A stretch of 64,000 nt of DNA from NCBI GenBank assembly GCA_946479285.1, contig CAMLFH010000008.1:141542-205541 (forward strand). The letters run 5' to 3'. This stretch comes from an uncultured Flavobacteriales bacterium (lineage in GTDB: Bacteria > Bacteroidota > Bacteroidia > Flavobacteriales > Crocinitomicaceae). Shown piece after piece: positions 1-64,000 of this stretch. Positions within the stretch are counted from its first letter, which is position 1. Each line of letters opens with the position of its first letter. The translations under genes and the position numbers were made by a program. Below the pieces are notes generated by a model. That model worked only from the letters and a program-made list of their open reading frames with translations, made no database searches and was not told where the DNA came from.

Positions 1-991
1 CATAGAAATCTTTCTTCTCAGCCAGCTTATCTTCCTCCTCGTTGTTGTGTCCGATTACGGTAATTGTCATATTCGGATTTTCAGTCAATACTTTTGCAAC
101 GATATCCAAAGCAGCTTTTGCCTGCGGAGTCAGGTATGTTTTACCAAATCCGAAATAAATTTCCTGTTTTTCGATACGATCCTTTGTCGACATTTTATCA
201 TTGTCAGCAACTTGTTTCATGTAAACAGTCGGAGAAAGCTCATTTTTGTCTTTATCAGCATCGTAACATTTACAGTCTTCGTTTGCATCCAGCATAGTTA
301 CAACTACATCATCGATGTAATAGTAAGCTGCCACGATTTGAGTGATTTTTGAATCTTTCGGTTTTTTGTTCGTTTCGTATTTCGTATCCTGGTCAGAAGT
401 GAAATTACCGATTGTCAGGAATTTTTCACCTCCTTCAGCTTTGTACGAAGCACAAACTTTTTCCCAGTTGTAAGTAGCATTGAATACTTTGTTGTCCGGG
501 TGCTGAATTTGAGTCTGATCAATCAAATGCACTTTTTGGTCTGTTCCGAATTCTTTTTTTGAAATATTCGCCCCGATTTGGTTGCAGGAATATTTAGAAG
601 CTTCAGACATAGAAACATAGAAGGAGATACAATAGGTCACATCTTTTTTCAAAGGTGTTTTCAATTTGGTCATAATATATGTTCTTGGAAGCTTATTTCC
701 GTAAGAAAAAGCAAAGATTCCGGCATAATTTTCACCTTCTTTTGCGTTTTCTTTTCCGTAAGCATTGTCAGGAGCACCTACATCAGGAATTTTAGAATCA
801 CTTAAAAAGTAATCAGCTCTTGCACCTGTAGGAGATTTCCATCCGGTTGCCAAATCAATTTGACCTAGTTTTTTAGGTTTTCCGGCATTGGACTCAAACC
901 CGCCGTTATCTACCAGGTTATCTCCTGTTTGCGCTGATGCAATAAGTGGTAATCCAATTAAAGCAATGAATGCAAGTTGTTTTAGTTTCAT
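1..991 (-). CDS. OmpA-like exported protein, C-terminus beyond the window edge
   Basis: The reading frame starts at ATG 991 and stays open to base 1, giving about 330 residues without a stop, so it is partial. It begins with a signal peptide (MKLKQLAFIALIGLPLIASA, then Q). Residues about 22-235 look like a beta-sandwich module of the carbohydrate-binding-like type (DNLVDNGGFES near the start, paired cysteines). From about residue 285 (EIYFGFGKTYLTPQAKAALD, then TITVIGHNNEEEDKLAEKK) it resembles the OmpA C-terminal peptidoglycan-binding fold. The usual GHTD is GHNN here, so peptidoglycan binding is not assured. It starts one base after the hemE stop codon and is probably cotranscribed with it. 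Expected location: periplasm or outer membrane. The family assignment is an inference from short motifs. Confidence 0.8.
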   Translation of the reverse strand, partial: MKLKQLAFIALIGLPLIASAQTGDNLVDNGGFESNAGKPKKLGQIDLATGWKSPTGARADYFLSDSKIPDVGAPDNAYGKENAKEGENYAGIFAFSYGNKLPRTYIMTKLKTPLKKDVTYCISFYVSMSEASKYSCNQIGANISKKEFGTDQKVHLIDQTQIQHPDNKVFNATYNWEKVCASYKAEGGEKFLTIGNFTSDQDTKYETNKKPKDSKITQIVAAYYYIDDVVVTMLDANEDCKCYDADKDKNELSPTVYMKQVADNDKMSTKDRIEKQEIYFGFGKTYLTPQAKAALDIVAKVLTENPNMTITVIGHNNEEEDKLAEKKDFY

Positions 992-992
992 A

Positions 993-2030
993 CTATTTGG
1001 TTTCATAAGATTTTACAGTTTTAATGAATGTTTTAACCTTTTCTGGGTCGACATCCGGATAAACACCGTGGCCTAAGTTAACAATATGTCTTTTATTATT
1101 GCCGAACGAATTTAACATTTTTATCGTTTCAGCCTCAATACTTTGATGAGAACCGTATAAAGCACACGGGTCCAAATTGCCCTGAAGCGTTTTGGAATCG
1201 CCCACCAAAGATCTCATAACAGGAATATCCATGTTCCAATCGAGCCCAATTGTATTACAATCTAGTTTCGCTAAAGCAGGAATGGATGTGATAGCTCCTT
1301 TCGAAAATAAGGTAACGGGAACATCTTCAATAGCTGCTGCTATTTGAGATAAATAGGGAAGAGAGAAAGTGGCGTACTGCTCTGTTCCTAAAATTCCTGC
1401 CCATGAATCGAAAACTTGTATCATACTTGCTCCGGCTTTAACCTGTGCTTTTAAATAAGCGATTGTAACATCTGTGACGTGCTGTAACAATTGATGTGCC
1501 AAAGTAGGATTCGTATACAATAACTTCTTTGCCTCGCTGAATGTTTTTGATCCATGTCCTTCTACCATGTAACAGAGAATAGTCCATGGTGCGCCTGCAA
1601 ATCCGATTACCGGAACACGTCCATTCAATTGTTTTACAGTTAGTTTGATTGCTTCAAGTACATAACCCAAACGATCTTCCACGTCAAAATCAAACTCCAG
1701 TCTTTTGGCATCTTCTTCCGAACGGATAGTATGCTCGAACCATGGTCCGCGCTTCTCAATCATTTGGTAAGGAACGTTCATAGCTTCCGGGATCACCAAA
1801 ATATCTGAAAAGATAATGGCTGCATCTACATCCAGGATATCTACCGGTTGAATGGTTACTTCAGCCGCCAGTGCCGGATTCTCAACCAATTCTTTAAATC
1901 CGCTCACACTTTCGCGTACTGCGCGGTATTCCGGTAAAATTCTTCCAGCCTGACGCATTAACCAAACCGGGTAACGTTCAATATCTTCGCCTTTTGCAGC
2001 ACGTAAGATTAAATCATTTTGCAAATTCAT
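993..2030 (-). CDS. hemE: Uroporphyrinogen decarboxylase
   Basis: HemE removes the four acetate carboxyl groups of uroporphyrinogen III to make coproporphyrinogen III in heme synthesis; it is cytosolic. The 345-residue length is normal. The family signature WLMRQAGR is at residues 23-30, with the substrate-binding Arg26 and Arg30, and the catalytic-site Asp lies in FSDILV (about residue 76). The second signature, [16 protein letters not shown], is near residue 145. A TAnnTTTG promoter box (TATTTTTG) ends only five bases before the ATG, so the transcript would have almost no leader. The OmpA-like gene follows after a one-base gap. Confidence 0.97.
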
Positions 2031-2035
2031 TGATG

Positions 2036-2043
2036 CAAAAATA
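2036..2043 (-). promoter_or_regulatory. -7 promoter box of hemE (TATTTTTG)
   Basis: On the minus strand TATTTTTG matches the Bacteroidota TAnnTTTG element. With a start point about seven bases downstream, transcription would begin at or next to the hemE ATG at 2030, suggesting a leaderless or near-leaderless mRNA. No clear -33 TTG was picked out. Confidence 0.5.
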
Positions 2044-2091
2044 CATTTTTTTCACCGCTAAGGCGCAGAGGATGCTAATCAAAATTCAAAC

Positions 2092-2140
2092 CTTTGCGCT
2101 CTTTGCTCCTTCGCTGAAGCTACGGCGTAAGCGTTCATTC
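2092..2140. repeat. Dispersed palindromic repeat, GAAGCTTC family
   Basis: Read on the minus strand this contains ACGCTTACGCC, then GTAGCTTCAGCGAAGG and AGCAAAGAGCGC. It is the same pattern as copies near 11157-11251, 30087-30115, 41386-41421, 50134-50208 and 51393-51434. It lies in the 140-base gap between hemE and ung. Confidence 0.5.
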
Positions 2141-2170
2141 TTTGCGGTTATACAACCTGACAGTCTTTAT

Positions 2171-2845
2171 TTAAGCCCACTTGATTGGCGTTTTTCCGTT
2201 CTTTTCCAAAATCCCATTAATCGTTGAGAAAGGCTTGCTGCCGAAAAATCCGCGATATGCCGAAAGCGGTGAAGGGTGCGGAGCTTTCAGAATGAAATGC
2301 TTGTTCGCATCTACCCTCGAAGCTTTTGCCTGTGCCGGAGATCCCCACAACACAAAAATCACTCCTTCTAATTGATCATTGATAGTCTGGATCACATCAT
2401 CGGTAAACTTTTCCCAGCCCTGGTTTGCATGAGAAAGCGGATGGCCTTCTCTTACGGTAAGGATTGAATTCAATAACAAAACGCCTTGTTGCGCCCAATG
2501 GTTCAAATCCCCATTCGGAGGTGCCGGAATCCCCAGATCGTCTTCCAGTTCCTTGAAAATGTTCTGAAGACTTTTAGGTAATGGCCGAACATGAACATCA
2601 CAACTGAAACACAATCCGTGTGCATGACCGCGGGTAGGATAAGGGTCCTGTCCCAAAATCACCACTTTGAGCTGATCAAACGGACAACTGTCGAAAGCCC
2701 TGAAAATATGCTTTCCTTCCGGGAAGATCTGATTGGGAAAACGCTGATATTCCTCTTTGACAAAACCAGCCAATTTTTCAAAATAAGGAGCTTCAAACGA
2801 TTGCTGAAGTACCTTTTTCCAAGATTGATCAATAGAAACTTTCAT
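2171..2845 (-). CDS. ung: Uracil-DNA glycosylase (family 1)
   Basis: Ung excises uracil from DNA as the first step of base-excision repair. The 224 residues carry the water-activating loop GQDPYP at 65-70 (catalytic Asp67), the LLLNSILTVREG motif near 125 and the minor-groove leucine loop HPSPLSAYRGFFG near 190, so all catalytic elements are present. It is transcribed away from the PorP/SprF-like gene at 2901, and the 55-base gap must hold both start regions. Confidence 0.97.
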   Translation of the reverse strand: MKVSIDQSWKKVLQQSFEAPYFEKLAGFVKEEYQRFPNQIFPEGKHIFRAFDSCPFDQLKVVILGQDPYPTRGHAHGLCFSCDVHVRPLPKSLQNIFKELEDDLGIPAPPNGDLNHWAQQGVLLLNSILTVREGHPLSHANQGWEKFTDDVIQTINDQLEGVIFVLWGSPAQAKASRVDANKHFILKAPHPSPLSAYRGFFGSKPFSTINGILEKNGKTPIKWA

Positions 2846-2900
2846 TCAGCTAAGATAATTAATCTGATTTTACTATGTTCGCGATCTGAAATCTAAATCG

Positions 2901-3794
2901 ATGTATCTAACACGCTTTTTTACCACAACAATCCTCGGATTACTTATAGTAAACAACTCTTTTTCCCAGCAGGAACCGAGATCTGCGTTTTTCTGGAACC
3001 AATATATGCATACGAATCCAGCGATGACAGGAGCCATTTATCGTCATCATGCAAACGTGCAATGGCGCAACCAGTGGACAAAAACAAATGGTGCGCCAAC
3101 GACTTTGTGGGCAAATTATGCTGCTAAAATTGATAAAATCAACAGTGGAATTGGCGTGAGTTATGAGTATCACGTGGTTGGTTTGAATAAATCGCATACA
3201 GCTTTGCTTTCTTATGCGTATCATATTCCGATCAAAAACATGTTTTTATCATTTGGAGCTTCTGCAGGGATAAAAACATTGAAAATTGAAGCCAGTCAGT
3301 TTCTTTTTTCTTCCCAAACTCCTGATCCGATGTTTCAGGATAGGCAGTTGAAACCAATTTTTCAATGTGATTTTGGGGTTGCTTTGCATGGGGAGAAATG
3401 GAATGTTGGTTTGAGTGCGACACAGTTGAACGGCGGAACATTCAAAGATTCTATTTTTCCATATAATGTAGAACCTCATTTTTGGTTTTTTGGAGATTAT
3501 ACATTCGACTTAGGGGAAAAGTGGAAATTAACACAGAGAATTCAATCCTATACAGATGGGCAGAAAATAGCTTCTACCATTGCATTAGTAGCATCAGTTA
3601 AAGATCGTTTGTGGTTTGGTGCCGCTAGTACAATTCCCGCAGGCGGAGGAAGATTTTCAGCAGGGCCTGTGATTGGTTACGACATTGTTGGGAAATTTCG
3701 AATAGGTTATGCTTACGAATATGTGTTCAATAACGGACCTTCGATTGGTAACGATGGAACCCACGAAATCATCCTTTCTTACCAGCTGAAATAA
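2901..3794 (+). CDS. PorP/SprF family type IX secretion membrane protein
   Basis: Predicted outer-membrane beta-barrel of 297 residues with signal peptide (residues 1-22, ending NSFSQ). The start RSAFFWNQYMHTNPAMTGA matches the PorP/SprF family, whose members begin with a Y/F..NP...NPA.AG pattern. Alternating aromatic and polar strands follow, ending in SYQLK. PorP/SprF proteins are linked to type IX secretion and gliding and often pair with particular large T9SS type B substrates; here the substrates at 21354 and 24130 are not adjacent. Its exact partner cannot be read from the window. Confidence 0.85.
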   Translation: MYLTRFFTTTILGLLIVNNSFSQQEPRSAFFWNQYMHTNPAMTGAIYRHHANVQWRNQWTKTNGAPTTLWANYAAKIDKINSGIGVSYEYHVVGLNKSHTALLSYAYHIPIKNMFLSFGASAGIKTLKIEASQFLFSSQTPDPMFQDRQLKPIFQCDFGVALHGEKWNVGLSATQLNGGTFKDSIFPYNVEPHFWFFGDYTFDLGEKWKLTQRIQSYTDGQKIASTIALVASVKDRLWFGAASTIPAGGGRFSAGPVIGYDIVGKFRIGYAYEYVFNNGPSIGNDGTHEIILSYQLK

Positions 3795-3969
3795 TTCCAA
3801 TTTTAGAATTTGCCGGTTGAAAATTCTGGAATTCGAGAATTCGCTTGTTTGCAAAGATGCGAACAGATTCAGACTTATGTTATTGATTTTAAATCGATTG
3901 ATCTTTTATTTTAACAACTTGAAATCAGCAATTTTGCTTTTGAAAAACGAGAGCACGAAACTCCAATTC

Positions 3970-4011
3970 GGTATTCGTAATTCGTAATTCGGAATTAATC
4001 AAGTACCTTTG
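3970..4011 (+). promoter_or_regulatory. prfC upstream region with ATTCGTA tandem motif and TACCTTTG box
   Basis: TACCTTTG at 4004-4011 fits TAnnTTTG and lies 19 bases before the prfC ATG. Immediately upstream, GTATTCGTAATTCGTAATTC is a short tandem repeat of a kind also seen before holA (6220-6250) and around 59590-59720. The remaining 3795-3969 stretch is AT-rich with small inverted repeats such as GAATTCGAGAATTC and no gene. Confidence 0.5.
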
Positions 4012-4030
4012 CGCCCAATAAACAGCAATC

Positions 4031-5632
4031 ATGAGCAACGACGTAGAAATTGAAAAGCGCAGAACCTTTGGAATTATCTCGCATCCCGATGCAGGTAAAA
4101 CAACTCTGACTGAAAAGCTTTTGCTTTTTGGTGGTGCCATTCAGTCTGCAGGTGCTGTGAAAAATAACAAGATTAAGAAGACGGCTACTTCCGATTTCAT
4201 GGAAATTGAAAAGCAGCGTGGAATTTCCGTTGCAACGTCTGTGATGGCTTTTGAATATTCAGGGAAGCAGATCAATATCCTGGATACTCCCGGTCACAAG
4301 GATTTCGCGGAAGATACTTACCGAACTCTGACAGCAGTTGATAGCGTTATTTTGGTGATCGACTGTGCAAATGGAGTAGAGGAACAAACCAAGCGGCTGA
4401 TGGAGGTTTGCCGCATGCGTAAAACGCCGGTAATCATCTTTATCAATAAAATGGACCGTGAGGGAAAAGATCCGTTCGAATTATTGGACGAATTGGAATC
4501 TTCGTTGGATATTAAAGTGCGCCCTTTGGCATGGCCGATCGGAATGGGTGACCGTTTTAAAGGAGTTTACAATATTTACGACAAGAATATCAATTTATTC
4601 GCGGCGAATAAAACAAAAATCTCTACAGATATCGTTTCACTTTCAGACATCAACTCTTCCGAGTTAGATGAATTGGTTGGAGAGAAGCCTGCTGCAGAAT
4701 TGAGAGAAGAATTGGAAGTGATTGAAGGAGTTTACGATGCTTTTGATCGCGATACTTACCTTTCGGGCGATGTTGCCCCGGTATTTTTCGGGTCGGCAGT
4801 AAACAATTTCGGAGTAAAGGAATTACTCGATACTTTCGTGCGCGTTTCACCCTCTCCAAGAGGAAGAGATACCGATTTGAAACGAGTGGAGCCCTCTGAT
4901 AAGAAATTCTCCGGATTCGTCTTCAAGATTCACGCAAACCTGGATCCGAAACACCGGGATCGGATTGCGTTTTTACGCATCGTTTCAGGAAAATTCGAAA
5001 GAAACACTTTCTACAACCACGTACGTTTAGAGAAGAAATTCAAATTCGCCAATCCAACCTCTTTCATGGCGCAGGATAAAAGCGTCATTGACGAAGCTTT
5101 CCCCGGTGATGTGATTGGGCTGTACGATACCGGAAACTTCAAAATCGGTGATACTTTAAGTGAAGGTGAAAACTTCATGTTTAAAGGAATTCCAAGTTTT
5201 TCTCCGGAAATGTTCCAGGAATTAGAAAATTTAGATCCGATGAAATCCAAGCAATTGGAAAAAGGAGTTACGCAGCTTATGGACGAAGGTGTTGCTCAAA
5301 TGTTCATTCAGCAGCCCGGAAACAGAAAGATTATCGGAACTGTCGGACAACTTCAATTCGAAGTAATTGCTTACCGCTTGGAACACGAATACGGCGCTAA
5401 ATGTCGATTTGTACCGAGAAATTATCACAAAGCCTGTTGGGTAACAACCGATAATGAAGATCAGTTAAACGACTTCAAACGTGCAAAATCCCAATATTTG
5501 GCAAAAGATAAAGACGATAATCTGGTGTTCCTTGCTGAAACATCCTTCCTGCTTCAAATGGCAGAGAAAGATTACCCGGATTTGACTTTCCACACAACCA
5601 GCGAATTTAAGTTAGAAGCAAAACACGCCTAG
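4031..5632 (+). CDS. prfC: Peptide chain release factor 3
   Basis: RF3 is a translational GTPase that removes RF1/RF2 from the ribosome after peptide release. The 533-residue protein has the G1 loop HPDAGKTT (18-25), switch-II DTPGH (85-89) and NKMD (139-142), followed by EF-G-like domains 2 and 3 with the RF3-type C-terminus ([19 protein letters not shown]). The length is as expected. Its stop codon TAG is the first three bases of a dispersed palindrome (5630-5652). A second release-factor-like gene, prfH, lies at 41149. Confidence 0.97.
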
Positions 5633-5652
5633 GTACGTGATGCATCACGTGC
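5630..5652. repeat. Dispersed palindrome, TAGG-nACGCGATGCATCGCG family
   Basis: TACGTGATGCATCACGT is a near-perfect inverted repeat flanked by TAGG on the left. It belongs to the same family as copies at 17135-17162, 19275-19302, 41871-41901 and 45733-45757. The leading TAG is the prfC stop codon. Confidence 0.6.
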
Positions 5653-5680
5653 ATATGTGATTTTAAACGCGTGCCATGTT

Positions 5681-6118
5681 TTACAATTCCGGCAATTCCT
5701 CCAGGAAAACATCCGGATTCTTGCACTCCACCATCACATGGTTTAATCCGTTTGTCATCCAGAAATAGGCTGCTTTACTTTTTTGAATGTAATTACTGGT
5801 TTGCAGAAAAACTTTTTCGTCCAGTGCTATTTCTGAAGCTTTGCATTCGATGATCAGTTTCGGATTTCCGAACGAATCAATAACTACAATGTCGCAACGC
5901 CTGTTCTGGCCGTTTATTTTCAATAAATGCTCGCTGTTGATGCGTTCAATCGGCGTTTTTTTATGATGGATGAGGTAGTGGATCACATGTTGCCGTACCC
6001 ATTCTTCCGGAGTCAGCAGTAATTTCTTTCTCCGAATGACACACCAAACGAAAAAATCCTCCTTCTCTTTCGAAAGCTTTAATTGGGCAGACGGTAAATT
6101 CAACGAAGGATACGACAT
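5681..6118 (-). CDS. Small HsdR-N / PD-(D/E)XK nuclease-like protein
   Basis: The 145-residue protein matches the type I restriction enzyme R-subunit N-terminal domain class that stands alone in many Bacteroidota. Residues about 35-50 (LTPEEWVRQHVIHYL) form the N-terminal helix. The nuclease-like core reads RRCDIVVIDSFGNPKLIIECKA (about 73-94) with D76, E91 and K93 in a D-(x)n-ExK arrangement. No HsdM, HsdS or helicase gene is nearby, so it is not a restriction system. It is divergent from holA, a neighbourhood I recall from related genomes. Function unknown; a role in DNA or RNA processing is speculative. Confidence 0.8.
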   Translation of the reverse strand: MSYPSLNLPSAQLKLSKEKEDFFVWCVIRRKKLLLTPEEWVRQHVIHYLIHHKKTPIERINSEHLLKINGQNRRCDIVVIDSFGNPKLIIECKASEIALDEKVFLQTSNYIQKSKAAYFWMTNGLNHVMVECKNPDVFLEELPEL

Positions 6119-6257
6119 ATTAAGTACAAAATTACGAATTACAAATTACCAATCAGGAATTTATAATGGCGGAAAATTTTCCGCCGTTGTAGTATTTCTA
6201 CCAATAAAATAATTCCATAATTCGCAATTCATAATTCGTAATTCGTAATTTTGAAAG

Positions 6258-7256
6258 ATGGATTACAAAGCACTTCTCAAAGACATTAAAAACGGCGAAT
6301 TCAAGCCTTTATACGTGTTGCATGGTGAAGAGCCGTATTTCATTGATTTACTTTCGGATGCTATCAGCGAAAATGCCGTAGATGAATCCGAAAAAGATTT
6401 CAACCTGGCAGTTTATTACGGACGCGACATAGATGCTCTGACATTGATGAGTGAAGCCCGCAGTTTTCCATTTATGGGAACACGTAAAGTGGTCATCGTT
6501 CGGGAAGCACAGGACATGAAGGATATTTATGAACTGGAAAAGTTGCTGCCTAATTTGGTGGAAAGCAATATTTTGGTTCTGTGTCATAAATACAAAGCAC
6601 TCGACGGAAAGCGTAAGTTCACCAAAGAAATTGCCAATGTCGGAGTGAATTTCAAATCGGAGAAAGTCAAAGATTACAACCTCACGGAATGGATTGCAAC
6701 ATACGTTCGTTCCGAAGGATATGAGATCACTTCCAAAGCTGCTGCTCTATTGGGTGAGTTTTTGGGGAATGATCTTTCTAGGATTGTCAACGAGCTCGAT
6801 AAACTGGCAATCGTACTGGAAAAAGGAACAAAGATCTCGGATATTCACATCGAGGAGAACATTGGGATTTCGAAAGATTACAATGTTTTCGAATTGGTAA
6901 ATGCCATTGCAATTAGGGATACCTTAAAAGCTTTCCAGATTGCTGATTACTTTGAGAAGAATCCGAAAGATCACTCGATTATTGTCGTTATTCCTTCTGT
7001 ATTCAAATTATTCACCAACATGATGCGGGTACATTTCGCTCCGAACAAATCTCCGGATGCTATTGCTTCCTCTGTTGGTTTGCATCCGTTTGTAGCGAAA
7101 GAACTCATCCGCAATTGCCCGAATTTTCCGCCAAAGATCCTTGCGCGCAATGTGGAAATTCTGCATAATTACGACCTGAAAGCGAAAGGAGTAGGGAATA
7201 GTTCTACTTCAGACGGTCAGTTGTTAAAAGAAATGTTGGTCCAAATACTCAATTGA
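6258..7256 (+). CDS. holA: DNA polymerase III delta subunit
   Basis: The delta subunit opens the sliding clamp within the clamp loader. The protein is 332 residues. The start KPLYVLHGEEPYFIDLLSDA, then RKVVIVREAQDM and the AAA-like middle (LVLCHKYKALDGKRKFTKEI, degenerate Walker sites) are typical of HolA, as is the helical C-terminal collar (FELVNAIAIRDTLKAFQIAD). The stop TGA overlaps the rsmE ATG by one base (TGATG), indicating translational coupling. The upstream 6119-6257 gap is AT-rich with ATTCGTAATTCGTAATT tandem motifs. Confidence 0.93.
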   Translation: MDYKALLKDIKNGEFKPLYVLHGEEPYFIDLLSDAISENAVDESEKDFNLAVYYGRDIDALTLMSEARSFPFMGTRKVVIVREAQDMKDIYELEKLLPNLVESNILVLCHKYKALDGKRKFTKEIANVGVNFKSEKVKDYNLTEWIATYVRSEGYEITSKAAALLGEFLGNDLSRIVNELDKLAIVLEKGTKISDIHIEENIGISKDYNVFELVNAIAIRDTLKAFQIADYFEKNPKDHSIIVVIPSVFKLFTNMMRVHFAPNKSPDAIASSVGLHPFVAKELIRNCPNFPPKILARNVEILHNYDLKAKGVGNSSTSDGQLLKEMLVQILN

Positions 7257-7936
7257 TGAGACGCTTTTTTCTCCTCCAAATTCCCGATACGGAAACCTTT
7301 CACCTTCCTGAAGAAGAGTCCAAACACATTGTTCGGGTTTTGCGTTCAGAAGCGGGCGATCAGTTTTTGTTATTGAACGGTTCCGGATTAATTGTCACAG
7401 CTGAAATCGTAGACGCACATCCGAAAAAATGCCTGGTAAAAGTTGTTTCAAAAGAAGTGAAAAGCAGGTCCGTAAAAGGATTTCATTTGGCTATTGCTCC
7501 TACCAAAAACCTCGATCGTATGGAATGGATGGTGGAGAAGATCGTTGAGATTGGCGCATCCAAATTGACTTTCCTGAATTGTGAACGATCAGAACGCATT
7601 CAGTTGAAGCTGGACCGTTTGCAGCGTGTAGCTATTTCAGCTATGAAACAGGCACAGCATGATTTTTTACTGGAAATAGAAGAACTTCGTAACTTTTCCG
7701 ATTTTGTAACCGCTAATCCGAATGGCGGAATTGCACACTGCCTGGAAGCAGAGAAAAAATCAGTGAGTGAATTGAACCATCATTCCTGCATTCTAATCGG
7801 TCCGGAAGGAGATTTCAGTGAAACCGAAATTGAACTTGCTTTGAAACACGGTTACGAAGCTGTACATTTGGGACAATCACGATTGAGAACAGAAACGGCC
7901 GGAATGGTTGCGTGTGTTCTTGCAATTAACAGTTAA
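7256..7936 (+). CDS. rsmE: 16S rRNA m3U1498 methyltransferase
   Basis: RsmE methylates U1498 of 16S rRNA using S-adenosylmethionine. I place the start at ATG 7256, overlapping the holA stop, rather than the TTG one codon earlier; this gives 226 residues. An N-terminal PUA-like domain (RRFFLLQIPD, EESKHIVRVLR) is followed by a SPOUT methyltransferase domain with the trefoil-knot motifs LIGPEGDFSETEI (about 179-191) and LGQSRLRTETA (about 206-216). The DUF4159 gene begins five bases after the stop. Confidence 0.95.
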   Translation: MRRFFLLQIPDTETFHLPEEESKHIVRVLRSEAGDQFLLLNGSGLIVTAEIVDAHPKKCLVKVVSKEVKSRSVKGFHLAIAPTKNLDRMEWMVEKIVEIGASKLTFLNCERSERIQLKLDRLQRVAISAMKQAQHDFLLEIEELRNFSDFVTANPNGGIAHCLEAEKKSVSELNHHSCILIGPEGDFSETEIELALKHGYEAVHLGQSRLRTETAGMVACVLAINS

Positions 7937-7941
7937 ACAGC

Positions 7942-8598
7942 ATGAAAGCAGTCATCATAATCACCGCGCTTTTTTTGAGCAGTCTTGGATTTACCCAGGG
8001 AAGTTATCAAATTGCATTTCTAAAATACAGCGGTGGCGGTGATTATTACGCCAATCCCACGGCATTGCCGAATCTTGCCCAGTTTTGTAATTCCAATCTG
8101 GGAACCACTATTTCCAAGGAAGCGCCTTATGTAGAAGTTGGAAGCCCTGAATTGAGTTTGTATCCTTTTGTGCACATGACCGGACATGGAAATGTAGTGT
8201 TTTCATTGACCGAAGCTGAAAATTTACGCAATTACCTGTTGGGAGGTGGTTTTCTGCACATTGATGACAATTATGGGATGGATAAATTTATCCGTGAGGA
8301 ACTGAAAAAGGTATTTCCCAATAATTCCCTGGTAGAATTACCGTATTCACATCCCATTTTTCACCAGAAATACGATTTTAACGGTTTGCCAAAAATCCAT
8401 GAACACGATGGAAAACGCCCCCAGGCTTTTGGAATCATCATTGAAGGAAGACTGGTTTGTCTTTATACTTTCGAAACCGATTTAAGCGACGGCTGGGAAG
8501 ATAAAGAGGTCCACAACGACTCCGAAGAAAAACGCAAGCAAGCGCTTCAAATGGGCGCAAACATTCTCATGTACGCATTCCTGGGTGGAATTCAGTGA
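7942..8598 (+). CDS. Exported DUF4159 protein
   Basis: The protein has 218 residues with a signal peptide (MKAVIIITALFLSSLGFTQG). The body matches DUF4159, which has a glutamine-amidotransferase-like Rossmann fold: IAFLKYSGGGDYYANP, VHMTGHGNVVFS, LLGGGFLHIDDNYG and the closing NILMYAFLGG. It is probably periplasmic. It follows rsmE by five bases and is likely in the holA-rsmE operon. The biochemical function of the family is not established and the neighbours do not reveal one. Confidence 0.85.
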   Translation: MKAVIIITALFLSSLGFTQGSYQIAFLKYSGGGDYYANPTALPNLAQFCNSNLGTTISKEAPYVEVGSPELSLYPFVHMTGHGNVVFSLTEAENLRNYLLGGGFLHIDDNYGMDKFIREELKKVFPNNSLVELPYSHPIFHQKYDFNGLPKIHEHDGKRPQAFGIIIEGRLVCLYTFETDLSDGWEDKEVHNDSEEKRKQALQMGANILMYAFLGGIQ

Positions 8599-8779
8599 TT
8601 CTTCTCTTTAAGAATTCAATCCGCAGCAATCGGTCGCGACTGATCGGCTAAGGATCACGTTTTCATGTAATCCATGCTCATTCTGTTTTCTCATTCTGTC
8701 TGTTAACAGATGCTAAAACCTTTTTGCTTTTCATTCCTTTTCTATATATTCAACTCATTCACATCTAAAATAGAAAGTT

Positions 8780-9031
8780 ATGAGTTGGTTATGGGCATTA
8801 ATTATTGGGGGTGTAGCCGGTTGGTTAGCCGGAGCAATCATGGACAGTTCACGAGGTGGAATTTTATTCAACATTGTACTGGGAATCCTGGGAAGTTTTG
8901 TCGGAGTATGGTTATTTGGGTTACTGCATATTTTCCCTGCAGATAACATTTGGGGAATTCTCTTAACTTCCACTGTTGGAGCTGTCGTCATTATTGTAAT
9001 AGCCCGCCTGATAACAGGTGGCAAAGTTTAA
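8780..9031 (+). CDS. GlsB/YeaQ/YmgE family stress-response membrane protein
   Basis: An 83-residue, glycine-rich, three-helix membrane protein: MSWLWALIIGGVAGWLAG, then ILFNIVLGILGSFVGVWLFG and a last helix ending VIARLITGGKV. This is the transglycosylase-associated/GlsB pattern (GxxxGWLAG). Family members are induced by envelope or acid stress; the molecular role is unclear. The 181-base gap before it holds the short inverted repeat GATCGGCTAAGGATC and nothing else recognisable. Confidence 0.9.
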   Translation: MSWLWALIIGGVAGWLAGAIMDSSRGGILFNIVLGILGSFVGVWLFGLLHIFPADNIWGILLTSTVGAVVIIVIARLITGGKV

Positions 9032-9044
9032 TATAACTGTGGGG

Positions 9045-9061
9045 GTCCGCCGCGGCGGATC
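9045..9061. repeat. GC-rich palindrome TCCGCCGCGGCGGA
   Basis: The 14-base perfect palindrome TCCGCCGCGGCGGA occurs here and again in both broken tRNA-Arg units at 61658 and 61741. Its GC content contrasts sharply with the AT-rich surroundings. Confidence 0.6.
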
Positions 9062-9106
9062 TGCCAAGAGCAAATTATCCGCTCGAAGCGGTACGATTTG
9101 AGTATA

Positions 9107-9139
9107 AAAAACGGGCGCCGATTCATCGACGCCCGTTTC
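9107..9139. terminator. Bidirectional terminator between the GlsB-like gene and argS
   Basis: Stem AAACGGGCG / CGCCCGTTT, with an inner CGAT/ATCG pairing, flanked by A-runs on the left and T-runs on the right, between two convergent genes. Confidence 0.8.
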
Positions 9140-9155
9140 TGTATATAGAAATGAA

Positions 9156-11051
9156 TCACATTTTATTCGGAACCGCAATCCCTAACAAATTCATTGAACT
9201 CTTAATTACCTTCGCTACGTTCTGACTTACTGCCAAACGCAATGCTTTCTGTTTCTCATCTGTTTCGCTCAGGATCATCACGTTTTGATAGAATTGATTG
9301 AATAACTTCACCAACTCATACGTATAATTCGCTACAGCCGATGGAGAATGAGTCTTTGCAGCTTCTTCGATGGCAGCGGGATATAACGCCAATTGCTTAA
9401 TAATTTCCTTTTCGGAAGCGCCAATTTCAGTATCTGTATCTAATTGGAAATTACTTGCTTTCGCCAATAGCGACTGAATACGAGCATGCGCGTATTGAAT
9501 GAACGGACCTGTGTGTCCATTTAGTTCAATAGATTCCGCCGGATTGAACATCATGCGTTTCTTCGGGTCAACTTTCAGTAAGTAATACTTCAAACCACCC
9601 ATACCAATCGTTTTGTACAAAGTCTCTCTTTCGGAATCGCTCATTCCGTCCAAATGTCCGCGTTCAGAAGTCATTTCTTTTGCGCTTTCAATCACTTCAT
9701 CCATTAAATCGTCTGCATCAACAACAGTTCCTTCACGGGATTTCATTTTCCCGGATGGTAAATCTACCATTCCATAAGACAAGTGGAAGCATGATTTTGC
9801 CCAGGAATAACCCAATTTATCCAGGATCAGGAAAAGCACTTTGAAGTGATAATCCTGCTCATTACCTACGGTATAAATAATTCCGCTTAGTTCCGGGTAA
9901 TCATTGAAACGATCAACAGCTGTTCCCAAATCCTGGGTCATGTAAACCGAAGTTCCGTCAGAACGCAGCAATAATTTGTGGTCCAATCCTTCGCCGGTAA
10001 GATCAATCCAAACCGAACCGTCTTCTTTTTTATAGAAAACGCCTTTGCTCAAACCTTCGTTTACGAGGTCTTTTCCAAGAATAAAGGTGTCGGACTCGTA
10101 GTACAAACGATCAAAATCAACGCCCATTTTTTCATAGGTTTTATTGAAACCGTCGTAAACCCAGCCATTCATGGTTGTCCAAAGCAGATATACTTCCGGA
10201 TCTCTTCCTTCCCAGCGAACCAGTAAATTCTTTGCTTCACGCAGAATAGCTGTTTCGTTCTTAGCCAGTTCTTTGATCTTATCGTCTAGCCCTGCAATTG
10301 CTTTTTCATCTTTACCAGCTTTAGCATCCGTAAATTCGTGGTATTTGGCAATCGCTGTTTCAGAATATCCGTCAAATTTCCCGGAATTCCATTCTGCTAT
10401 AATTTCTTTTGCTTCCGCATTGAAATGCTTGTCGAATTCCACATAGTATTTCCCAACCAGCTTATCGCCTTTCAAACCGGTGTTTTCCGGATTCTCACGT
10501 TCTCCTTTTGTATTGACCGGAGAAAACTTCTGCCAGGCAAGCATGCTTTTACAAATATGGATCCCGCGATCGTTGATGATTTGCGTTTTAACTACTTTAT
10601 GACCGTATGCATCCAGGATTTGAGCTACAGAATATCCCAGGAAGTTATTGCGTAAGTGACCTAAATGCAATGGTTTATTCGTGTTTGGAGACGAATATTC
10701 TACCATGATCTCCGGTTTGGAGTTCTTTTCAGCCATTCCGAAAGCTGCATTGGAATGAATTTCACTTAATTGCTGCGCCCAATAACTATTCGGGAAACTT
10801 AGGTTTAAGAATCCGGCGATAATTGAATAATCACTGATACAGCGAATCTCATCCCTTAAAAAATCACCAATCACTTTTCCAATTTCCTGCGGAGCTTTGC
10901 CTGCAAGTTTCATCAAAGGAAACAATACCAAAGTGGTATCGCCTTCGAACTCTTTTTTCGTTTTTTGAAACTGAATCAGCGAGTCGGAACATTCGAAACC
11001 AAATAATTGATTGGATTTCTCTATAATTGCCGACTTGATTAAATCTTCCAT
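9156..11051 (-). CDS. argS: Arginyl-tRNA synthetase
   Basis: Charges tRNA-Arg with arginine. At 631 residues it is a little longer than most bacterial ArgS. It has the Arg-N additional domain at the start, the HIGH-equivalent PLHLGHLRNN with the preceding EYSSPNTNK (about 118-134), GKMKSREGTVVDADDL (about 428) where KMSKS would be, and the DALR anticodon-binding C-terminus. The extra length is a charged stretch around residues 200-265 (EIIAEWNSGKFDGYSET). Arginase lies upstream on the same strand. Seven copies of an 8-base tandem repeat sit 24 bases before the ATG. Confidence 0.96.
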   Translation of the reverse strand: MEDLIKSAIIEKSNQLFGFECSDSLIQFQKTKKEFEGDTTLVLFPLMKLAGKAPQEIGKVIGDFLRDEIRCISDYSIIAGFLNLSFPNSYWAQQLSEIHSNAAFGMAEKNSKPEIMVEYSSPNTNKPLHLGHLRNNFLGYSVAQILDAYGHKVVKTQIINDRGIHICKSMLAWQKFSPVNTKGERENPENTGLKGDKLVGKYYVEFDKHFNAEAKEIIAEWNSGKFDGYSETAIAKYHEFTDAKAGKDEKAIAGLDDKIKELAKNETAILREAKNLLVRWEGRDPEVYLLWTTMNGWVYDGFNKTYEKMGVDFDRLYYESDTFILGKDLVNEGLSKGVFYKKEDGSVWIDLTGEGLDHKLLLRSDGTSVYMTQDLGTAVDRFNDYPELSGIIYTVGNEQDYHFKVLFLILDKLGYSWAKSCFHLSYGMVDLPSGKMKSREGTVVDADDLMDEVIESAKEMTSERGHLDGMSDSERETLYKTIGMGGLKYYLLKVDPKKRMMFNPAESIELNGHTGPFIQYAHARIQSLLAKASNFQLDTDTEIGASEKEIIKQLALYPAAIEEAAKTHSPSAVANYTYELVKLFNQFYQNVMILSETDEKQKALRLAVSQNVAKVIKSSMNLLGIAVPNKM

Positions 11052-11075
11052 TGGGACTTTTTATTTATTTATTAG

Positions 11076-11131
11076 ATGTTCAAATGTTCAAATGTTCAAA
11101 TGTTCAAATGTTCAAATGTTCAAATGTTCAA
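11076..11131. repeat. 8-base tandem repeat, seven copies, upstream of argS
   Basis: ATGTTCAA is repeated seven times without a mismatch. On the argS strand each unit reads TTGAACAT, so every copy contains a TTTG that resembles a Bacteroidota promoter box. The argS ATG is at 11051, so a change in copy number would alter its 5-prime region. Confidence 0.9.
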
Positions 11132-11156
11132 ATTGAATTTTTTAAACCCTTTGAAC

Positions 11157-11251
11157 CTTCGAAGCTCGCAACGCTTATGCTGATCGCGTGTCGCCATTAG
11201 CTTTAGCGATGGCACAAGCTTCAGCGAAGGCACAGAGCGAAGAAGCTTTGA
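11157..11251. repeat. Dispersed palindromic repeat cluster, GAAGCTTC family
   Basis: Contains CGCTTATGCTGATCGCG, TGTCGCCATTAGC, then TTTAGCGATGGCACAAG and CTTCAGCGAAGGCACAGAG. The block at 11189-11217 agrees with 30087-30115 (inside the RsmF-like gene) at all but about four of 29 positions. Confidence 0.6.
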
Positions 11252-11265
11252 ACTTCTTTGAACTT

Positions 11266-12219
11266 TTAACCGTTTAATGCGGCAGTTACTTTTTCCAGCA
11301 AGCTGAATGCAGTTTCTGCCATTGTATTTGTTTTATTGTCCAGGCAAGGGTTTACTTCAACAAACTCGATGCAAACCGTTTTTGGATTCTGAGCCAGCAA
11401 AGTTAATATTTCTTCCGCTTCCTCCGGGAAAATCCCGTTACCAACAGGTGTTCCTGTTCCAAAAGAAGTGATTTCAGGATCCATTGAATCTACATCGAAA
11501 GAAACATAGATCATATCGCAGGAGGCTAATTGTTCCAAAACACGCTGAATGATGATTGAAGCACCTTCTTTGCGCACGGATTCTACTGTGTGATTGGTAA
11601 TGTTGTTTTCTTCAATGAGTTGATTTTCCTCGTGTTCCGTATCGCGCACGCCAATAAATATCAAATCTGCAGGATTCAGCTTCACGGCATTTGTGTACTT
11701 ATGTTTCAGATCTTTCCAAATGGAAGCAGTTTGCTCAGAAGGTGTATTTCGCTGGTATCTTAAATTGTCGTTACCAAGAGAAAGGCTCAATGGCATTCCA
11801 TGGATATTTCCTGACGGAGTAGTGTAGGGTGAATGCAAATCTCCGTGAGCATCAATCCAAACAACTCCCAGTCTTTTCTCCGGAAAAGCAGCCTTGACCC
11901 CGGCAATTGTTCCAGCAGCAGAACCGTGATCTCCGGCAAGAATAAGCGGAAAAGATCCTTTGTTCAAAAGATCCTTTGTCTTTTCTGCAACAGCTTCAAA
12001 AACAAGTTTGAAACCCAAGAGGTTTTTAGCAAATTCGGTTTCGTTTTCACGATCAAGAAATCCATTGTAATCGGGCAAAGGATGAAGCGGGTAAATTCCG
12101 AAATAGGGATTATTTGCTTTTCTGGCCGCTGTCATAATAGCTCCCGGACCAAGAGATGCGCCCCTGGTTCCTGCTGCCAGTTCCGAGTTGTTTACAATGA
12201 TTTCAATTTTCCGATGCAT
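11266..12219 (-). CDS. rocF: Arginase
   Basis: Ureohydrolase of 317 residues that converts arginine to ornithine and urea. The manganese ligands are visible: GDHGS (96-100, His98), DAHGDLH (123-129) and SFDVDSMDP (about 236-244). The sequence runs close to arginase rather than agmatinase or formimidoylglutamase, with ASLGPGAI near the start and FVEVNPCLD near the end. The promoter box TATTTTTG at 12238-12245 lies 18 bases before the ATG. It stands next to argS in the same direction, linking arginine breakdown and arginyl-tRNA charging by position only. Confidence 0.93.
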   Translation of the reverse strand: MHRKIEIIVNNSELAAGTRGASLGPGAIMTAARKANNPYFGIYPLHPLPDYNGFLDRENETEFAKNLLGFKLVFEAVAEKTKDLLNKGSFPLILAGDHGSAAGTIAGVKAAFPEKRLGVVWIDAHGDLHSPYTTPSGNIHGMPLSLSLGNDNLRYQRNTPSEQTASIWKDLKHKYTNAVKLNPADLIFIGVRDTEHEENQLIEENNITNHTVESVRKEGASIIIQRVLEQLASCDMIYVSFDVDSMDPEITSFGTGTPVGNGIFPEEAEEILTLLAQNPKTVCIEFVEVNPCLDNKTNTMAETAFSLLEKVTAALNG

Positions 12220-12237
12220 AACAGTTTGTTAATAGGG

Positions 12238-12245
12238 CAAAAATA
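12238..12245 (-). promoter_or_regulatory. -7 promoter box of arginase gene (TATTTTTG)
   Basis: Minus-strand TATTTTTG fits TAnnTTTG; the expected start point near 12231 gives a leader of about 12 bases. Confidence 0.5.
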
Positions 12246-12338
12246 CATATTTGGTTTAGTCTGACTATTGCAAGTTATACATGGAACTGAAACCTTTTCA
12301 ACAATTTGTCGTATTAAGTTCTTATTAAAGATCTTAAT

Positions 12339-13031
12339 ATGTTGGTAAAGCATTCATCCATTTTCCTTGGAATTTGCATTCTTCTGGTGTGTTCATGTAC
12401 TCCTAAAAAGGAGGTGGTCAGCGAGGGGACTATCATTTATTCGGCAGATTACCCGAACCACAAGAAAAATATCTTCCTCTATAACATCCTGCCGAAAGAA
12501 GTTGAAATCAGCTTTAAGGATGGAATGGTCCGAAACGATATCAGTCGTGGAAATTTTCAAAATATTTTGTTGTTTGATTGTAACAAAAGTCAAATGGAGA
12601 TTTATTTCCAATATGGCGAAGAAGCATTCAAAACGAAATTATCACCAAACGAGATTCGACAGATGTTAAATGATCAGGTGAATTATGAAATCCGATTTAC
12701 GGATGAAACAGATACGCTGGTTGGTTTTAACGTTAAAAAAGCACTTGCTGTAAACAAGAAGGATGAAAAAGATGTGATCACACTTTGGTATACGGAAGAA
12801 ATTGAGTTGAAGAACCCGAACTGGTACAATACGTTTAACGAAGTTCCGGGGGTCCTGCTTGCTTATTCGGTAGATCGTTTCGGGATTCGAATGGATTACA
12901 AGGCGGTGAAATTTACTCCGAAAGCAGATGAATCCAAAAAACAGTTGTTTACTTTGCCTGCAAAAGGCACTGCGATCAGTTATGACGAGTACAATGAAAA
13001 AATGAACAGTTTATTTGCAACATTTGAATAG
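12339..13031 (+). CDS. Predicted lipoprotein of unknown function
   Basis: The 230-residue protein starts MLVKHSSIFLGICILLVCSC, so a lipobox-like LVCSC precedes Cys20, suggesting an outer-membrane or periplasmic lipoprotein. The body is beta-rich (EGTIIYSADYPN, VEISFKDGMVRNDI, FNVKKALAV). This general pattern resembles DUF4412-type and related Bacteroidota proteins in which a small domain binds or reports on an exported factor, but I do not recognise the family. The next gene starts one base after its stop, so the two are cotranscribed. Confidence 0.75.
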   Translation: MLVKHSSIFLGICILLVCSCTPKKEVVSEGTIIYSADYPNHKKNIFLYNILPKEVEISFKDGMVRNDISRGNFQNILLFDCNKSQMEIYFQYGEEAFKTKLSPNEIRQMLNDQVNYEIRFTDETDTLVGFNVKKALAVNKKDEKDVITLWYTEEIELKNPNWYNTFNEVPGVLLAYSVDRFGIRMDYKAVKFTPKADESKKQLFTLPAKGTAISYDEYNEKMNSLFATFE

Positions 13032-13032
13032 T

Positions 13033-13674
13033 ATGATCCGATTTATTTGTGTTCTCAGCATCACTTTTTTGACTGCGTTTTCTGCATTTTCTCAAAGACC
13101 CTTTTCCGGTATTCTGAAGTACAAGGCGAGTGTCATGGCTCCTGATACAAATAAAGTTTGGAAATCCTGGAACGTAACGCTTTATACCAACGACACCGTG
13201 GTGCGGGTAGAAACGGAAACCGAGCAGTTTGGAGTTCAGGTCTATATCCGCAATATGACTCTGAATAAAGCGTATCTGTTGTTGGAATTAGACGGGAACA
13301 AATATGCGATTCATACCGATTTGTCTAAGAAAAAAGATTCCATCCAAAAAGGGTATACGGTCACCAAAAAAATGGGGTCGAAAAAAATAGCCGGAATGAA
13401 AGGAAAAAAATACCTGGTGAAAGACGAAAATACGGAAGGTTATTACTGTTATTTCTCCAAAAAACTGGATAATAAATACCTGCAGGTTTACCCGGAGGTA
13501 AAAGGATTGGCGCTTGATTATTACATTCCTTCACAGGATGGCCTGATCCATTATGAATTGACGGAAAAAAAGGATGAAACCATCAATCGGGACCTGTTTG
13601 GAATCCCTTCGGATTATAAACGGATCAGCTTCGAAGAATTCATGAAAATCTTCTATTCGAATAATGAACAGTAG
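13033..13674 (+). CDS. Exported protein of unknown function
   Basis: I choose ATG 13033 (MIRFICVLSITFLTAFSAFSQ), one base after the previous stop, because it gives a clean signal peptide; a non-ATG codon at 13015 would add six residues. The mature part (about 192 residues) is beta-rich: FSGILKYKASV, TLYTNDTVVRVETETEQ, MGSKKIAGMKGKKYLV. Its GxLxYxxx.MAPD opening resembles the preceding lipoprotein in style, so the pair may be distant paralogues working together in the periplasm. Function unknown. Confidence 0.75.
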   Translation: MIRFICVLSITFLTAFSAFSQRPFSGILKYKASVMAPDTNKVWKSWNVTLYTNDTVVRVETETEQFGVQVYIRNMTLNKAYLLLELDGNKYAIHTDLSKKKDSIQKGYTVTKKMGSKKIAGMKGKKYLVKDENTEGYYCYFSKKLDNKYLQVYPEVKGLALDYYIPSQDGLIHYELTEKKDETINRDLFGIPSDYKRISFEEFMKIFYSNNEQ

Positions 13675-13750
13675 GTTGTTTATAGTTAAATGAAGGACTG
13701 TTAACCAAAGCGCTTTGATGTCGTTATCTTCGTAAGATACTTCGTGAAGA

Positions 13751-16300
13751 ATGGCATTGGAAAACGAATACAGGCAAAAAAGCGAGCAATCAGCAGAAGA
13801 GAATACAAAGAAAGAGCCCAAAGGGAAGCCCGCGAAAGAACGCAAGCCTTCCGATAATGCTTTGTTGGAACGTCTCTCAAATCGCTTCGATAAAAAAAGA
13901 TTCAAAACAATTCTGGGGATCGGAATGATCCTGTTCTCCTTTTTCACCTTTCTTTCCTGTTTTTCTTATTTCTTCACCTGGACTGCCGATCAGGATCGTG
14001 TTCTGGATGTTTCGCTATTCAGTTTTTTGTTTGACAGCAATCCTGAACCCGTGCAGAACTGGCTGGGTAAATTCGGTGCCTGGATGGCTCACTTGTTCAT
14101 GTACCGCTGGTTTGGAGTTTCCTCTTTTGCAATTTCCTTCATTATTTTCCTGGTAGGTTTTAAATGGACCCTGAACGTACTTCTGCTTCCCATCAGACGT
14201 TCCCTTGCTGTGGCAGTTTTGTTCATGGTGTGGAGTTCTGTTTTCTTAGGTTATTTCGTTGAGCATATTGATTACTTGGGTGGAACCTTTGGCTTTGCAA
14301 TTAATTCCTGGTTGAAATTAACTATTGGGAACTTCGGAAGTTTTGTTGCAATCGTAGCGTTGTTGTGGGTTGTTCTTGTAGTTCTGTTCAACGCAGATAT
14401 TATGTCGTGGTGGAATCGTGCAAAAGGAGCCAAGGAATCATTCTTCGAAGATGATCAGCCGGTTACGGCGAATATGACAGATATTCATGTGGTAAATACG
14501 ATTCGGGATGATCAGATTCGGGCAGAACAAGAAGCTGCTGAGGTGAACTTTGACGAAGAAGAGGATGAATCGTATGGTGATGGTGAGGAAGAAAGTTTCA
14601 TTGTGATTCAAAATGGTGCTGAAAAGGAACCGGAATTGGAACCTGAACCCGACGACTACCAAGAGGTGGAAGCAATCTTGGAAGCAGAGGACGAAGACGA
14701 CGAGGAAGAAGGTGATTTTAAAGTGAGTATTGCAAAAACGGATGCTACACTTTCTGATGATGAATTCAACTCCATCCGGCAAGAATACGGCGATTATGAT
14801 CCAACTTTGGATCTTTCAGGTTACATGCTGCCTCCGATTGATTTGTTGAAAGAGTATGGAAACGGGCAAGTTTCAATCAACAAGCAAGAACTGGAGGATA
14901 ACAAAAACAAAATTGTAGAAACACTTTCTCACTATAAAATTGATATTGCCAAAATCAAGGCAACGGTTGGTCCAACGGTAACATTGTATGAAATCGTTCC
15001 TGCTCCCGGAGTTCGTATTTCGAAGATCAAAAACCTGGAAGACGATATTGCATTGAGTTTATCTGCCCTGGGAATTCGTATTATCGCACCGATTCCAGGA
15101 AAAGGAACAATCGGTATTGAAGTTCCAAACAGCAGCCCGGATATGGTTTCCATGAAATCATTGATCGCGTCTGAGAAATTCCAGAATTCCGATTTCGAAT
15201 TGCCGATCGTAATGGGGAAAACCATTACCAATGAAACCTACACCTTCGACTTAACGAAAGCGCCTCACTTATTGGTTGCCGGGGCTACAGGTCAGGGTAA
15301 ATCCGTTGGATTGAACGCGATTCTTGTTTCTATTCTTTATAAGAAACATCCGTCGCAGGTTAAATTTGTACTCGTCGATCCTAAAAAAGTAGAGCTAACC
15401 CTTTATAACCGCATTGAGCGCCATTACTTAGCGAAACTTCCGGGAGAAGAAGATGCAATTATCACAGATACTTCGAAAGTTGTAAATACATTGAATTCCC
15501 TATGTATCGAAATGGATAATCGCTACGAGTTATTGAAAGTAGCAGAAGTACGTACCATTAAAGAATACAATGCAAAGTTCATCGCGCGTAAATTGAATCC
15601 GGAAAAAGGACACCGTTACCTTCCATACATCGTTGTTCTGATTGATGAGTTCGCCGATTTAATTATGACTGCAGGAAAAGAAGTGGAGCACCCGATAGCG
15701 CGTTTGGCGCAGTTGGCCCGTGCAATTGGAATTCACTTAATTGTTGCCACACAAAGACCTTCCGTGAACGTAATTACAGGTATGATCAAGGCGAACTTCC
15801 CGGCGCGTATTGCATTCCGTGTACTTTCCAAGATCGATTCACGAACCATTTTGGATTCTTCCGGAGCTGACCAATTGATTGGGCGCGGAGATATGTTGAT
15901 TTCTCTTGGCCAGGATCTGATTCGAGTACAGTGTGGTTTTGCAGATACTCCGGAGGTAGAAGCGATCTGCAGGTTCATCGGGGAGCAGCGTGCTTATCCT
16001 GAGGCATTGATCCTTCCCGAATATGTTGGTGCAGACGGAGGAAATGATTCGGAAATAGATTTGGATGAAATTGATTCTATGTTTGCAGATGCAGCACGGA
16101 TTGTGGTCATCAATAACCAGGGATCAGCATCACTCTTGCAGCGTAAATTGAAGCTGGGTTACAACCGGGCCGGACGAATTGTGGATCAATTGGAAGGATA
16201 CGGCATTATCGGACCATTCCAGGGAAGTAAGGCCAGGGAAGTTCTTTTCAGCGATATCGAAAGCCTGGAAGAGTTCCTGCGTTCTAAAGGAATAAACTAA
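13751..16300 (+). CDS. ftsK: DNA translocase FtsK
   Basis: FtsK pumps chromosomal DNA at the division septum. The 849-residue protein has a basic cytoplasmic N-terminus, a membrane domain of about four helices (residues 55-215), an acidic linker (about 225-340, rich in E and D), then the motor. Walker A is GATGQGKS at 511-518 and Walker B is VVLIDEFADLIM near 635. The C-terminal gamma winged-helix domain (LLQRKLKLGYNRAGRIVDQL) reads KOPS sites. All parts are present, and the acidic linker is short compared with that of enteric FtsK. A TATCTTCG box lies at 13725-13732. lolA follows, a pairing I recall from related genomes. Confidence 0.96.
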   Translation: MALENEYRQKSEQSAEENTKKEPKGKPAKERKPSDNALLERLSNRFDKKRFKTILGIGMILFSFFTFLSCFSYFFTWTADQDRVLDVSLFSFLFDSNPEPVQNWLGKFGAWMAHLFMYRWFGVSSFAISFIIFLVGFKWTLNVLLLPIRRSLAVAVLFMVWSSVFLGYFVEHIDYLGGTFGFAINSWLKLTIGNFGSFVAIVALLWVVLVVLFNADIMSWWNRAKGAKESFFEDDQPVTANMTDIHVVNTIRDDQIRAEQEAAEVNFDEEEDESYGDGEEESFIVIQNGAEKEPELEPEPDDYQEVEAILEAEDEDDEEEGDFKVSIAKTDATLSDDEFNSIRQEYGDYDPTLDLSGYMLPPIDLLKEYGNGQVSINKQELEDNKNKIVETLSHYKIDIAKIKATVGPTVTLYEIVPAPGVRISKIKNLEDDIALSLSALGIRIIAPIPGKGTIGIEVPNSSPDMVSMKSLIASEKFQNSDFELPIVMGKTITNETYTFDLTKAPHLLVAGATGQGKSVGLNAILVSILYKKHPSQVKFVLVDPKKVELTLYNRIERHYLAKLPGEEDAIITDTSKVVNTLNSLCIEMDNRYELLKVAEVRTIKEYNAKFIARKLNPEKGHRYLPYIVVLIDEFADLIMTAGKEVEHPIARLAQLARAIGIHLIVATQRPSVNVITGMIKANFPARIAFRVLSKIDSRTILDSSGADQLIGRGDMLISLGQDLIRVQCGFADTPEVEAICRFIGEQRAYPEALILPEYVGADGGNDSEIDLDEIDSMFADAARIVVINNQGSASLLQRKLKLGYNRAGRIVDQLEGYGIIGPFQGSKAREVLFSDIESLEEFLRSKGIN

Positions 16301-16432
16301 ATGTTGAAAGGCGGCTAATAAAAGGCAAAGTCACTTTTCAAATTTCCCATTATCTAATTTCAATTTTAATTTTCAATTATGTAACAGTATTCTTGGCACA
16401 ATTTCTGATATTTGCAGAGAAAAATGTGAAAC

Positions 16433-17071
16433 ATGAAATACTTACTTATTTGCTTGACTTTATTAGGGACCACTTTGGCTTACAGTCAGGATGCTAAAGC
16501 AGACGGAATTCTGGATAAAGTTTCAGCTAAAATAAAAGGACTGAAAACGTTCTATGTGGAATTTAGCGCAACTATCAAGAACAGCACCAACGGAACAAAT
16601 ACAAATATGTCCGGAAAAGGCTGGGTAAAAGGCGATAAATTTAGTGCTGTTTACGGAGAAACGACTTTGATTTCAAACGGCTTGAAAAAATGGTCTATTG
16701 TAAAAGAAGAGAAAACGGTGTACGAATCGGATGCTTCCGGTGATGATGAAGACGCAATCAATCCGAAAAAATTAATGACTATCTGGGAGTCAGGATTCAA
16801 AAGCAAGTACGAAAAAGAAGAGACATTGAACGGAGAAAAAGTTCACATGATCTATTTGTATCCTAAAAACCCGAAGAAAGCGAATTATCATACGATCATC
16901 GTGTATATTTCGAAAGATGATAATGAGGTGAAAAAGGCAATCCTGAAAGCAAATGATGGAACTGTTTCCACATTCACCATGACAAAATTCACTTTAAATC
17001 CTGCTATCGAAGACAGCAAGTTTGTATTTGACAAATCGAAGTACCCCGGGTACACGGTTGTGAAGGATTAA
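16433..17071 (+). CDS. lolA: LolA-like outer membrane lipoprotein carrier
   Basis: The 212-residue periplasmic protein has a signal peptide (MKYLLICLTLLGTTLAYSQ). The core DKVSAKIKGLKTFYVEFSAT, the GKGWVKGDKFSAVYGETTLISNG strand pair and KAILKANDGTVSTFTMTKF are characteristic of LolA family proteins, which ferry lipoproteins from inner to outer membrane through a hydrophobic half-barrel. It lies 132 bases after ftsK on the same strand and is followed by a strong bidirectional terminator. Confidence 0.85.
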   Translation: MKYLLICLTLLGTTLAYSQDAKADGILDKVSAKIKGLKTFYVEFSATIKNSTNGTNTNMSGKGWVKGDKFSAVYGETTLISNGLKKWSIVKEEKTVYESDASGDDEDAINPKKLMTIWESGFKSKYEKEETLNGEKVHMIYLYPKNPKKANYHTIIVYISKDDNEVKKAILKANDGTVSTFTMTKFTLNPAIEDSKFVFDKSKYPGYTVVKD

Positions 17072-17090
17072 TATCAAATTGATTATATGT

Positions 17091-17124
17091 AAAAAACGGC
17101 GACCATTATTGGTCGCCGTTTTTG
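17091..17124. terminator. Bidirectional terminator after lolA
   Basis: Perfect stem AAAAACGGCGACC / GGTCGCCGTTTTT with a six-base loop, between convergent lolA and the E1 dehydrogenase gene. Confidence 0.9.
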
Positions 17125-17134
17125 GTTTAAATAT

Positions 17135-17162
17135 GTAGGCACACAATGCATTGCGTGCCTAC
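17135..17162. repeat. Dispersed palindrome, TAGG-nACGCGATGCATCGCG family
   Basis: A 28-base near-perfect palindrome, GTAGGCAC on the left and GTGCCTAC on the right around CAATGCATTG, with a single non-pairing position per arm. It sits just beyond the lolA terminator. Confidence 0.7.
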
Positions 17163-17175
17163 GAGATTCTTTTAT

Positions 17176-19182
17176 TTAAAATTCATACAATTCAACCAAC
17201 GCCTTCTTGAATCTTTCTGCAGGCAGGAATTGTTTTTCCAAGGCCACTGCAAACGGTACGGGAGTATCTAAGGATGCTACACGTTTCACAGGTGCATCCA
17301 ATGTATCAAAACAATTTTCATTGATCAAAGCCACCAATTCACCACCAATTCCACCTGTCATACAATCTTCGTGCAGGACAATTACTTTTCCGGTGCTGCG
17401 AACAGCTTCATAAATGGTTTCCGTATCTAAGGGAAGCAAGGTTTTCAGGTCGACAATGTTTGCAGAAATCTCGGGATGAGCATCCAAAGCTTCCATTGCC
17501 CAGTGAACTCCTAATCCGTAAGTAATGATCGTTAAATCATCTCCTTTGCGCACATAACCTGCCTTACCGATTTCTGTTGTGTAATAATCGTCGTGAATAT
17601 CTTCGCGAATACTTCTGTATAAGAATTTATGCTCGAAGAACAATACCGGGTTCGGATCTTCAATCGCTGCGTTCAACAATCCTTTTGCATCACCGGGGAA
17701 AGCAGGGTAAACCACCTTCAATCCCGGAGTGTGGAAGAACCACGCTTCGTTACTTTGACTGTGGAATGGTCCGGCTGCAGTGTTTGCTCCGGTAGGCATG
17801 CGGACAACAACATCTGCATTCTGCCCCCATCTCCAGTGAATTTTAGCTAAATTATTGATGATCTGGTTGAAACCGCAAGTCACGAAGTCTGCAAACTGCA
17901 TTTCTACAATCGCTTTCATTCCTGCAATCGATAAACCTAATCCTGCGCCAACAATTGCTGATTCACAAATCGGAGTATTACGCACACGGCCTTTTCCAAA
18001 TTGCTCTACAAAACCTTCGGTTACTTTAAAAGCACCTCCGTATTCTGCAATGTCCTGGCCCATGATCACCAAGTCCGGGTAACGGACCATACTTTCTCTC
18101 AATGAATCGGATATGGCATCAATCAAACGTTTTTCGGTCTTTTTATCACTGATTGGTTCAATGACTTTTTGAGTAAAAGGAGCGTAGATGTCGTCCAATT
18201 CTCTTTGAAGATCGGCTTCAATAGGACTTTCTGCAAATGCTATTTCCAGTCCTTTCTGAATTTCGTCTTTAATTTCCTGCTGAATTTGAGCAACCCCATC
18301 TTCAGTTAAAACTCCTTGTTCCAACAGGTATTGTTCGTAATTGGTAACAGGATCTTTTTTTGCCCATTCGTCCTGGATTCCTTCCGGGTAATATTTGGTA
18401 CCGGAAGCTTCTTCGTGTCCACGCATACGGAAAGTCATACATTCCAATAAGAAAGGACGTGGTTTCTGACGAATAGAATCCGCAATTTTCCGAACAGTGC
18501 GAATGACATCCAAAATGTTGTTCCCGTCAACCTGGAAAGCATCCATTCCATAACCGATGCCTTTATCAATAAACTGCTTACAGCGAAACTGTTCACTACT
18601 TGGAGTAGATAAACCCCAGCAGTTATTTTCGATTGCAAAAATTACGGGAAGATCCCAAACCGCAGCAACGTTCAATGATTCGTGAAAATCACCTTCCGAT
18701 GCTCCACCATCACCAGTGAATACGATTGTAGCGTTATTATTGCCTTTTAACTTGTTTGCCAATGCAATTCCGTCGGCAATTCCAAGCTGCGGTCCCAAAT
18801 GGGAAATCATTCCAACAATGTTGTAATCTTGTGTTCCGAAGTGGAAAGAACGATCGCGGCCCTTTGTGAAGCCAGACATTTTTCCCTGGAATTGAGCAAA
18901 TAATCTGTTCAGTGGAATTCCACGGGTAGTGAAAACTCCCAGGTTGCGGTGCATCGGAAGAATGAATTCTTCTTCCTTCATCGCATAGGCAGATCCTACG
19001 GAAATACCTTCCTGTCCCCAGCCTGAAAACCACTTGGAAATTTTCCCCTGACGAAGGAGGATCAACATTTTTTCCTCGATCAGCCGCGGTTTTGCAATCG
19101 CTTTATAAATAGTAACAAGCTCTTCATTTTCGAAGCCTGCTCGATCAAAATCAATCAATCGTTTTGTCTTTTCTTTCTCCAT
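17176..19182 (-). CDS. Fused 2-oxo acid dehydrogenase E1 (alpha plus beta)
   Basis: One 668-residue protein joins both halves of a thiamine-diphosphate E1 enzyme. The N-terminal alpha part (about 1-330) has the pyrophosphate-binding GDGGASEGDFHES...ENNCWG motif. The C-terminal beta part starts near residue 340 (RESMVRYPDLVIMGQDIAEYGG) and ends with the transketolase C-terminal domain (KVIVLHEDCMTGGIGGE). It probably acts on branched-chain 2-oxo acids or pyruvate; the sequence alone does not settle which, and no E2 or E3 gene is nearby. I start at ATG 19182 (MEKEKTKR), because a TACATTTG box at 19198-19205 would overlap a longer start. Confidence 0.9.
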   Translation of the reverse strand: MEKEKTKRLIDFDRAGFENEELVTIYKAIAKPRLIEEKMLILLRQGKISKWFSGWGQEGISVGSAYAMKEEEFILPMHRNLGVFTTRGIPLNRLFAQFQGKMSGFTKGRDRSFHFGTQDYNIVGMISHLGPQLGIADGIALANKLKGNNNATIVFTGDGGASEGDFHESLNVAAVWDLPVIFAIENNCWGLSTPSSEQFRCKQFIDKGIGYGMDAFQVDGNNILDVIRTVRKIADSIRQKPRPFLLECMTFRMRGHEEASGTKYYPEGIQDEWAKKDPVTNYEQYLLEQGVLTEDGVAQIQQEIKDEIQKGLEIAFAESPIEADLQRELDDIYAPFTQKVIEPISDKKTEKRLIDAISDSLRESMVRYPDLVIMGQDIAEYGGAFKVTEGFVEQFGKGRVRNTPICESAIVGAGLGLSIAGMKAIVEMQFADFVTCGFNQIINNLAKIHWRWGQNADVVVRMPTGANTAAGPFHSQSNEAWFFHTPGLKVVYPAFPGDAKGLLNAAIEDPNPVLFFEHKFLYRSIREDIHDDYYTTEIGKAGYVRKGDDLTIITYGLGVHWAMEALDAHPEISANIVDLKTLLPLDTETIYEAVRSTGKVIVLHEDCMTGGIGGELVALINENCFDTLDAPVKRVASLDTPVPFAVALEKQFLPAERFKKALVELYEF

Positions 19183-19197
19183 ATTGAATCTCGCACA

Positions 19198-19205
19198 CAA
19201 ATGTA
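19198..19205 (-). promoter_or_regulatory. -7 promoter box of the E1 dehydrogenase gene (TACATTTG)
   Basis: Minus-strand TACATTTG matches TAnnTTTG; a start point near 19191 fits translation from ATG 19182 and argues against the upstream in-frame start at 19200. Confidence 0.55.
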
Positions 19206-19274
19206 CTTTAAATTCAAAATGTAAAATTCAAAATTCAAAAATTAAAAAGGGAACTTTCCTTCGGGACGTATCCA

Positions 19275-19302
19275 GTAGGGACGCGATGCGTCACGTACCT
19301 AC
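19275..19302. repeat. Dispersed palindrome, TAGG-nACGCGATGCATCGCG family
   Basis: GTAGGGACGCGATGC is followed by GTCACGTACCTAC, an imperfect 28-base palindrome, between the E1 gene and the gdhA terminator. Confidence 0.65.
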
Positions 19303-19317
19303 ATTTTTTAATAATAA

Positions 19318-19349
19318 AAAAAACCGTCCCGAAAGTTCGGGACGGTTTT
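19318..19349. terminator. Terminator of gdhA
   Basis: Stem AAACCGTCCCGAA / TTCGGGACGGTTT, with A-run and T-run flanks; it lies 20 bases past the gdhA stop on the minus strand. Confidence 0.85.
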
Positions 19350-19368
19350 CAGAATATTTGTTTTTCGA

Positions 19369-20724
19369 TTATACCAATCCCTGGTCAATCATAGAATCCG
19401 CAACTTTCACGAAACCTGCAATGTTTGCACCTTTCACGTAGTCCACATTTCCTTTAGCATCCTTACCGTATTTTACACAAGCTTCGTGGATAGAAACCAT
19501 GATACCGTGTAATTTTGCGTCAACTTCTTCAGCAGACCAGCTTAAACGCAATGAGTTTTGAGACATTTCCAAACCGGAAGTAGCAACACCACCAGCGTTA
19601 GACGCTTTCCCCGGAGAGAATAATACGTTAGCAGCCTGGAATGCAGCAATACCTTCCGGAGTTGTTGGCATGTTTGCTCCTTCAGCAACACACATTACTC
19701 CGTTTGCGATCAAAGCTTTTGCTTCTTCACCGTTTAATTCGTTTTGAGTAGCACAAGGCAATGCGATATCAGCTTTTACTTCCCAAGGACGTTTTCCGGC
19801 AATGAAATTCGCTTTAGGATATTGCTTTACGTATTCTTCAATACGACCGCGCTTCACATTTTTCAATTCCATTACAAAAGCCAATTTCGCAGCGTCAATA
19901 CCTTCAGCATCGTGGATGTATCCGGATGAATCAGACAATGTAACCACTTTACCACCCAATTGAGTTGCTTTTTCACAAGCGTATTGAGCTACGTTTCCTG
20001 AACCTGAAACAACAACTGTTTTTCCTAAGAAAGAGTCGTCTTTAGTAGCCAACATTTCTTTTGCGAAATATACCGTTCCGTAACCTGTAGCTTCCGGACG
20101 GATCAAAGATCCACCCCAGTTACGAGCTTTTCCTGTAAGAACTCCTGTAAATTCGTTACGAATACGCTTGTATTGACCAAACATGTAACCGATCTCACGA
20201 CCACCAACACCGATATCTCCCGCAGGTACGTCTGTATCAGGTCCGATATGACGAGAAAGTTCAGTCATGAATGATTGACAAAATTTCATTACTTCGTTAT
20301 CTGATTTTCCTTTCGGATCAAAATCAGAACCACCTTTACCACCTCCCATTGGAAGAGTCGTTAATGAATTCTTGAAGATTTGCTCGAAACCTAAGAATTT
20401 CAAAATAGAAAGGTTTACAGAAGGGTGGAAACGAAGACCTCCTTTATATGGCCCGATTGCAGAGTTGAATTCTACACGGTAACCGCGATTAACCTGAATT
20501 TCACCTTTGTCATCTAACCAAGGAACGCGGAACAAAATCGTTCTTTCCGGCTCAACAATGCGATCCAAAATTTTTGCAGTCTTGTATTTCGGATTATCTT
20601 CCATAAAAGGAATAACTGCTTCAGCAACTTCATGAACAGCTTGTAAGAATTCTGACTCATGACCGTTGGTTGCTTTTACTTTTTCCATAAAAGCGTCAAT
20701 CTGTGCTTGGTATTTACTTGACAT
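19369..20724 (-). CDS. gdhA: Glutamate dehydrogenase (NADP-type, hexameric)
   Basis: Interconverts 2-oxoglutarate plus ammonia and glutamate. I use ATG 20724 ([15 protein letters not shown]), giving 451 residues, the standard length for the small hexameric enzymes. The glycine-rich substrate motif [16 protein letters not shown] (about residue 120) holds the catalytic lysines, and the Rossmann fingerprint [12 protein letters not shown] lies near 235. The ending [13 protein letters not shown] is also typical. NADP preference is inferred from overall similarity. A TACATTTG promoter box at 20764-20771 gives a leader of about 33 bases. Confidence 0.96.
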
Positions 20725-20763
20725 AGTATTTATTATTAAAATGCTTTTGTTTTTTACTTGGGG

Positions 20764-20771
20764 CAAATGTA
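20764..20771 (-). promoter_or_regulatory. -7 promoter box of gdhA (TACATTTG)
   Basis: Minus-strand match to TAnnTTTG. Expected transcription start near 20757 excludes the longer open frame that begins at 20766 and supports ATG 20724. Confidence 0.55.
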
Positions 20772-20943
20772 ATTAATTTTAAAAATGAAGCCGAAATTTT
20801 ATAGAACATTCTAACCAAATCTGTAATAATCGATGGGAACCCTATTTTGATTATTGAAACGGACGAATTGATAATATTTAAAAAAGGATGAGACAACCTA
20901 ATCTTAATAATTGCGTCTTTTGCATGTATTACAATTATCCAAA

Positions 20944-21327
20944 ATGAAGAAATATTTACTACTAATCGCTTTTAGCACCGTTTTTTTGACCTTCACATCC
21001 TTTGGTCAGGTTTATGAGAAAATCTATGACCTGTCAAGTTCTGAAGTTCAGAATCACATGAATCAGAATAAGGTTTCCGGTGTTGATATCCTAACCGGAG
21101 TCAGAGCGCATCACGTTATTGGGCTTGCCGGAATCGGTGTTTCCCAAAAAACTGCTTTGGAAACATTATTAACTAATGATTCCAGGGTTTTTTCCTTTGT
21201 ATTAAGTGAAGACGGAACCTCTTTGGTACTGGAATCACAAGCTGTATTCACGAAAGAAGAATTCCAAACACTGCTTCAATCGCTGAATGGCACGGTAACA
21301 GGATACGCCGCAGAATACTCAATCTAA
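20944..21327 (+). CDS. Small exported protein of unknown function
   Basis: ATG 20944 (MKKYLLLIAFSTVFLTFTSFGQ) gives a signal peptide and a mature part of about 105 residues with no cysteines or known motif (YEKIYDLSSSEVQNHMNQNK, LLQSLNGTVTGYAAEYSI). It lies 26 bases before the first SprB-repeat gene and is likely cotranscribed. The short alpha/beta pattern (one half around VRAHHVIGLAGIGVSQKTALETLL) could be a small ferredoxin-like fold, but this is only a guess. Confidence 0.7.
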   Translation: MKKYLLLIAFSTVFLTFTSFGQVYEKIYDLSSSEVQNHMNQNKVSGVDILTGVRAHHVIGLAGIGVSQKTALETLLTNDSRVFSFVLSEDGTSLVLESQAVFTKEEFQTLLQSLNGTVTGYAAEYSI

Positions 21328-21353
21328 GCCTAATTTACTAAGAGATTTTTTAT

Positions 21354-23888
21354 ATGAAAACAATTAAAAAGACCTTGCTTTCGCTGGGAATATTGTTGAA
21401 TTTGAATGCTTATGCACAACTTGCACCGGGTGCAAACTGTGGGCAGGCAGGATGTTCAACTTCAGGTTCTTACTCAAGTAATACAGGTGTTGCAAGTATG
21501 GGAACTTTCCAGTGTCTTGGTTCAACACCGAATGCAAACTGGTTGGCATTCTCAATCGGATCAAACGGGAGCATTCACTTAACATTAACTCAAACAACTG
21601 CCGGTGGGGGAGGAATTGATGTCGATTTCGCATTATACGGACCTTACACGAGCGTTTCAGCAGGTTGTCCAATCGGACCGGGAACTCCTACAGTAGATTG
21701 TTCTTATTCTGCTTCAGCTACGGAATTTGTGGATATTAGCGCTGCAGTTGCAGGACAGGTTTATATCTTATTGGTAACAAACTTTAGCGGGTCTCCGGGC
21801 ACGATCAGTTTACAGCCAAATACAGGAAGCCCTTCAACGGGAACTGTGAATTGTAATGGTATTAGTTTTAATGCTACTGCTACTTCAACTCCTGCGACCT
21901 GTAACCAGGCAACGGGATCGGTAACAGTAACTCCAAACGGTGGGGTTGCGCCTTACACTTATTTGTGGAATATCCCCGGAAATCCAACAACTCAAACCGT
22001 AACTGGTGTTGCTCCGGGAACTTATACAGTAACTGTTGGTTCTTCAAATAACCCTGCTAACGGTTTACCAGTTCCTTCAACAACAGCAACAGTAATCGTT
22101 ACAAATATCAATGCATCATTCAGTGGTACAAGCACAAACGCTTCCTGCCCGATGGGACACAATGGTACTGCTACGGCGAACCATACTGTTGCAGGAAATC
22201 CTCCGGGAATTACAGCAACTTATTTGTGGAACGATCCGGCTGGTCAAACAACAAAGATTGCAACAGGACTTTTACCGGGAACTTATACCTGCCAGGTAAC
22301 TTTGTCCAATGGATGTACCGGAACAGTAACCGTAACGGTTGGTGCAAACCCGGTAGCATACTCAGCTACTTCAACAGTGGTTTCATGTCCTGGCGGGGCA
22401 GATGGAACTGCAACAGCAAACATGGCTCCGGTAGTAGGGACTTTGTCTTTTGCATGGAATGACCCGGCTGCTCAAACAACACAAACTGCTGCTGGTTTGA
22501 CTGCAGGAGCTTACTCTTGTATAATTACTTCAAACATCGGATGTACCGGAACGGTAAACGTTACGGTGACGGAAATCCCGGGAATGATTGCAAATTTCAC
22601 GAACATTACTAATGTGTCTTGTCACGCTGCAAATAACGGTGCTTTAACTGTTGGTGTTACTCAGGGAACTCCTCCTTATGCTTATTCCTGGGATCATTCA
22701 GCTTCAACTGCTGCAACAGCTAGTGATTTGTATGTAGGAATGAGCACAGTTACGGTTACGGATGCAAACGGATGTATTGTTACAGAGAGCGAAACACTGA
22801 CTCAACCAGATGCTTTGCAGATTACGTATGTAACTCCTGATCAGGTTATTTGTCCGGAAGCTTCAACAACAATCAGTGTGAACGGAACCGGAGGAAATGG
22901 TCCTGCAAATTCGAATTATACTTTTACATGGAAAGAAAACGGAGTTGTGATCGGAACAGGAACTTCTATTGTTGTTGATCCTGTGGCTTCAGGTACACAA
23001 TACTGTGTGGAATTAACGGAAGTTTGTGGCTCTCCAAGTACCGATACTTGTATGCAGATCACTTTCCCTACATCTCTGTATCCGATTTATAATGCGAATA
23101 AACCATACACTTGTTTACCAGGAGTTTTACAATTCATTTTAGATCCTAATTCTATTGATAATGATGATGCGATTGATTCAGTGATCGTTCATTACGGAAA
23201 TGGGGCTGAAGGAATTGTTTATGGAAATGACACCATTCGTTATACCTACACTGCTGCAGGAATTTATACCATTGATGTGACTGTGATCTCTGAATTGGGC
23301 TGTATTACCGATACTTCATACCTGGGAATAGCTAACGTGATTGCAAATCCGGTAGCTGACTTTACAATGTCTGCAAATCCTACAACGTTCTTTGAAACAG
23401 TGGTAAAAATGCAGGATAAGTCAAGCCCTAATGTAGTAAACTGGACTTGGAGTTCGGCAGGATCTGACCCGAATAATAGTACTTACCAGAACCCGACTTT
23501 CCATTTCCCGGAAGGAATTGTGGCAACTTACAATATTCAGCTGATTGTTGAAACACCTGAGGGTTGTAAAGATACAGTAGACCGTATCCTGACTGTAAAC
23601 AGCGATATCATTTTCTATGCTCCGAATACATTTACACCTGATGGGGATGAGTTTAATCAAACCTGGAAGTTCTTTGTATCAGGGATTGATGAATTCGATT
23701 TTGAATTAATGATCTTCGATCGTTGGGGAGAAACAATCTGGGAAACACACGACGTGAATTCCTCCTGGGATGGAACTTACAACGGCACGCCTGTTAAAGA
23801 AGGTACCTACACCTGGGTTGCACGTGTGAAGGATCTTTATTGGGATAATTTGAAAGTCTACAACGGGTTAATTAATTTAATTAAGTAA
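21354..23888 (+). CDS. SprB-repeat protein with T9SS type B sorting domain (copy 1)
   Basis: Large cell-surface or secreted protein of 844 residues. Order: signal peptide (1-21), a cysteine-containing beta-sandwich (about 25-165, GSNGSIHLTLTQ), four SprB repeats (about 175-485, pattern CxxxxNGTATAxxxxGxxxYxWxxxAxQTTxTAxGLxxGxYxxxVT), an Ig-like stretch (490-575), PKD-like modules (600-745, VADFTMSANPTTFFETVVKM), then the gliding-motility-associated C-terminal domain (about 752-844, FYAPNTFTPDGDEFNQTWKF to INLIK). That last domain is a type B signal for export by the type IX system. Related to copy 2 at 24130. Confidence 0.92.
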   Translation: MKTIKKTLLSLGILLNLNAYAQLAPGANCGQAGCSTSGSYSSNTGVASMGTFQCLGSTPNANWLAFSIGSNGSIHLTLTQTTAGGGGIDVDFALYGPYTSVSAGCPIGPGTPTVDCSYSASATEFVDISAAVAGQVYILLVTNFSGSPGTISLQPNTGSPSTGTVNCNGISFNATATSTPATCNQATGSVTVTPNGGVAPYTYLWNIPGNPTTQTVTGVAPGTYTVTVGSSNNPANGLPVPSTTATVIVTNINASFSGTSTNASCPMGHNGTATANHTVAGNPPGITATYLWNDPAGQTTKIATGLLPGTYTCQVTLSNGCTGTVTVTVGANPVAYSATSTVVSCPGGADGTATANMAPVVGTLSFAWNDPAAQTTQTAAGLTAGAYSCIITSNIGCTGTVNVTVTEIPGMIANFTNITNVSCHAANNGALTVGVTQGTPPYAYSWDHSASTAATASDLYVGMSTVTVTDANGCIVTESETLTQPDALQITYVTPDQVICPEASTTISVNGTGGNGPANSNYTFTWKENGVVIGTGTSIVVDPVASGTQYCVELTEVCGSPSTDTCMQITFPTSLYPIYNANKPYTCLPGVLQFILDPNSIDNDDAIDSVIVHYGNGAEGIVYGNDTIRYTYTAAGIYTIDVTVISELGCITDTSYLGIANVIANPVADFTMSANPTTFFETVVKMQDKSSPNVVNWTWSSAGSDPNNSTYQNPTFHFPEGIVATYNIQLIVETPEGCKDTVDRILTVNSDIIFYAPNTFTPDGDEFNQTWKFFVSGIDEFDFELMIFDRWGETIWETHDVNSSWDGTYNGTPVKEGTYTWVARVKDLYWDNLKVYNGLINLIK

Positions 23889-23918
23889 CACCGAACTACT
23901 TTAACATATAAATCAGGG

Positions 23919-23956
23919 AATCCCGTCTCGGCTTAGTCGAGGCGGGATTTTTTTTT
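23919..23956 (+). terminator. Terminator after SprB-repeat gene 1
   Basis: Stem AATCCCGTCTCG / CGAGGCGGGATT with a seven-base loop followed by a run of eight or more T. It separates the two SprB-repeat genes, which are therefore not a simple operon. The rest of the 241-base gap is AT-rich without a gene. Confidence 0.9.
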
Positions 23957-24129
23957 ACAAAGAATTGAGTTTTTCGTTCCGACATTAAATCTCAGTGATC
24001 TGATGATGAGAAAATTGTGTGGTATTTTCGTGCCCGGATGCAATTATTCGTTGAATTTCCTGTTTTAACATGAATTCAAGCAACCACGAATTAAAAATTT
24101 CGTTTTAAAAGCAACACAATAAGGTAATC

Positions 24130-26847
24130 ATGAAGAAGATATTTTTAATAGGTACGTTGTTGTTTATTTCAAACAGTGTATTAAATGCTCAGGTCACACT
24201 GTGTCTTGGGCAGGATGCTACGGTTTGTGCTGGCCAAACGGTTCAGATTACAAATTGTACGGGGGGAGGACCAATTTTAGGGTCGGGAATTACTTTAGAT
24301 AATGCAACCACTATTCCTCAATTGTCGGATGATATGTTTTCAGCACAGATTCCGATGGGCTTTAGTTTCAGTTTTTACGGAGCCAACTACACCAATTGCG
24401 TGATCGGGTCGAATGGACTGATCAGCTTTAATGCAGGTAACGCAAATAGCGGATGTACCTGGAGCCTAGTTGGTATGGGAACGCTTCCGAACACCGGATT
24501 AACAGCAGCGAGAAATTCTGCGATGCTCTTTTATTCTGATATTAATCCTTCCCAAACACCAATCGGGCCGATTAAGTATCAGACTATTGGAACTGCACCA
24601 AACAGAAAGTTCGTTGTGCTGTTTGAAAGTGTGAACGCTTTCCAGTGTCCGAATACTTGTTACTACGGAGCAATTGTCTTTTATGAGACAAGTAATATCA
24701 TCGATATGATGATCGGTCAAAAACCAAACTGTTCAAGCTGGAATGGTGGTTTGGCTATCCAGGGAGTTGAAAATGCAGCAGGAACCGTTGCAACGATTAC
24801 TCCCGGAAGAAACAACAGTGTTTGGAATGCAAACCAGGATGGAAAGAGATTTACACCGGTTGCACCAAATAACACATCCAATTATGCCGTAGCTACAGTT
24901 CCTTATTATACGGTTACTTCTACATCAAACAACAGTATTCAATGGACAAGTACAGCCGGAGGATTATGGCCTTATAACAACGGTGTGTTGAACGTTACAA
25001 CCGTTCCGCCGGGAACAACGGGCTATTATCTCACCGCAGCTGCCTGTAATGTAGCAGTTGGAGGAGTGAGTGATACTACATTCATTACACGACAAGTGGT
25101 AGCCGGTACAGCCACTGCAACAACGGATTATTGTTTTGGAGGTGTTGGAACTGCAACGGTTAATCCAACACAGGGTTCAGCTCCATTTACTTATACCTGG
25201 ACCCCGGGAGGACAAACAACTCAAACTGCAACCAACCTGGTTTCCGGGCCTTATACGGTTCACATTACAGATGCATTGGGTTGTGGAGTGAATGTGAATG
25301 TCAATGTCCCGAATACAAATGCAGCATTTAGCGGTTCTTCCACTTTGGTCAGCTGTCCCGGGGGAAATGATGGTACTGCTTCAGCAGCCATGACTCCTCC
25401 GCTTGGAACTGTTTCATATAACTGGTATGATGCCGGTGGACAAACAACGCAGACAGCAACCGGATTAATTGCCGGAACTTACCACTGCGTGGTCACCACT
25501 TCCTTGTCTACGGGTTGTACGGATACTGTTGAAGTGATCGTTTCGGAAATTCCCGGAATGGTTTCAACAATTATCAACCAGCAGGATGTAACTTGTAATA
25601 GCGCAAATAACGGGATTATAGAAATCAGCGTGGTGAATGGAACAGCTCCATATACCTATTCCTGGGATAATTCAGCATCAACAGGACCTTTAGCAAATGA
25701 TTTATATGCGGGAACCCATACAGTAACGATCACAGATGCGAATAGCTGTGTGATTACAACAACTGCAACAATCGGTGAGCCGGCAGCATTGAAAATTGTC
25801 AGTCTTACTCCGGATACAATCATCTGTCCGGAAGCATCCATTATCCTGAACGTTCAGGGAACAGGAGGAAACGGACCGGCATCTTACACTTATACCTGGA
25901 AAGAGAACGGAACAGTCATCGGTACAGGTTCATCTATCACAGTTGATCCAGTGACAACAGCAACTCAATATTGTGTGGAATTAACCGAGACATGTGGTTC
26001 ACCAAGTACGGATTCTTGTATGACAATCACTTTTCCTCCGGCTATCAGACCGAATTATGTGTCCAATCTGCCTTATTCATGTTTACCGGGAGAATTTGTA
26101 TTCTTCAATAATTCGGATAATAAAGACCAGATTGATTCTGTAATAGTTGATTTTGGAAATGGTGAAACGGGGGTTTTCTATGCGGATTCCAATATAACTT
26201 ATACATACACAGCTCCAGGAATTTATACGATCAGCGTAGTGGCAACCTCTACTCGCGGATGTATTACAGATAGTACGTTTGTTGGAATTGCAAATGTGAT
26301 CGCGAATCCGGTAGCAGATTTTACCATGTCGGCAAATCCTACAACTATTTTCGAGACAGTTGTTAAAATGCAGGATAAATCAAGTCCCGGAATTGTAAAC
26401 TGGACCTGGGACGCAATAGGTTCAACTCCCAATACGAGTAACTATGAAAACCCGACGTTCCATTACCCGGAAGGTGTGGTCGGAACGTACACTATCCGGC
26501 TGATCGTTGAAACAGCAGAAGGATGTGTTGATACTGTAGAAAGAGTACTATCGGTAAACAGCGACATTATTTTCTACGCTCCGAATGCGTTTACGCCTGA
26601 CGGAGATGAATTCAATCAAACATGGAAATTCTATGTTTCAGGAATTGATGAATATAATTTTGAATTGATGATCTTTGATCGTTGGGGAGAACTTATTTGG
26701 GAAACACACGATCCGAATGCAGCTTGGGACGGAACCTACAACGGTAAGGTTGTTCAGGCCGGAGCTTATACCTGGGTCGCGAGTGTGAAGGATACCTATT
26801 CCGACGACAAGAAAACCTTCAAGGGAGCGATTAATCTCTTCAGATAG
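24130..26847 (+). CDS. SprB-repeat protein with T9SS type B sorting domain (copy 2)
   Basis: Paralogue of 905 residues. Signal peptide (1-20, ending SVLNAQ). The N-terminal part (about 40-240) differs from copy 1: FSAQIPMGFSFSFYGANYTN and ARNSAMLFYSDINPSQ resemble nidogen-like or gliding-type beta domains. Three SprB repeats (about 320-555), an Ig-like stretch, two PKD-like modules and a C-terminal type B sorting domain follow. From VIANPVADFTMSANPTT onward it tracks copy 1 closely. Expected to be exported through the type IX system and attached to or released from the cell surface, possibly as an adhesin. Confidence 0.92.
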   Translation: MKKIFLIGTLLFISNSVLNAQVTLCLGQDATVCAGQTVQITNCTGGGPILGSGITLDNATTIPQLSDDMFSAQIPMGFSFSFYGANYTNCVIGSNGLISFNAGNANSGCTWSLVGMGTLPNTGLTAARNSAMLFYSDINPSQTPIGPIKYQTIGTAPNRKFVVLFESVNAFQCPNTCYYGAIVFYETSNIIDMMIGQKPNCSSWNGGLAIQGVENAAGTVATITPGRNNSVWNANQDGKRFTPVAPNNTSNYAVATVPYYTVTSTSNNSIQWTSTAGGLWPYNNGVLNVTTVPPGTTGYYLTAAACNVAVGGVSDTTFITRQVVAGTATATTDYCFGGVGTATVNPTQGSAPFTYTWTPGGQTTQTATNLVSGPYTVHITDALGCGVNVNVNVPNTNAAFSGSSTLVSCPGGNDGTASAAMTPPLGTVSYNWYDAGGQTTQTATGLIAGTYHCVVTTSLSTGCTDTVEVIVSEIPGMVSTIINQQDVTCNSANNGIIEISVVNGTAPYTYSWDNSASTGPLANDLYAGTHTVTITDANSCVITTTATIGEPAALKIVSLTPDTIICPEASIILNVQGTGGNGPASYTYTWKENGTVIGTGSSITVDPVTTATQYCVELTETCGSPSTDSCMTITFPPAIRPNYVSNLPYSCLPGEFVFFNNSDNKDQIDSVIVDFGNGETGVFYADSNITYTYTAPGIYTISVVATSTRGCITDSTFVGIANVIANPVADFTMSANPTTIFETVVKMQDKSSPGIVNWTWDAIGSTPNTSNYENPTFHYPEGVVGTYTIRLIVETAEGCVDTVERVLSVNSDIIFYAPNAFTPDGDEFNQTWKFYVSGIDEYNFELMIFDRWGELIWETHDPNAAWDGTYNGKVVQAGAYTWVASVKDTYSDDKKTFKGAINLFR

Positions 26848-26877
26848 AATTACCGACTACTTTAATTATACAACGCG

Positions 26878-26908
26878 ACCCCCGACATTTATCGTCGGGG
26901 GTTTTGCT
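26878..26908 (+). terminator. Terminator after SprB-repeat gene 2
   Basis: Stem ACCCCCGAC / GTCGGGGGT with a short loop followed by TTTTGCTTTT. Confidence 0.85.
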
Positions 26909-27020
26909 TTTACCAAAATCTAGCGAAGAATATTTCTTTTCAATACCAAAAGCTGTCTTCTCATGCTTATTTTTGTTTGCGGCTATAGAATCGGTCAAAA
27001 AGCCATCAAACAAACGAACT

Positions 27021-28346
27021 ATGAAAAACGTACTTGTTTTATTAGCGGGAATACTTGCCACAAGTCTGAATGCCCAGACAAAAGATTCAAGCAGGATTGT
27101 TATTCCCGAATTGAAACTGAATCTCAATAAATCGGGAACGAGTTACATCAAAGGAACGTTTTTGGCCCAAACCTGGGCAAGGTATTCTGAAATGAATCCG
27201 GGAACCACTATTGACGGAACACCCAAAAAGGACCTGGGAGATGTAGGAATCAGAAGATGGCGGATCCAGGTTTTTGGTCAGTTAACGAATCGGATCTATT
27301 TCTATACACAGTTCGGGCAAAATAATTTCAGTTTTTTACAGCCCAGACATACCGGTGCTTTTTTACACGATGCAGTTACTGAATTCAGAATAGCAAAGCA
27401 GGTTCAAATTGGCGGTGGATTAACTGCCTGGGGTGGAGTTTCCCGCTTTTCTTCTCCGGCAGTGGCAAATATTATGGGCTTAGACGCTCCGATCTATCAA
27501 CAGGCAACAAATGGTGTGAATGATCAGTTTGCGCGAAAACTGTCGCTTTATATGAAAGGTGAAATTTCGCGTTTGAATTACCGGATTGCTTTATCCAGGC
27601 CAATGTCTGTAAAAAACAGTACGGTTGTCATCCCACCTATCAATGCGAATTCAAACTTCAATATCGAAGCACCTCGCGCTCAAACTTCCGGGTATTTATT
27701 CTGGCAATTTTTTGACAAAGAAACAACGCCGAATCCCTACATGAGTGGAACGTATTTAGGGAAAAAGAAAATCCTGAACCTGGGACTTGGCTGGGTGCAT
27801 CAACAGAAAGCCATGTGGCATACCAACGAAGTTGGCGACACGAATCGTACAGCTTTGTTATTACTGGGTGCTGATGTCTTCCTGGATCTTCCCGTTGGAA
27901 ATAAAGGAGCTGTGTTCAATGCCTATATTGCTTACAATAATTTTAACTACGGTAAAAATTACGTCCGGATGCTGAACGGAATGAACCCTGCAAATGGCAT
28001 CAATTCGGAAGGAACATTGAATGGGCCGGGAGTGAATTACCCGATGATCGGAACCGGGAATATCTTATTTGCACAGATCGGATATAAATTTAAAGATGAT
28101 TTGTTCGCAAAAGACAACGGAACCTTAATGCCTTATGTGGAAGTTCAGTGTTCGCAATTCCAGGCTTTTAAAGATCCTTCGGTGATGGCGGAAGCCGGTA
28201 TTAACTGGTTGATTCACGGAACTCATGGCGCAAAATTATCTCTGGGTTTACAAAACAGGCCGGTATTTGAAAACAGCGCCCTGGGAAGGGTCATACAAAC
28301 CACGCGAAAAAATATGTTGGTGCTGCAGTATCAAATTGCGTTTTAA
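27021..28346 (+). CDS. Porin-like outer-membrane beta-barrel protein
   Basis: I start at ATG 27021 (MKNVLVLLAGILATSLNAQ) for its signal peptide; an upstream frame adds 39 unlikely residues that overlap the preceding terminator. The mature protein (422 residues) is a barrel candidate: amphipathic strands such as WRIQVFGQLTNRIYFYTQFG, IGYKFKDDLFAKDNGTLMPY and a C-terminal aromatic end (MLVLQYQIAF). It resembles Bacteroidota proteins annotated as porins of the phosphate-selective O/P type. Substrate unknown. The next gene starts 47 bases downstream. Confidence 0.75.
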   Translation: MKNVLVLLAGILATSLNAQTKDSSRIVIPELKLNLNKSGTSYIKGTFLAQTWARYSEMNPGTTIDGTPKKDLGDVGIRRWRIQVFGQLTNRIYFYTQFGQNNFSFLQPRHTGAFLHDAVTEFRIAKQVQIGGGLTAWGGVSRFSSPAVANIMGLDAPIYQQATNGVNDQFARKLSLYMKGEISRLNYRIALSRPMSVKNSTVVIPPINANSNFNIEAPRAQTSGYLFWQFFDKETTPNPYMSGTYLGKKKILNLGLGWVHQQKAMWHTNEVGDTNRTALLLLGADVFLDLPVGNKGAVFNAYIAYNNFNYGKNYVRMLNGMNPANGINSEGTLNGPGVNYPMIGTGNILFAQIGYKFKDDLFAKDNGTLMPYVEVQCSQFQAFKDPSVMAEAGINWLIHGTHGAKLSLGLQNRPVFENSALGRVIQTTRKNMLVLQYQIAF

Positions 28347-28393
28347 CTTTTTATATTTATTTGAGTTATCAGTTCTAAAACAGCGTTAATAAC

Positions 28394-28882
28394 ATGAAAT
28401 ATTTAAGCATTCTGGCGTTTGTAATCGTTTTTTCCTTTCATGGAAAGGCACAGAACATTCAATCTTGTGATTCCGTTCCGGCTTTGAACTCCGAAATATT
28501 AAAGATTTTAAAACCTTACATGGGCCAGAAAATACTCAGGGGTGAATGCTGGGATGTTCTGAGTATTGCTTTAAATGAAACTCATGCCGAGTGGAATGGT
28601 TACGATGTATTCGGGAAAACGTACGATTATAAGAAAGAATGTATTGCTCCCGGAGATATCATTGCTTTTAAAGGGGTGAAATTTGGTGGAATTCAAAACG
28701 GACAAAAGTATTTTGAAGAAATGGAGAAACATTTTGCTGTGGTGAAAGAGGTTAGGCCGAACGGTGAATTGGTATTACTGCATCAAAACACCGGCCGATT
28801 TGGCAGAAAGCTGGGAGAATCCAGCATCTTCCTTGGCGATTTAAAGAAAGGGAAGTTGGAATTTTTCCGTCCGCAGCGTTAG
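28394..28882 (+). CDS. Small exported protein, cysteine-peptidase-fold candidate
   Basis: The 162-residue protein has a signal peptide (MKYLSILAFVIVFSFHGKAQ). The mature part holds GECWDVLSIALNETHAEWNG (Cys near residue 52), GDIIAFKGVKFG and KHFAVVKEV (His near 114). This Cys...GD(I/V)I.F...H.AVV pattern is that of NlpC/P60-, CHAP- and BBC1/AIM3-like papain-type folds. Whether it is an active peptidase or amidase is unproven. Its last four bases overlap the convergent RsmF-like gene. Best guess: a cell-wall or protein hydrolase in the periplasm. Confidence 0.65.
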   Translation: MKYLSILAFVIVFSFHGKAQNIQSCDSVPALNSEILKILKPYMGQKILRGECWDVLSIALNETHAEWNGYDVFGKTYDYKKECIAPGDIIAFKGVKFGGIQNGQKYFEEMEKHFAVVKEVRPNGELVLLHQNTGRFGRKLGESSIFLGDLKKGKLEFFRPQR

Positions 28883-30246
28883 TCAATCCGCATTCGGATG
28901 CGCCATTCTTTCGGGTAAAGATTATTGAACCGATTTCCCAAATGTTTGATCCAGCCCAGTTTGGTTCCTTCAAATGAAACCGTATTAAAACCGCGCTTTC
29001 CTTCTAAACCGAATGTCTCACCTTTCAGGTAATGCAAAGCCTGTTGGCGGGTCAGGGCAATATCAGGAATCTTATTTGAAAGGATTGAAGAATCCAATAC
29101 TAACGCTTCATTCGGAATCAATCCTTTGCGGGAAATTTCGCCCAGCTCTGTTCCTAATTTGATGATGCGCAAATTGGAGTGAAGCAGCTCCACCAATTCG
29201 CCTGAACCCGCTGGAACAGCAAACAGGTAATTGTTCCACTGAACAAACTCCGAATCGGAAGAAACCCATTCATTGAACCAGGATTCAGGTTTCAAACGTG
29301 TCAAAGTGCTTTTCTTCTTCGACTTATTTTTTTGAATGCGTTCTTCACCCAATTTCTCTATGACGACCACATAAAAACCTTCTGTCTTCAATTCGGATGG
29401 AAGCGCATAATGACCTATTCCGTCTCTTCCGTCTTTTGCAAGCGGCAACTCAACAGAATAGATTTTCGAATCGGTCTGCTCCAGGATCCAACGCACATTG
29501 TCTTCGTTTTCCTGGGAATTGAAAGTACAGGTCGAATAGATCAGCTTACCAGTTGGTTTCAAAGAATCCCAAACGTCCATTACGATGCGTTTTTGTCTTC
29601 CTGCGCATAGATTGACCGCTTCTGTCGACCATTCATTTCGTGCATCCGGATCTTTTCGGAACATTCCTTCACCCGAACATGGAGCATCAATCAAAATGCA
29701 GTCAAAAACGCTTTTTAAACCGTCAAAATCCTGTGGGTCGTTGTTGCTGACCAAACTGTTTTTCGCTCCCCATTTGGTGAGGTTTTCCTTTAAAATCCGG
29801 GATCTGTTTTGGATCACTTCATTAGCTAAGAGTAATCCTTTTCCCTGCAGAAAATCAGCAATAAGCGTACTTTTTCCGCCCGGTGCAGCACATAAATCCA
29901 AAATAACCGGTTCTTCCGGAAGATTCAGTTGTCTGAGAATGCTGTCGATAAATTGAGAACCTGCTTCCTGGGGATAATATCTTCCACCATGAAAATGCGG
30001 ATCCAGGGTGAAAATTGGTCGTTCCTTCAGATAAAAACCATTCTTTGACCAGGGAATTTCTTCCAATCCTTCAAAAACGGATCGCATGTCGCCCGAAGCT
30101 TCAGCGATGGCACAATTTCCTTTGGAAGAATTGATCCGAATAGCAACTGGCTGTTCCTGATCCAATGATTGAAGCAAAGAATCTCCCAGAAACGGATCCT
30201 GGCTAACTCGTTCAACGAATGCTTTGGGAAGTTCTACTTTTTTCAT
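28879..30246 (-). CDS. RsmF/NSUN-type rRNA cytosine-C5 methyltransferase
   Basis: The 455-residue RNA m5C methyltransferase has motif I LDLCAAPGGKST (about 116-127), IDAPCSGEGMFR (about 188-199) with the catalytic TC motif partner STCTFNSQENE (about 241), and a C-terminal PUA-like region (GLEGKRGFNTVSFEGTKLGW). Closest to RsmF (16S rRNA C1407), but the precise target is inferred. Residues about 44-53 (IAEASGD) are encoded by a copy of a dispersed palindrome, apparently an in-frame insertion. It overlaps the tsaD stop (ATGA), so the two are coupled. Confidence 0.88.
   Translation of the reverse strand: MKKVELPKAFVERVSQDPFLGDSLLQSLDQEQPVAIRINSSKGNCAIAEASGDMRSVFEGLEEIPWSKNGFYLKERPIFTLDPHFHGGRYYPQEAGSQFIDSILRQLNLPEEPVILDLCAAPGGKSTLIADFLQGKGLLLANEVIQNRSRILKENLTKWGAKNSLVSNNDPQDFDGLKSVFDCILIDAPCSGEGMFRKDPDARNEWSTEAVNLCAGRQKRIVMDVWDSLKPTGKLIYSTCTFNSQENEDNVRWILEQTDSKIYSVELPLAKDGRDGIGHYALPSELKTEGFYVVVIEKLGEERIQKNKSKKKSTLTRLKPESWFNEWVSSDSEFVQWNNYLFAVPAGSGELVELLHSNLRIIKLGTELGEISRKGLIPNEALVLDSSILSNKIPDIALTRQQALHYLKGETFGLEGKRGFNTVSFEGTKLGWIKHLGNRFNNLYPKEWRIRMRID
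30087..30115. repeat. Dispersed palindromic repeat inside the RsmF-like gene
   Basis: TGTCGCCCGAAGCTTCAGCG followed by ATGGCACAA. The same pattern occurs at 11189-11217 between argS and arginase. In the RsmF-like frame (minus strand) it encodes part of the stretch CAIAEASGDM. Confidence 0.6.
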
Positions 30247-31271
30247 GGTCTTACAAATGGTAACCGCGCATTGGCACTAATATCCTGTCCGGCAAACTGC
30301 TTGTTCTCAGCAAGGAATTTTCCGGCTATGGCAATCATAGCAGCATTATCGGTACAATACTCAAATTTCGGAATAAATACATTCCAACCCGATTTTTGAC
30401 CTTCTTCAGCCAGTTTGGCGCGTAATCCCGAGTTAGCAGAAACACCGCCGGCAATAGCAATGTCTTTGATTCCGGTATCTGCGGAAACTTTTCGGAGTTG
30501 TTTGAAAAGGATCTCCAAGATCGTTGACTGAATGGAAGCACACAAATCCGCTTTGTTTTCTTCAATGAAATTCGGGTTTTTGGCCACTTCCTTTTGAATG
30601 AAATAAAGGACAGAGGTCTTCAGACCACTGAAGCTGAAGTTATATCCGTCGACCTGTGGTTTTGAAAATGAGAACGCCTTCGGATTTCCCTCTTTAGCAT
30701 ATTTGTCGATCAAAGGTCCACCCGGATAAGGAAAACCGAGGATTTTGGCCGTTTTGTCGAAAGCTTCGCCGGCCGCGTCATCGATAGTGCTTCCCAAAAC
30801 GGTCATTTCAACCGGAGAATCTACCCGAACCAATTGCGTATGTCCGCCTGAAACGGTCATACAGATAAAAGGAAAAGTAGGAACCGGAACACCTTCATTG
30901 ATAAAATGTGCTAAAATATGAGCATGCATGTGGTGCACTGCGACCATTGGTTTGTGGAGTGCAAGACTCAAAGATTTGGCAAAAGCGGTTCCAACAACCA
31001 GTGAACCCATCAATCCGGGACCTTGTGTAAATGCAATTAAATCAATATCTTTAAGTGTAAGGGCCGCTTTTTTTAAGGCTGCGTCCACTACCGGGATGAT
31101 GTTTTGTTGATGCGCACGCGAGGCTAATTCAGGGACTACGCCACCATATTGCTCATGAATAGCTTGGGTAGCCGTAACGTTAGATAAAATGGTATCATCT
31201 TTGAGAATGGCAGCAGAAGTATCATCACATGATGACTCAATTCCTAGAATTACTAACGATTGTTGGCTCAA
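30243..31271 (-). CDS. tsaD: tRNA N6-adenosine threonylcarbamoyltransferase
   Basis: TsaD attaches threonylcarbamoyl to A37 of ANN-decoding tRNAs together with TsaB/E/C. The 342 residues contain ILGIESSCDDTSAAI at the start and the metal-binding HMHAH (about 113-117), plus GGHTQLV and the late GGVSANSGLR and YCTDNAAMIA motifs. The start is unusual: no ATG is available before the conserved ILGIESSCD, and TTG 31271 (SQQSLVILG) is the best choice. It is divergent from tamB with 24 bases between the two starts. Confidence 0.96.
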   Translation of the reverse strand: MSQQSLVILGIESSCDDTSAAILKDDTILSNVTATQAIHEQYGGVVPELASRAHQQNIIPVVDAALKKAALTLKDIDLIAFTQGPGLMGSLVVGTAFAKSLSLALHKPMVAVHHMHAHILAHFINEGVPVPTFPFICMTVSGGHTQLVRVDSPVEMTVLGSTIDDAAGEAFDKTAKILGFPYPGGPLIDKYAKEGNPKAFSFSKPQVDGYNFSFSGLKTSVLYFIQKEVAKNPNFIEENKADLCASIQSTILEILFKQLRKVSADTGIKDIAIAGGVSANSGLRAKLAEEGQKSGWNVFIPKFEYCTDNAAMIAIAGKFLAENKQFAGQDISANARLPFVRP

Positions 31272-31277
31272 CTTTGT

Positions 31278-31285
31278 TAAATTTG
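31278..31285 (+). promoter_or_regulatory. -7 promoter box of tamB (TAAATTTG)
   Basis: TAAATTTG fits TAnnTTTG and ends 10 bases before the tamB ATG, so the transcript leader would be very short. Confidence 0.45.
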
Positions 31286-31295
31286 TATATAATAC

Positions 31296-34200
31296 ATGGC
31301 AAAAGTACTCAAAATACTAGGTAGAATAGTAGGGATTTCTTTTGAATGGGTGCTTTTGGTGCTCATCCTTTTTGCGTTTGCCATTCGTACGAGCCAATTT
31401 CAGACCTATTTAGGGTCATTGGCTACCAATTATTTATCCAAGGAATTAAAGACAGAATTACGTATCGGGAAAATCGATATTGTTTTTTTCGATAAAATCT
31501 ATTTGAAAGATGTTTTTGTGCGAGACCTTCATGGAGATACTCTTGCATCTTTGGATCAGATCATGGTTCGTGTAAAAAGTTTCGATGTTGGTGGAGAATA
31601 TATCAAGCTCAACAGCGTAGGACTATTGAAAGGAAGGGTTGGGATCGAGCGGGATACAATCACCGGCGATTACAATTATGAGTTTATTGCAGATTACTTC
31701 GCCAGCAAAAAATCCAACAAACCCAAATCAGATCCCCCTAAAGTTACCGTTGATAATGTAGATATTGAATATGTAACTATTTCTTACGACGACAACCGGA
31801 AGGGAAGAAATACCTACGGGATGGATTACGACCATTTGAAGTTCAAGAATGTAATCCTGCACATTGCAGATTTTTCGGAAGAGAAAGGTGTTATTGCTTT
31901 CCAGGTAAAACATTTGCAAACCCAGGAAAAATGTGGGTTTTTACTTAAACGGTTATTTGCCAATGCGGTCATTGATCCGAACAAAGGAATCTTACTGAGT
32001 GGTGTGCAGATTAACACATCCCGTTCCCAAATTTATGCTTCTAAACTGCACATGCTTATGGGCTCATTGGAAGGAATTCGTTCCTTTGTGGACAGCGTGA
32101 GCTTTGATGCGGTGATTGATTCTTCGCGGGTTAGTTTTTGGGATATTTCTCAATTCGGAACTGCACTGGAAGGCATGAATGAAGTGGTTTCCTTAAGCGC
32201 AGTAGTGACCAAAAAAGTGAAAGATCTGAAAATTGATGACCTGGATCTGCGTTTTGGTACACGAAGCGTTGTCCGTGGAAATTACTCTTTGCCGGATTTT
32301 AGAAATCTTTCTGCCTCCAGGTTCAATCAGCGGGTTGATTATGCCTTGATTGACTTTAAGGATGTGGAACACGTTAAACTTCCCAAAGATTCAGGGAAAA
32401 ACCGGATGGATTTCAGTGAAATGATCGATAGATTAGAATACGCTGAAGTTAGAAATACGACCATGCATGGTTCGGTAGATAAATTCGCCCTGAAAAGTGA
32501 TAAACTGCGCTCAGTTTTGGGATCGGTGCAATTAGACAACGAAATTACCTTTACAAAATTGAAGGAAGGCGGTTATGCGTTTAATCGAACGCAGGGAGAA
32601 CGCTACGATATTGTAATAGACAGTTTTAACCTGGCGAAATTCATCGATAATCCAACTTTCGGGAACGTTATAGGACAGGTTTACCTAAGCGGAATAGTTG
32701 GTCAGGAAGATGTTATCCGCTTGGAAACGCTGGAAGGGGAGATTAGCAAATTCCAATTCAACGATTATAACTATTCGAATATTTCGGTATCAAACGGATC
32801 ATTTGTCAAGAATGTTCTGGATGTCGATTTGAAAGTGGATGATCCGAATTTGCAATTGGCATTTGACGGTGCCATTGATGTTTCTGAGATACAACATTTC
32901 GACTTTAAAGTAAATGTGGATGTAGCGAATTTAGGGAAGCTGAATTTCACGAAAGACCCGGAATCCACTTTTAAAGGAAACTTGGATCTGGACATGAGAG
33001 GAAATTCCCTGGAAACCTATGAAGGATTGATCAATGCAAATGGCATAGAATTCGTGGATCAGGGCAAAAAACTGGGACTGCCCGATTTGAGCCTTTATAT
33101 TGAGCGAAATCCGGAGAGTGACCGCTTTGAATTGAGAAGTGATATAGTAGACGCGGATTTGAACGGGAAGATCAATTTTAAAACCATTCCGATTGCTGTT
33201 AATAACGGACTGTCTGATGCATTCCCATCTTATTTTTCTCCCAAAGAATATCCAAAAGGAATGGCATCGAAAGATCATTTTGACATGAGTGCCACGATCA
33301 AAAATTCGAAAGACTTCCTGAATATTTTTGTTCCGAAGCTGGACATTGCTTACGGAACAGTTGTGAAAGTAGAGTTGGATTCCCGCACACATCATCAAAT
33401 GTTGGACATTACATCTCCCAAGATCAGCTATGCAAAACTAATGAATCAGAAAAGTGATGCTTACCTGACAAATGTTGTTTTACACCAGGAGTTTACACAA
33501 GGTACGGGAACACTTACGCTGAATGCAGGAAAAACGCAGCTAAGAGATTCATTGGATGTGGAGAATATTCAACTATCCCTGGATGGTACAAAAAATATTT
33601 ATAAGACAGATTTGATCTGGAACAAAGATGTACCGAATACTTCCGACTTTGATTTTATCGTAGATGTACGTGAAGAAGGAGAATTTGATATCCAGGTGAA
33701 ACCGTCCTATTTCTCGGTGAAAAATAATCGATGGGACATTAAGAATATCGGTCAGATTGTCTACAAAGCAAAGAATTTTGAGATCAAGGACCTGAAGTTG
33801 GAACGTGACAGCCAATACCTTGCTGTGAATGGTCTTTTATCTGAAAACCCGGAAGATTATTTAACGATCAAAGCAAATGATTTACACGTGGAGGAATTCT
33901 CTTCACTTTTAGGAGTTGGTGTTAAAATGGAAGGAAGTCTCGATGGAACAGCTCGTTTGGCTACTCCATTTACATCGATTAAAGTTGACGGAGATTTTCT
34001 TTTGAACGATTTCTATCTGGAAGGTGAGGAAGTAGGGGATGTGCATGTGAATGGTATTTGGCTCGATTTGGAAAAGAAGATCATCCTCAACGGAGATTTG
34101 AAGTACAAAGACCTGCAAACATTTGATTTCAACGGATATGTGCTTCCGATGAAAAAAGAGGACAATATCAACTTTGACCTTGAGTTTAAAGACATGGATT

Positions 34201-35936
34201 TGGCCTTTACCAATGCATTCATGGATCCGGAGGTGATTTCAGATATTTCGGGAACGCTCAAAGGAGTAATCCACGCAACCGGAAGTATCGACGAACCTGA
34301 AATTGCAGGAGATTTGCAATTGAAGAAAGGTGGTTTGAGAGTGGGAATTCTTGGGACGCATTACAGCTTGGGCGGCCCGCTTAAATTCGATGGTAAGAAC
34401 GACGGTATTTACGGAGCTTTCCCGATATTAGATGATGAAGGGAATTCCGCTTACGCGATGACAACCATTTTCCACAACAACTTCAAGGATTTTTCCATGA
34501 GTTTCGATATCACTTTTGATGAAACGGTGAGTGGTTTCCGGGATCCGATAACCAGACGTCCTCTAAGCCCAACCCGAAAATTCATGGTAATGAATACCGT
34601 TGAAAAAGAAGGGGTTGCATATTACGGAAAAGCATACGCAACCGGTACGGCAAGTATTTTGATTGAAAAAGGAAATACAGAGATCACCGTGAATGCGAAA
34701 ACTGAAAAAGGTACGGTAGTAAACCTGCCGATGTATGGAGCCAAAGAGATCAATGAATTCGATTTTATTGATTTCAATACCGATTCCATATCCGTCGCAA
34801 AAGAGATTGATTTAACAGGTGTTGATCTGAAAATGAATATTGAAGCAACACCGGAAGCAAAGATTAAACTCATCCTGAACAATCAAACCAATGAATACAT
34901 TGAGGCAACCGGTAGAGGAAATCTTCAGTTGGGAATTGATAAACAGAAGCATATGTCCATGTCAGGGACGTATTATATTACCAAGGGAGAGTATTTCTTT
35001 GTCCTGAATCCGGTCAAAAAGCTATTCCTGATCGATGAGGGAAGCAGTATTTCCTGGAACGGGACACCTGATAATGCAACATTGGATATCAAGGCTTATT
35101 ACAAGGTAAATGCAAGTTTGGACGAATTGAACCGGGATCAGATCGGTGGTTCGGCGGAAACAAAATCAGAGGTGCATTGTGTGCTTTTGATCGGACAAAC
35201 TCTTTCTAATCCATCGATAACATTGGATATTGAAGTGCCGAATGTTAGTGAGTCCGGGAAAGAAGTTCTTAGCAGGATTCGCTCCGATGAAGACGAGTTG
35301 CAAAAACAATTCTTTTCACTATTGGCATTCAACCGCTTCCAGGGAACAGGTGGAGCAGGAGGGAGTTATGGAGGTGTTGCTGAGATAGTTACTCAAAAAA
35401 TGAATGAGGCCTTTGATCAATTATCCAAGCAAACTAAGATCAACGTCGGTTATAACGATAATACCGTAACCGGTGATAAGAATTACCAGATTGGACTGCA
35501 GCGGGCTTACGGAGCAAAACAGAATATCATCCTGAAAACATCACTGGGAGTTTCCAACAATACAACAACCGGAACTGCACAGAATTCATTGATCGGTTCC
35601 TTTAACCTCGAATACCTGATCAATGACGACGGAACTTTCCGCGTATCGATTTTCAATGAATCGAATGATAAGGGAATTTTGAGCAACAAGGATAAAGGTG
35701 AATTTACCCAGGGTATCGGTTTGCATTATGAAGAATCTTTCAACAATATCTCCGAGTCGCGGATCATTGAGTTCTTCGCCAACCTGTTCAGAAAGAAGAA
35801 CAAAGTGAACAATTCCAAGCGTAAAAACCGCGTTCCTGTGGATTTCATCCCGGGGAAAGGTGTTGCGATTCCGGAGGAACCAAAAGAGGAAGAACCTGTT
35901 AAGCCGGCTACTGAGCCTGAGCCGCCAACTCCTTAA
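31296..35936 (+). CDS. tamB: TamB-like translocation and assembly module protein
   Basis: A 1546-residue envelope protein: one N-terminal membrane helix (about 15-33, WVLLVLILFAFAI), an AsmA-like opening (LSKELKTELRIGKIDIVF), a long stretch of repeated beta-strands forming a lipid-conducting groove, and the DUF490 C-terminal domain from about 1050 onward (ATGRGNLQLGID, MSGTYYITKGEYFFVLNP). The tail is Pro/Glu-rich (EEPKEEEPVKPATEPEPPTP). TamB proteins move phospholipids and assist outer-membrane protein assembly. Bacteroidota members are typically this long. The tsaD-tamB divergent pair is common in related genomes as far as I recall. Confidence 0.93.
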   Translation: MAKVLKILGRIVGISFEWVLLVLILFAFAIRTSQFQTYLGSLATNYLSKELKTELRIGKIDIVFFDKIYLKDVFVRDLHGDTLASLDQIMVRVKSFDVGGEYIKLNSVGLLKGRVGIERDTITGDYNYEFIADYFASKKSNKPKSDPPKVTVDNVDIEYVTISYDDNRKGRNTYGMDYDHLKFKNVILHIADFSEEKGVIAFQVKHLQTQEKCGFLLKRLFANAVIDPNKGILLSGVQINTSRSQIYASKLHMLMGSLEGIRSFVDSVSFDAVIDSSRVSFWDISQFGTALEGMNEVVSLSAVVTKKVKDLKIDDLDLRFGTRSVVRGNYSLPDFRNLSASRFNQRVDYALIDFKDVEHVKLPKDSGKNRMDFSEMIDRLEYAEVRNTTMHGSVDKFALKSDKLRSVLGSVQLDNEITFTKLKEGGYAFNRTQGERYDIVIDSFNLAKFIDNPTFGNVIGQVYLSGIVGQEDVIRLETLEGEISKFQFNDYNYSNISVSNGSFVKNVLDVDLKVDDPNLQLAFDGAIDVSEIQHFDFKVNVDVANLGKLNFTKDPESTFKGNLDLDMRGNSLETYEGLINANGIEFVDQGKKLGLPDLSLYIERNPESDRFELRSDIVDADLNGKINFKTIPIAVNNGLSDAFPSYFSPKEYPKGMASKDHFDMSATIKNSKDFLNIFVPKLDIAYGTVVKVELDSRTHHQMLDITSPKISYAKLMNQKSDAYLTNVVLHQEFTQGTGTLTLNAGKTQLRDSLDVENIQLSLDGTKNIYKTDLIWNKDVPNTSDFDFIVDVREEGEFDIQVKPSYFSVKNNRWDIKNIGQIVYKAKNFEIKDLKLERDSQYLAVNGLLSENPEDYLTIKANDLHVEEFSSLLGVGVKMEGSLDGTARLATPFTSIKVDGDFLLNDFYLEGEEVGDVHVNGIWLDLEKKIILNGDLKYKDLQTFDFNGYVLPMKKEDNINFDLEFKDMDLAFTNAFMDPEVISDISGTLKGVIHATGSIDEPEIAGDLQLKKGGLRVGILGTHYSLGGPLKFDGKNDGIYGAFPILDDEGNSAYAMTTIFHNNFKDFSMSFDITFDETVSGFRDPITRRPLSPTRKFMVMNTVEKEGVAYYGKAYATGTASILIEKGNTEITVNAKTEKGTVVNLPMYGAKEINEFDFIDFNTDSISVAKEIDLTGVDLKMNIEATPEAKIKLILNNQTNEYIEATGRGNLQLGIDKQKHMSMSGTYYITKGEYFFVLNPVKKLFLIDEGSSISWNGTPDNATLDIKAYYKVNASLDELNRDQIGGSAETKSEVHCVLLIGQTLSNPSITLDIEVPNVSESGKEVLSRIRSDEDELQKQFFSLLAFNRFQGTGGAGGSYGGVAEIVTQKMNEAFDQLSKQTKINVGYNDNTVTGDKNYQIGLQRAYGAKQNIILKTSLGVSNNTTTGTAQNSLIGSFNLEYLINDDGTFRVSIFNESNDKGILSNKDKGEFTQGIGLHYEESFNNISESRIIEFFANLFRKKNKVNNSKRKNRVPVDFIPGKGVAIPEEPKEEEPVKPATEPEPPTP

Positions 35937-36021
35937 TTTTCTCTATTTTGTTATAAAGTATTCGAATCTTTTGCGGTCTTTAATTGCACAATCATTATTT
36001 TTACTGCCATTGAAATGATCT

Positions 36022-37506
36022 ATGAAAAAAGTTTTAATTGCAAATAGAGGAGAAATAGCTCGAAGAGTTATCCGCTCGTTAAAGAAAATGAATATTGCTA
36101 CCGTAGCAATCTATTCGGATGCAGATGCAAATGCGCCGCATGTTCACGAAGCTGATGAAGCAGTTTATGTGGGAAAATCTCCATCTTCGGAATCTTATTT
36201 GCAACAGGATTTAATCTTAAAACACTGTAAGGAATTGGGAGTGGAAGGAATTCACCCCGGATACGGTTTCTTATCTGAAAATGCCGGTTTTGCACGAAAA
36301 GTAAAAGATGCAGGAATTAAATTTATCGGTCCTTCCCCGGAAGCAATGGAGATCATGGGAGATAAACTTTCTGCTAAGCAGGCGGTAAAAAATTACAACG
36401 TTCCTTTGGTTCCCGGAGTGGATGAAGCAATTACAGATGTGGAAGCGGCTAAGAAAATTGCAGCGGAAGTAGGTTTCCCCATCCTGATCAAAGCATCTGC
36501 CGGAGGTGGTGGAAAAGGAATGCGTTTGGTAGAAAATGTAGGCGAATTTGAAGAGCAGATGAAAATGGCCCAAAGTGAAGCGCGTTCTTCCTTCGGGGAT
36601 GATGCGGTTTTCATTGAGAAATTCGTTACAAAACCACGTCATATTGAAATCCAGGTCTTTGCCGACCAATTGGGAAATACCGTTTACTTGTTCGAACGTG
36701 AATGTTCGATTCAGCGTCGTCACCAAAAAGTGATTGAAGAAGCTCCATCTGCCATTTTAACTCCCGAATTGCGCAAGCAAATGGGAGAAGCTGCTGTTGC
36801 TGTTTGTAAAGCATGTAATTACGAAGGAGCAGGAACAGTAGAATTTTTGTTGGATGCCGATTTGAATTTTTACTTTCTGGAAATGAATACCCGTTTGCAG
36901 GTAGAACATCCGGTAACGGAAGAAATTACCGGAACTGATTTAGTAGAGTGGCAGGTTCGTGTTGCAAGAGGCGAGCGTTTACCAAAATTACAGGACGAAT
37001 TAGCTATTCACGGACATTCCATGGAAGTACGTGTTTATGCAGAAGATACATTGAATGGATTTATCCCGGATATCGGTACATTGAACCGTTACCGCAGACC
37101 AAGAAAAGACCTGGCTCGTGTAGACGATGCGTTTGAAGAAGGGATGGAAGTTCCGATCTATTACGATCCGATGATCGCTAAATTGGTTGTATGGGGTGAA
37201 ACCCGTGAAGAAGCGATGGATAAAATGATTCTTGCAATCAATAATTACGAGATTTCCGGCTTGAAAACAACCCTCGATTTCGGGAAGTTTGTGATGATGC
37301 ACCCGGCATTCCGTTCCGGTGATTTCGACACCAATTTCGTAAAACATTATTTCCAGGACCCAACAGTAATGTGGAGCCTGTTTAAAGACGAAAAGGAAGC
37401 CTTAGAAGCAGGAATCGGGCAGGTTTGGAAAGATCTGACTGAGAAAGCAAACAAAAATGCTGCTTCAAGAAACATTACTTCTACGTGGAAATTGCATGCA
37501 CATTGA
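36022..37506 (+). CDS. accC: Biotin carboxylase subunit of acetyl-CoA (or acyl-CoA) carboxylase
   Basis: Carboxylates biotin on the carrier protein using ATP and bicarbonate, the first step of malonyl-CoA formation. The 494 residues show the pre-ATP-grasp start KKVLIANRGEIARRVIRSL, the ATP loop KASAGGGGKGMRL (about 156-168), EMNTRLQVEHPVTEE (about 289-303) with catalytic Arg, and the C-terminal biotin-carboxylase domain. The carboxyl-terminal extension (KANKNAASRNITSTWKLHAH) is mildly longer than usual. No accB or carboxyltransferase gene is adjacent, so propionyl-CoA carboxylase use cannot be excluded. Confidence 0.93.
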   Translation: MKKVLIANRGEIARRVIRSLKKMNIATVAIYSDADANAPHVHEADEAVYVGKSPSSESYLQQDLILKHCKELGVEGIHPGYGFLSENAGFARKVKDAGIKFIGPSPEAMEIMGDKLSAKQAVKNYNVPLVPGVDEAITDVEAAKKIAAEVGFPILIKASAGGGGKGMRLVENVGEFEEQMKMAQSEARSSFGDDAVFIEKFVTKPRHIEIQVFADQLGNTVYLFERECSIQRRHQKVIEEAPSAILTPELRKQMGEAAVAVCKACNYEGAGTVEFLLDADLNFYFLEMNTRLQVEHPVTEEITGTDLVEWQVRVARGERLPKLQDELAIHGHSMEVRVYAEDTLNGFIPDIGTLNRYRRPRKDLARVDDAFEEGMEVPIYYDPMIAKLVVWGETREEAMDKMILAINNYEISGLKTTLDFGKFVMMHPAFRSGDFDTNFVKHYFQDPTVMWSLFKDEKEALEAGIGQVWKDLTEKANKNAASRNITSTWKLHAH

Positions 37507-37530
37507 TTAATTACGAATTATAATTAGATC

Positions 37531-37570
37531 CAGTAGGGGGCATGAGTAATCGCGCCCCCTTGCTGTTTTT
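37531..37570 (+). terminator. Terminator after accC, palindrome-family variant
   Basis: Stem AGGGGGC / GCCCCCT with outer CAG/CTG pairing, then GTTTTTATTAG. The CAGTAGG...GCGC layout resembles the dispersed TAGG palindromes and may be a diverged copy acting as terminator. The remaining 37571-37756 holds no recognisable gene. Confidence 0.7.
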
Positions 37571-37787
37571 ATTAGTTTGAAAGTGTTTCAATGATTCGAT
37601 TTTCGTCAATCGTAAATGATCCAATTCGTTGTTTTTTCAGAACCAAGAGAAAGCACTGTTCCAGATAAAAATATCCGCGTTAGTGGATAATGAGAAATTT
37701 ATCACGATTCACACATTTTTAATGGAATTTCTAATTGCTATTTCTTTTTAAAATTCTACCTTTAGCGCACCAAATAAAAAAGTTGTC

Positions 37788-38999
37788 ATGAACTTACACG
37801 AATATCAAGGAAAATCAATTTTACAAAAATACGGCGTGGCAATCCAACGCGGAGTAGTTGTAGAAAAAGTAGAAGATGCAATTGCTGCAGCTAAAAAATT
37901 GACAGAGGAAACTGGAACAGGTTGGTATGTGGTTAAAGCACAAATCCATGCTGGTGGACGCGGAAAAGGTGTCGTTGAAGAAACTGGTTCTCACGGTGTA
38001 GTTCTTGCAAAAGGAATTGATCAGGTTGAAGAGAAAGTAAAAGGAATTCTTGGTGGTCACCTTGAAACAGCTCAAACTAACGGTGTAGGAAAATTGGTAA
38101 GCAAAATTTTGCTTGCTGAAGATGTATACTACCCGGGTGAGGCTGAAGTAGAAGAGTTCTACATGTCGGTTTTATTGGACCGTGAGAAAGGACGTAACAC
38201 AATCATGTACTCTACAGAAGGAGGAATGGATATTGAGACAGTTGCTCACGATACACCACACTTGATTTTCAAGGAAGAAATCGATCCGCGTGTTGGAATT
38301 CAAGGATTCCAGGCTCGTAAAATTGCTTTCAATCTTGGTTTATCAGGAGAAGCGTTCAAGCAAATGACGAAATTCGTTGTTAGCCTTTACAATGCTTATG
38401 AAGGATGTGATGCTGCAATGTTTGAAATCAACCCGGTTTTAAAAACTTCAGATAATAAAATCATTGCAGTTGATGCGAAAGTAACTTTGGATGGAAACGG
38501 ATTGTACCGTCACCCGGATTATGCAGCAATGCGTGATACGATGGAAGAAGATCCATTGGATGTTGAAGCTGATGCAGCAGGATTGAACTTCGTGAAATTG
38601 GACGGAAACGTTGCTTGTATGGTAAACGGAGCTGGTTTGGCAATGGCAACTATGGATATTATCAAGTATTCAGGTGGTAGCCCTGCAAACTTCCTGGATG
38701 TAGGAGGGACAGCAAACGCTGAGCGTGTTGAGAAAGCGTTTCACATCATTTTGAAAGATCCGAATGTAAAAGCAATTTTGATCAACATTTTTGGTGGTAT
38801 CGTTCGTTGTGATCGTGTGGCGCAAGGTGTTGTTGATGCTTACAAAAGCATTGGGAATATTCCTGTTCCGATCATCGTTCGTTTACAAGGAACAAATGCT
38901 GAAGAAGCTAAGAAAATCATTGATGATTCAGGATTGAATGTACATTCAGCAGTATTGTTGCAGGAAGCAGCAGATAAAGTAAAAGAAGTATTGGCGTAA
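37788..38999 (+). CDS. sucC: Succinate-CoA ligase (ADP-forming) beta subunit
   Basis: Catalyses succinyl-CoA plus ADP to succinate plus ATP in the citric-acid cycle, together with SucD. The 403 residues open MNLHEYQGKSILQKYGV, have KAQIHAGGRGKGV (ATP-grasp, about 45-57), FEINPV (about 212) and NIFGGIVRCD (about 331-340). No sucD is adjacent in the window. A TACCTTTA box at 37757-37764 may be the -7 element. A strong terminator follows. Confidence 0.96.
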   Translation: MNLHEYQGKSILQKYGVAIQRGVVVEKVEDAIAAAKKLTEETGTGWYVVKAQIHAGGRGKGVVEETGSHGVVLAKGIDQVEEKVKGILGGHLETAQTNGVGKLVSKILLAEDVYYPGEAEVEEFYMSVLLDREKGRNTIMYSTEGGMDIETVAHDTPHLIFKEEIDPRVGIQGFQARKIAFNLGLSGEAFKQMTKFVVSLYNAYEGCDAAMFEINPVLKTSDNKIIAVDAKVTLDGNGLYRHPDYAAMRDTMEEDPLDVEADAAGLNFVKLDGNVACMVNGAGLAMATMDIIKYSGGSPANFLDVGGTANAERVEKAFHIILKDPNVKAILINIFGGIVRCDRVAQGVVDAYKSIGNIPVPIIVRLQGTNAEEAKKIIDDSGLNVHSAVLLQEAADKVKEVLA

Positions 39000-39019
39000 G
39001 TCAATTTTAACGATACTAA

Positions 39020-39055
39020 AAATCCCGGCACTTTACAGTGACCGGGATTTTTTTA
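39020..39055 (+). terminator. Terminator after sucC
   Basis: Stem AATCCCGG, CAC / GTG, CCGGGATT around a short loop followed by seven T. Downstream to about 39370 I see only short AT-rich inverted repeats (GGCAAATTGGCAAATTTGC near 39097), a diffuse stretch of A/T runs and no supported gene. Confidence 0.9.
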
Positions 39056-39374
39056 TGCTCTTCCAGGTCAATGACAGCGGGCGGTTCGCCATTTGGCAAA
39101 TTGGCAAATTTGCAAAGTGAATGCTGCTCGTTTTATGACGAAAAAACGCAGACATTTACTTCACCGGTAAACAAAATAATTTGGTGTCGAAAGACTTTTA
39201 AAACCGTGAGAGAATACTGGGAGTAAGTCAACCAAAATGAGAATGGTTTGAGTAAAATTTATGGGGTGAAATAAATTTTAAGGATCAACTCGATTTTTTT
39301 TATTACTACGTAATAAGGCCCCCCATCAAAACTTTTTTTTCAATTCGGAGACAACCGTGTCATTTTTTTTGCGT

Positions 39375-39382
39375 TATCTTTG
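39375..39382 (+). promoter_or_regulatory. -7 promoter box of the 39.4-kb small transcript (TATCTTTG)
   Basis: TATCTTTG is an exact TAnnTTTG match, and the expected start point (about 39389) falls at the foot of a perfect hairpin (GTCTCT/AGAGAC, 39388-39408). No good -33 TTG at the usual distance was seen. Confidence 0.6.
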
Positions 39383-39387
39383 CACAT

Positions 39388-39577
39388 GTCTCTCGATGAG
39401 GTAGAGACAAAACAAGTAGTAACAATTTTAAAACCGAAGCAATGTTCAAATTCAGTACAACATTAGGAGCTCCAACTGTTCTAGAGGCTAGTGCGCTCAT
39501 GCTTTGGGTTTTCCAGTAACGATTCTAACAATCATTTATATGAAAATCCGAAGCTTCTAGAGGTTTCGGATTTTTTT
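39388..39577 (+). ncRNA. Predicted small transcript (about 190 bases) with micro-ORF
   Basis: The stretch is bounded by a -7 box on the left and a strong intrinsic terminator on the right. It opens with the hairpin GTCTCT...AGAGAC and contains a 25-codon ORF at 39442-39519. The palindrome-centred sequence TTCTAGAG occurs twice, at 39479 and in the terminator loop at 39556, so the two could pair or the loops could dimerise. It may be an independent sRNA or micropeptide mRNA, or the attenuated leader of rtcB. It does not look like tRNA, SRP RNA or tmRNA; 6S RNA was not excluded. Confidence 0.5.
39442..39519 (+). CDS. Micro-ORF of 25 codons
   Basis: Begins MFKFSTTLGA and ends ALMLWVFQ followed by TAA. 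It has ordinary codon use for this window, a promoter box 60 bases upstream and a terminator 24 bases after its stop. It is not a signal peptide with export site, although the C-terminal half is hydrophobic. It could be a leader peptide for attenuation of the downstream rtcB-prfH genes or a free-standing micropeptide. I do not recognise it. Confidence 0.4.
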   Translation: MFKFSTTLGAPTVLEASALMLWVFQ

Positions 39578-39578
39578 A
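39544..39578 (+). terminator. Terminator of the small transcript
   Basis: Stem AAATCCGAAGC / GGTTTCGGATTT around the loop TTCTAGA, followed by seven T. It stands between the small promoter and rtcB, so it would attenuate any readthrough into rtcB. Confidence 0.85.
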
Positions 39579-39755
39579 TGTCGTTTCGACTCACAATTTT
39601 CCCGGAATCTCTTAAACTCAAATTGAGTTAATCAATTAATTTTTAAGAATTGGATTGAAACTCCTTAGACTTTTCGCGTGCATAAAATGGCGACTGATAA
39701 GCGCCATAATATCTGCGCATCTGTGGTGAAGAAAAACAATCCTAGAACCAATATC

Positions 39756-41144
39756 ATGGGAAATAAGATCAAGGGGAAAGACCTGTTAAAAATAGGCTTC
39801 CCCAACGACAACTCTGTAAACATCGCCCTAGGGCTGATCAGCAGGTATAAAAAGAAAGAAACAAAAGACCGCGTTCTGAAAGAACTTTCCGAATTGCTTT
39901 ACGCTCCGGATGAATACATCGGGGATGGAACATGGGGAAAAGTGGCAGAAGGACTGGTTGCACCGGTTGAGGTGAAATTCAACGAATTGAAGATCGAACG
40001 TTCACCGTTTTTGATCTACGGCGAAAATGAAATTGATGACAAAACAAAACATCAGTTTTACCAGGCTTTGAAATTACCTGTTTCCGTACAGGGAGCTTTA
40101 ATGCCTGACGCACATTACGGTTACGGCTTACCGATCGGAGGCGTTTTGGCAACGGATAATGCAGTGATTCCGTATGGAGTTGGAGTAGATATCGGTTGCC
40201 GGATGTCGCTGAGCATTTTCGATGCACCGGCGTCGTTTTTCAACGGAAAAACACACCAGCTTCAGAATTTGCTTTCGGAGCATACCAAGTTTGGAATGTA
40301 CGAACAGCACACCATCAAACAAGATCATCCGATTATGGAGAACACCTTGTTTCGTGAAATTCCACTCTTGCGAAAGCTGCACGGAAAGGCTTACAAGCAG
40401 TTGGGAACTTCGGGAGGTGGAAACCATTTCGTAGAATTCGGAACGGTAAACATTACTGCAACCGATGCCGGGATTCCTCCGGGAGAATATTTCGCTTTGC
40501 TGAGTCACAGCGGTTCACGCGGATTGGGTGCTGCAATTGCAAAACAGTACACGCAGTCAGCGATTAAACAATGTCCGTTGCCAAGATCAGTTCAGCATTT
40601 GGCCTGGTTGAACCTGGACACGCACGACGGGCAAGAGTATTGGAATGCCATGAATCTTGCCGGTGAATACGCAAAAGCCTGTCACGATGATATTCACGCA
40701 CGATTGACCAAAAAGTTGGGGCTCCGCATGTTGATGACGATAGAGAACCACCACAATTTTGCATGGAAAGAAACCGTGAATGGCAAAGAATGTGTTGTAC
40801 ACCGGAAAGGTGCAACTCCTGCAGGTAAAGGTGAATGGGGAATTATTCCAGGAAGTATGACAGCACCCGGATTTATTGTTCGTGGTCTTGGAAACGCTTC
40901 CAGTTTGAATTCAGCATCGCACGGAGCCGGGCGCGTGTTTTCACGTTCCGAATGCAAGAGCAGATTCACCAGAAGTGGGATGATGAAAATGCTTGCGGAT
41001 TCAGATGTAAGTTTGATAGGCGGGGGAGTAGATGAAGCTCCGATGGCTTACAAGAACATCCATTATGTGATGGGGAATCAGCAGGAATTGGTAGAAACGA
41101 TGGGGACATTTGTTCCTAAAATTGTGAGAATGGAAAAGTCGTAA
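39756..41144 (+). CDS. rtcB: RtcB-family RNA ligase
   Basis: Joins RNA 2',3'-cyclic phosphate (or 3'-phosphate) to 5'-OH ends using GTP and manganese. I start at ATG 39756 (MGNKIKGKDLLKIGFP), giving 462 residues; upstream in-frame codons add an unlikely tail. Manganese and GMP sites are visible: DIGCRM at 145-150 (Cys148), GTSGGGNHFVEFG (about 220), SHSGSRG, NHHNFAWKE and HGAGR at 389-393 with the guanylated His389. The paired prfH four bases downstream marks it as the RtcB2-type partner of PrfH. RtcB without archease or RtcR is seen here. Confidence 0.95.
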   Translation: MGNKIKGKDLLKIGFPNDNSVNIALGLISRYKKKETKDRVLKELSELLYAPDEYIGDGTWGKVAEGLVAPVEVKFNELKIERSPFLIYGENEIDDKTKHQFYQALKLPVSVQGALMPDAHYGYGLPIGGVLATDNAVIPYGVGVDIGCRMSLSIFDAPASFFNGKTHQLQNLLSEHTKFGMYEQHTIKQDHPIMENTLFREIPLLRKLHGKAYKQLGTSGGGNHFVEFGTVNITATDAGIPPGEYFALLSHSGSRGLGAAIAKQYTQSAIKQCPLPRSVQHLAWLNLDTHDGQEYWNAMNLAGEYAKACHDDIHARLTKKLGLRMLMTIENHHNFAWKETVNGKECVVHRKGATPAGKGEWGIIPGSMTAPGFIVRGLGNASSLNSASHGAGRVFSRSECKSRFTRSGMMKMLADSDVSLIGGGVDEAPMAYKNIHYVMGNQQELVETMGTFVPKIVRMEKS

Positions 41145-41148
41145 AAAA

Positions 41149-41874
41149 ATGGACACAAGAGTATTACATATCACAACAGCCAAAGGTCCTTTGGAATGCC
41201 AATTGGCAGCCGGGAAGATTTTGGGAGCTTTACTTGCAGACCTTCGACAAAAAGGATTGCAGGCAGAAGTTCTCGATCGGACAGCGGGACAAGAAAGTGG
41301 CACGATTTTATCAGCTACGATCCAACTCAGCGGAATTGCCATTCAGACAGCAATTCAATCATGGTTAGGGACGATCCAATGGATTCATAGGCCTGCGCCG
41401 AAGCTTCAGCCTAGGAGCAAGAGTCCGTATCGTCCCAATCATGGGAGAAAGAACTGGTTTGTCGGTGTTTTTGAAGTGAATTTGGCGGAAGCTGTTGCCT
41501 GGAATGAAAACGAGATTATTTATCAATCAGTAAGAAGCAGCGGATCAGGCGGACAGCATGTGAACAAAGTAAGTTCGGCAGTTCGTGCAACGCACACTCC
41601 AAGTGGAATAATGGTTTTTGTGCAGGAAAGCCGATCACAGCTTCAAAACAAGAAAATAGCCCTTGAACGCATTCGTGCAAAGCTGGAAAAAGCCCAAAGT
41701 GAAAAGTTGATCGAAGTGGTGAACCAAACGTGGTCGCAGCATCATGAACTGGAACGCGGAAATCCGGTGAGAACATTTACCGGAATGGACTTTAAACCAA
41801 AGAACGAAGTAAAAACCTTTAAGAAACAACGGAACCAATTGAAACAAGAATTGAAACGAGATATGAACCAGTAG
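41149..41874 (+). CDS. prfH: PrfH, release-factor-like ribosome rescue protein
   Basis: PrfH is a short class-I release-factor homologue. It keeps the peptide-release loop GGQ at 134-136 (SGSGGQHVNKVSSAVRATH) and lacks the large stop-codon-reading domain of RF1/RF2. Published work on the enterobacterial pair describes PrfH releasing ribosomes damaged in 16S rRNA, followed by RtcB sealing; that is the likely role here. The 241 residues include an apparent insertion, residues 80-91 (HRPAPKLQPRSK), encoded by a dispersed palindrome just before the conserved SPYRPNHGRKNW. The stop TAG comes from another palindrome. Four-base spacing from rtcB. Confidence 0.92.
   Translation: MDTRVLHITTAKGPLECQLAAGKILGALLADLRQKGLQAEVLDRTAGQESGTILSATIQLSGIAIQTAIQSWLGTIQWIHRPAPKLQPRSKSPYRPNHGRKNWFVGVFEVNLAEAVAWNENEIIYQSVRSSGSGGQHVNKVSSAVRATHTPSGIMVFVQESRSQLQNKKIALERIRAKLEKAQSEKLIEVVNQTWSQHHELERGNPVRTFTGMDFKPKNEVKTFKKQRNQLKQELKRDMNQ
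41386..41421. repeat. Dispersed palindromic repeat inside prfH
   Basis: CATAGGCCTGCGCCGAAGC followed by TTCAGCCTAGGAGCAAG carries the GAAGCTTC core seen in other copies. It occupies 36 bases, a multiple of three, and so keeps the prfH frame while adding about 12 residues. Confidence 0.6.
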
Positions 41875-41901
41875 GGATGCGATGCCTCGCGTCCTTGCTA
41901 C
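41871..41901. repeat. Dispersed palindrome supplying the prfH stop codon
   Basis: GTAGGGATGCGATGC followed by CTCGCGTCCTTGCTAC, imperfect copy of the TAGG family. The TAG at 41872-41874 is the prfH stop codon. Confidence 0.6.
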
Positions 41902-41927
41902 ATATTCAATTATTAAAAAGAATAATC

Positions 41928-42410
41928 ATGACAACAACAAATATTTACCTGGTAAAAGCCCTGGATTCTTATCCATATAACCTGGAAGAAGCTTTGGAAT
42001 CCTTGAACTACGCAATGGCGTATGAAGAGAATAACCCGATTGCGCTTTGTCTGATGGGAAGAGTGAATCTGGAAATTTTCAAGGATTATCCGCTGGCAAA
42101 TACCTATTTCAGAGAAGCGCTTGCCGCAAATGTGGATTACCTGGAAACCTATTCTTATTTCCTGGATTGCTTGTTAATTCAGGAAGAATTTGAAGAAATG
42201 GTCAAATTACTGGCTTTTGCCAGAAAGCGAAAAGGAATTGATAGAGGATTGCTTTTCTATTACGAGGGCTTACTCCTGGAGAAACAATTGAAATTCAAGA
42301 AAGCACAAAAAACAATCAAAGAAGCGATGCTTTTGGCTCAAACAGGTTCTTTTATGTCCGATTTGGAAGAAATGAAGAAGCGTATTGAGAAAAAAATCGC
42401 ACTGAAATAA
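41928..42410 (+). CDS. TPR-like helical repeat protein
   Basis: Starting at ATG 41928 (MTTTNIYLVKALDSYPYN) the protein has 160 residues of paired helices: LEEALESLNYAMAYEENNPIA, ALCLMGRVNLEIFKDYPLAN, FDKAQKTIKEAMLLAQ-like segments (here FKKAQKTIKEAMLLAQTG), consistent with tetratricopeptide repeats and no signal peptide. It is cytosolic and probably binds a protein partner. Its stop TAA shares a base with the ATG of the S41 protease frame (TAATG). Its presence next to rtcB-prfH suggests cotranscription, not proven function. Confidence 0.75.
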   Translation: MTTTNIYLVKALDSYPYNLEEALESLNYAMAYEENNPIALCLMGRVNLEIFKDYPLANTYFREALAANVDYLETYSYFLDCLLIQEEFEEMVKLLAFARKRKGIDRGLLFYYEGLLLEKQLKFKKAQKTIKEAMLLAQTGSFMSDLEEMKKRIEKKIALK

Positions 42411-44611
42411 TGAAGGATTTTTATTATCCACCGAAGAGAAGAACGAGTGCGGGAATAATACACTGTGCTCGTTGTTTTTATATCAAAATTCGTAGTACTT
42501 TTGTCGCTGAAAAAAAACTGACTTTGCGTTTAATAGCTTTATTTACAACCACCTTTTTAATTACGATCATTTCGTTTAATTCATCGGCCGGAGAATCGGA
42601 TTCTCTCTCGAATAATGTGCGCGTTTTGGTAAAGAAGATCCAGGCAAAACACGTCCAGCCAAGGGCTGTAGATGCTGCATTTGGAAACCTGGTACACGAT
42701 TATTTTTACAGCTTTATTGATTCAAAAGAACAGATCCTTCACCAGGAAGACAGAGCTTATTTGAAAGGGTTGAGTTCCAAACTAAACGAAGATATTGAAA
42801 CCGGGAAGCAGCATTATTTCAACGAGTTTAACCGACTCGTTCTTGAACGATGTAAAGAAATACAAACCATTCAAAAGGCTTATTTAAGTAAGCCGATTAT
42901 CCTGAACAGCACGAAGAAATTCGATTTGAAAGACGGAAATAAGGTGACCAAAGCGAATTATAAAACGGTTTGGGAAAATAGTTTATGCCTGGATGTTTTG
43001 AATGAAATCGTTTCCATGCACCCGAAAAATTCGAAAACCTTGCTAAAAGATTCCCTGGTTCAATTTGAGAAAAAGGCCCGTGCAAAGATTGAACAGCGTT
43101 ATTCCAATTATTTGGAGATTGTTCAGGGAAGAGAACTGATGGAAGAAATGTATCTGAATGCCATTGCAATGAGTTTTGATCCGCATACTTTGTATTTCAG
43201 TCCCAGTCAAAAACAAGGATTTGTGGAAGAACTTTCTACTCAAAAAGAAAAGTTCGGGATCGGTTACGGATTGGACGAGCAAAATACAGTGGTGCTGACG
43301 GATATTCTTCCGGGAAGTTCTGCCTGGTTAAGCAATCAGCTTACTTCCGGAGATCATATCCTGAAAATCCGTTTTGGATGGAAAAATGAGAGCTGGTTGG
43401 AAGTCGGAACAGGAATCACCGGATTGAAAGCACTTTCTGAAGCATTCAAAGATTTTAAGGGTCGGCAAATTTCTCTTTTTATAAAAGACAAGGAGGGAAA
43501 TGAAATTCAGGTTGACCTTGAAAAAACCGCTGTTTACAACGATAACGACAACATCAAAAATGCATTAATGACCGGTAAGAAGAATATCGGTTATATCAGT
43601 CTTCCGGATTTTTACACCAACCATACTGCCAGTTATACCGAACAAGGCTGTGCAAACGACATGGCAAAATGCATTCTGAAACTGAAGAAAGACGGAATTG
43701 AAGGATTGGTTCTTGATTTGCGTGGAAATGGCGGTGGTTCTTTGTATGAAGCGATTGCACTTTCAGGTATTTTTATTGACTACGGACCCATTTTGGCTGT
43801 CCGCGATAACACCGGAGAAGTGAAAGTTTTGAAAGACATTAACCGTGGGTTTATTTACGACGGACCGTTAATGATCCTGATCGATGCGGGAAGCGCCTCA
43901 GCTTCTGAAATTGTAGCTGCAGTTTTGCAGGATTATAAAAAGGCTTTAGTTGTTGGAGTTCCTAGTTTCGGGAAAGCGACCAGTCAAATGGTTTATCCGC
44001 TGGATCCTTTAGTCAGTGATTTTTCAACCATACCGGAAAACCCGGATTATGGATATGCGAATATTACAGGAGGATTTCTGTACCGCGTAAATGGGAAGTC
44101 GAACCAGGGAGTAGGAGTAATGCCCGATATTGAATTGGGAATGACTGCTTTTGATTCAATCGAAGAGCGTGAACGAACTTATCAAAATTGGTTAGTTCCA
44201 ACAGCAATCGATAAGAAAATGACTTACACACCTTCAGCAACGAATTTACCGGTTGAGGGCCTGAATGCATTTTCAAAGAAACAGCGTTCCGAAGGAATTT
44301 ATGCAGCTTATTACAAGATCCTGGATTCTGTAGCTAAAGCATACAATGAAAATCAGGTGATTTCTTTAGATTTGAATGCTTTCTGGAACGAGTCACTAAA
44401 GAAAGATGCAACGGCTGACCAACTGAAAATAGTAAAGAAGAATACAAACTGGAACTACGAAGTCAAATCGAATTCATTTGACCAAACGGTATACGATCAG
44501 AACCCAATCCTTAATAAGTATTTTGAAGATTTTTCAACACGTTTGAAATCGGATATTGAACTTTTTGAAGCACTTGGGATTATGAATGAATGGCTGCAAT
44601 TAACCAGGTAA
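42410..44611 (+). CDS. S41 family C-terminal processing protease (Tsp/Prc-like)
   Basis: Periplasmic tail-specific protease. The long frame has 733 residues, but the signal-like segment RLIALFTTTFLITIISFNSS starts at residue 40, so TTG 42524 is a plausible true start (695 residues); a TACTTTTG box at 42496-42503 supports it. The Tsp N-terminal helical domain (about 60-270), a PDZ-like insertion (about 285-375, TDILPGSSAWLSNQ) and the S41 domain follow, with the GNGGGS loop, the catalytic Ser in IDAGSASASE and Lys in PSFGKATSQ. It removes C-terminal tails from exported proteins or degrades tagged ones. The TPR gene overlaps upstream. Confidence 0.88.
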   Translation: MKDFYYPPKRRTSAGIIHCARCFYIKIRSTFVAEKKLTLRLIALFTTTFLITIISFNSSAGESDSLSNNVRVLVKKIQAKHVQPRAVDAAFGNLVHDYFYSFIDSKEQILHQEDRAYLKGLSSKLNEDIETGKQHYFNEFNRLVLERCKEIQTIQKAYLSKPIILNSTKKFDLKDGNKVTKANYKTVWENSLCLDVLNEIVSMHPKNSKTLLKDSLVQFEKKARAKIEQRYSNYLEIVQGRELMEEMYLNAIAMSFDPHTLYFSPSQKQGFVEELSTQKEKFGIGYGLDEQNTVVLTDILPGSSAWLSNQLTSGDHILKIRFGWKNESWLEVGTGITGLKALSEAFKDFKGRQISLFIKDKEGNEIQVDLEKTAVYNDNDNIKNALMTGKKNIGYISLPDFYTNHTASYTEQGCANDMAKCILKLKKDGIEGLVLDLRGNGGGSLYEAIALSGIFIDYGPILAVRDNTGEVKVLKDINRGFIYDGPLMILIDAGSASASEIVAAVLQDYKKALVVGVPSFGKATSQMVYPLDPLVSDFSTIPENPDYGYANITGGFLYRVNGKSNQGVGVMPDIELGMTAFDSIEERERTYQNWLVPTAIDKKMTYTPSATNLPVEGLNAFSKKQRSEGIYAAYYKILDSVAKAYNENQVISLDLNAFWNESLKKDATADQLKIVKKNTNWNYEVKSNSFDQTVYDQNPILNKYFEDFSTRLKSDIELFEALGIMNEWLQLTR
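42496..42503 (+). promoter_or_regulatory. -7 promoter box inside the S41 protease 5-prime region (TACTTTTG)
   Basis: Exact TAnnTTTG match within the long reading frame; a start point near 42510 would lead to translation from TTG 42524, whose product has a clean signal peptide. Confidence 0.45.
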
Positions 44612-44663
44612 TAACTAACCCTGACGATGAATATCAGGATTTAACTACAAAAACAAAAATGCA

Positions 44664-45701
44664 ATGAAAAATCAACTCTTTAAAATCACGGTAATGATTG
44701 CCTTTTTCGGAATGGCAAATAGCTACTACGCACAAACAGCGGTTGAGTATATGAATGTTTTTACAACCGAATACGGAAAGATCCAACAAGATATGTGGGA
44801 TTACACCAGTTCTGTTTCACACGGTAAAAGTGCTCGTAAAGTAGAAAAAAGACGCGCTGAATTAATTCAAACCTCCAGTCAGGCATTGTCAAAAGCAAAA
44901 TCTGCAAAAGCATTCAACGGATCTACGCAGTTTCGTGATTCAGTGATCGAATACCTTCGGATCAATAATGTGGTATTGAAAGAAGATTACGCGAAAATTG
45001 TAGATATGGAAGCTGTTTCCGAAGAATCTTATGATGCAATGGAAGCTTACATGCTGGCGCGGGAACGTGCAAATGACAAACTGGTTGAGGCATCCGAAAT
45101 GGTTACCAGGCAGCAAAAAGTATTTGCAGATGCAAACAGCATTACTTTGATTTCATCAGAAGATGCGCTGGATAAGAAAATGGCAGTTGCCGGTGAGGTT
45201 TACGATACGTACAATGAAGTGTATTTGATCTTCTTCAAAAGCTTTAAGCAAGAGTTGTACCTGATGGATGCAATTAATCGGAAAGATATCAATGCAATTG
45301 AGCAAAATAGAAATGCTTTGATCTCAACCGCAAAAGAAGGATTGAAAAAATTGGATGAGGTGAAGTCGTATAAAAACGATAAGAGTATGGTTGAAGCAAC
45401 AAAAAAACTCTTGAATTTTTACATCGATGAAGCTACCAATGAAACGCCGAAAATGTCTGACTATTTCATGATGAGTGAGAATTATGCGAAAGTGAAAAAG
45501 GCATTTGACGAGATTCCGGAGAAGAAACGTACACAGAAAGATGTGGATGAGATTAACAAAGCCGGTAATGAACTGAATGCAGGAGTTAATACTTATAATG
45601 CAGCCAATCAGAATTTGAACAAGAAGCGTTCGGCTTTGATTGATGGGTGGAATTCAACAGCAGGAAAATTCACCGATACACACGTTCCGAAAGGAAAGTA
45701 A
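44664..45701 (+). CDS. Exported helical protein of unknown function
   Basis: The 345-residue protein has a signal peptide (MKNQLFKITVMIAFFGMANSYYAQ). The mature part is almost entirely alpha-helical and rich in K, E and A (ARKVEKRRAELIQTSSQAL, EEINKAGNELNAGVNTYNA-like tail), with no cysteine and no known catalytic motif. It resembles, at the level of pattern only, the LIC11966-type surface proteins. It follows the S41 protease by 52 bases and could be a substrate or partner. A palindrome with T-run (45733-45763) ends the unit. Confidence 0.7.
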   Translation: MKNQLFKITVMIAFFGMANSYYAQTAVEYMNVFTTEYGKIQQDMWDYTSSVSHGKSARKVEKRRAELIQTSSQALSKAKSAKAFNGSTQFRDSVIEYLRINNVVLKEDYAKIVDMEAVSEESYDAMEAYMLARERANDKLVEASEMVTRQQKVFADANSITLISSEDALDKKMAVAGEVYDTYNEVYLIFFKSFKQELYLMDAINRKDINAIEQNRNALISTAKEGLKKLDEVKSYKNDKSMVEATKKLLNFYIDEATNETPKMSDYFMMSENYAKVKKAFDEIPEKKRTQKDVDEINKAGNELNAGVNTYNAANQNLNKKRSALIDGWNSTAGKFTDTHVPKGK

Positions 45702-45732
45702 TTTGCTTTAGCATAAAAGATAGAACCGATCT

Positions 45733-45763
45733 GTAGGCACGCGACGCATCGCGTGCCTTTTTA
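45733..45763 (+). terminator. Dispersed palindrome acting as terminator
   Basis: GGCACGCGA / TCGCGTGCC forms a perfect stem around CGCA, followed by TTTTT. It is a member of the TAGG palindrome family (GTAGGCACGCGACGCATCGC) placed 32 bases after the upstream stop. The rest of 45764-45911 has the inverted repeat TATCTATTTTTAACGATAGATA in two parts and no gene. Confidence 0.75.
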
Positions 45764-45911
45764 ATTCCATAGATTTAGTATGATGAAGCAATTATCAAGC
45801 ATAGATATAGCGATAATTGTATCTATTTTTAACGATAGATAACTAACAGTTATTGACGAGGCACTTTGTCGAAGAATTTTTTAACTTGCAACCAAACAAA
45901 CCTTCAAATCC

Positions 45912-46772
45912 ATGAACAAATCAGCTCTTGCACTATTTTTAACTACCTTGATTGCAATCGTATCGTGTAACAATTTCTCTCCGCCAAAAACGGTCAACGG
46001 AGTTTACAATATCCCGCAAATCATTGATACTTCCGGGACAACTATAGCTACGCGCTTTTCTCCGCCCGAAGGATATCAGCGAAAAGCATCCGACAGCTCT
46101 TCTTTCGGATTTTATTTGCGAAATCTTCCACTGAAAAAACACGGTTCTGCAGTGCACTTGTACGATGGAAGTCTGAAAGGAAATCAGGGCGCGCATGTGG
46201 CAGTTATAAACATGTCGGTAGGCAAGAGGGATTTACAGCAATGTGCTGATGCGGTGATGCGTTTGCGGGGGGAATACTTGTTTCACAATCAGCGTTTTTC
46301 AGACATTCATTTTCGTTTTGTGAGCGGTTTCAATTGTGAGTATTCCAAGTGGCGGGAAGGAAACAGAGTTGCATTAAATGGAAACTCGGTAAGCTGGCAA
46401 AAAACAGCTGCAGCAGATAAAAGTTATGCTTCCTTCCTGAAATACATGGAAACGGTTTTCAATTATGCCAGTACGCTTTCCCTGGAAAAGGAATTGAGAT
46501 CCATTGAATTGAAAGATGTTGAAGTGGGTGATGTGTTAATTCGCGGCGGATCTCCGGGTCATGCTGTTATTGTTGTAGACATGGTGGAAAATCAGGATGG
46601 GCAGAAATTAGTGCTTTTGGCACAAAGCTACATGCCGGCGCAGGAAATCCAGGTGCTTATGAATCCGATGAATGGGAATTTATCTCCCTGGTACAACTTA
46701 GAAGAACGCCTGAAAATTTACACCGCAGAATATACTTTTGAAGCGTTTCAATTGAAGCGATTTGAGAAGTAA
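45912..46772 (+). CDS. DUF4846 lipoprotein
   Basis: The 286-residue protein begins MNKSALALFLTTLIAIVSCNN with a lipobox (IVSC, Cys19). The body matches DUF4846: FGFYLRNLPLKKHGSAVHLYDG (about 73-94), then NMSVGKRDLQQCADAVMRLRGEY and the second half DVLIRGGSPGHAVIVVDM with QSYMPAQEIQVL. The late conserved GD...H...D layout suggests a papain-like hydrolase fold, but the catalytic function of the family is not established. Probably anchored in the outer membrane. Confidence 0.85.
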   Translation: MNKSALALFLTTLIAIVSCNNFSPPKTVNGVYNIPQIIDTSGTTIATRFSPPEGYQRKASDSSSFGFYLRNLPLKKHGSAVHLYDGSLKGNQGAHVAVINMSVGKRDLQQCADAVMRLRGEYLFHNQRFSDIHFRFVSGFNCEYSKWREGNRVALNGNSVSWQKTAAADKSYASFLKYMETVFNYASTLSLEKELRSIELKDVEVGDVLIRGGSPGHAVIVVDMVENQDGQKLVLLAQSYMPAQEIQVLMNPMNGNLSPWYNLEERLKIYTAEYTFEAFQLKRFEK

Positions 46773-46883
46773 ATGATGCTTCAAAACACAAAATGCAAAA
46801 CTGAAATTAGCAAATTTGATTTTTATTAACTCCAGGAACCTAAAACCTTTTGAATTTTGAATTCAACATTTTGAATTAAGACC

Positions 46884-46891
46884 TATCTTTG
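46884..46891 (+). promoter_or_regulatory. -7 promoter box of map (TATCTTTG)
   Basis: Exact TAnnTTTG match. The expected start point (about 46898) lies on the first ATG in frame, so ATG 46919 is favoured as the translation start with a leader of about 20 bases. Confidence 0.55.
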
Positions 46892-46918
46892 CATTTCATG
46901 AATTTCCTCAATAAGAGT

Positions 46919-47698
46919 ATGATCAAATATAAAACAGCCGAAGAAATTGAAATTATGCGCCAGGCCGCTCAGGTCGTAAGCAGAACTTTGGGAAAGGTGG
47001 CAGAACTGATTCGCCCGGGAATTACCCTGGTGGAACTGGATCAAATGGCAGAAGCATATATTCGCTCTCAGGACGCAATTCCCGGATTTTTGGGATTGTA
47101 CGGATGCCCGAGTACCCTATTGATTTCTGTCAATGAGCAGGTTGTCCACGGTTTGCCAACGGACCGCCAAATTCAGGAAGGCGATATCGTTTCTGTGGAT
47201 TGCGGAGCAATTTATAAAGGATATTACGGAGATCACGCTTACACTTTTGCAATCGGAGAAGTTTCCCCTGCAAAAAAGAAACTGTTGGAAGTTACCCGCG
47301 AATGTTTGTATTTAGGGATTGAACAGGCGCAGGTAGGAAATCGGATCGACGATATTGGCTGGGCAATTCAAACACATGCTGAGAATAATGGCTACGGAGT
47401 TGTTCGCGATTTGGTTGGACACGGATTGGGTAAAACCCTGCACGAAGACCCACAGGTTCCGAATTACGGCAAAAGAGGTCGTGGAAAGAAAATCATGAAT
47501 GGATTGACGATTGCTATTGAGCCTATGATCAATATGGGAACGGACAAAGTGATCCAATTAGAAGATAATTGGACCATTGTTACTGCAGACGGTCAGCCGA
47601 GCGCTCATTTCGAGCACGATATTGCCGTAGTTGACGGAAAACCGGTGATCCTTTCCACATTCGACTATATCGAAGAAGCCCTGGATAAGAAAAAATGA
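46919..47698 (+). CDS. map: Methionine aminopeptidase, type I
   Basis: Removes the initiator methionine from new proteins. Starting at ATG 46919 (MIKYKTAEEIEIMRQAAQ) it has 259 residues. Metal ligands are in VDCGAIYKGYYGDHAYTF (two Asp), LVGHGLGKTLHEDPQVPN (His), IAIEPM (Glu) and FEHDIAV (Glu). Lacking the Zn-finger extension, it is the usual bacterial form. Its stop TGA overlaps the ATG of the membrane protein by four bases. Confidence 0.96.
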   Translation: MIKYKTAEEIEIMRQAAQVVSRTLGKVAELIRPGITLVELDQMAEAYIRSQDAIPGFLGLYGCPSTLLISVNEQVVHGLPTDRQIQEGDIVSVDCGAIYKGYYGDHAYTFAIGEVSPAKKKLLEVTRECLYLGIEQAQVGNRIDDIGWAIQTHAENNGYGVVRDLVGHGLGKTLHEDPQVPNYGKRGRGKKIMNGLTIAIEPMINMGTDKVIQLEDNWTIVTADGQPSAHFEHDIAVVDGKPVILSTFDYIEEALDKKK

Positions 47699-48312
47699 TT
47701 AGTGAACGCATTGTTTTACTAGCCGTTCTCACTGCCGGGATGTATGGAATATCCATTTATATGGATGGCGGCACCTTTGTTTTTCCTTTCGGATTGTATA
47801 AGCCCGGGATTTTATTAGTTGCCATTATTTTATTGATCGCAAACAGGAAGAAGCCCGGTTTACCTGAAATTACACTCCTTATTTCAGGAATTGCCCTGGC
47901 AGCTTCCTCTACATTTATCCTGCAGTTTTTCATTTCGGACAGTGAATTTGAGCAAAATGAGCAAGCAGTCAGGGAATTTTCAGCTTGGTTATTTCTGACA
48001 TTTGTTCTCTTCTTTTTTTTCTGGCAAATTCTGCTTGCCATGGAAGACAAAACGATTTTTCGCTGGCTGCAGATAGCCAATGCCTCTGCGATGATGCTTT
48101 GCCTGGTGATGGGGACAATTTCAGAAGCGGCTTCCGGAGAAATGTTTGTTTGGTTGATAGTTCCTACATTGATGTGGCTTTTAAGTGTTTTCTTCAACAG
48201 AACACCGAATCCACTGCATAAGTCGATGGCCGGCTTATTCGGTTTTGTCATTGGAAGCTCTTGGGTTTCAGCACTCTTTTTCGGACAAGACGCAATTTTA
48301 GGCAACCTGTAA
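47695..48312 (+). CDS. Integral membrane protein of unknown function
   Basis: The 205-residue hydrophobic protein has about six membrane helices (IVLLAVLTAGMYGISIYM, ILLVAIILLIANR, LLISGIALAASSTFILQFF, FLTFVLFFFFWQILLAM, ANASAMMLCLVMG, SMAGLFGFVIGSSWVSALFF). It overlaps map by four bases and so is translationally coupled. No conserved charged motif suggests a substrate. I do not recognise the family. Confidence 0.75.
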   Translation: MISERIVLLAVLTAGMYGISIYMDGGTFVFPFGLYKPGILLVAIILLIANRKKPGLPEITLLISGIALAASSTFILQFFISDSEFEQNEQAVREFSAWLFLTFVLFFFFWQILLAMEDKTIFRWLQIANASAMMLCLVMGTISEAASGEMFVWLIVPTLMWLLSVFFNRTPNPLHKSMAGLFGFVIGSSWVSALFFGQDAILGNL

Positions 48313-48325
48313 CATTTTCCAACGG

Positions 48326-49951
48326 ATGCATTATGGAATGAAGAACCAACTGAATATGCAGCACCGTTTACTCCTTATTTGTTTATTTCCATTTGTTCTG
48401 CAGGCCCAAACGATCAAGGACCAGGTTGATTTCGTCCTGAAAATAAAGCCCAGAAGCGTAGAGAAATACACCAAGCCCAACAGAAAAGATCAGATCTTCC
48501 TGGAAACAGCCTTCAACAATGCCATTTTTACAGACAAAGAATTGCTCAGTTCGGTAAAGGATAAAGTGATTCTGAAGATCGAATTGATTTATACCACTTA
48601 CCGGAAATCGGAAACCTTTGATCAGCATGGACTAAGCAGAAAACGTTTGGAAAGCTTGTTCCAGGCGGCTCCTAATAGCTTTGACCAATCTGGAATTGAA
48701 TGGGTTTTGATTGCCCAAACAGGGTGCAAATCCGCAGAAGACGGCGCGAATTTCTTTCATGGTTTTGCGATTACTTACCGCGATCTCCCGGATGTAATTA
48801 CGACAAAAGTGGAGACGAACTTTCTGCGTGAAGTTGCTTCAGGTAAGATCAAATCGTATGCATACGATACTTATTTGAAAAAGGAAACCGCGAAACTGGA
48901 ACAGGATTCATTGTCAGATGTGGATCCGGTGATTGTTCTTCCAAAGTTTCCGCACAGCGAACAGGCACGGATCAATTATTTTTCAAAATACCTGAATTAT
49001 CCGCCCGAATCTACCGGACCTAAGAAAGTAGATGTTCAGTTTATCATCAATAAAGAAGGAAAAATTACCCAGATCAATTTCCCGAATTTGCCAGGGCCTT
49101 CCCCTTATAAAGAAGAGGTGGCTGATTTCATCAAGAACATGCCGGATTGGACTCCGGGAACATTGAATGGCAAACCTACGGAATGCATGGTTCAATTTTC
49201 AGTAGATTTTATGAGTAGAGGAAGTGTTGTTCCTTCTCCATTGGAAGTCTTTGCAACGGAAGTTCCTCCGAAACTCAAACCTAAATTACCGGCATACGAT
49301 TACAATGCAATCAAACCTCAGCCATCTTCCAACCAGGTGAGCAAAGCTTTGACGAAATTGGATTGGTCAAAAGCTACGCTGGTTTGTGACGTTACGGGAA
49401 GCATGGCGCCTTACAATGCGCAGGTAATCGAGTTTATCGCTGCACAACTAAAGAACAGACTCCAAAGTCCGAAACAGTTCATTTTCTTCAATGACGGAGA
49501 CAATCGAAAAGATAAGACGAAGAAAGCGGGGCAGACGGGTGGTGTTTACAGCTATACTTCCACCAACCTGGATTCTATTTCCGAAATGATGATTTCTGTC
49601 ATGTCGAAAGGATCCGGTGGTGATTTGCCCGAAAACAACGTGGAAGCATTGATTTTCGCATTGAAAAGTTTCCCTAGAACCGAAAAGCTTATTTTGATAG
49701 CCGATAATTTTGCTTCTCCGAGAGATATGTCGCTGATTGGAAGTATAGGAATTCCGGTTTATGTGGTGGTTTGCGGCGGAACAATTTTAAATGCCGATTA
49801 TTTGGATTTGGCCTATCAGACAAAAGGTTCTTTGAGTTTTAATGGCATTGACTACGCTGATTTCTACAAATTTGAAGAAGGATCCACCATGCATATCGGT
49901 AAAACGACTTATGTTTTGAAAAAAGGGCATTTTGTGCAGAAAAGAGATTAG
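48326..49951 (+). CDS. TonB-C domain fused to a von Willebrand A domain
   Basis: The frame from ATG 48326 has 541 residues; ATG 48338 (MKNQLNMQHRLLLICLFPFV) gives a clearer signal peptide. The middle (about 213-300, VDVQFIINKEGKITQINFPN) is a TonB C-terminal domain, as in energy transducers that contact outer-membrane receptors. Residues about 345-530 form a vWA domain with a MIDAS start DVTGSM at 355-360 (DxTxS instead of DxSxS), SKGSGGDLPENN and VVVCGG. No transmembrane anchor other than the signal was seen, so it is likely periplasmic. The fusion suggests metal-dependent protein binding tied to the envelope. Function unknown. Confidence 0.8.
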   Translation: MHYGMKNQLNMQHRLLLICLFPFVLQAQTIKDQVDFVLKIKPRSVEKYTKPNRKDQIFLETAFNNAIFTDKELLSSVKDKVILKIELIYTTYRKSETFDQHGLSRKRLESLFQAAPNSFDQSGIEWVLIAQTGCKSAEDGANFFHGFAITYRDLPDVITTKVETNFLREVASGKIKSYAYDTYLKKETAKLEQDSLSDVDPVIVLPKFPHSEQARINYFSKYLNYPPESTGPKKVDVQFIINKEGKITQINFPNLPGPSPYKEEVADFIKNMPDWTPGTLNGKPTECMVQFSVDFMSRGSVVPSPLEVFATEVPPKLKPKLPAYDYNAIKPQPSSNQVSKALTKLDWSKATLVCDVTGSMAPYNAQVIEFIAAQLKNRLQSPKQFIFFNDGDNRKDKTKKAGQTGGVYSYTSTNLDSISEMMISVMSKGSGGDLPENNVEALIFALKSFPRTEKLILIADNFASPRDMSLIGSIGIPVYVVVCGGTILNADYLDLAYQTKGSLSFNGIDYADFYKFEEGSTMHIGKTTYVLKKGHFVQKRD

Positions 49952-50133
49952 TTAATTCAAAATTCAGAATTAAGAATTCAGAATGAAAAGCACCGGACAA
50001 TGAGAGCGAACCCGAAGCAGACGTTCCGTCGCATCAGGTTAAAGATGAGGATGAATCGCAGTAATCTGAGAGGGATTGATCAATTCAAGCAGAGTTAGAA
50101 AATGAATCTATATTAAATTGAAAAGGTGACTGA

Positions 50134-50208
50134 ATGCTTACGCTTGAGCTTATGCTTACGCTGGAGCTTCAGCATAGGCGCACAGCATTGGCGCAGCGCA
50201 GTCGAAGT
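50134..50208. repeat. Dispersed palindromic repeat cluster upstream of dusB
   Basis: CTGAATGCTTACGCTTGAGC, TTATGCTTACGCTGGAGC, TTCAGCATAGGCGCACAGC and GGCGCAGCGCAGTCGAAG belong to the GAAGCTTC family. The 323-base gap 49952-50274 holds this, AATTCAGAATT-type AT repeats, the palindrome TTCCGATAACTATCGGAA near 50224, and the dusB promoter. Confidence 0.55.
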
Positions 50209-50262
50209 CCATTTTGAATTTTGATTCCGATAACTATCGGAACATCATTTTGAATTTAGCTG

Positions 50263-50270
50263 TATCTTTG
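50263..50270 (+). promoter_or_regulatory. -7 promoter box of dusB (TATCTTTG)
   Basis: Exact TAnnTTTG match ending only four bases before the dusB ATG. The expected start point falls on or beside the ATG, implying a leaderless mRNA. Confidence 0.55.
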
Positions 50271-50274
50271 CATC

Positions 50275-51276
50275 ATGGTAAAAATTCGGGATATTGAATT
50301 GGGTGAATTTCCCCTTCTCCTGGCTCCAATGGAAGACGTGAGCGATCCGCCGTTCAGAGCTTTGTGCAAAAAGCACGGAGCAGATTTGATGTACACTGAA
50401 TTCATTTCTTCGGAAGGATTGATCCGCGATGCAATCAAGAGTCGCCAGAAGCTGGATATTTTCGATTACGAAAAACCGATTGGGATACAGATCTTTGGGG
50501 GCGACGAAGAAGCAATGGCCATGTCTGCGAAAATTGTGGATGCAACAGCTCCGGATTTATTGGATATCAATTTTGGGTGTCCGGTTAAGAAGGTAGTTTC
50601 CAAAGGTGCAGGAGCAGGTGTATTGAAGGATGTGGATTTAATGGTTCGTTTAACTCAGGCTTGTATCAAATCTACGTCACTTCCGGTAACTGTGAAAACC
50701 CGTTTGGGTTGGGATGATTCGATGATTAATATCATGGAAGTTGCAGAAAGATTGCAGGACATTGGTATTGAGGCTTTAGCAATTCATGGACGTACCCGTT
50801 CACAAATGTATAAAGGCGAAGCGGATTGGACCCAGATTGCTGCCGTAAAAAACAATCCACGTATCAAGATTCCTATTTTTGGAAACGGAGATATTGATAC
50901 GCCTGAAAAAGCATTGGAATACAAAAATCGTTACGGAGTTGACGGAATTATGATTGGTCGGGCAAGTATCGGCTATCCGTGGATTTTCAATGAAGTAAAG
51001 CATTTCTTTGCAACCGGAGAACATTTGGCTGCTCCCGGAGTGAAAGATCGGGTAGAAGCTGCCCGTGATCATTTAATGATGAGCGTAAACTGGAAAGGTG
51101 AACGTTTGGGTGTGGTCGAAATGAAGCGCCATTACACGAATTATTTCAAAGGAATAGCGCATTTCAAGGAATACCGGACCAAATTGGTTACATCGTTTGA
51201 CTTACAGGAAATCCTCGATATCTTATCTTATTTGGAAGAGAACTCGGAAGAGTTTGTGTTCTCGAATCCGGTTTGA
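50275..51276 (+). CDS. dusB: tRNA dihydrouridine synthase
   Basis: FMN-dependent enzyme reducing specific uridines in tRNA D-loops. The 333-residue protein has the TIM-barrel start LLLAPMEDVSDPPFRALC, the catalytic Cys102 in INFGCPVKKVVSKGAGAG, TVKTRLGWD, LAIHGRTR and the FMN phosphate loop FGNGDIDTPEKA...GVDGIMIGRASIG, followed by the helical tRNA-binding domain. It is most like DusB. A leaderless start is suggested by the promoter box. Confidence 0.95.
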   Translation: MVKIRDIELGEFPLLLAPMEDVSDPPFRALCKKHGADLMYTEFISSEGLIRDAIKSRQKLDIFDYEKPIGIQIFGGDEEAMAMSAKIVDATAPDLLDINFGCPVKKVVSKGAGAGVLKDVDLMVRLTQACIKSTSLPVTVKTRLGWDDSMINIMEVAERLQDIGIEALAIHGRTRSQMYKGEADWTQIAAVKNNPRIKIPIFGNGDIDTPEKALEYKNRYGVDGIMIGRASIGYPWIFNEVKHFFATGEHLAAPGVKDRVEAARDHLMMSVNWKGERLGVVEMKRHYTNYFKGIAHFKEYRTKLVTSFDLQEILDILSYLEENSEEFVFSNPV

Positions 51277-51392
51277 CTTCGGCATTTCGACTTCGCTCAA
51301 TGACCGAAGCTAAGTTACCGTGATTTACCAAATGTTTTATTAAATAATTTTCAGAAATAGACTCCCAATCGCACACCCTAATTTTTTAAGGT

Positions 51393-51434
51393 GGCTGAAT
51401 GCTTACGCTAAAGCTTCAGCGGGGTCGAAGGCAC
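51393..51434. repeat. Dispersed palindromic repeat downstream of dusB
   Basis: GGCTGAATGCTTACGCTAAAG followed by CTTCAGCGGGGTCGAAGGCAC closely matches the copy at 50127-50170, so similar copies flank dusB. Confidence 0.6.
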
Positions 51435-51435
51435 T

Positions 51436-51777
51436 TTATTGTACCTTGTAAGTATACTTCACACGTACATGCTCAAAGGGCGCATAACGCGTTCCGGCAG
51501 TAAACTTCAATTTTTTAACGGCATTTTCTGCTTTCATGCGTGAAGGAGTAGACTTGATAGTCGATTGATCCGCAATTATCTTTGTTCCTGTTACAATTCC
51601 CTCGCGATTGACGGCAATTTCTACTACAACCGTTCCGTCGGCACCACTTGGAATGATAAAAGTTTCACCCGTCGTGAGTAATTTACGGCCGGAATCAACC
51701 AGTGTTCCTGTAAGTATTTGAGAGTCAGCCTGGAAATAGCTTAAAAACGCTATGGTAAGTAGAAGAAGTTTTTTCAT
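51436..51777 (-). CDS. Small TonB C-terminal-like periplasmic protein
   Basis: The 113-residue protein has a signal peptide (MKKLLLLTIAFLSYFQADSQ) and a mature part matching the TonB C-terminal fold: TVVVEIAVNREGIVTGTKIIA, then NAVKKLKFTAGTRYAPFEHV and VKYTYKVQ. It lacks the membrane anchor and proline-rich spacer of full TonB and cannot transduce energy alone; it may bind other envelope proteins. Nine bases separate it from the recG stop on the same strand. Confidence 0.8.
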   Translation of the reverse strand: MKKLLLLTIAFLSYFQADSQILTGTLVDSGRKLLTTGETFIIPSGADGTVVVEIAVNREGIVTGTKIIADQSTIKSTPSRMKAENAVKKLKFTAGTRYAPFEHVRVKYTYKVQ

Positions 51778-51786
51778 TGTTCAAGT

Positions 51787-53886
51787 TTACGAAATTTCTG
51801 CCCAATTTGGTTTGTCCTGAAGTCTTTTTATTGCTTCAAGCCGCAAGAAAAGATGTTCCTGTTTTTCCAATCTCGGGTCTTCTGTTAAAAGCTCTCTTGC
51901 TTTCTCCCGGGCTAATGCAACAAGTGGGCCATCTTTTGCCAAATCGGCAATTTTGAGGTCTAACTGTCCACTTTGCTGAGTTCCCATAATGTCTCCAGGG
52001 CCTCTCAATTCCAAATCGACTTCTGAAATTTCAAATCCGTCATTGGTTCGAACCATGGTTTGGATGCGTTTTTTCGTGTCAGCAGATAGTTTGTTGCCGG
52101 TCATCAGCAAACAGTAAGATTGTTCAGCTCCGCGACCCACACGTCCACGTAATTGATGTAATTGGGACAGCCCGAAACGTTCCGAACTTTCAATCACCAT
52201 CACAGATGCATTCGGAACATTTACACCCACTTCGATTACTGTTGTTGCAATCATAATCTGCGTTTTTCCTTCCACAAACTGCTGCATTTCGTAATCTTTC
52301 ACATCCGGCTTCATTTTTCCGTGGACAATGCTCACGCGGTAATCCGGAAGCGGAAATGCACGGCTGATTGCTTCGAAACCATCCATCAGGTTGTTGTAAT
52401 CCAGGGTTTCGGATTCCTGGATTAGCGGATATACGATGTAAATCTGTCTTCCAAGTGCAATTTCTTTGCGGATAAATCCGAAAACAAGCGAGCGGTCTTT
52501 TTCAAAATGATGTTTAGTCGTGATTGGTTTTCTTCCCGGGGGAAGTTCGTCAATCACGGAAACGTCCAAATCTCCGTAGTAGGTCATTGCCAGCGTTCGC
52601 GGAATAGGAGTTGCAGTCATGACTAAAATATGCGGCGGAGAAGTATTTTTCCTCCACAAGCGTGAACGTTGTTCCACACCAAAACGATGCTGCTCATCAA
52701 TGACCACCAAACCTAAATTCTTGAATTGGACAATGTCTTCAAGCAGGGCATGCGTTCCGATCAAAATATGAATTTCTCCGCTGAGTAATTTTTCGTGAAT
52801 TTCCCTGCGGGCAGCTTTTTTCGCAGATCCGGTAAGCAAGGCAATTTTCACCGGAGTTCCTTGCAGTAATTCGCTTAATCCGCTAAAATGCTGATTCGCC
52901 AAAATCTCTGTTGGAGCCATTAAAGCTCCCTGTAATCCGGAACCGATTCCCATTAAAATCGTTAATAACGCAACGACCGTTTTCCCACTTCCCACATCAC
53001 CTTGAAGCAGGCGGTTCATTTGGAACCCCGAACCAATATCTCTTCGAATTTCACGCAGTACTTTTTTCTGTGCGTTCGTCAATGGAAAAGGCAGGTTTTT
53101 TTCGTAGAAATCGTGGAAGATCTGTCCCACTTCTGAAACAACTTGTCCGCTGCTTTTCTGCATATTGATCGACTTTCGGAGCAATAATTCAATTTGGAGG
53201 TTCAGCAATTCCTCAAATTTGAAACGCGTTCTTGCTTTTTGGGCCAATGCTACATCTGCCGGCATATGAACAGCTCGTATTGCAGTTCCGAAATTCGGCA
53301 GTTTCAATTCACTGATGAATTTTGGCGGAAGAGTTTCCTCGAAATGAACTTTCGAAGAAAGGTCCAGTAATCCTTCAACCAGCTTTTGTATTCCTTTTGA
53401 ATGTAAGCCCGAAGCTGTCAGTTTTTCCGTAGAAGAATAAACGGGCTGCCACCCCATGCTGGCTTCGTTGCCGGTTGCCGGACTCAATTCCGGGTGGGAA
53501 ATATTCCAGGTATTTACATAGGGTTTCGCTTTCCCGAAAACGATGTAAGTCGTATTCAACTTCAGGTTCGGGAGAATGAATTTATAGCCCTGGAACCAAA
53601 GCAGGTCGATAATCCCGGTATTGTCCTGGAATTTCACATTCAGGCGTTTTTGCCTTCCGGTACCGGTTTCCTGCACGGATATGATCTGTCCTTTTAATTG
53701 GACATAGCCGTCAATCAATGGAATGTCTTTGATCAAATGGAATTTGGATCGATCGATGTAGCGGAAGGGAAAGTGATAGAGCAGGTCGTGGTAAGTTGCG
53801 ATTCCCAATTCTTCCCTCAAGATTTTGGCTCTTTGCGGGCCAACTCCTTTGAGGAATTCGATGTGAGTTTGCAACCATTGATTCAT
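51787..53886 (-). CDS. recG: ATP-dependent DNA helicase RecG
   Basis: Branch-migration helicase that reverses stalled forks. Its 699 residues begin with the wedge domain (MNQWLQTHIEFLKGVGPQRA, OB-fold VQLKGQIISVQETG). Walker A is GDVGSGKTV, Walker B is VIDEQHRFG, then TATPIPRTLAMT, the GRVGRGAEQSYCLLM motif VI and the RecG-specific C-terminal region (ELRGPGDIMGTQQSGQ). All helicase motifs are intact. Confidence 0.96.
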   Translation of the reverse strand: MNQWLQTHIEFLKGVGPQRAKILREELGIATYHDLLYHFPFRYIDRSKFHLIKDIPLIDGYVQLKGQIISVQETGTGRQKRLNVKFQDNTGIIDLLWFQGYKFILPNLKLNTTYIVFGKAKPYVNTWNISHPELSPATGNEASMGWQPVYSSTEKLTASGLHSKGIQKLVEGLLDLSSKVHFEETLPPKFISELKLPNFGTAIRAVHMPADVALAQKARTRFKFEELLNLQIELLLRKSINMQKSSGQVVSEVGQIFHDFYEKNLPFPLTNAQKKVLREIRRDIGSGFQMNRLLQGDVGSGKTVVALLTILMGIGSGLQGALMAPTEILANQHFSGLSELLQGTPVKIALLTGSAKKAARREIHEKLLSGEIHILIGTHALLEDIVQFKNLGLVVIDEQHRFGVEQRSRLWRKNTSPPHILVMTATPIPRTLAMTYYGDLDVSVIDELPPGRKPITTKHHFEKDRSLVFGFIRKEIALGRQIYIVYPLIQESETLDYNNLMDGFEAISRAFPLPDYRVSIVHGKMKPDVKDYEMQQFVEGKTQIMIATTVIEVGVNVPNASVMVIESSERFGLSQLHQLRGRVGRGAEQSYCLLMTGNKLSADTKKRIQTMVRTNDGFEISEVDLELRGPGDIMGTQQSGQLDLKIADLAKDGPLVALAREKARELLTEDPRLEKQEHLFLRLEAIKRLQDKPNWAEIS

Positions 53887-54030
53887 GATGCGAATTTAAC
53901 TTCTTTGAAGGTTCAAAGAGTTTAAAAAGTTCAAAAAATATTCAAAGAATTCGAAGTGTTGAAATGAATGCTTTTTCCAGTGATAATTGTGAGATTCTTT
54001 TGGATTAGAAACAGAAACCCCATAAATGAT

Positions 54031-54064
54031 AAATGGAGTTCAGACAGGCGTCCGAACTCCATTC
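54031..54064 (-). terminator. Hairpin after dsbD, probable terminator
   Basis: Stem AATGGAGTTC with inner GAC/GTC, closing on GAACTCCATT around a four-base loop, about 14 pairs including one G-T. On the minus strand it is followed by TTTATCATTTATG, only moderately T-rich. The 54064-54188 stretch is an AT-rich 3-prime region with CCTAACCTAACCACC. Confidence 0.6.
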
Positions 54065-54188
54065 ACTAATCAACCTAACCTAACCACCTAAATCAGTACA
54101 AACTTAACTTTAATTTGTGATTAGATAAAATATTTTTAGTTAAAATTACCTTAACACACCATTTTTATTGATGAACGGTAAAGTTGGG

Positions 54189-56270
54189 TTATTTTTTGTG
54201 CATTTTCAGTCCTTTCTCAAGCCATTTTTTAAACACTTCAGGACTTCCATGGTTTTGATAATCAGCTGAGCCAACTGGAATATCTTTCCCATCTGGTGTT
54301 TGAAGCACATAATAGGGCTGAGAGGATGTTTGATATTCTTCAATCTGTTTGGCCGTCCATTTATTACCAATTGTTACAATGGAAAAATCACGGCCATTTA
54401 CTTTTCTGGTAATTTGCTCTTTTTTCGGCAATTCGGTACGTTCGTCTACGTACAATGAAACGATTACTACATCATCACGTAAGTGTTCTATGATTCCGGG
54501 TTCTCCCCACACACTTTGCTCCATTTTACGGCAGTTTACACATCCCCAGCCTGTGAAATCCACGAAGATCGGTTTGTTTACTTCTTTAGCATAGGCAACT
54601 GCTTTGTCGTAATCGTTGAACGCCATCAAGCCTTTAGGTCCTTTGTGCATACCTTCTACTACCTTTACATCGGATGCGGATACGGTATTGGCATTTCCAC
54701 TGCCGCCAACTCCATTCGGAGACTCCGCGTAGAAGTCAGGAGGTAAAAATGCGTTGACTAATTTCAAAGGAGCTCCCCACAAACCTGGGATCAGATAGAA
54801 AGTAAATGCTATTGTTAACGTTGCCATCATGGCTCTTCCGACAGAAAGTTTTTCAATCGGACTATCATGTGGTAATCGGACTTTTCCAAGCATATAGAGG
54901 GAAAGTGTTCCGAAAACAGCAATCCAAATGGAGATAAACACTTCTCTTTCCAATAAATGCCATTGCATGGTTGTATCAGCGGTTGACAAGAATTTGAAGG
55001 CAAATGCGATTTCCAAAAATCCTAAGAATACTTTTACGACGTTCAACCAACCTCCTGAGCTTGGCATGGAGTTTAACCAAGACGGAAACAGAGCGAATAA
55101 CATAAAAGGTAAAGCTAGTGCCAGTCCGAAGGCAAACATGCCAACCATCAATGCTGATCCACCTCCATATGCAGAAAGTCCACCAAGCAAACCTCCTAAA
55201 ATTGGACCCGTACATGAAAAGGATGCCAATGACAATACCAAAGCCATGAAAAAGATTCCGACAATTCCTCCTTTATCTGCTTTTGCATCAGCTGAATTAA
55301 CCCACTTTGCAGGTAATTGGATTTCAAATGCTCCCAAAAAGGATAAACCGAACAGAAACAGCATGAGGAAGAAGAAGATATTGAAGTAAACATTGGTAGA
55401 AAGCTCGTTCAGGATATGTCCTGCTCCGGTAACAACTACAATTCCTCCTAAAATAACATGAATCAGGATGATGGAACCACCATAAATAAATGCATTACGG
55501 ATTCCCTGAGCTCTTGTTTTACTTCTTTTGGTGAAGAAGCTTACTGTCATAGGGATCATTGGGAATACACATGGCATTATCAACGCAGCAAATCCACTGA
55601 AGAATGCCAGGAAGAAAACTCCCCAAAGTGATTTTGATTCTTTCTTCGGAGCAGTTGTTTTTTTGCTTTTAACGGATTCTTTTACGGTTTTTGAACCTTC
55701 CTGATAACTTTTATCATTACTCGTTGGTTGAGCAGAAGTTTGTGCAATCGTTTTATCGTCAGTGCCAACTACTTCAACCGTTCCGTTTTCACATGCTTTC
55801 ACCGTAACGGTCGCAGTAGATTCAAAAGGAGGAAGACAGTAACTGTTGATGCGGCACGTCTGGTAACTGTATTTGATTTTCAGCTTGAATTCCTTATTGG
55901 ATAATACCTCGATTTTTTGCTTGAATTTGACTGTTCCGATATGATAAATCAAATCTTCATCCAAATCTTCATCGTGGTGTACTACCGGTTTCGGTTCTGT
56001 TGGTTTTCCAAGGATTTTGAATTCTTTGGAAGGCAATACATTGAATACGGTTGCTACTGAAAAAGAAGTCTTCGGCAAGTAAAGTGCATTGATTTCCCAA
56101 CCGGATAAAATAGCTGTTTCTGCTACAATTGTAGCCTGACATTTATCATTTTGTTCAACAGAAAACTTCCATTTCACCATATCCTCGGGGTATTCAACAG
56201 TAGATTGAGAAAATGTATGAAAAGAACTAAATGCTATTAGAAGCAATGAAAAGAAATGAGTAATTCTCAT
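54189..56270 (-). CDS. dsbD: Thiol:disulfide interchange protein DsbD
   Basis: Carries electrons from the cytosol to periplasmic disulfides and haem-ligation factors. The 693 residues have a signal peptide (1-21), an N-terminal alpha domain with QTCRINSYCLPP (about 134-145) supplying the redox Cys pair, a Lys/Ser-rich linker (about 175-210), eight membrane helices with the paired Cys in MPCVFPMIP and SFSCTGPILGG (about 215-520), and a C-terminal thioredoxin domain with GWGCVNCRKM (CxxC, about 573). The adjacent stand-alone alpha-domain protein lies upstream. Confidence 0.93.
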   Translation of the reverse strand: MRITHFFSLLLIAFSSFHTFSQSTVEYPEDMVKWKFSVEQNDKCQATIVAETAILSGWEINALYLPKTSFSVATVFNVLPSKEFKILGKPTEPKPVVHHDEDLDEDLIYHIGTVKFKQKIEVLSNKEFKLKIKYSYQTCRINSYCLPPFESTATVTVKACENGTVEVVGTDDKTIAQTSAQPTSNDKSYQEGSKTVKESVKSKKTTAPKKESKSLWGVFFLAFFSGFAALIMPCVFPMIPMTVSFFTKRSKTRAQGIRNAFIYGGSIILIHVILGGIVVVTGAGHILNELSTNVYFNIFFFLMLFLFGLSFLGAFEIQLPAKWVNSADAKADKGGIVGIFFMALVLSLASFSCTGPILGGLLGGLSAYGGGSALMVGMFAFGLALALPFMLFALFPSWLNSMPSSGGWLNVVKVFLGFLEIAFAFKFLSTADTTMQWHLLEREVFISIWIAVFGTLSLYMLGKVRLPHDSPIEKLSVGRAMMATLTIAFTFYLIPGLWGAPLKLVNAFLPPDFYAESPNGVGGSGNANTVSASDVKVVEGMHKGPKGLMAFNDYDKAVAYAKEVNKPIFVDFTGWGCVNCRKMEQSVWGEPGIIEHLRDDVVIVSLYVDERTELPKKEQITRKVNGRDFSIVTIGNKWTAKQIEEYQTSSQPYYVLQTPDGKDIPVGSADYQNHGSPEVFKKWLEKGLKMHKK

Positions 56271-56286
56271 GAGTTATTTTGGGGTA

Positions 56287-56721
56287 TTATGGAATTGTTA
56301 TGGAAAAATCAACATCAACAGGAGGAAGGCACATGACTTCGTTGCAGACCATGAAGGTTACGTAGCCTTTAATCACTTCTCCGGATTTTACTTTGGTAAG
56401 TTTACGCGTGAAAGTCACTTCGCTTTTAAAGAAATCCAATGCTGCCTCAAAGTTTTCATCGTATTCGTGAATGGCTTTGGGTTCTTTGACTTCTCCTTCA
56501 AATTTAATATTCGGATTTTCCGTAAATGTGATGCTGGTAGGCACCGGCCCGATTGTGTTATTAATATGCTGGCTGTATAAATGCCAGCCATCAGAAATAA
56601 TGGCTTTCAATTGGATTTCCTTTGTGCTGGGATTATAAGAGAAATCCCATTTAACCCTTTCCTGGGCAAAAAGTGAGGTTCCAATCAGTAAAAACGAGCA
56701 TAAAAAAAGCAGTTTACGCAT
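56287..56721 (-). CDS. Stand-alone DsbD alpha-domain protein
   Basis: The 144-residue periplasmic protein has a signal peptide (MRKLLFLCSFLLIGTSLFAQ). The body matches DsbD-alpha: VKWDFSYNPSTKEIQLKA, SDGWHLYSQHINNTIGPVPT and VCNEVMCLPPVDVDF, whose two cysteines (CNEVMC) parallel the redox pair in full DsbD (C..x4..C). It lies 16 bases from the dsbD ATG, probably in one operon, and may be an extra electron acceptor or a haem-handling partner. Confidence 0.88.
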   Translation of the reverse strand: MRKLLFLCSFLLIGTSLFAQERVKWDFSYNPSTKEIQLKAIISDGWHLYSQHINNTIGPVPTSITFTENPNIKFEGEVKEPKAIHEYDENFEAALDFFKSEVTFTRKLTKVKSGEVIKGYVTFMVCNEVMCLPPVDVDFSITIP

Positions 56722-56812
56722 GGGCTTTAGTTTATACTTCCAAAGCTACAAAACGAAAACTGCTTATCAATAGTGAGTTTAGCTACTTTCTTGAAAAGCT
56801 AAATAATTGAGA

Positions 56813-57082
56813 TTAGAATTTTAATTCTACGATGTGATCAATTGGAATCCACATTCCGCCTTTCAGACAAATGTACTTTTGCCCGGTAGCCCAAATGGTT
56901 GTATTGATCCTTTTCAGTCCTTCGTCGTCGTGAAAAATGATACCGACTTTGTGGTGATATCCGTTACCTAACCGAGTGGCTTCCTCTAGTTTTGCACGAA
57001 TGTCGGATTGTTGTTCAAATTCAACCGGATGTTTAAAAGATAAATCTTTTACGATTTCTTTTTCGACTGTAACTGGTTCCAT
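56813..57082 (-). CDS. Small protein of unknown function
   Basis: An 89-residue hydrophilic protein without signal peptide: EPVTVEKEIVKDLSFKHPVE, KVGIIFHDDEGLKRINTTIW and the ending GGMWIPIDHIVELKF. It has one cysteine and no recognised motif; the beta-rich end could be an Sm-like or small barrel. It lies between the dsbD operon and tilS with its own start region. Probably a real gene given its clean frame and codon use. Confidence 0.65.
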   Translation of the reverse strand: MEPVTVEKEIVKDLSFKHPVEFEQQSDIRAKLEEATRLGNGYHHKVGIIFHDDEGLKRINTTIWATGQKYICLKGGMWIPIDHIVELKF

Positions 57083-57173
57083 TGTGTGGGTTTTTAAGAG
57101 TGTACAAACCGAAATTTAATAAAAAATTAATTGCAAAATCACATTTAGTGAAAAAAAAGTATTTGAGCAAGAA

Positions 57174-58409
57174 TTAGACTTTATAAATCTTGATTATCAG
57201 TGAAGTAGAAGGATTTGCTGTGAATTTCTTTGAAAGGGATACTCCCGGAATCCAAACAATTTCTTCGCCACTTTTAAAAACCGGATACGAATTTCTCCAT
57301 TGTTCAGGGATGCCGGCATCTTTCAAACATTTAAAAATGGTTTTCTTTCCATCCATACCAATTGCATGAATCACGTCTGAAGCTGCCGCAACACTTTGGG
57401 TAATCGGGAGCGTGCATTTTCCGGAATCCAGATAGATTTCCCATTTAGTGAATGTTTCGGGTAAGAATTCAACCTCTTTACTCTTGAATTCCCACTGTGC
57501 AATTTCAGAAAAATCGGGATTCCAGGAAAAACCGGCTTTCGTTTTGAAAATCGGACTTTTGTCAATCTTCGAACTTAATTCCGAATTTTTTAATGCATGG
57601 ATGCGCTCAATGATCCAAAACGGCCAGCCGAAATGCGTACAGCAAAGAAGTTGTTCTTCGATACTTAAGAGTTCCCATTCTTTAAAAGAAATCTGGAACT
57701 GTTTTCCCCACGCTGTGAGCCTTGAACTCAGATTCTCTTTGAGTTCCAACTGTGTATCGCGAAAAGCGGATTGAATGAGTTGAATGGAATCGGTTAGTTG
57801 CGGATTTGATTTCAGTAATTCCGGGATCACGATATTTCGAAACTGATTGCGTTTGTAATCGTTTTGCAGATTGCTGGCATCTTCCCGCCATTGGATGTTG
57901 TTTTCAAAGGCGAAGTTTTTCAGTTCTTCTTTTGAGAGGTTCAGGAAGGGCCGGATAATCCCGTTTCGTTCCGGATGCATTCCGCCCAAACCAAAAATTC
58001 CGGCGCCGCGCATCGCTTGTAAAAAGAAGGTTTCGACCTGGTCATCTGCGTGATGTGCGAGTAACACGCGGTTGTTTGGAGCTTGTTGGTTAAACTCCCT
58101 GAAAAGTTCGTGGCGGAACTTTCGCGCAGCATCCTGCAGGTTGACTCCGTTTCCTTTGGTAAATTCCTGTGGACAGTGAACAACTCTAAGTTCTAACTGA
58201 TGTTTTTGAGCCAATTCCCTAACAAAGGCTTCGTCCTTTTCACTTTCTTCTCCACGAAGCTGGTAATTGATGTGCAGGATCGTGGGTTCGAGTCCCGTCC
58301 AGACCGCAGCTTCCAGCAGAACGGTCGAATCTAGCCCGCCGGAACAGGCAACACACAGGTTAAACGATTGCAGATTTAACCCTGAAAGCGCTTCTTTTAC
58401 CACTGACAT
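57174..58409 (-). CDS. tilS: tRNA(Ile)-lysidine synthetase
   Basis: Adds lysine to C34 of tRNA-Ile(CAU) so that it reads AUA. The 411 residues have the PP-loop SGGLDS (23-28), LAHHADDQVETFFLQ, the GMHPERNGIIRPFLN catalytic region, YKRNQFRN and the C-terminal substrate-binding domain (IPEQWRNSYPVFKSGEEIVW). It overlaps the pabB stop by 13 bases, so the two are coupled. Confidence 0.95.
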   Translation of the reverse strand: MSVVKEALSGLNLQSFNLCVACSGGLDSTVLLEAAVWTGLEPTILHINYQLRGEESEKDEAFVRELAQKHQLELRVVHCPQEFTKGNGVNLQDAARKFRHELFREFNQQAPNNRVLLAHHADDQVETFFLQAMRGAGIFGLGGMHPERNGIIRPFLNLSKEELKNFAFENNIQWREDASNLQNDYKRNQFRNIVIPELLKSNPQLTDSIQLIQSAFRDTQLELKENLSSRLTAWGKQFQISFKEWELLSIEEQLLCCTHFGWPFWIIERIHALKNSELSSKIDKSPIFKTKAGFSWNPDFSEIAQWEFKSKEVEFLPETFTKWEIYLDSGKCTLPITQSVAAASDVIHAIGMDGKKTIFKCLKDAGIPEQWRNSYPVFKSGEEIVWIPGVSLSKKFTANPSTSLIIKIYKV

Positions 58410-59581
58410 GGGCCAAAAAGGGATAGAATTTTACCGACTTTGACTTTGCATTCTTCGTATTCAGCTTCTGCATCCGAAAGCATGGTGATTGCACCTCCAA
58501 CTCCACAGGAAAGTTTTTGGGTTTCGGGATTGTAGACCAGTGTGCGGATCAGTACATTCAGGTTAAAATCGCCGCCGGGATAAATAACGCCAAAAGACCC
58601 GGAATAAAATTCACGGGAAAAACCTTCGTATTTCTCTGCCAGTTCCACAGCTGCTTTTTTGGGAGCTCCGGTCATGGACCCCATTGGGAAAGTGGCTTTC
58701 AGAATCTCTGAAAAGGAAGTATCTTCTTTTAGTTCGCAGGAAATGGTAGAAATCAATTGGTGAACGGTGGGGAAGGTGTAGATTTTACACAGTTCATCCA
58801 CATGAACGCTTCCTTTGGTTGCGATTTGAGATAAATCATTTCGTACCAAATCTACGATCATGATGTTTTCTGCCCGTTCTTTTACGCTTTCCTGAAGGTT
58901 ATTGCGGTTTTGAATATCGGCTGCTTCTGTTATGCCGCGAGGTGCGGTTCCTTTAATAGGCTGTGAAATGAGCTTATTTCCCTGCTTTTGGATAAAACGC
59001 TCCGGACTTGCTGAAGCTAACATCCAGTTCCTGTTTTCTGCCATTGCGGCAAAAGGAGTGGGATTCTGTTCCCAAAGTGTACTAAAATAAGGCTGGATAC
59101 TTTGCAGCAGGAGTTTTTCGGATTGAATCAGTTGACAGAAGTTCAATTCGTAGACATCCCCCAGCTGAATGTGCTCTTTAATCTTGTTGACCTGCTCCAG
59201 GTAAGTTTTTTTATCGGTATTTGCTTTCCATTGAACGGGAGCAGTTTTTTTTGGTGATTCGAATAGATCTTCTGCCAGTTTTTGGTGCTTTTCGTCCTGC
59301 TTTCCTTCCAGGAGGTAGGCTGTTGTACTTTCATATAAATAAGTACTTTCCGGAACCCAGGCACGTAATAAGGGGAGAGAATTCTCCGGACACGGAACAT
59401 CCAGTACAGAAAGTCCAAGCTGATAATTGATAACGGTAAAAAGCGTGCGGTCTTTGTGCTTGTCCAAAAATGCGTCCAGGGCTTTCCAGTTCAGACCAGG
59501 TTCTAATACAAATTCAGATTCGCACCCGATTCCAATGAGGAAAGAGTCGTCTTTGTATCTGAAAAGGGAACGTTCGATCAT
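58397..59581 (-). CDS. pabB: Aminodeoxychorismate synthase component I
   Basis: Chorismate-binding enzyme for p-aminobenzoate (folate) synthesis; anthranilate synthase TrpE is the alternative. The 394-residue length, the LNFCQLIQSEKLL start of the catalytic domain, PIKGTAPRG (about 195), IMIVDLVRNDLSQIA (about 236), MGSMTGAPKKAAVEL (about 318) and GVIYPGGDFNLNVLIRT fit PabB of the short type. No glutamine amidotransferase gene is nearby. A TACCTTTG box ends four bases before the ATG. Confidence 0.9.
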   Translation of the reverse strand: MIERSLFRYKDDSFLIGIGCESEFVLEPGLNWKALDAFLDKHKDRTLFTVINYQLGLSVLDVPCPENSLPLLRAWVPESTYLYESTTAYLLEGKQDEKHQKLAEDLFESPKKTAPVQWKANTDKKTYLEQVNKIKEHIQLGDVYELNFCQLIQSEKLLLQSIQPYFSTLWEQNPTPFAAMAENRNWMLASASPERFIQKQGNKLISQPIKGTAPRGITEAADIQNRNNLQESVKERAENIMIVDLVRNDLSQIATKGSVHVDELCKIYTFPTVHQLISTISCELKEDTSFSEILKATFPMGSMTGAPKKAAVELAEKYEGFSREFYSGSFGVIYPGGDFNLNVLIRTLVYNPETQKLSCGVGGAITMLSDAEAEYEECKVKVGKILSLFGPCQW

Positions 59582-59585
59582 AACA

Positions 59586-59593
59586 CAAAGGTA
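59586..59593 (-). promoter_or_regulatory. -7 promoter box of pabB (TACCTTTG)
   Basis: Minus-strand exact TAnnTTTG match ending four bases before the ATG at 59581; transcription would start on the ATG, so the mRNA is predicted leaderless. The 59594-59720 stretch has AATTACTAATTGCTAATT-type repeats. Confidence 0.55.
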
Positions 59594-59756
59594 ATTACGA
59601 ATTACTAATTGCTAATTACTAATTGGTTGATTGTGGTGGAGAAAATGAAAGTAAGCCTAACACGATGCTGTTAAAGTGTGTGAATCATTGAGTTTGAATA
59701 TTCGTAATTAGGTATTGGTAATTGGGAATTGTATTAATTTCGTTCAAAACCAAAAC

Positions 59757-61073
59757 ATGTTATACCGAATCATAAAGGCTATCATTTCATTGGGAATCCG
59801 GCATTATTACCGGGAGATCAAAGTGGTGAACCGGGAATTGCTTGAAAAAGAGCAAGGTCCTTTGATCATTATTGCGAATCACCCCAATACGCTGATGGAT
59901 GCCTGGATGGTTGGTTTTGCAAACCGCAGACGTGTTCATTTCATGGCGAAAGCTACTTTTTTCAGTTCGCCGTTCAAGCGCAAATTATTGGGTTCTTTGG
60001 GAATGATCCCGATCAATCGGAAGTCTGACGGAGCAGTTACCGGCGTCAATAATAAAGATTCTTTTGAGGCTTGTTACCAATTATTGGAAAGGGGCGAGAT
60101 TTTGGTTGTTTTTCCCGAAGGAACGAGTTTTTTGGAACGCAGGCTCCGTGAGATCAAAACAGGAACTGCGCGAATTGCATTGGAAGTGGAACGCAGAAAC
60201 CAGGGGAAACTTGGGTTGAAAGTCATTCCAATCGGATTGAATTACGTTTCGGCAGATTCTTACCGCGGGAAAGTATTGGTGCAGGTTGGAAGAGCTATCG
60301 AATTAGACGATCTGTGGAAGGAATACGAAGTAAACCAGGGAAATGCAGCAAAATTATTGACAGAGAAATTCCGGGTGGAGTTGTCACGTGTTTTTGTCAA
60401 TATGGATGATTCTGCGCGGGAAGACCTGATTGAACAACTTGCAGATTTATTTGTTACAAAATATACCAAACAAACGGATGTGGCGGGTGAAATGAATTTC
60501 ATGAAATCCGTACAGTCGCGCTTGGAACAACACAGTTTGACAGCTCCCTGGAAACTGGAAGAGATCCAAACGGAAACGAGTAATGTATTTGCATCGCTGC
60601 AGTTTTTGGGAATCAAACCGGATTTCCTGGACCGTCCTTACCGCCCGATGTTGTTTTTGAGGCAGTTTATCCAGAGCTGGTTATTCGTCATTGGTACGGT
60701 ACCACTTTTCCTGGTTGGTTTTATTCATCACTTTCTTCCTTATTGGTTTATTGGCTGGATTGTTCCAAAAATGGCGAAAGAGGTAGAGTATCACGCACCA
60801 CTGACTATTTTATTGGGATTGCTTTTATATCCGCTGAATTACCTTGGATTCGGATTGGTTGCACATTTTTGTTTTGACCTGAATTGGTTCCCAACTCTTA
60901 TTTACCTGGCGGTTCTGCCTTTTTTCGGGACTTTCGCACATTATTACATGCGTTACATGCATCATTTGAATTCGAAGCAGCGTTTTGGTCGTTTTGCGCG
61001 CAGAAGAAGTGCGATTCTGCAAAATTTGCGGGAACAGCGGGAACAGTTGAAAGACTTGATTTTTAGAGATTAA
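59757..61073 (+). CDS. PlsC-like 1-acyl-glycerol-phosphate acyltransferase family protein
   Basis: I start at ATG 59757 (MLYRIIKAIISLGIRHYY), giving 438 residues; a TAATTTCG box eight bases before its predicted transcript start argues against the GTG-type start at 59715. The acyltransferase motif I reads NHPNTLMD (41-48, His and Asp spaced by five), with INRK and FPEGTSFLERRLREIKTGTA (about 120-139). Four C-terminal membrane helices follow (SWLFVIGTVPLFLVGFIHHF, LTILLGLLLYPLNYLGFGL). Probable glycerophospholipid or other membrane-lipid acylation. Confidence 0.85.
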   Translation: MLYRIIKAIISLGIRHYYREIKVVNRELLEKEQGPLIIIANHPNTLMDAWMVGFANRRRVHFMAKATFFSSPFKRKLLGSLGMIPINRKSDGAVTGVNNKDSFEACYQLLERGEILVVFPEGTSFLERRLREIKTGTARIALEVERRNQGKLGLKVIPIGLNYVSADSYRGKVLVQVGRAIELDDLWKEYEVNQGNAAKLLTEKFRVELSRVFVNMDDSAREDLIEQLADLFVTKYTKQTDVAGEMNFMKSVQSRLEQHSLTAPWKLEEIQTETSNVFASLQFLGIKPDFLDRPYRPMLFLRQFIQSWLFVIGTVPLFLVGFIHHFLPYWFIGWIVPKMAKEVEYHAPLTILLGLLLYPLNYLGFGLVAHFCFDLNWFPTLIYLAVLPFFGTFAHYYMRYMHHLNSKQRFGRFARRRSAILQNLREQREQLKDLIFRD

Positions 61074-61213
61074 GCGGGGGTTAAGATGCTGTAAACGGAA
61101 TCAAAATGTTTTTTTTTACTTTTTTTTCCGTAAAATCCTTTGATAGAACGATGCATTTATTAATTTTGCGCCTGTCTTCGGGAGACCTGAGACGCGTTCT
61201 TTGTAAGAATTTT

Positions 61214-61300
61214 GGAGGGATGGGTGAGTGGCTGAAACCACCAGTTTGCTAAACTGACGTACTGGTAACGGTACCGCGAGTTCGAATCTCGCTCTCTCCG
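61214..61300 (+). tRNA. tRNA-Ser (anticodon GCT)
   Basis: Acceptor stem GGAGGGA / TCTCTCC, D-arm with GGTGAGTGGCTGAAACC, anticodon loop TTGCTAA giving GCT, a long variable arm (GTACTGGTAACGGTACC), and T-arm GCGAGTTCGAATCTCGC. Discriminator G is followed by CA, so no full CCA is encoded. It reads AGC/AGT codons. Confidence 0.92.
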
Positions 61301-61340
61301 CAATAGTAACTTTGAAAACGATTTTAAGCGAGATGAAGAA

Positions 61341-61403
61341 CTCGCAGCGAGTTCGTGCCAAAGTGAAACGGAGACCAGCGAAGCTAATCTCGCTCTCTTC
61401 GCA
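61341..61403 (+). pseudogene. Fragment of tRNA-Ser 3-prime end, split by an insertion
   Basis: GCAGCGAGTTCG (61345-61355) and AATCTCGCTCTCTTCGCA (61386-61403) repeat the T-arm and acceptor end of the preceding tRNA-Ser, but about 30 bases (TGCCAAAGTGAAACGGAGAC, then CAGCGAAGCT) separate them. GAACTCGCAGCGAGTTC just before is a perfect palindrome. It looks like a duplicated tRNA end disrupted by a small insertion. Not a working tRNA. Confidence 0.6.
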
Positions 61404-61422
61404 AAAAAAGTTTCGAAAGTGC

Positions 61423-61452
61423 TTGCAGTAGTTGATTTTATTGTTACCTTTG
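61423..61452 (+). promoter_or_regulatory. Promoter of tRNA-Pro (TTG ... TACCTTTG)
   Basis: TTG at 61423-61425, a spacer of 19 bases and TACCTTTG at 61445-61452 fit both boxes of the Bacteroidota consensus (TTG-N19-TAnnTTTG). This is the best complete promoter in the window. Confidence 0.75.
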
Positions 61453-61517
61453 CACCTCGAAAAAAGAAAAAATCTTTCAAATCGTTGAAAGAAAAATTGA
61501 AATAAAAAGCCTAGTTC

Positions 61518-61590
61518 GGGGCGTAGCGTAGCCCGGTATCGCGCCTGGTTTGGGACCAGGAGGTCGTCAGTTCGAATCTGGCCGCCCCGA
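61518..61590 (+). tRNA. tRNA-Pro (anticodon TGG)
   Basis: Acceptor CGGGGCG / CGCCCCG, D-arm, anticodon stem CCTGG / CCAGG with loop TTTGGGA (anticodon TGG) and T-arm with GTTCGAATC. Discriminator A; no CCA encoded. A terminator hairpin (61597-61627, stem AAGGGGATGA/TCATCCCCTT plus T-run) follows. Confidence 0.93.
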
Positions 61591-61596
61591 CGAAAA

Positions 61597-61627
61597 AAAG
61601 GGGATGAGCAATCATCCCCTTTTTTAT
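61597..61627 (+). terminator. Terminator after tRNA-Pro
   Basis: Stem AAGGGGATGA / TCATCCCCTT with a four-base loop, followed by TTTTTATTTT. Confidence 0.88.
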
Positions 61628-61642
61628 TTTATAAGAGAGTTA

Positions 61643-61808
61643 GGCCCAATAGCTCAGTCCGCCGCGGCGGAAGCAACCGCTTCCAAAGTGTAAAGATTTA
61701 GTTTAAAGGGTAACATGAAAATACTGGCCCAATAGCTCAGTCCGCCGCGGCGGAAGCAACTGCTTCCAAAGTGTAAAGATTTAGTTTAAAGGGTAACATG
61801 AAAATACT
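61643..61808 (+). pseudogene. Two tandem 83-base units with broken tRNA-Arg 5-prime ends
   Basis: Units 61643-61725 and 61726-61808 are identical but for one base. Each starts with the first 15 bases of the downstream tRNA-Arg (GGCCCAATAGCTCAG), then TCCGCCGCGGCGGA replaces the D-loop (normally CTGGATAG), then AGCAACTGCTTCCAAAGTG (a degraded anticodon arm) and a linker ending TAACATGAAAATACT directly before the next unit or the intact tRNA. They cannot fold into a tRNA. The recombinase frame on the minus strand ends inside the second unit. Confidence 0.7.
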
Positions 61809-63452
61809 GGCCCAATAGCTCAGCTGGATAGAGCAACTGCCTTCTAAGCAGTAGGTCTCAGGTTCGAATCCTGATTGGGTCACCAAAAAGGAGAAATCAT
61901 CAAATTTGATGGTTTCTCCTTTTTTATTTCCTCTTAAACTCCTTAATAACTCTGGGATTGGTGCAAACATCGAATTCACTCTATTGGTTCGAACTGTATC
62001 ATTTTTTCGGTCATAGATGATTCCATTGGGGAATATAATGTTTTGCAAAATTGTTCGTTCTCCTATTTCAGCTTTTTGCCAGTATTCATTGGGCTTAACA
62101 CAGAAATTCACTACAAATTTTAAGCACTTTTCGAGGTTCGAATCCGCGAAGGTTATTTTTTGTAATTCCTTTTCGATTTCATAGATTTCACCTTTGTATT
62201 TTGAAGCATATTTATTGAATACTTCCGTTGTTAATTTTCCGATTGCATGATTTTCTTCTACCGTATCAATCTTGTTTTGCAACTCTGTAATTTTCGCTTT
62301 TTGTAATCGGGTATTATCAAAAAGTTCTTCAAAAAACGTGTTATAGAATTCTTTAATTCCTGTTTTGATTATTTCTTTATCGCATTCATCAATTCTAAAT
62401 ATGCTCATAAGTGCCATAAATTGCTCATGCGCTTGTTTTGCGCTCTTATTGTTCTTACATCCTACCTTTCTGCATTTGTAGTAATATAAGCCCTTCTTTT
62501 GCACTAAATACCCTGTCATGGGTGTTTCACACTCTTTACATTTCATATAGCGTTTGAGTGGTAAGTGTTCATCTTCTTCTTTGTGAGTTACTGGATGATT
62601 TCGGGATTCAAGCACAATGTTATTGATTTTCAGGAATATTTCTTTTGAAACTGCGGGTTCGTGCTTTCCTTCAAATAGTTCGTTTGGAATTAATTTCGAA
62701 ACGAGTAAACCACAGTAAAAAGGATTTGCAAAAATTTGTCCTAATCTGCGTTCATTGATACTCGTTCCCATGGATTGTAGTTTTCGCACAATCTCGGAAT
62801 TACGCATCTGTTGGTTTGCTTTCCATAAAAAAGCTTTCTGAATCATTTTACCCGTTTCGTTTAAAACAATCTTCTGTTTGTCCGCTTTCTGACCTCTATT
62901 CAAATTGGTGTAACCAACTGGGGGAGCAAATGGAAAGTAACCCTCCTGAATCAATTCACGCATTCCTGTAACCGTTTTATCTTTTCGTTGCTCATTGTCC
63001 ATTTGACTGAATAGGAACAAAATCTTTTGTTGGAATGAACCCGACGAAGTTGTCGGATCAAGTTCCTGCGTAACTGCAAGAGTAATAACTCCGTATTTTT
63101 TCAATAATTCATCTGCAATTTGCGCACCACCCATTCCCGAACGGGAAAAGCGGTCATACGAATACACAATCACATAAGTAACATCTTTGGTTCGCTTAAC
63201 AAACGAAAGCATCCGATTGAATTCTTTTCTATCGTCAGTTTTTGCGGATTCGTATGTTCCCCCAAAATGGTTAATGATGTGCAGTCCTTTTTTTTCTGCG
63301 AAACTTTCACAGAATTTTTTTTGCGATTCTAAACTAGTGTTATCCTCTTGTGAATGGTGGGAAACACGGGTGTAAATTACCGCGTTAATTCCCTTCGGAT
63401 TGCGCTTGTTATCTTTGTGCGCAAAGGATTTGAACGGGGTTAAATCTTTCAT
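61737..63452 (-). CDS. Large serine recombinase (integrase), read through an antisense tRNA
   Basis: The 571-residue frame has a resolvase domain with catalytic Ser31 in YTRVSHHSQEDNTSLESQ (about 27-44) and YSYDRFSRSG (about 100), the recombinase domain (GMRELIQEGYFPFAPPVGYT to FANPFYCGLLV, about 165-275), a zinc ribbon (CKECETPMTGYL ... YKCRKVGCKN, about 315-345) and a coiled-coil (about 370-440). Core recombinase sequence ends near residue 505. Residues about 510-571 are encoded antisense to the tRNA-Arg terminator, the tRNA itself (QSGFEPETYCLEGSCS) and part of an 83-base unit. It integrates or excises the element using attachment sites not visible here. It overlaps the next gene by four bases. 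Confidence 0.9.
   Translation of the reverse strand: MKDLTPFKSFAHKDNKRNPKGINAVIYTRVSHHSQEDNTSLESQKKFCESFAEKKGLHIINHFGGTYESAKTDDRKEFNRMLSFVKRTKDVTYVIVYSYDRFSRSGMGGAQIADELLKKYGVITLAVTQELDPTTSSGSFQQKILFLFSQMDNEQRKDKTVTGMRELIQEGYFPFAPPVGYTNLNRGQKADKQKIVLNETGKMIQKAFLWKANQQMRNSEIVRKLQSMGTSINERRLGQIFANPFYCGLLVSKLIPNELFEGKHEPAVSKEIFLKINNIVLESRNHPVTHKEEDEHLPLKRYMKCKECETPMTGYLVQKKGLYYYKCRKVGCKNNKSAKQAHEQFMALMSIFRIDECDKEIIKTGIKEFYNTFFEELFDNTRLQKAKITELQNKIDTVEENHAIGKLTTEVFNKYASKYKGEIYEIEKELQKITFADSNLEKCLKFVVNFCVKPNEYWQKAEIGERTILQNIIFPNGIIYDRKNDTVRTNRVNSMFAPIPELLRSLRGNKKGETIKFDDFSFLVTQSGFEPETYCLEGSCSIQLSYWASIFMLPFKLNLYTLEAVASAAAD
61809..61885 (+). tRNA. tRNA-Arg (anticodon TCT)
   Basis: Acceptor GGCCCAA / TTGGGTC, D-arm GCTC-AGCTGGATA-GAGC, anticodon stem ACTGC / GCAGT with loop CTTCTAA (anticodon TCT, reads AGA/AGG), T-arm TCAGG-TTCGAAT-CCTGA, discriminator A and an encoded CCA. 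It is the integration-side tRNA next to the serine recombinase element. Confidence 0.95.
61886..61926 (+). terminator. Terminator after tRNA-Arg
   Basis: Stem AAGGAGAAA, CATCAAA / TTTGATG, TTTCTCC followed by six T. It lies within the 3-prime part of the recombinase frame on the other strand. Confidence 0.88.
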
Positions 63453-63646
63453 GGCTCTAAATTGTTTGTTTTACAGTAGGATTCTAATAGCACTAAGCAC
63501 AAGGATTCAATATTCTCAATCAATTTTTCATACTGTTCCTTGGTGTACTTCTTATATTTTGGAAGCGAAATAATATACTCGTATGTGAGTTTATTTCTTA
63601 ACCGTTCTTTCGCTTCTTCAATTCGATGTTTAGCAAACGCACTCAT
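63449..63646 (-). CDS. Small gene coupled to the recombinase
   Basis: From ATG 63646 (MSAFAKHRIEEAKERLRNKL) the protein has 65 residues; an in-frame upstream start at 63724 would add 26 less plausible residues. It is helical and basic (EEAKERLRNKLTYEYII, KKYTKEQYEKLIENIESL) without known motif. Its stop overlaps the recombinase ATG (ATGA), suggesting translational coupling and a role in controlling integration or excision, perhaps as a recombination directionality factor. That role is a guess from position. Confidence 0.65.
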   Translation of the reverse strand: MSAFAKHRIEEAKERLRNKLTYEYIISLPKYKKYTKEQYEKLIENIESLCLVLLESYCKTNNLEP

Positions 63647-63828
63647 GGGAACGAACTTTAGCGTTAATCCCCTTTTGAATAAAAAGCACTTTATTAGTGC
63701 TGTATGTAGCTGTAATGCTTGCATTTACTGGTTTTCTTCTGTTTTTTCTATCCGTTTTCATTTGATTGGATTTTGCAATTACACAATTTTCTAAAACTCC
63801 GACCCACCCATTTTTGAGAAATTTTTAT

Positions 63829-63874
63829 AAAAAACGCTGAACCCCTTTATTTATAAGCAATTCAGCGTTTTTAT
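63829..63874. terminator. Bidirectional terminator in the element
   Basis: AAAAACGCTGAA / TTCAGCGTTTTTA stem with an AT-rich loop of about 19 bases, flanked by A-run and T-run. It separates the small recombinase-linked gene from the edge gene. Confidence 0.8.
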
Positions 63875-63890
63875 TTCTAGGATTAACGAA

Positions 63891-64000
63891 TTATTCCCAA
63901 TCGGGGGAATTCACCACCGATTGAGCGCACAAATACCCGTGCAAGTACGAATCCATGACCATGGAACGGGAAAAGTCCAACGCTCCTGAAAGTTCCCGAA
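63891..64000 (-). CDS. C-terminal end of an element gene, rest beyond the window
   Basis: Minus-strand frame ending at TAA 63891-63893 gives 35 residues (RELSGALDFSRSMVMDSYLH, ending VVNSPDWE). The other two minus-strand frames give less protein-like ends. A terminator follows at once. The family is not recognisable from this tail. Confidence 0.5.
   Translation of the reverse strand, partial: RELSGALDFSRSMVMDSYLHGYLCAQSVVNSPDWE

Follow-up and report, generated by a model that had tools for sequence, protein, structure and literature searches.

A candidate leader-peptide attenuator upstream of an rtcB-prfH-TPR operon predicted to rescue and repair ribosomes in Bacteroidota

In the 64,000-nucleotide stretch of Flavobacteriales DNA analysed here (henceforth the window), the genes for an RtcB RNA ligase, a PrfH release factor homologue and a TPR-repeat protein are predicted to constitute an operon that serves to rescue stalled ribosomes with cut RNA and to repair them, and that is under the control of a leader-peptide transcription attenuator. 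We give this reading a probability of roughly 0.7. It is built on features that are established by sequence comparison, namely the gene order, the families to which the products belong, a conserved leader ORF, the three helices of the leader and the genomic placement of its strong matches.

The RtcB-PrfH pair

The coding part of the predicted operon and the repeats associated with it are as follows:

39756..41144, + strand: rtcB, encoding a 462-aa 3'-phosphate/5'-OH RNA ligase, assigned from PF01139, a tree and its residues to a PrfH-linked Bacteroidota subfamily (clade A below)
41149..41874, + strand: prfH, encoding a 241-aa protein of the long-tailed form (TIGR03072, structure model and alignments)
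41388..41418, + strand: 31-nt palindromic repeat inside prfH, with a net gain of 30 nt, encoding HRPAPKLQPRS (residues 80-90) directly before KSPY
41875..41900, + strand: second palindrome, unlike the one in prfH, between prfH and the TPR gene (DNA-level comparison)
41928..42410, + strand: third gene of the operon, encoding a 160-aa TPR-repeat protein

The window RtcB is matched by the PF01139 profile with E 2.6e-78 and possesses D145, C148, N223/H224, H251, H332/H333 and H389, which by analogy with RtcB structures are its metal- and GMP-binding residues. All the expected residues are in place, in agreement with the original prediction of complete metal and GMP sites (Cys148, His389), and prfH follows after a gap of 4 nt, the spacing given there for the release-factor gene. 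The protein is assigned to a subfamily other than that of E. coli RtcB2: it stays below the cut-off of TIGR03073, the E. coli-type RtcB2 family (145.3 bits vs 271.8), as do the RtcBs of three other loci (L003, L012 and L061), and below that of NF007153 (169.6 vs 407), and E. coli RtcB2 is placed far from it in a tree of 95 RtcBs. This quick tree, which carries SH-aLRT values in place of bootstrap support, leaves out L015, L017, L023, L031, L041, L064, L070 and L077 along with rows shorter than 400 aa (L080 being kept), and takes in 19 Bacteroidota RtcBs encoded away from prfH, a subset of those listed. It resolves two clades, each with an SH-aLRT support of 100. Clade A holds the window RtcB among 49 rows, 48 of them linked to PrfH and the last being that of genome G339, in which rtcB adjoins a TPR gene with no prfH; clade B comprises 24 PrfH-linked rows from Sphingobacteriaceae, Chitinophaga, Marinilabiliaceae and others. 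All 19 PrfH-unlinked RtcBs fall outside both. A position of this RtcB outside the PrfH-linked clade had been named beforehand as evidence that would count against the pairing; the tree puts it inside. Across 395 Bacteroidota genomes, an RtcB match at E 1e-70 or better was found in 53, and one of at least 591 bits in 27, which are the 26 genomes with both PrfH and TPR plus G339, the remaining matches scoring at most 539.

The window PrfH likewise passes the cut-off of its family (TIGR03072, 218.3 bits against 166.65), and the intact GGQ ascribed to it is present at residues 134-136. The accompanying statement that it has no stop-codon-reading domain needs correction: residues 8-228 align with residues 132-343 of RF2 and an anticodon-like SPY motif (SXY) occupies residues 92-94, so that this domain is kept and only domain 1 is absent, which is how the PrfH family has been described (PMC1586002). 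The palindromic repeat within the gene gives rise to a 10-residue insert in PrfH, which, like the leader at 39430-39577, did not figure in the original prediction.

Both the families of the two proteins and the RtcB tree support the view, predicted at the outset, that RtcB and PrfH act as a rescue-then-repair pair. By the original prediction the cell may in this way defend itself against a 16S-cleaving toxin; the colicin E3 rescue-and-repair data concern the E. coli pair (PMC9223846), whose RtcB is of another subfamily. The operon might instead answer stalling that has antibiotics or something else as its cause, and not ribosomes with cut 16S rRNA. This we consider unlikely, though it deserves to be taken seriously: overexpression of prfH raises azithromycin resistance in Pseudomonas aeruginosa (PMC8327144), the PA5471.1-armZ system of that species responds to ribosome-targeting drugs (PMC12057347), and a leader that senses stalling cannot distinguish among its causes. 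However, the ends that RtcB joins are 2',3'-cyclic-phosphate and 5'-OH ends (PMC9223846), and long-tailed PrfH is seen in PDB entries 9mor and 9mq4, whose titles place it on a damaged 70S ribosome. We retain the repair of RNA-cut ribosomes as the predicted role of the pair.

The TPR gene and the PrfH tail

The most likely start of the TPR gene is the ATG at 41928, 53 nt past the prfH stop, and its product is modelled as a nine-helix superhelix with a pLDDT of 96. We compared the best 80 PrfH loci, of a larger number, from named genomes, with flanks of up to 6 kb on each side. A TPR gene lies downstream of prfH in 46 of these, and the spacing between the two genes ranges from an overlap (18 loci) through gaps of 0-20 nt (12) to larger ones of up to 920 nt (16); in five relatives compared at the DNA level the overlap takes the form ATGA. 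No homologue of the S41 protease encoded further downstream was recovered by tblastn (E 1e-5) in the same 80 loci. We accordingly assign the TPR gene to the rtcB-prfH unit and place the S41 protease outside it. The original prediction, which had both downstream genes extending the system, hence stands for the first and falls for the second. Its description of the two as overlapping-coupled is not confirmed in the window either: the palindrome at 41875..41900 lies between prfH and the likely TPR start, although the S41 ORF does touch the TPR stop. Among the accessory genes of RFH-RtcB systems, Burroughs and Aravind (2019, PMC6514570) had already included one for a TPR protein.

The C-terminal part of PrfH comes in two length classes, with either 8-15 or 27-44 residues after the RGNP motif. 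The window protein has the long form, and its tail is modelled as a helix at about residues 223-240 (mean pLDDT of the whole model 77). The TPR gene accompanies 52 of the 55 rows with a long PrfH, the exceptions being L027, L042 and, at a contig end, L032, and none of the 33 rows with a short one, a class that includes L069, whose frame ends early at 171 aa, and L079, assigned by its length of 204 aa. Presence of TPR and a long PrfH thereby agree in 85 of 88 rows; one row of the PrfH tree, L090, is RF2 and had its label set by hand in these tables. By RtcB clade, there are 38 long forms with TPR, 7 short forms without it and 3 long forms without it in clade A, and 4 long forms with TPR and 20 short forms without it in clade B. 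Two groups within clade A have neither the tail nor TPR, one formed by L016, L021 and L035 and the other by Myroides and L071. At the level of whole genomes, PrfH exceeds the TIGR03072 cut-off in 28 of the 395 Bacteroidota genomes, 26 of which also have TPR; the PrfH open frames of the other two (G021 and G126) have 208 and 206 codons vs at least 229 in the 26. Strong matches to the TPR model (E 1.5e-45 or better) occur in 29 genomes, the next best having E 4.4e-17, and a looser limit of 1e-6 brings the number to 58. Three genomes have TPR without PrfH, alone in G230 and G371 and as rtcB-TPR in G339. The TPR gene therefore appears to track the C-terminal tail of PrfH, an association that is suggestive only, given few independent contrasts (sign test p 0.5).

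A more austere reading would see here an ordinary two-gene rtcB-prfH pair, with the TPR gene and the upstream terminator as passengers that have no role in rescue. The pair evidently works without TPR elsewhere, as a short PrfH without a TPR gene is found in 31 of the best 80 loci, and the distance and palindrome that separate the two genes in the window, like the 16 of 46 loci with gaps above 20 nt, would suit loose association. Yet the concordance between TPR and long PrfH extends to both RtcB clades, and leaders scoring at least 60 bits occur only before rtcB-prfH-TPR operons or an orphan TPR gene (see below), which makes this reading improbable. In the three-gene operon that we favour, the TPR protein would probably serve as an adaptor acting with the PrfH tail.

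The leader upstream of rtcB

The region from 39430 to 39577 looks like an attenuator of the trp type, in which a leader ORF is combined with the alternative pairings 1:2, 2:3 and 3:4. Its elements are:

39375..39382, + strand: Bacteroidota -7-like promoter box TAtcTTTG, from sequence
39430..39439, + strand: segment 1 (AAAACCGAAG), just 5' of the leader ORF, partner of segment 2 (columns 20-25 of alignment A4)
39442..39519, + strand: leader ORF of 25 codons, MFKFSTTLGAPTVLEASALMLWVFQ and stop
39501..39512, + strand: segment 2 (GCTTTGGGTTTT), within the leader ORF, partner of segment 1 or 3 (1:2 and 2:3 covariation, folding)
39543..39554, + strand: segment 3 (AAAATCCGAAGC), which would supply the 5' arm when the terminator forms and the 3' arm when the antiterminator does (2:3 covariation, folding)
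39562..39577, + strand: segment 4 (GGTTTCGGATTTTTTT), completing the intrinsic terminator as its 3' arm and followed by a T run (3:4 covariation, folding)

The promoter box is named after the Bacteroidota -7 consensus. Of 43 leaders, 24 have a TAnnTTTG box in the 110 nt that precede the leader ORF, vs 2.8 expected from mononucleotide shuffles. In the window, an intrinsic terminator with a 15-pair stem and a T run precedes rtcB, and the folding energies of the terminator 3:4 (-16.9 kcal/mol, z -5.2) and the antiterminator 2:3 (-19.3 kcal/mol, z -5.3) are similar, while the 1:2 region, taken by itself, shows no significant stability (z -1.33). The leader has no match to an Rfam family above the gathering score. 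A short ORF and a terminator are conserved upstream of rtcB in the Fluviicola relatives L001 and L002.

Leaders were sought before rtcB, or before the charged-protein gene where that comes first, with a pattern requiring a motif that resembles segment 1 together with an ORF and a terminator. Of 114 sequences, many of them with little upstream DNA, 44 yielded a candidate. Alignment A4 consists of 43 of these leaders, L027 being left out because the pattern had picked the wrong ORF (the right one was found by the covariance model). They share a common plan: a segment 1 reading (A)ACGAAG, a start codon, an ORF of 24-28 codons with segment 2 (CTTCG) near its end, a stop codon and the terminator 3:4. 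Paired cells amount to 92.6% in helix 1:2, 96.5% in 2:3 and 96.6% in 3:4, the figures for segment 1 and for 3:4 being partly by construction, since the pattern asked for these features. Cells changed on both sides number 11, 22 and 22, respectively, counts that refer to sequences and not to events and that are not independent, as the genomes are related. For each helix, three of five measures (the covariation score and the counts of paired cells and of cells with changes on both sides) lie above all 500 shuffles; the score of helix 1:2, for instance, is 0.174 vs 0.092 in shuffled alignments. The two other measures are less telling. Pairs with changes on both sides number 3 in 1:2 and 2 each in 2:3 and 3:4, with 38, 439 and 466 of the 500 shuffles as high, and for the number of pair types the corresponding shuffles are 14, 500 and 474; on both, only 1:2 is above the shuffles, and weakly so. 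Sliding the partners by 1-3 columns lowers the paired cells to 17-70% and the both-side changes to 0-6. Moreover, changes run jointly through segments 2, 3 and 4, which read GGC/GCC/GGC in Flavobacterium and GAC/GTC/GAC in Polaribacter, so that the leader peptide has Leu-Arg-Gly in the former and Leu-Arg-Asp in the latter while 2:3 stays paired. In these alignments, 1:2, 2:3 and 3:4 are alternative helices with compensatory changes, the second of which excludes both of the others.

The leader ORF may be translated. In 42 of the 43 leaders, a whole number of codons separates its ATG from segment 2. In codon counts that leave out L016 and L027, 30 of 78 single-change codons are synonymous vs 23.6% expected (p 0.0023, a modest effect from 15 independent pairs), and the excess of third-position changes (46 of 118) is not significant (p 0.115). 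Segment 1 is altered in L015, L071, L081, L082 and L083, the last of which also has no CTTCG segment 2; helix 1:2 may hence be dispensable.

The covariance model R1 was run on the window and on 71 loci in which the pattern had picked out no leader or a wrong one. It returned 25 matches from these 72 sources (E up to 1), from which the best per locus was used and 9 weaker second matches of at most 39 bits were left out. Matches were accepted in 15 loci (E 0.0027 or better), the other 56 having none, several for want of upstream DNA. In all 15 the ORF comes right after segment 1, the place it has in the window, and in 14 segment 2 encodes Leu-Arg. Among the 395 genomes, R1 matches at E 0.01 were found in 30 and matches of at least 60 bits in 27. 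The latter are all 26 genomes with long PrfH and TPR, in each of which the leader shares contig and strand with the PrfH match and precedes it by 1494-3495 nt, plus G230, in which it lies 177 nt before the match to the orphan TPR gene. The two short-PrfH genomes, G021 and G126, have no leader match at E 0.01. There are also 16 weaker sites of 41-58 bits, and the leaders accepted upstream of L082 (TPR) and L083 (rtcB-TPR) score 40 and 45 bits and are not reported at the whole-genome settings; leaders before other genes may therefore exist.

This leader is present in 46 of the 48 clade A rows and in 0 of the 24 of clade B. Of the two clade A rows that depart from this, L021 has too little upstream sequence, and L035 has no leader although its RtcB is in clade A. 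Four clade B rows have a long PrfH and TPR yet no leader of this type. The leader thus appears to follow RtcB, and the TPR gene the PrfH tail. The two also part company in individual loci: L029, L041, L047, L049 and L060 have a long PrfH and TPR without this leader, and L016, L052, L071, L075 and L076 have the leader with a short PrfH.

An attenuator that responds to amino-acid supply (of Leu, Arg or Phe, for example) and controls this operon by chance is a very improbable reading of the leader. Clues to leader attenuation before amino-acid operons are reported for Flavobacterium psychrophilum (PMC9723704), and Leu-Arg codons recur in segment 2. However, these codons are situated where a stall would favour the terminator, no run of a single amino acid stands out by eye in the listed leader peptides and the controlled genes are not biosynthetic.

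The proposed circuit and known systems

For the stall-responsive attenuator that we prefer, the mechanism beyond the base pairs is drawn by analogy with trp attenuation and with PA5471.1 (PMC12057347). With no ribosome on the leader, 1:2 would form, followed by the terminator 3:4, and the operon would be off. A ribosome that reaches the leader stop codon would cover segment 2, and 3:4 would again form and keep it off. If a ribosome instead halted on the leader start codon or shortly past it, segment 1 would be masked, segment 2 would pair with 3, and rtcB-prfH-TPR would be transcribed. PrfH would then free the damaged ribosome of its peptide, and the RNA would be resealed by RtcB. The circuit would close on itself, because its inducer would be PrfH's own substrate, a ribosome unable to elongate.

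A second leader ORF, with the pattern MTE..(H/Y)IS.LS..A (MKHLTSISPLSLIA in L085, which differs at the start of the peptide), precedes some clade B operons, where the pattern was found in 11 of 31 loci, in Sphingobacteriaceae and Chitinophaga. A search of nine genomes at the DNA level gives a single strong site for it in each, and in one of them an extra site with 2 mismatches. In P. aeruginosa, the PA5471.1 leader peptide has been proposed to control the RtcB-like gene armZ, next to prfH, via stalled ribosomes (PMC12057347). We tentatively suggest, while granting that it may well prove otherwise, that leader control of rtcB-prfH has taken at least three forms without evident kinship (the attenuator, the MTE leader and PA5471.1, the last judged by description), which would point to convergent selection for stall-induced ribosome repair, and that the attenuator is a direct sensor of initiating, non-elongating ribosomes. 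If so, a ribosome with a damaged decoding centre would sit on the leader start codon, over segment 1, and induce its own release and resealing enzymes; the occurrence of different leaders before one gene pair suggests that induction by stalling is part of the system's working. The segments of the attenuator can be mutated singly, which makes the sensing of cut ribosomes and the switching of rtcB-prfH testable in Flavobacterium, and the tie between tail and TPR names a candidate third ribosome-repair factor together with a candidate binding site.

The rtcB-prfH pair, its TPR neighbour and the notion that a leader peptide may precede an RtcB-like gene are already in print, whereas no account of the Bacteroidota attenuator, of where it is placed or of the tail-TPR link turned up in the open-licence literature covered. 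Unlike the trp attenuator, that of the window has segment 1 at the leader start codon and no cluster of a single codon that is obvious by eye. With PA5471.1 of armZ-prfH it shares a leader peptide, an RtcB-like gene by prfH and a proposed stall-dependent attenuation of transcription (PMC12057347); that leader belongs to another phylum and is likened to it by description and not by sequence, and the helices 1:2, 2:3 and 3:4 are defined for the leader of Bacteroidota. The E. coli rtcB2-prfH system is similar in having an RtcB gene directly before prfH and a GGQ factor without domain 1 (PMC9223846), but its RtcB2 is of another subfamily, its PrfH is short and the gene listed downstream in the E. 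coli records L116 and L117 is pepD, with no TPR gene there. The accessory genes of RFH-RtcB systems given in PMC6514570 encode TPR, Pol-beta NTase, zinc-ribbon and charged proteins, and proteins resembling these recur here (labels assigned by eye); section 2.4 of that paper mentions neither a PrfH tail tracked by TPR nor a leader. Finally, 9mor and 9mq4 contain a 231-aa PrfH that includes the C-terminal tail, as does the long form of the window; their chains are absent among the 60 TPR-profile matches listed, out of 88. Foldseek counts 208 and 229 residues for the two PrfH chains, and the tail may hence be ordered in one of them.

Palindromic repeats in and around prfH

The prfH gene of the window is interrupted in frame by a palindromic repeat, to which three further places in the same stretch can be matched:

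41388-41418, + strand: 31-nt palindromic repeat (net gain of 30 nt) within the prfH coding sequence, immediately 5' of the SPY decoding motif
2108-2125: match to the prfH repeat with 3 mismatches (0 expected)
30093-30110: match to the prfH repeat with 3 mismatches (0 expected)
50161-50178: match to the prfH repeat with 3 mismatches (0 expected)

Such an insert is carried by 8 of the 74 close PrfH rows, and these carriers are dispersed across the tree, on which the presence of the repeat requires 8 changes against a shuffled mean of 7.7, with at least four of the changes forced by the starred branches. In two relatives, a strong DNA hairpin has the repeat-free site as its loop (L093, z -5.8; L002, z -3.3). 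This placement of the empty site in a hairpin loop, together with the scatter of the carriers, suggests that the repeat was inserted repeatedly, or lost exactly and repeatedly, at the tip of one hairpin. Among 20 sites drawn from two Fluviicola genomes and compared by eye, most appear to share a core resembling CGCTTACG..AGCTTCAGC, and some are enclosed by larger inverted repeats. The prfH tail of the related locus L094 holds a further copy from this repeat family, which introduces an in-frame stop, giving a PrfH of 221 aa.

The boundary between prfH and the TPR gene holds another palindrome:

41875-41900, + strand: palindrome at the prfH-TPR junction, distinct from those of L091 and L095

The window, L091 and L095 each hold a different palindrome at this junction, whereas prfH and the TPR gene overlap there by ATGA in L001, L002, L093, L097 and L098.

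Leader-like elements elsewhere

Upstream of some rtcB operons with short PrfH (the form without the long C-terminal tail), we found a second, distinct conserved leader ORF, MTE..(H/Y)IS.LS..A, at L057, L059, L061, L063, L065, L066, L067, L069, L072, L078 and L085, the last of which departs from the pattern at its start. Across the 395 genomes, weaker matches to the covariance model of the trp-type leader candidate (41-58 bits; G249:C11:457672-457763 and 15 others) are mostly distant from the operon.

Variation in operon content

Additional genes separate rtcB from prfH in L007, L011, L013, L019, L020, L027, L032-L034, L038, L042 and L050; as labelled by eye, their products resemble zinc-ribbon proteins or nucleotidyltransferases, or belong to an unnamed ~313-aa family. 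In L083 (genome G339), prfH is missing and the TPR gene lies directly 3' of rtcB, with a weak leader match upstream; hence, RtcB and TPR can be retained without PrfH. In Escherichia coli, the rtcB2-prfH locus is whole in strain Esc30 and disrupted in others, going by the annotation of SC487 (L116), in which rtcB is frameshifted, and of K-12 (L115), in which ykfJ and prfH are pseudogenes.
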